DNA of 13,539 nucleotides, from assembly GCA_021808875.1 (NCBI GenBank), contig JAKBAU010000065.1:1-13539 (forward strand). The letters are read 5' to 3'. A program made the position numbers and the translations under genes. Source of the stretch: Pseudomonadota bacterium. GTDB lineage: Bacteria > Pseudomonadota > Alphaproteobacteria > Micropepsales > Micropepsaceae. Positions 1 to 13,539 of this stretch are shown here, one piece after another; the stretch's first letter is position 1; every line of letters starts with the position of its first letter. The notes beneath the pieces were generated by a model. That model saw only the letters and a list, made by a program, of their open reading frames with translations, had not been told where the DNA came from and ran no database searches.

Positions 1-609
1 GTAGCAACAACCCGCGAGCCAACCCGCGGTCGCGGAAAGTCGTTCGTGAGCGATGCCATCATGATCAGCGAACGGCCGCCAGAGGTCGAGGACCGGGCGA
101 TCCCCGGGGCACTGGGAAGGCGGCCTCATCCTTGGCCTGCATAGCTCGGCGATCGGCACGCTTGTCGAACGCAGTTCGCGCTTCACGATGCTGCTCCATC
201 TGCCGCGCCAGGAAGGGTATCAGCGTGGACAGGGCATCAAGAACAGTCGGCCGCTTGCCGGTCATGGCGCCGAAGCCGTGCGCAAGGCTATCTCGCCCGA
301 TCCATGAGCGAACTGCCGGAGACCCTGCGCCAGTCGCTGACCTGGGACCAGGGCACCGAGATGGCTCAACACGCACAACTGCGCATCGAGAGCGGACTGC
401 AAATCTACTTCTGCGATCCCCAAAGCCCATGGCAACGAGGCTCGAACGAGAACACCAACGGCCTGCTGCGGCAGTACTTACCAAAAGGCACCGATCTCAG
501 CAGCCACTCAACTGAGTAACTGGCCGCGGTAGCTCACGCAATGATTACCCGGCCGCACAAGACGCTTGGATAGAAAACGCCGATCGAGGCGCTCGACCAG
601 TTCCTTGTT
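1..609 (+). pseudogene. IS30-family transposase remnant, 3' part, frameshifted
   Basis: This is the C-terminal half of an IS30-type DDE transposase, beginning outside the window and spread over three reading frames. Frame 1 from the left edge reads to about position 108 and ends in EVEDRAIPG. One extra G near 106-110 shifts it, and the protein continues as HWEGGLILGLHSSAIGTLVE and FTMLLHLPRQ to about 295. A two-base gain (or one-base loss) near 291-298 shifts it again, and it resumes as MSELPETLRQSLTWDQGTEM and SPWQRGSNENTNGLLRQYLP. TAA at 517 and TAG at 571 then interrupt the conserved tail (LAAVAHAM, RPHKTLG, KTPIEALDQFL). The catalytic regions around GHWEG, WDQG and the NENTNGLLRQ glutamate are all recognisable, so the family call is firm. 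With two frameshifts and two stops it cannot make a working transposase. The family assignment comes from recognised motifs and not from a database search. Confidence 0.9.
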
Positions 610-952
610 CTACCATATGATGGGGGAGTTACGACGTCCGGTTGAATCCACCCAATATGTCTCGCTCCGCTACACTGAACGCCTGGCCGAAGCAGGGATC
701 GAGCCTTCCGTCGGCAGCGTCGGCGATTCCTGCGACAATGCCCTCGCTGAAACCATCAACGGCCTGTTCAAGGCCGAGGTAATCCACCGTCGTGGCCCTT
801 GGCGAAACGCAGAAGCGGTGGAATTCGCCACGCTCGAATGGGTGGACCGATTCAACAACCGCCGCCTCCTCGAGCCGATCGGCAATATCCCACCCGCCGA
901 GGCCGAGGCGCATTACTATGAGCAACTGAACAAGCTGGCTATGGTCGCCTGA
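602..952 (+). pseudogene. IS3-family transposase OrfB, C-terminal fragment
   Basis: This is the last third of the OrfB integrase-type transposase of an IS3-family element. An open frame starts at 566, but homology is clear only from about 645: TQYVSLRYTERLAEAGIEP, SVGSVGDSCDNALAETINGL, FKAEVIHRRGPWR, ATLEWVDRFNNRRLLEPIGN and PPAEAEAHYYEQL. The glutamate of the DDE triad lies in the NALAETINGLFKAE segment. The two catalytic aspartates and all of OrfA are missing, so the fragment is inactive. Bases from about 602 to 645 weakly resemble a decayed version of the usual coding sequence just upstream of the SQYVS-type motif, so the exact junction with the IS30 remnant is uncertain. The true 3' end is kept, with stop TGA at 950-952 and the terminal repeat 15 bp beyond. 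Confidence 0.88.
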
Positions 953-966
953 GTCACACAAAATTG

Positions 967-991
967 CCTCCGGCAAACCCGGCACGGTTCA
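967..991 (+). repeat. Right terminal inverted repeat of the IS3-family element
   Basis: The segment starts CCTCCGGCAAACCCGG and ends in GGTTCA. Its reverse complement begins TGAACC, the usual TGA...TCA end pattern of IS3-family elements. It sits 15 bp after the transposase stop codon, where the right end is expected. No partner left end is visible in the window, which agrees with a truncated element. Confidence 0.65.
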
Positions 992-1054
992 ACCACTCCG
1001 GCAGGCACTCACCGTATAATCTGCCAAAGTAGTGCTCTATCATATTGATAACCA

Positions 1055-1101
1055 GAGCATCTTTATCCGATCAGATGACTCCATCTGATCGGATGATGCT
1101 C
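1055..1101. terminator. Long hairpin abutting the end of the chemotaxis operon
   Basis: The arms 1055-1077 and 1082-1101 pair over 20 bp, with a 3-base TTT bulge at 1062-1064 and a 4-base loop at 1078-1081. The last base of the right arm is also the last base of the upstream gene's stop codon (minus strand, 1101-1103). The position is right for a transcription end of the minus-strand operon, but no T-tract follows on that strand, so it is not a canonical intrinsic terminator. It may equally protect the mRNA 3' end, or be one copy of a dispersed palindromic repeat of the kind common in alphaproteobacteria. Confidence 0.55.
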
Positions 1102-2816
1102 TAGAACAAGCAATCGTCGAACTTATCATTGTCGTCGGGGTTGACTTCGGCTGGTGGGTCGGCAGATTTGACGCCGACCAGCCCGAGCCGTGCATGCACC
1201 TCGCGTTCGCGCGCCATTGTGTAGAAGCTGCCGATCTGGCCAAGCAACTCACCGGTTGCGCCATCCTGCGCGTCATTCTGTCCGGATGCCTCGGCTAGGG
1301 CGAAGAGCCCGGCGGCCACGCCGGCAATGATATCGCTGACCGCGAGGTGGCGGCCAAGATCGCCGGCGGCGACTTCCAGCATGGCGATGATCCGGACTGC
1401 ATCGTCACCAATTCCTCCGACAGCCTGCTCGACCAGGCTGCAGGCGCCGCGGATGTAACCCAGCGCCTCCATCAACGTCGCGCCAAGGTCCCCTTGGCCC
1501 TCCGCCGCGAGACTGCGCAACCTGGCGCCGACGCCACCCAATTCCGCGATGGCGCGGGTAATGCCGGTTGCAGCCTCGTCGAAGCGTGCCGAATAGGTAC
1601 GAATCTCACTGGCAATCACCGCAATGGCGCGTCCCGCCTGTCCCATTCGCTGCGCGCGCAGGCCGGTGTTGATCGCCATATGCTCGACTTCGCCGCGGAT
1701 CGCCTGGATGATATTGAGGCGCATCTCCAGGTCACCAATCGTCTCGCCGATCGCACCGCCGATCCGCTGTACTGCTGCATTGGTATCACGCAACTGGCCG
1801 GTCACCTGGTTTGCCCCGCTGATCCCCTGCTCCAGGCTTTGCAGGAAGGCGCGGCCCTCCGCGCCGCCCTCACCTATCTGGCGTAGCGCGACCAGCTTTG
1901 CGGCCGCAGGACCTAGATCGCGTAGCGTGCGGGCGAGCAGTTCCGATTCCCGCTCGAATTCGACGAGCGTGTCCTGAAGCTGGGCGGAAAGCAGACGCAG
2001 GATGGTGCCTGCGGCCACACGGCGGTTACCTTCCTTGTCGTGAGTGCAGACGGCATTGAGCAATTGCAGCGCCGCCACGATATGCTCGAGCCGCTGGCGG
2101 GTGGTATCGCCGATCTGAAGCGAGCCGAGAATGATGCCGACTTTGGCCTGGACACCTGCCGCGACAGAACCGACCGTGGCCGCCATCTTCGCGACGCCTT
2201 CCTGGTGCTGCTTCAAACTCTCCGCGTCCCGCGCGAGCTTCTCGGTCACATGCGGAAGCACTCGCCTGCATTGGCTGTCGAGCAGCCACTCCGCTCGTTC
2301 AGCGTCAGTAACATTGTCGGTGAGCGACGTCAGGGTCGCGGCGAAGCCGGCAAACTCGGCTTCACCGACCTTCAGGCGGCGGCTCATATCGTCGACGAAG
2401 ACGACGAATTCCGCCGCACCGCCCGCCGCGATCTTGAGGTTCGTGCCATAGACGCCCAGAACGCGGAATACCTCATGGGCCTGCGAGAGGTCACCGCGCA
2501 ACTGCACCGAGGTATCGCGTATGGCGGTGATTTCTCCGCGCCTCGCATCGCGCGCCGACGACAGGCCGGCAAGTTCGTCCGCGACAACGAGCAGGCTGCG
2601 GATTGCGTTGCCGCCATGCTCGGGATCAAGCGCCGTCGTGATGCCTTTCAGCTCGTCGATAATACGGGTAACGGCGTCAAGCATCTCCATCAGGATAGTG
2701 CCGGCATGGACGAACTTGCCATCAATCCCTGCCGCCATCGACGAGATCTCGTTCTGGATCGCGGCAATGGCGCCGGCGGCATCCACCGACGGGGCGACGA
2801 GGACTTCATGTGACAT
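1101..2816 (-). CDS. Cytosolic receptor-like chemotaxis protein with CheZ-like features
   Basis: This 571-residue protein is the last gene of the chemotaxis operon. No transmembrane segment or signal peptide is visible, so it should be cytosolic and mostly helical. Residues 370-410 (EVEHMAINTGLRAQRMGQAG, then AIAVIASEIRTYSARFDE) are a degenerate version of the receptor signalling tip. Residues 115-150 (VLGVYGTNLKIAAGGA, VFVDDMSRRL) look like a second, weaker copy. Between them, residues 228-246 (GIILGSLQIGDTTRQRLEH) contain D237-x3-Q241, the spacing of the catalytic Asp/Gln of CheZ. The tail DDNDKFDDCLF resembles the CheY-binding C-terminus of CheZ. The start at 2816 is preferred because GGAG lies 8 bases upstream and a longer frame would overlap cheB. 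The gap to cheB is 43 bp. The chemotaxis assignment is firm from context and tip motif; a CheY-phosphatase role is inference. It could instead be a kinase-array component or a CheY-P sink. Confidence 0.8.
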   Translation of the reverse strand: MSHEVLVAPSVDAAGAIAAIQNEISSMAAGIDGKFVHAGTILMEMLDAVTRIIDELKGITTALDPEHGGNAIRSLLVVADELAGLSSARDARRGEITAIRDTSVQLRGDLSQAHEVFRVLGVYGTNLKIAAGGAAEFVVFVDDMSRRLKVGEAEFAGFAATLTSLTDNVTDAERAEWLLDSQCRRVLPHVTEKLARDAESLKQHQEGVAKMAATVGSVAAGVQAKVGIILGSLQIGDTTRQRLEHIVAALQLLNAVCTHDKEGNRRVAAGTILRLLSAQLQDTLVEFERESELLARTLRDLGPAAAKLVALRQIGEGGAEGRAFLQSLEQGISGANQVTGQLRDTNAAVQRIGGAIGETIGDLEMRLNIIQAIRGEVEHMAINTGLRAQRMGQAGRAIAVIASEIRTYSARFDEAATGITRAIAELGGVGARLRSLAAEGQGDLGATLMEALGYIRGACSLVEQAVGGIGDDAVRIIAMLEVAAGDLGRHLAVSDIIAGVAAGLFALAEASGQNDAQDGATGELLGQIGSFYTMAREREVHARLGLVGVKSADPPAEVNPDDNDKFDDCLF

Positions 2817-2859
2817 CAAACGCACTCCACTCGGATCCGGCGATCGGATCGGTCCGGGC

Positions 2860-3936
2860 TCATCGGCTGGCGGCGAGCAGGAGCTCGCGCGGGATGGCGT
2901 GAAGCGAGACGATTTTCTCGACCGCACCCCTGGCAATCGCCTCCCTGGGCATGCCGAACACGATCGAGGTCTCCTCGTCCTGGGCGAAGGTGCGCGCACC
3001 GGACTGCCTCATTTCAAGCAGGCCACGGGCGCCGTCGTCGCCCATGCCGGTCATGATCACACCGACCGCATTCGCGCCCGCGCAGCGCGCGGCCGAGCGG
3101 AACAGCACGTCGACCGAGGGACGGTGGCGCGAGACGAGTGGCCCGTCGCGGACCGAAACATGGTAGCGCGCGCCCTCCCGCTCGAGCATCATGTGGCGTC
3201 CGCCGGGCGCGATCAGGACATGGCCGCGCAGCACGGTGTCGCCGTCCTGAGCCTCGCTCACGTCGACCTCGCACAACCCGTTCAGCCGCCGGGCGAAAGC
3301 GGCGGTGAAGCGCTCGGGCATGTGCTGGACAATGACGATGCCGGGAGCGTTGGCAGGCAGGGCCACGAGTATCTCGCGCAGCGCCTCGGTGCCGCCGGTC
3401 GAGGTGCCGAGGCAGACCACCATCTCGGTCGTGCGGCTCATCGCCCTGCCCGAGGGCGGCGGCAGCATGGCGTCGGCGCTGAGCTTCGTCTCGGGCTTCG
3501 CGATCTTCTCGACGCGGCGCCCGCGCACCCTCGCATGCGCCGCTCCCTTCACGGTTTCTCGGATCATCGCCCGCGCCTCGGCAAGATGATCCGCGACGCC
3601 AATGCGAGGCTTGAGGATCACGTCGACCGCTCCCGCCTCGAGCGCCTCGATCAGCGTTTGCGATCCCTCCTCGGTGAGCGACGAGCACATCACCACCGGC
3701 ACCGGGCACTGAGTCATCAGCTTGCGTAGGAACGTGATGCCGTCCATGCGCGGCATCTCGACATCGAGGGTGATGACGTCGGGCACCTCGGCCTGGATAT
3801 GACGCGCCGCGGCGAACGGATCGGCCGCCGCGGCGATCACCCTGATCTCGGGGTCCTCCTCGAGCAGCTGGGTCATGGTCTGGCGGACGCTGGCGCTGTC
3901 GTCGATGACCAGAACTCGGATCTGCTTGATTGCCAT
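2860..3936 (-). CDS. cheB: Chemotaxis methylesterase/glutamine deamidase CheB
   Basis: CheB removes methyl groups from receptor glutamates and can deamidate glutamines, giving adaptation after CheA phosphorylates its receiver domain. The protein has 358 residues, a normal length. The N-terminal receiver spans about residues 5-125, with acidic pair D12/D13, phospho-acceptor D58 (in [11 protein letters not shown]) and K109 in ILKPR. A linker of about 45 residues follows. The C-terminal esterase spans about 170-355, with the triad visible as S179 (GTSTGG), H205 (VQHMPERF) and D301 (TGMGDDGA). The ATG at 3936 is chosen because [13 protein letters not shown] is the usual N-terminus and AAGAGG lies upstream. 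One base separates it from the cheR stop (TGAGATG), so the two enzymes are probably translationally coupled. Confidence 0.97.
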
Positions 3937-3937
3937 C

Positions 3938-4792
3938 TCAGCGCCTCTTGAACACGGTGGTGGCGACGGCATCGAGCGGCAGACCGAAGCCGGCGATTGA
4001 CTCCGAATGGCCCAGCAGCAGCCAGCCTCCTGGCCGGAGCGCCTGGCAGAGCCGGGAGACGACCGCCTTCTGGGTCGGCTTGTCGAAATAGATCAGCACG
4101 TTGCGGCAGAAGATCAGGTCCATTTGCACGCCTACCGGATAGTGGCTGTCCATCAGGTTGAGCTGGGCAAAACCGACCGCCGCGCGAAGCGCCGGCACGA
4201 TCCGCACCTCGTTGCGGCCCCTAACCCTGGGCCAGCAGATATAACGTCCTAGGAACGCGTCGGGTACCGGCTCAACCATCGCGGCCGGATAAATGCCACG
4301 CCGGGCCGTCTCGAGCACGTCGGTGTCGAGATCGGTCGCGAGGATGCCGTAGTCGGGCCCGCCGTGGCGCACGGCGAAATCATCGAGCATCATCGCGATG
4401 GTGTAGGGCTCGGCGCCGGTGGAGCAGGCCGCACTCCACACCCGGATGAACGGTCTGCCCGAGGTCTTGAGTTCCGGCAGGATGATGCGCTCAAGATATT
4501 CGAAATGCCCGGGTTCGCGGAAGAAGTCGGTCTTGTTGGTCGTGACCGCATTGATCAGGTAAGGCGCTTCATCCCGGAGCCCGTCCTCCTTGAACAGAAA
4601 ATCGCAATATCGGTCGAGGCTTTCGATGCCGGTTGCGCGCAGGCGGCGGCGCAAGCGGCCCTCCAGCATGGTACGCTTCGACGGCGGCATCTTGATACCG
4701 GCACGTTCAGAGATGAACACGACAAGCCGCTGGAAGTTGCGGTCGCTAAGGCTGTCGACGGAACGTGTGGCAAGGACGGCGGCGGCAGGCAT
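3938..4792 (-). CDS. cheR: Chemotaxis receptor methyltransferase CheR
   Basis: CheR transfers methyl groups from S-adenosylmethionine to receptor glutamates in the cytosol and opposes CheB. At 284 residues it is of normal length. The N-terminal helical substrate-binding domain spans about residues 15-75 and contains [15 protein letters not shown], the basic patch that contacts the receptor. The SAM-binding domain follows, with TNKTDFFRE (85-93), [18 protein letters not shown] (117-134), [15 protein letters not shown] (150-164) and [13 protein letters not shown] (225-237). The frame extends 74 codons further upstream, but that part is low-complexity read-through of the cheW end. The ATG at 4792 has GGAG 8 bases upstream and gives the usual length. 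A 70-bp gap separates it from cheW, the largest gap inside the operon. Confidence 0.96.
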
Positions 4793-4862
4793 GGGCAGCT
4801 CCGGTCCGAGCGTTGCCCGGACAAGAATGGAGCCGGGGAGCCAGCGGGCACCCCGGCGATGA

Positions 4863-5336
4863 TCAGGCGGCTTTTGGGAGCAGCGCCGCTTCGTCTGTCG
4901 AGAAGAGTTTGGCGAGGTTAAGCAGCAGCATGAAGCCGCCATCCTGCCGCACCACGCCCTGGATGTATCCAGAGCGCCAGCGGATACCGATATCTGGCGC
5001 TGGCTCAACCGCATCGGCAGGGACAGCGCTGACGGTCAGTACCCGATCCACCACTAGGCCCAGCGCTAACACCCGCTCGCCGAGCGAGACGTCGACTATG
5101 AGGATGCGGGTGTCACTGGTCGTCTCCACCCGATTGATTCCAAGCCGCAGGCGCAGGTCGACCGTCGGCACGCCCTGACCACGCACATCGGTCAGGCCGA
5201 GAAGCCAGTCGGGGCCGCTCGGGATTCTGAATGCTGGCGCATGATCGAGGATTTCGCGCACCACACCTACCGGAACAGCGAACACTTCCTTATCGAGTCC
5301 GAAGGTGACAAGCTGAATATCCTTCCCGTTGCTCAT
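4863..5336 (-). CDS. cheW: Chemotaxis coupling protein CheW (distal copy)
   Basis: CheW links receptors to the P5 domain of CheA in the cytosolic signalling array. This 157-residue protein covers one CheW domain (about residues 7-145). Landmarks are [20 protein letters not shown] at the start, [20 protein letters not shown] in the middle (the NxRG-type turn), then [24 protein letters not shown] and [12 protein letters not shown]. The ATG overlaps the receptor gene stop (ATGA), so it is probably coupled to receptor translation. It differs clearly from the second CheW at 7040-7546 (for example VRG against FRG at the central turn), so the two are not a recent duplication. The receptor gene lies directly between the two couplers. 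Confidence 0.95.
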
Positions 5337-7012
5337 GCGGCCTCCCCGAATTCGGCGTCTTCGGCATCGGGGCCACCATTTGTCAGGTCGAGCGCAAAGC
5401 CACGCGCCCGGCTCCGGTGATCGGCGACCGAATGAGCGCGGCCGGCCGGCCTGGCCGACCTCGACGGTGGCTTGCGCACCGAAGTGGCGGGCTTGCGCGC
5501 GGCCGGTTTGGCATGCCCACCGTCATTCACCCGGAAATAGGCAATGCTGGCTTGCAGTTCCTCGGCCTGGGCGGCAAGTTCCTCCGAGGTGGACGAGATC
5601 TGTTCGGAAGCTGAGGCATTCTGCTGGGTGGCTTTGTCGAGCTGCTGGATTGCCTCGTTGATCTGGCCGGTGCCGATATCCTGCTCGCGGCAGGCTGCGC
5701 TGATTTCCGAGACGAGTTCGGCGGTCCGGCGGATATCCGGCACCAGTCGACTCAGCATCTCGCCGGCCTCGCTTGCAGCCTTCACAGTCTCCGTCGAGAC
5801 CGATCCGATCTCGGTAGCCGCCGCCTGGCTGCGCTCGGCGAGCTTGCGAACCTCCGATGCCACAACGGCGAAGCCCTTGCCATGCTCGCCAGCACGCGCC
5901 GCCTCAACTGCGGCATTGAGCGCGAGGAGGTCGGTCTGTCTCGCGATCTCCTGCACAATGGAGATCTTTTCGGCGATGGTACGCATCGCCGCGACGGCCT
6001 TGTCGACGGCAACGCCACTCGCTTCGGCGTCGACGGACGATTGGCTCGCGATCTTCTGTGTCTGAGCGGCATTATCGGCATTCTGCTTGATGTTGGCCGC
6101 CATCTGCTCCATCGCCGCCGACGCTTCCTCGGCTGCCGAGGCCTGTTCGGTGGCGCCTTGCGACACCTGCTCCGAGCTGGACGCCAGCTCCAAGCTGCCC
6201 GAGGAAACGTTCTCCGCCGCGGTATTGGCATCGCCGATCACGCCGCGGAGACGCTCCACGGTCGTGTTCAGAGTATGGACAAGATCCTTGATTTCATCAT
6301 TGCTGGTAACACGGACTTCCTGGGTCAGATCACCTTCGGCGACCGCAGCAAGCGCCGAACCGATCAGGCGCAGACCACGGCTCACGACCAGCGCGATCCA
6401 CACACCGCCGACAATCGAGATCAGCAGGGCGATGGAAGCGACGACCAGCAATGTCATGCGTGCATTCGCATAGAGGATATCAGTGGAGACTTCGGCCTGG
6501 CGCATCTGCGCCTTCTGATCGGCCACAACCTTGTTTAATGATTCCTGCATGCCGGCGACGGCCTTGCGGGACTCTCCGATTGAGATCGCGCCGGCCGCGG
6601 CATTGTTGTTCGCGAGGGCGAGCGCGCGGACCCGACTGCTGACGGACTTGTAGGCTTCCCACTCCTGCTGGAAATGCAGCAGGAGCGGCTTGGATTCGCC
6701 TGTCGCCATCCCGATGAGACTGCCAACCATCGAGTCAACCTTTGCGATCCTCGCTTTGGCAGTGGCATTGAACGCCTGATCGAGCGTCGTGTCGCTGGTA
6801 AGCGCCATGTTCTTCTCGGATCGGAGGACGCGGCCGATCTCACCATCCACCTGCTCGGCCAGGCTCAATCGCTTGGCCGGCCCGGTGACAACGTTGTTGA
6901 TGGCGTTGTTGAGCATGCTCATCCGCGAGATGCCGATACCGGCGATAGCCACCATCAGGATAACGAGGATGGCGATGGTTAGGGCTAACTTCAGCTTGAT
7001 CGTTGCGCGCAT
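5333..7012 (-). CDS. Transmembrane methyl-accepting chemotaxis protein
   Basis: This 559-residue receptor senses an unknown ligand and controls CheA through CheW. TM1 lies at about residues 9-28. A periplasmic helical region of about 155 residues follows, consistent with a four-helix-bundle sensor ([20 protein letters not shown]). TM2 is at about 187-211 and HAMP at about 212-264 ([16 protein letters not shown]). The signalling domain spans about 265-495, with the conserved tip [20 protein letters not shown] and [18 protein letters not shown] at about 355-395. Several [14 protein letters not shown] sites look like methylation sites. After the coiled coil comes a Lys/Arg/Pro-rich linker (about 500-540) and the tail [11 protein letters not shown]. 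The classic NWETF-type CheR/CheB tether is not present. The ATG at 7012 has a near-perfect Shine-Dalgarno sequence. The ligand cannot be predicted. Confidence 0.96.
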
Positions 7013-7017
7013 AGTAG

Positions 7018-7024
7018 CCCTCCT
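7018..7024 (-). promoter_or_regulatory. Strong ribosome binding site of the receptor gene
   Basis: On the minus strand the sequence is AGGAGGG followed by a 5-base spacer and ATG. It is the strongest Shine-Dalgarno sequence in the operon. It suggests the receptor is translated independently, at a higher rate than the coupled regulator genes, which fits receptors being more abundant than the other array proteins. Confidence 0.7.
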
Positions 7025-7039
7025 AGGGGCTAAAAAAGG

Positions 7040-7546
7040 TTAGTGGATCGGGGGAGCGGAAGCGCCCGGAGGTGTGCTTCCTGAACTCGTCGGGGCGAAC
7101 ACGGCATGGATGTCGGGCAGCACGACCAGCCCGGCCTCACGCCGGACCAGACCGCGGACCAGTTCGCGCCGCCAGCGCATGCCGATAACGGGCGGCTCCT
7201 CGCTGGAGTTGCGCTCCAGTGTGGTGACCTCATGTACTCGGTCAGCCTTGAGGCCAACCAGCACCTCCTCGCCGCCACGGTCGACGGCGATCACGACGAT
7301 GCGGCTGTCCCGGTTCGCCTCGGTCCGGGCCATGCCGAAGGCGAGGCGCAGGTCGGCGAGAGGAATGATCCGGCCGCGAAAGTTGATGACGCTCGCGACC
7401 AGCGGCGAGGCGCCCGGCACGACGGTTTCGGGCAGGAGATCGAGGATCTCCTGCACGCCCGCGGCCTCGACCGCGAAGGTCTCGCCGGCGAGCTCGAAGG
7501 CAAGCACCTCAAGCTGACCGGCCTCGTTCCAGTGAATGCTGTCCAT
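7040..7546 (-). CDS. cheW: Chemotaxis coupling protein CheW (proximal copy)
   Basis: This second CheW has 168 residues and one CheW domain (about residues 10-155). Motifs include LEVLAFELAGETFAVEAAGV, EILDLLPETVV, VASVINFRGRIIPLADLRLA (the canonical NFRG turn), VGLKADRVHEVTTL, MRWRRELVRGLVRR and LVVLPDIHAVF. It is closer to the textbook CheW pattern than the distal copy and sits directly after cheA, so it is probably the main partner of CheA. The frame extends to 7609, but the ATG at 7546 lies 4 bases after the cheA stop, gives the usual N-terminus, and avoids overlap. A short Pro/Ser-rich tail (SSGSTPPGASAPP) follows the domain. A 27-bp gap precedes the receptor start. Confidence 0.95.
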   Translation of the reverse strand: MDSIHWNEAGQLEVLAFELAGETFAVEAAGVQEILDLLPETVVPGASPLVASVINFRGRIIPLADLRLAFGMARTEANRDSRIVVIAVDRGGEEVLVGLKADRVHEVTTLERNSSEEPPVIGMRWRRELVRGLVRREAGLVVLPDIHAVFAPTSSGSTPPGASAPPIH

Positions 7547-7550
7547 GGCT

Positions 7551-9524
7551 TCAACCGGCGGCACGCAGCCGCTCCTCCTGGGCCTGACCGACGGCGACGA
7601 GCTGGCCAATGTCGAGGATCAAGGCAACGCCGCCGTCGCCGAGGATCGTCGCGCCCGTGAAGGTGGCAACATTGCGGTGCAGGGCTGACATCGGCTTGAT
7701 GACGGTCTGATGATTGCCGATGATCTGGTCGACGACGAGGCCCACGCGTTCCGCGCCGATCCCGACCACGACAATCTTTTGGAACGGATCTGGACGCGTT
7801 CCGGTCTCGAACAGCTCACGCAGGCGCAGGAAGGGCACCAGCCGGTCACGCAGTGTGATCACGCTGCGGCCACGCGATCGCATGTCCTCCTCGAGCGAGA
7901 GTTCGAGGCACTCCTCCACCGCAGCCAATGGAACGACGAAGCGATCGGTTCCCACTCGGACCAGCAGCCCGTCGATGATAGCCAGCGTAAGCGGGATACT
8001 GAGGGTGATTGTCGAACCCTCGCCAGGTCTACTCGCGACGTCGATCCGGCCCCGCAAGCCTTCGACGGTACGCTTTACAACATCCATGCCCACACCGCGA
8101 CCGGAAAGGTTGGTGACCTGAGCAGCGGTTGAGAAACCGGGGTGGAAGATCAGCTGGAACAACTCTCCGTCGCCGAGCTGTTGGCTGGGCAAAACGAGGC
8201 CCTGCGCCTCGGCCTTGGCGCGCACCCGTTCGCGATCAATACCTCTGCCGTCGTCGCAGACGGTGATCAACACGTCGCCGCCGGCCTGACGCGCCGACAG
8301 CTTGACCGTGCCCGTCTCGGACTTGCCGAGCGCGGCGCGCTCCGCCGGTGGTTCAAGACCATGATCGCAACTGTTGCGGACGATGTGGACGAGCGGGTCG
8401 AACAGCCGTTCGACGATGGTCTTGTCGACCTCGGTCGCCTCGCCCTCGGTTACCAGTTCGATCGACTTGGAGGTCTCGCGGGCGAGGTCATGGATCAGCC
8501 GCCGGAACCGTCCGAACAGCGAGGCGACCGGCACCATCCTCAGTACCATTGTGGCATCGCGCATCTCGCCGGCGAGCCGCTCAATCTCCTCCGACACGGA
8601 GCGCAGGGCCAGATCGGTGCCGCCGCCGGCGATCTGCGCAAGCCGGCTCTGCGCGATCACCAATTCTCCCACACGATCCATCAGCGCATCGAGCCGCTCG
8701 GCCGGAACGCGCACGCTCTCTCCCGCACGGGCTTTGGCAGCATGCGCCAGCGGTCCCGAGCCCTCCCCTGGTTCCGGCTTCGTGACCGGCCCTTGCGCGG
8801 CGATGGTCTGTTCGGCGGCGCCGCTCTGGGGCACCTCGTCGGTCGCGAGCGGCTCGATGGTGAGTTCCATATCGTCCATCACGAAGATAAACACGTCTTC
8901 GATCGCACTTTTCGGTGCGTCGGTCATGAGTGTCACGTCCCAGCCGATGTGACACTCCGTTGGGACAAGTTCGGCGAAATCCGGCACCCGATCGGTGCGT
9001 GCGATGATCCGCGCCTCTCCCAACTCGCGCAACTCGTCAAGCAGGACCAGCGGGTTGATCCCATTGGTCATCGCATTCGCGGGCAACCGGAAGGAAAGTT
9101 TCCAACCGGCCCGGTCGGCATTTTTTATCGATGTGTCCAACGCGGTCTCCTCTGCGGCACCGAGTGCGGCATCGAGCCGTGTGAGGATCGCGTCACCGGC
9201 GGTATCGAGACCCCGCCCCCCGTCGATCAGCGCGCGCATATGATCCTGCGCCGAAAGAACTACGGCAATGAGCTCGTGCGTCGCCGTTACCTGCCCCTTG
9301 CGCACCTTGTCGAAGGCACCCTCGCAATGATGGGTGAACTCGGCCAGCGCTTCGAAGCCGAACATCGCCCCCGATCCTTTGAGCGTGTGCAGTCCCCGGA
9401 ACACGGCATTGACGAGGTCCATGTCACCGAGCTGATGACCGAGATCGAGCAACCCCTGCTCGACCTGATCGAGAAGCTCGCCGGCCTCCACGCGGAAGGC
9501 AGCGACCGGATCGTCGCCACTCAA
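7551..9524 (-). CDS. cheA: Chemotaxis histidine kinase CheA
   Basis: CheA autophosphorylates under receptor/CheW control and passes phosphate to CheY and CheB. It has 657 residues. P1 (Hpt) spans about 1-120 with phospho-histidine H46 in FRGLHTLKGSGAMFGF. Region 140-226 (WKLSFRLPANAMTNGINPLV, LLDELRELG) resembles the P2-like domain of many alphaproteobacterial CheA proteins. An Ala/Pro/Glu-rich linker runs about 228-268. P3 dimerisation lies at about 270-330 (ERLDALMDRVGELVIAQSRL). P4 holds the N box DPLVHIVRNSCDHGLE, G1 box VCDDGRGID and G2 box LSGRGVGMDVVK. P5, CheW-like, covers about 517-645. No C-terminal receiver is fused. The start is TTG at 9522-9524, sharing TGA with the cheY stop (TTGA); no ATG or GTG is available upstream in frame, and AAGGTG precedes it. 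Confidence 0.96.
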   Translation of the reverse strand: MSGDDPVAAFRVEAGELLDQVEQGLLDLGHQLGDMDLVNAVFRGLHTLKGSGAMFGFEALAEFTHHCEGAFDKVRKGQVTATHELIAVVLSAQDHMRALIDGGRGLDTAGDAILTRLDAALGAAEETALDTSIKNADRAGWKLSFRLPANAMTNGINPLVLLDELRELGEARIIARTDRVPDFAELVPTECHIGWDVTLMTDAPKSAIEDVFIFVMDDMELTIEPLATDEVPQSGAAEQTIAAQGPVTKPEPGEGSGPLAHAAKARAGESVRVPAERLDALMDRVGELVIAQSRLAQIAGGGTDLALRSVSEEIERLAGEMRDATMVLRMVPVASLFGRFRRLIHDLARETSKSIELVTEGEATEVDKTIVERLFDPLVHIVRNSCDHGLEPPAERAALGKSETGTVKLSARQAGGDVLITVCDDGRGIDRERVRAKAEAQGLVLPSQQLGDGELFQLIFHPGFSTAAQVTNLSGRGVGMDVVKRTVEGLRGRIDVASRPGEGSTITLSIPLTLAIIDGLLVRVGTDRFVVPLAAVEECLELSLEEDMRSRGRSVITLRDRLVPFLRLRELFETGTRPDPFQKIVVVGIGAERVGLVVDQIIGNHQTVIKPMSALHRNVATFTGATILGDGGVALILDIGQLVAVGQAQEERLRAAG

Positions 9525-9889
9525 CGTCCGAGCACCTTCTTGGCAATCTTGACGAGTTGGTCAGGTACGAACGGCTTTACCAACCAGCCGGTGGCACCGG
9601 CGGCCCTGGCCTCGGCCTTCATCTCGCCATCGGATTCGGTGGTAAGAAAAATGATCGGCACACCTGCCTGCGCCGGCCGCTTGCGCAACTCGCGGATCAT
9701 GGACAGTCCGTCCATCCTGGGCATGTTGAGATCGGTGACGATCAGGTCGAAGCGGGTTGCCTCAGCCTTGGCAAGGCCTTCCACACCATCGGCCGCTTCG
9801 TACACCTGATATCCAGCACCGCTCAGCGCGATGCGAATAGCCATGCGAAGACTCGCGGAATCATCCACGGTCAGGATCGAAGCGGTCAT
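9521..9889 (-). CDS. cheY: Chemotaxis response regulator CheY
   Basis: This is a single-domain receiver of 122 residues, phosphorylated by CheA; CheY-P binds the flagellar switch. All key residues are visible: acidic pair D9/D10 (ILTVDDS), phospho-acceptor D53 (IVTDLNMPRMDG), T83 (IIFLTTES), aromatic W102 (TGWLVKPF) and K105. It has no output domain, so it is CheY and not a transcription factor. Its ATG overlaps the stop of the STAS gene (ATGA), and its stop overlaps the cheA start (TTGA), so these three genes are tightly coupled. It is the only free-standing CheY in the window. Alphaproteobacteria often have a second CheY acting as phosphate sink, and none is seen here. Confidence 0.96.
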   Translation of the reverse strand: MTASILTVDDSASLRMAIRIALSGAGYQVYEAADGVEGLAKAEATRFDLIVTDLNMPRMDGLSMIRELRKRPAQAGVPIIFLTTESDGEMKAEARAAGATGWLVKPFVPDQLVKIAKKVLGR

Positions 9890-10200
9890 TGCTGCTGTTC
9901 TCCGTGAAGCCAGAAGGCGATATCGTCGGCCGATGCGGCGGCGGTGAAGCCGGCACGGTCGAGCTGTTGCGCGAGCGCCGGACCGGCGGTCCGAAGGAGA
10001 CGGAGCGACTTGCCCTCTTTGCTGCAGCAGCGCCGCGCCGCCTCGACCAGTTGCAGGAAACTGAGATCAAGTTCGCACGTATCTGCCAGATCGAGCGCAA
10101 TGTCGGCGTGCGCAGCGATCGCCGCCTCTATATCGTTATGAAGTCGAACTATAGAGGCGATGGTGGATGACGCGCCTACCGCGACGACGATGTTCGACAT
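9886..10200 (-). CDS. STAS-domain protein, first gene of the chemotaxis operon
   Basis: This 104-residue protein covers one STAS domain (sulfate transporter/anti-sigma antagonist fold). LHNDIEAAIAAHADIALDLA is the strand preceding the switch region. CELDLSFLQLVEAARRCCSK holds the S47 position where SpoIIAA-type proteins are phosphorylated, and GKSLRLLRTAGPALAQQL and FWLHGEQQQ close the fold. An STAS gene just upstream of cheY is a recurrent feature of alphaproteobacterial chemotaxis operons. Its role there is not settled, and a link to partner switching or array regulation is only inference. The ATG at 10200 is chosen because GAGGAG lies at 10207-10212 with a 6-base spacer. The longer frame to 10257 adds an Arg-rich stretch without domain similarity. 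Its stop overlaps the cheY start. Confidence 0.88.
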   Translation of the reverse strand: MSNIVVAVGASSTIASIVRLHNDIEAAIAAHADIALDLADTCELDLSFLQLVEAARRCCSKEGKSLRLLRTAGPALAQQLDRAGFTAAASADDIAFWLHGEQQQ

Positions 10201-10206
10201 GAGATA

Positions 10207-10212
10207 CTCCTC
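10207..10212 (-). promoter_or_regulatory. Ribosome binding site deciding the STAS gene start
   Basis: GAGGAG on the minus strand lies 6 bases before the ATG at 10200. It supports this start over the upstream in-frame start at 10257. Confidence 0.7.
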
Positions 10213-10483
10213 GGGTGATGACGAGCGGCGCCGATCAGCAGCAGCCAGACGGACCAAAACACTACCAGCTCAGGCCATGTCGCATCGGACGGGCAGAAAC
10301 CCGGATCGGGGATGCTAATCTTCAGGTGCTGTCGCGGCCACAGTCAAACCTATCCGGTGTGGATCGGACAAATCGTGTCGCTCGCGTATATGCGAAACCT
10401 GTTATCCGCGACCGCTTGCTTGCATGGCACTGGCGGTATTTTACTAACGTTTTCGCAAGTATATCCAGGCAACACAAAAACCC

Positions 10484-10579
10484 CCTTCGGGTCGACTCAT
10501 GCTGTGGGTCGACACGATGGGTCTAGGACCAAAACATCTTATTTTGGTTAACTCCAACACGAGTGCGTGTGCCTTTTTT
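10484..10579 (+). ncRNA. Candidate structured small RNA, four stem-loops and T tract
   Basis: Consecutive inverted repeats are packed into under 100 bp. GTCGACTCA (10491-10499) pairs with TGGGTCGAC (10505-10513), 9 bp including one G-U. GGTC (10520-10523) pairs with GACC (10527-10530). ACCAAAA (10528-10534) pairs with TTTTGGT (10542-10548), sharing bases with the previous stem so that the two are alternatives. ACACG pairs with CGTGT, followed by GCC and six T. The pattern suits a small RNA with an intrinsic terminator read rightward. It may instead be the structured leader or terminator of a lost gene. No RNA family is recognised and no clear promoter was found. Confidence 0.25.
10557..10579 (+). 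terminator. Candidate rho-independent terminator
   Basis: A 5-bp stem (ACACG at 10557-10561 with CGTGT at 10566-10570) encloses the loop AGTG and is followed by GCC and TTTTTT. The orientation is plus. No plus-strand protein gene ends just upstream, so it would terminate either a small RNA or stray transcription. The stem is short, so confidence is limited. Confidence 0.4.
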
Positions 10580-10772
10580 CATGGGCCGATCGTGTCGCTG
10601 CTGTTGGTGTATGAGGCCGCTGATCAGCCTTCCGGCGTGACCTGTCGAGAGTCTGACGTCGGCGGGCTGATTGGCGGCTCAGAACGCCGTGGTGCACGCG
10701 TTGATGTTGCCTTCGTATAGCTCGTTCTTATTCACATCAGCGCTGCGGGTCGGAGAAATCTTTGAAGCAAAA

Positions 10773-10787
10773 TCGTCGCGGCGACGA
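10773..10787. promoter_or_regulatory. 15-bp dyad, possible operator of the primase-polymerase gene
   Basis: TCGTCGC, G, GCGACGA is a perfect 7-bp inverted repeat around a single base. It ends 41 bp before the ATG at 10829. A one-base centre suits a dimeric repressor site better than an RNA hairpin. The HTH protein at 12400-12690 is one possible binder, but nothing in the sequence ties the two together. Confidence 0.3.
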
Positions 10788-10828
10788 AAGTGGGAAAGTG
10801 TGGCTGCTCCCTTGAGTTGGAGCTGTTC

Positions 10829-12073
10829 ATGCCTTCAGAAGTCCTGGAATGCAATCGCGTCGCACTGGATCTAGCGGACCGATATAATTCCGTAGAAATA
10901 TCGCAAAATCAGTTAATTGAGCCATTCAGATCAATGGCTGTCCGGGCTGCCTCGCATGGGTTCGCGGTCATTCCGTGCGGCGGTGCTGATGACCCGTCCG
11001 GCAAGCGCCCCCTGATCAAATGGGGGAACTTCAAGTCGCCGCCGGGCATGGAGGTCGTCGCTGGATGGGCGGCACGCCCAGCGTTCGGCGCGGCCAATCT
11101 CGGCATCATCACCGGGCTATCCGGCGTGACGGTCGTCGATTGCGACACGCCCGGGTGTCTATCCAAGCTCTACGAACTGTTCGGCGAGACACCGATCGTG
11201 GTGACCACCCCGAGTGGCGGCCTGCACCTCTATTTTCGCTCCTCGGGCGAGCGATGCGGGCCGTTCCGGGTCGGCGACATCAAGGGTGACATCAAGGGGC
11301 ATGGTGGCTTTGTGGTTGGCCCGCCCAGTGGTCGCATCGTGGCCGGGCAGCAGAGGGCCTATCGGTTCCTGGAGGGCGACTGGTCACTGCGCGAGATCCT
11401 GCCGCCGATCAGGCCGGGCACGCCGCTCGGCGAGCATGGGGCGCGGATTATCGCATTCCGTCCTCGATCCGGCGGCACCCACAAGGACAGCTCGCAGGAC
11501 GGCCAATCTGCGGAGATCCGGCCGCAACGCACGCCGCAACGCACTCAGGTCGAGCGGTTGCCCGATCAGCCGCCAAGCGGTCGGGTTGTCGATGGCGCCC
11601 GCAACCAGAGCCTGTTCGCCGCGCTGAGGCGGGAAGCGCTCACCGCGTCCGACGAGGAGGCTCTTGTCCGGAAGGCGGTTGCGATCAACGAGACGTACGA
11701 CCCGCCGCTCGACCTCGCGGAGGTGCGCAAGGTCGCGGCATCGGTCTGGCGCTACAAGAGCGAAGGCCGCCTCCTCGGCGCTGGGGAACAGGCCATAATC
11801 ACCCGCGCCGAGACGTTCGGTGCGCTCCGCGCCCATCCTGGTGGCGCGGATGCGCTCATGCTGCTCGCCCAGCTACAGTTCAGCCATGGCGCGGAGCCCG
11901 GCAAGCGGTTCGCCATCGCGCCCAAGGCGATGGAGAGGGACGCTATGTTCAAGAAATGGACGGTGCGCCGCTATCGCAAGGCGATCGCCACGCTGAAGGA
12001 ACTCGAGCTGATCCGGCAGGTGCGCAAGGGTGGCAAGCGGAAAGGCGATCCGCATCTCTACGTCCTCGATTGA
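10829..12073 (+). CDS. Bifunctional DNA primase/polymerase with PriCT-1-like and winged-helix regions
   Basis: This 414-residue protein is a replication primase of the archaeo-eukaryotic (Prim-Pol) superfamily, typical of plasmids, phages and integrative elements. The N-terminal catalytic domain spans about 35-190: GFAVIPC and KRPLIKWGNF, metal-binding D104 and D106 in VTVVDCDTPG, H133 in SGGLHLYFR, and the third acidic position in GDIKGDIKGHGGFVVGPPSG. A charged Arg/Gln/Pro linker (about 212-250) follows. Residues 251-315 (GRVVDGARNQSLFAALRREA, then EVRKVAASVWRYKSEGRL) match the PriCT-1 primase C-terminal pattern. Residues 370-414 look like a winged helix (RRYRKAIATLKELELIRQVR). No helicase (Walker A) domain is present, so a partner helicase would be needed. 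The ATG at 10829 follows GGAG by 6 bases and is preferred to GTG at 10790. Confidence 0.88.
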   Translation: MPSEVLECNRVALDLADRYNSVEISQNQLIEPFRSMAVRAASHGFAVIPCGGADDPSGKRPLIKWGNFKSPPGMEVVAGWAARPAFGAANLGIITGLSGVTVVDCDTPGCLSKLYELFGETPIVVTTPSGGLHLYFRSSGERCGPFRVGDIKGDIKGHGGFVVGPPSGRIVAGQQRAYRFLEGDWSLREILPPIRPGTPLGEHGARIIAFRPRSGGTHKDSSQDGQSAEIRPQRTPQRTQVERLPDQPPSGRVVDGARNQSLFAALRREALTASDEEALVRKAVAINETYDPPLDLAEVRKVAASVWRYKSEGRLLGAGEQAIITRAETFGALRAHPGGADALMLLAQLQFSHGAEPGKRFAIAPKAMERDAMFKKWTVRRYRKAIATLKELELIRQVRKGGKRKGDPHLYVLD

Positions 12074-12399
12074 TGCCTTGCTGTTTCGCACCCCCGGCTC
12101 CCCCCAAGGGTTCAATTCCTGAACCCAATATAACTCTACACCGCCCCCCGGCGGGGATGGGGAGGTGAGGCAGGCGAGCATCCTGCCGGAGGCCACCCGG
12201 GTCTTCGGTGCTTTTCCCCCACCCATGGTCGGATTTTCCCTCTCTTCTCCTCCAAAACCAGGGCGAAAAATAATTTGCGGCCCGCGCGCGGCCGATCTGG
12301 CGCGCATCTAGGCCTCGTTCGGGCGCAGCAAGGCGCCGCGGTCGTGCTGGCGACGAAGCCCTCCGATACTCGCGCAGGCGAACAACAAGGGGGCGTAAG
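12074..12399. other. Hairpin-rich intergenic stretch in the island
   Basis: No credible gene is seen in these 326 bp; a long antisense frame crossing it is low-complexity shadow. It contains a perfect stem (12108-12126), a C/G-rich stem CCGCC-CCC-GGCGG followed by clustered G runs (about 12141-12170), and a 6-bp stem GGCAGG/CCTGCC (12169-12187). An isolated AT run, AAAAATAATTT (12266-12276), lies inside GC-rich sequence. The ribosome binding site of the next gene is AAGGGGG at 12387-12393. An untranslated leader, terminator cluster or replication origin are all possible. Confidence 0.5.
12108..12126. repeat. Perfect 7-bp inverted repeat after the primase-polymerase gene
   Basis: GGGTTCA, loop ATTCC, TGAACCC lies 34 bp after the stop codon. 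No T tract follows on either strand, so intrinsic termination is doubtful. It could stabilise the mRNA end or be a protein-binding site. Confidence 0.45.
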
Positions 12400-12690
12400 A
12401 TGGCGAGACTGACGAACGATACATCCGATCCGGCTGGGTTGGGGGCAACTGACGAAGCGGGCGGTGGATCACCTGGGCGGCCAGCGCGCCAGCGCGCGGT
12501 GCCGGGGTTTCTGGATATCGGCGAGGTGGCGGCGCTGTTCGGCCGGGCGCGGCGGACGATCCGCTGGTGGATTGCGACGGGAAGGCTGCCGGTGGTCAGG
12601 ATCGGGCGCACCCCGTTCGTGCCCGAGACCGCGATCAGCGCGCTGCTCGGAACGGCCTGCGTCAGCGATCCGGATGGTGCGGAACAATGA
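12400..12690 (+). CDS. Small helix-turn-helix protein (excisionase/MerR-type fold)
   Basis: This 96-residue protein carries one winged helix-turn-helix of the HTH_17/excisionase type. FLDIGEVAALFGRARRTIRW (about residues 37-56) is the helix-turn-helix, followed by WIATGRLPVVRIGRTPFVPE (about 57-76), the wing with the typical GRLP and IGRT turns, and a short helix AISALLG. The first 35 residues are Gly/Ala/Pro-rich and probably disordered. Proteins of this type act as recombination directionality factors beside integrases or as small transcription regulators. The neighbouring recombinase supports the first role, but that is inference. The ATG at 12400 has AAGGGGG 6 bases upstream, which fixes the start. 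Confidence 0.82.
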   Translation: MARLTNDTSDPAGLGATDEAGGGSPGRPARQRAVPGFLDIGEVAALFGRARRTIRWWIATGRLPVVRIGRTPFVPETAISALLGTACVSDPDGAEQ

Positions 12691-12776
12691 CCGGGGCGGG
12701 CGCGATTTTCGGTGATATGAATCGTTCTAAAACAGCTATCTATCGTGGCATAACGCATAGGGGCGATTGCCTATGA
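12687..12776 (+). CDS. Possible 29-residue ORF coupled to the HTH gene
   Basis: An ATG overlaps the HTH stop codon (ATGA) and opens a 29-residue frame, MTGAGAIFGDMNRSKTAIYR and on to HRGDCL. No family is recognised, and the frame contains the inverted repeat at 12756-12775. The overlap is suggestive of coupling, but chance is the likelier explanation. Confidence 0.15.
   Translation: MTGAGAIFGDMNRSKTAIYRGITHRGDCL
12756..12775. promoter_or_regulatory. Inverted repeat upstream of the recombinase gene
   Basis: CATAGG (12756-12761) and CCTATG (12770-12775) are separated by 8 bases, within an AT-richer stretch bounded by CTATC and GATAG. It lies about 80 bp before the recombinase start, inside the 163-bp gap after the HTH gene. 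It could be an operator or a recombinase/excisionase binding site; the evidence is symmetry and position only. Confidence 0.25.
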
Positions 12777-12853
12777 TGTAAGTTGATAGCCACCCTTCCG
12801 CGTGATATGCTGCTCCCTGCACCCCCCTGCCACATGACGTTCCGGAGGGTTTC

Positions 12854-13539
12854 ATGACGTCCAGAAGCCACACTCCCGATGGCTCCGACGCCCACGACAG
12901 CGGGGCGGCCAGGCGTGGAGTCACCATGATCGGCGATCTCAGCACCGAGGCGATCCGGGCCGCGATCGCATCATGGCACGATATCCCCGAGTCCCGGCGA
13001 CGGAACTGGGCGTCGAGCTTCAACGTGGCCGATGGCATCGTCCGGCGGATGGAGGCGGAGACCGGGATTGCGCCCGTCGCGGAGCGTTGGCGCTGCGGGC
13101 ACCTCAACGCGGTGCTGTGGCGGAAGCCGCCGGCCTTTCACGGGCTGGCGGACCGCCGCTTCGGGGATGTGGTCAGCCATCTGCGCCAGATCCTGATCCG
13201 CCTCGGCGTTCATGCCGAGACCGGCACCGGGCTCAACACGCTCGCGCCGGCCTGGCAGGAGCTGATGGACCGCATCGAGCAGCCCGAACGCAAGCGGGGG
13301 CTGGTGCGCTTCTTCCGCTTCCTGACCCTTGCGGAGATCGCGCCGGGTGCCGTGACGGAGGATGCGCTGGCGGACTTCGCCACCTGGCTCGACGACGTCA
13401 CCCTGACGGACGACATTCCGGCACTCGTGCGCCGCACAGCATCGAACTGGACCTGGGCGATGCGGGAGATCCCCGGCTGGCCGCAGGTCGAATTGCGCCG
13501 CCCGGGCATGCGCGACGAATTCACCACGCCGCTCGACCG
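12854..13539 (+). CDS. Probable tyrosine site-specific recombinase, N-terminal part
   Basis: The frame is open from ATG at 12854 (GGAGGG at 12844-12849) to the window edge, giving 228 residues with no stop. The first 25 residues are polar. From MIGDLSTEAIRAAIASWHDI onward it is helical. Residues about 130-205 (ERKRGLVRFFRFLTLAEIAP, VTEDALADFATWLDD, ASNWTWAMREIPGWPQVEL) look like the SAM-like core-binding domain of large integrases, in which a helix bundle precedes the catalytic domain. The catalytic R-H-R-Y residues would lie beyond the window, so the class is not proven. Location beside an HTH excisionase-like gene and a Prim-Pol supports a mobile-island integrase. The other possibility is an unrelated DNA-binding protein of the same island. 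Confidence 0.6.
   Translation, partial: MTSRSHTPDGSDAHDSGAARRGVTMIGDLSTEAIRAAIASWHDIPESRRRNWASSFNVADGIVRRMEAETGIAPVAERWRCGHLNAVLWRKPPAFHGLADRRFGDVVSHLRQILIRLGVHAETGTGLNTLAPAWQELMDRIEQPERKRGLVRFFRFLTLAEIAPGAVTEDALADFATWLDDVTLTDDIPALVRRTASNWTWAMREIPGWPQVELRRPGMRDEFTTPLD

Follow-up and report, generated by a model that had tools for sequence, protein, structure and literature searches.

The last gene of a chemotaxis operon in the window (the whole stretch of 13,539 nucleotides analysed) codes for a protein of 571 residues (P0001), here called X, which is probably a soluble phosphatase of CheY-P that uses CheZ-type chemistry on a scaffold of two tandem chemoreceptor signalling hairpins. The motifs of X are conserved, its hairpin is duplicated, its putative catalytic helix is homologous to the one of CheZ at the level of profiles, and its gene is linked to che genes. 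Among the matches listed, the open-access literature gave no receptor-derived protein with a CheZ-type helix and a docking tail. The features of X and of the other operon genes are collected in Table 1.

Table 1. Features of X and of its operon, in positions of the window
Feature	Positions	Strand	Basis
X (P0001, 571 aa): two tandem receptor hairpins with a CheZ-like helix and a tail at the C-terminus	1101..2816	minus	ORF, conservation, profile comparison
Module 1 (residues 25-265): degenerate tip near 120-145, catalytic-like helix 234-259	2022..2744	minus	hhalign and predicted model
Residues 234-245, QIGDTTRQRLEH: D237/Q241 aligned with the D-x-x-x-Q pair of CheZ	2082..2117	minus	conservation, CheZ register
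Module 2 (residues 266-550): receptor hairpin, tip ~376-409	1167..2021	minus	hhalign, tip columns
Residues 532-541, YTMAREREVH: YTxxxERxxH motif	1194..1223	minus	Y, T, E, R, H invariant in 32/32
Residues 562-571, DNDKFDDCLF: acidic-hydrophobic tail, proposed CheY docking peptide	1104..1133	minus	conserved tail, predicted short helix
CheB	2860..3936	minus	PF01339, PF00072; start codon chosen by eye
CheR	3938..4789	minus	PF01739, PF03705; start codon chosen by eye
CheW, second copy	4863..5336	minus	PF01584
MCP with HAMP and 4HB sensor	5333..7012	minus	PF00015, PF00672, PF12729
CheW, first copy	7040..7546	minus	PF01584; start codon chosen by eye
CheA	7551..9524	minus	PF01627, PF02895, PF02518, PF01584
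CheY, proposed substrate; D9, D10, D53, T83, K105 present	9521..9889	minus	PF00072
STAS-domain protein, first operon gene	9886..10200	minus	PF13466; start codon chosen by eye

Genomic Context of X

The operon lies on the minus strand in the order STAS-CheY-CheA-CheW-MCP-CheW-CheR-CheB-X. Signal termination is a necessary step of chemotaxis, and the models of CheZ, CheC, and CheX have no match in the nine operon products at E up to 1. This bears out the original prediction, in which none of the three was seen, and the lack of CheC and CheX matches sets the operon apart from systems with CheC, CheX, or FliY. In gene content, the operon resembles the F8-class accessory che clusters of rhizobia (Rhizobium leguminosarum Che2, Bradyrhizobium diazoefficiens che3), although no phosphatase and no STAS gene is mentioned in the passages of the source on these clusters (PMC8429497).

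Like CheZ, X sits in chemotaxis gene clusters. Its gene lies inside or next to a che cluster at 25 of the 26 loci fetched, including 10 of the 11 plasmid loci, and all 15 X-type genome loci have at least one che gene beside X (CheB only in L130). No che cluster occurs within 12 kb in the Rhizobium plasmid locus L087. Sphingomonas, Novosphingobium, Methylosinus, and Azospirillum have the X gene downstream of CheB, within one operon; in Shinella, in Agrobacterium, and at one locus of Rhizobium, it is on the opposite strand at the cluster edge. Divergence is far greater for X than for its neighbour genes: between the window and Novosphingobium, identity is 33% for X, against 81% for CheB and 79% for CheY.

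Some observations concern the DNA around the operon. Directly past the stop codon of X lies a palindrome, CCGATCAGATG-ACTC-CATCTGATCGG (1067-1092), and this pattern is found in 0 of the 194 fetched loci. Past the 3′ end of the operon, an integrase-core fragment (PF13683, 617-949) resembles annotated IS3 transposases of Roseomonas plasmids. The other strand carries a Prim-Pol/PriCT-1 primase and a helix-turn-helix gene (10790-12690), which suggest that mobile DNA adjoins the operon. Positions 6941-11302 have 100% identity to the entire contig C182 (4365 bases) of genome G001. Other matches between G001 and the window are weak; C182 may have been misbinned, or may be mobile DNA that is shared.

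Doubled Hairpin, Motifs, and Tail

The signalling domain of MCPs (PF00015, MCPsignal) matches residues 355-426 of X with 24.2 bits, under the Pfam cut-off of 34.6, in agreement with the degenerate receptor tip originally ascribed to the last gene of the operon. No HAMP or sensor domain has a Pfam match in X. Compared by profile with five single-module proteins (see following section), X matches twice, over residues 268-547 (E 9.6e-18) and over residues 20-259 (E 5.3e-12), and its halves also match one another (E 2.6e-6, score 47.7, the maximum of 60 shuffles being 32.1). Hence, X is a tandem duplication of a receptor hairpin. In hhalign comparisons, modules 1 and 2 match the single-module family at E 2e-16 and E 8.9e-22, and ordinary MCPs at E 1.8e-4 and E 7e-13, respectively. 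To judge from these profiles, the hairpins of X share ancestry with those of MCPs, the likeness being weaker for module 1, although X differs from the MCP signalling domain in its sub-threshold Pfam score, in having no HAMP or sensor match, and in the loss of the tip glutamate.

Module 1 still has the D-x-x-x-Q helix, but most of its tip sequence is gone. Within the tip of module 2, N383 and G395 are invariant, and the conserved Glu is replaced by R or K in 28 of the 32 aligned members and is never E, so that the canonical N-x-x-x-E is not found there, N383 being present in 32/32 but the Glu absent. Nor do the 32 members have a conserved DxxxQ at the corresponding place of module 2. X had originally been described as evolved from, or fused to, a receptor; the receptor origin and, by profile comparison, the CheZ-related helix stand, but the wording is too simple, as the real layout is a duplicated hairpin with DxxxQ in module 1 and the tip in module 2.

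With two receptor-like hairpins in one chain, X might be a structural protein that organises arrays, its DxxxQ helix being a structural element of the bundle. A protein of this kind is DosM of Vibrio cholerae, which is like X in its two receptor-type signalling hairpins per chain, spans two baseplates, and stabilises F9 arrays (PMC7534058); the comparison is by description only, and the parts of the source on DosM mention neither DxxxQ nor a tail. Such a role is quite unlikely for X, both of whose tips are degenerate, with R or K at the tip Glu of module 2 and most of the tip gone from module 1, and a scaffold needs neither an invariant polar D/Q pair in the register of CheZ nor a docking-like tail.

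The case for a phosphatase involves the conservation of the motifs among homologues of X. These come from a protein search (nine proteins including P0001), from plasmid records (15, of Sphingomonas, Novosphingobium, Shinella, Rhizobium, Agrobacterium, Methylosinus, and Azospirillum, with 11 of the 15 loci fetched), and from a phylum search in which 155 of 398 genomes matched, mostly in the receptor tip region, the best 16 being taken further. The alignment holds 32 members with a median pairwise identity of 22%. It leaves out P0008 (a near-copy of P0007), P0009 (N-truncated), L088 (close to L085), L144 (a short frame of 385 aa), L145 (single-module type), and the later-added P0025-P0027, and the N-termini of L130-L143 were trimmed by script beforehand. 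The named members are all from alphaproteobacteria, and the family is uncharacterised; one full-length member (L142) is in G793, a genome of the same class as G001. The annotations met are 'hypothetical protein', 'chemotaxis protein', 'type VII secretion target', and 'MlaD'. The records with the last two names (H5, H6, and P0002) are apparently misnamed long-helix proteins.

The D237-x-x-x-Q241 of the original prediction is present as D237-T-T-R-Q241 within SLQIGDTTRQRLEH in the translation of X, and the predicted structure has a helix at 234-259. The spacing alone says little, because D-x-x-x-Q occurs twice in P0001 (positions 101 and 237) against a mean of 1.6 in residue shuffles, and because D...Q is found in a comparable stretch of 31 of the 88 receptor-tip ORFs without the fuller motif. 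It is conservation, not spacing, that marks the motifs as real and beyond chance: F35, L42, Q234, D237, Q241, R242, H245, N383, G395, Y532, T533, E537, R538, and H541 are invariant (32/32 aligned), and G236 (31/32), R240 (30/32), and E244 (31/32) are nearly so. Q..D...Q occurs in all 16 best matches of the phylum search, the profile of which itself contained the motif, and Y-T-x-x-x-E-R-x-x-H occurs in 15 of these 16, with the exception of the short frame L144.

The C-terminus of X, DNDKFDDCLF, contains the DKFDDCLF that had been likened to the tail of CheZ, and an acidic tail ending in F is kept across homologues. The last residue is F in 29 of 32, and the other three have one extra residue beyond F (DDILFA, VDEFFL, and DDDIFL); the last 14 residues include three to eight D or E. 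In the predicted structure, the tail of X is a short helix (563-570) behind a disordered linker (pLDDT <50). Free variation of D237, Q241, and the tail, named beforehand as an argument against a phosphatase, is not seen, the pair being invariant in 32/32 and the tail kept. The C-terminus of P0003 consists of four tandem DDGLF units, as though the docking peptide had multiplied. In P0007 and P0008, GIAPI/GIVPA-type repeats of differing lengths extend the linker ahead of the tail.

Conserved elements of putative binding would also fit a non-catalytic binder or buffer that inherited the CheZ-like helix and tail, and whose main role is to sequester CheY-P or recruit it to the array, and R240, beside Q241, is indeed C or L in 2 of the 32 homologues. 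This reading is unlikely, since a mere binder is expected to lose either D237 or Q241, the catalytic pair of CheZ, and both are invariant in 32/32.

Single-Module Relatives and CheZ

An order-level search provides a smaller relative of X, L021, of 326 aa, with a canonical receptor tip, the sequence LQFQDRVSQIL, and a terminal FF. Its gene is directly ahead of CheY, STAS, and CheA, and L021-like proteins of Aeromonas and Pseudomonas plasmids are found ahead of a response regulator, STAS, and CheA. In single-module relatives the tip is canonical, QF(Q/E)DxxxQ is present, and the chain ends in (F/L/M)F; their Y(T/A)TxEQRxxH echoes the YTxxxERxxH of X. Both named records of this type are annotated 'methyl-accepting chemotaxis protein'; because the names of X and of the single-module proteins differ, their shared feature is invisible in the annotations met.

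A search for the single-module type matched 64 of 274 genomes and returned 30 loci, 26 of which contain a motif-bearing tip ORF; in L153, L154, L161, and L165 no ORF fits the tip pattern, and these four were left aside. A second tip ORF, without the motif, is found in L158. L146-L152, L155-L160, L162-L164, L166-L175, L128, and L129 have receptor-tip proteins that carry an LQF(Q/E)DxxxQ-type motif and end in (F/L/M)F, most of them close to a cheY-like gene. The 32 sequences of the single-module set were selected for carrying the motif. From the tip Asn to the catalytic Asp, chosen by motif search in a 30-residue stretch, the distance is 115 in 30 of them and 117 in the other 2, and the matching distance in the 32 X proteins is 115 in 13, 111 in 18, and 116 in 1. 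Among the 120 distinct MCP-tip ORFs of the fetched loci, an (F/L/M)F end is present in 32/32 with Qh.D...Q and in 0/88 without it (Fisher p 7e-30, a value that overstates independence, given the kinship among the sequences, many of which were obtained as homologues). It is proposed that X descends from, or shares an ancestor with, the single-module proteins; these retain the receptor tip in its canonical form and are possibly phosphatases borne on arrays.

The loci also bear on the partner of X. In several of them X adjoins cheB or lies on the other strand at the cluster edge, and CheB carries a receiver domain of its own, so that X might bind or dephosphorylate this domain, or another receiver protein, instead of the CheY of the operon. 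This is highly improbable, given that a CheY-like match lies within about 1.5 kb on each side of single-module-type matches in 27 of 30 loci.

As a candidate CheY-P phosphatase, X is best compared with CheZ by profiles. The hhalign profiles were made from the 32 single-module sequences, 35 CheZ, and 32 sampled from 89 ordinary MCPs. The CheZ sequences were chosen with a filter on motif and tail, leaving out L068, L075, L176, L182, L183, and L188; L074 and L078 stand for one and the same protein. The single-module family matches CheZ with a score of 55.9 (E 2e-7), D-x-x-x-Q falling on D-x-x-x-Q, and module 1 with a score of 37.1 (E 7.8e-5) over 54 columns, again with D-x-x-x-Q in register, whereas ordinary MCPs match the CheZ profile at E 0.22. 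The maxima over 100 heptad-block shuffles of CheZ are 34.7 for the single-module family and 27.4 for module 1, and reversed CheZ scores 28.0 and 21.1, respectively. With the motif masked, the single-module family still scores 36.4 against CheZ, and module 1 drops to 24.1, under the null 95% level of 25.1; hence, the CheZ signal of X sits in the motif helix. With a first, smaller CheZ set, the single-module family scored 31.2 against a null maximum of 26.3, and unmasked module 1 scored 21.2 against a null 95% level of 23.5.

Comparisons with single sequences give less. The Pfam model of CheZ (PF04344) does not match P0001 at E up to 10; it is not among the matches listed for 18 members (25 of 50 families), nor among those listed for L021, P0006, and P0010. 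Two receptor-tip proteins with the motif match it weakly, L076 with 23.6 bits and L186 with 25.5, for a cut-off of 30.7. The CheZ HMM built here gives best scores of 29.8 bits for single-module proteins, 15.9 for X, and 12.6 for MCPs, and a structure search does not have CheZ among the matches listed. Because the HMM scores X so close to MCPs, the link between X and CheZ is one of profile-profile comparison and of an intermediate family; as the HMM and Pfam matches are weak, it is good for profiles and not for single sequences.

The likeness to CheZ includes the active-site helix, with the D-x-x-x-Q pair in register and invariant in X (32/32), and probably the acidic-hydrophobic C-terminal tail, which in X follows a predicted linker and is a putative CheY-binding helix. 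The tails of fetched CheZ (e.g., SQDDIDALFD) and of X (e.g., DEDLFADALF) are alike. In CheZ, an AXXFQ motif is directly ahead of DXXXQ (PMC7750401), and most members of X read (A/S)-x-Q-h-G-D-x-x-x-Q; for example, ACNFQDLTGQRISKV of some fetched CheZ proteins resembles ALQIGDITRQRIEH of some X members, the X of the window having SLQIGDTTRQRLEH. The differences are that X has 571 aa and two receptor-like hairpins, against a single hairpin of ~200 residues (in a dimeric four-helix bundle) in CheZ, that the residue before the catalytic Asp is G in X (31/32) and not Q, and that X has the extra invariant YTxxxERxxH.

Proposed Mechanism and Its Meaning

In E. coli CheZ, the acidic residue that pairs with the lysine of CheY is D143. 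The chemistry is such that Gln147 of CheZ orients a water at the phosphoaspartate of CheY, while the lysine of CheY is paired with an acidic residue (PMC3035606). For X, we infer binding, catalysis, and localisation as follows. Because of the likeness to the CheZ motif and of the D9, D10, D53, T83, and K105 of the operon CheY, D237 and Q241 are the proposed catalytic pair and the tail the proposed docking peptide. The conservation of the acidic-hydrophobic tail and its likeness to that of CheZ suggest that, on its flexible linker, it would dock on the CheY-P of the same operon, after which helix 234-259 would meet the active site of CheY. If the chemistry is the one of CheZ, D237 would pair with K105 of CheY, and Q241 would position a water to attack the aspartyl phosphate. 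The receptor-like rod would give the helical bundle, and perhaps ties the enzyme to the array.

Alphaproteobacteria own other DXXXQ phosphatases, as shown by CheT of Sinorhizobium meliloti, a rhizobial CheY phosphatase with a DXXXQ motif and a sequence unlike known chemotaxis proteins (review PMC12654446). Compared by description only, CheT is like X in its DXXXQ and differs from it in having a CheZ-like predicted structure and a complex with CheR, and the passages of the review on CheT do not mention receptor hairpins (PMC12654446).

The distribution of known phosphatases is split. Among the 16 genomes with X (15) or with the single-module type only (G536), eight have no matches to CheZ, CheC, or CheX, and the other eight have CheZ (PF04344), two of these also having CheC and one CheX. 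The original suggestion that X fills the missing termination step of the pathway is only partly right. Because half of the genomes have no such matches, X could be their sole enzyme of the CheZ, CheC, and CheX kinds, CheT being outside this count.

These data suggest that some bacteria built an 'off switch' from their own receptors. Tentatively, receptor-derived phosphatases may even form a widespread class, in which single-module proteins with a canonical tip, a CheZ-type helix that keeps an almost constant spacing (115 residues) to this tip, and a tail in (F/L/M)F would be array-embedded CheY-P phosphatases, the X family would be their derivative, and CheZ may stem from such a hairpin that lost its tip. 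In some che clusters no phosphatase is seen, and a receptor-derived relative of CheZ, if confirmed, would supply termination in at least some accessory clusters. It would also unite phosphatase and receptor scaffold in one polypeptide and provide a concrete hypothesis on the origin of CheZ.
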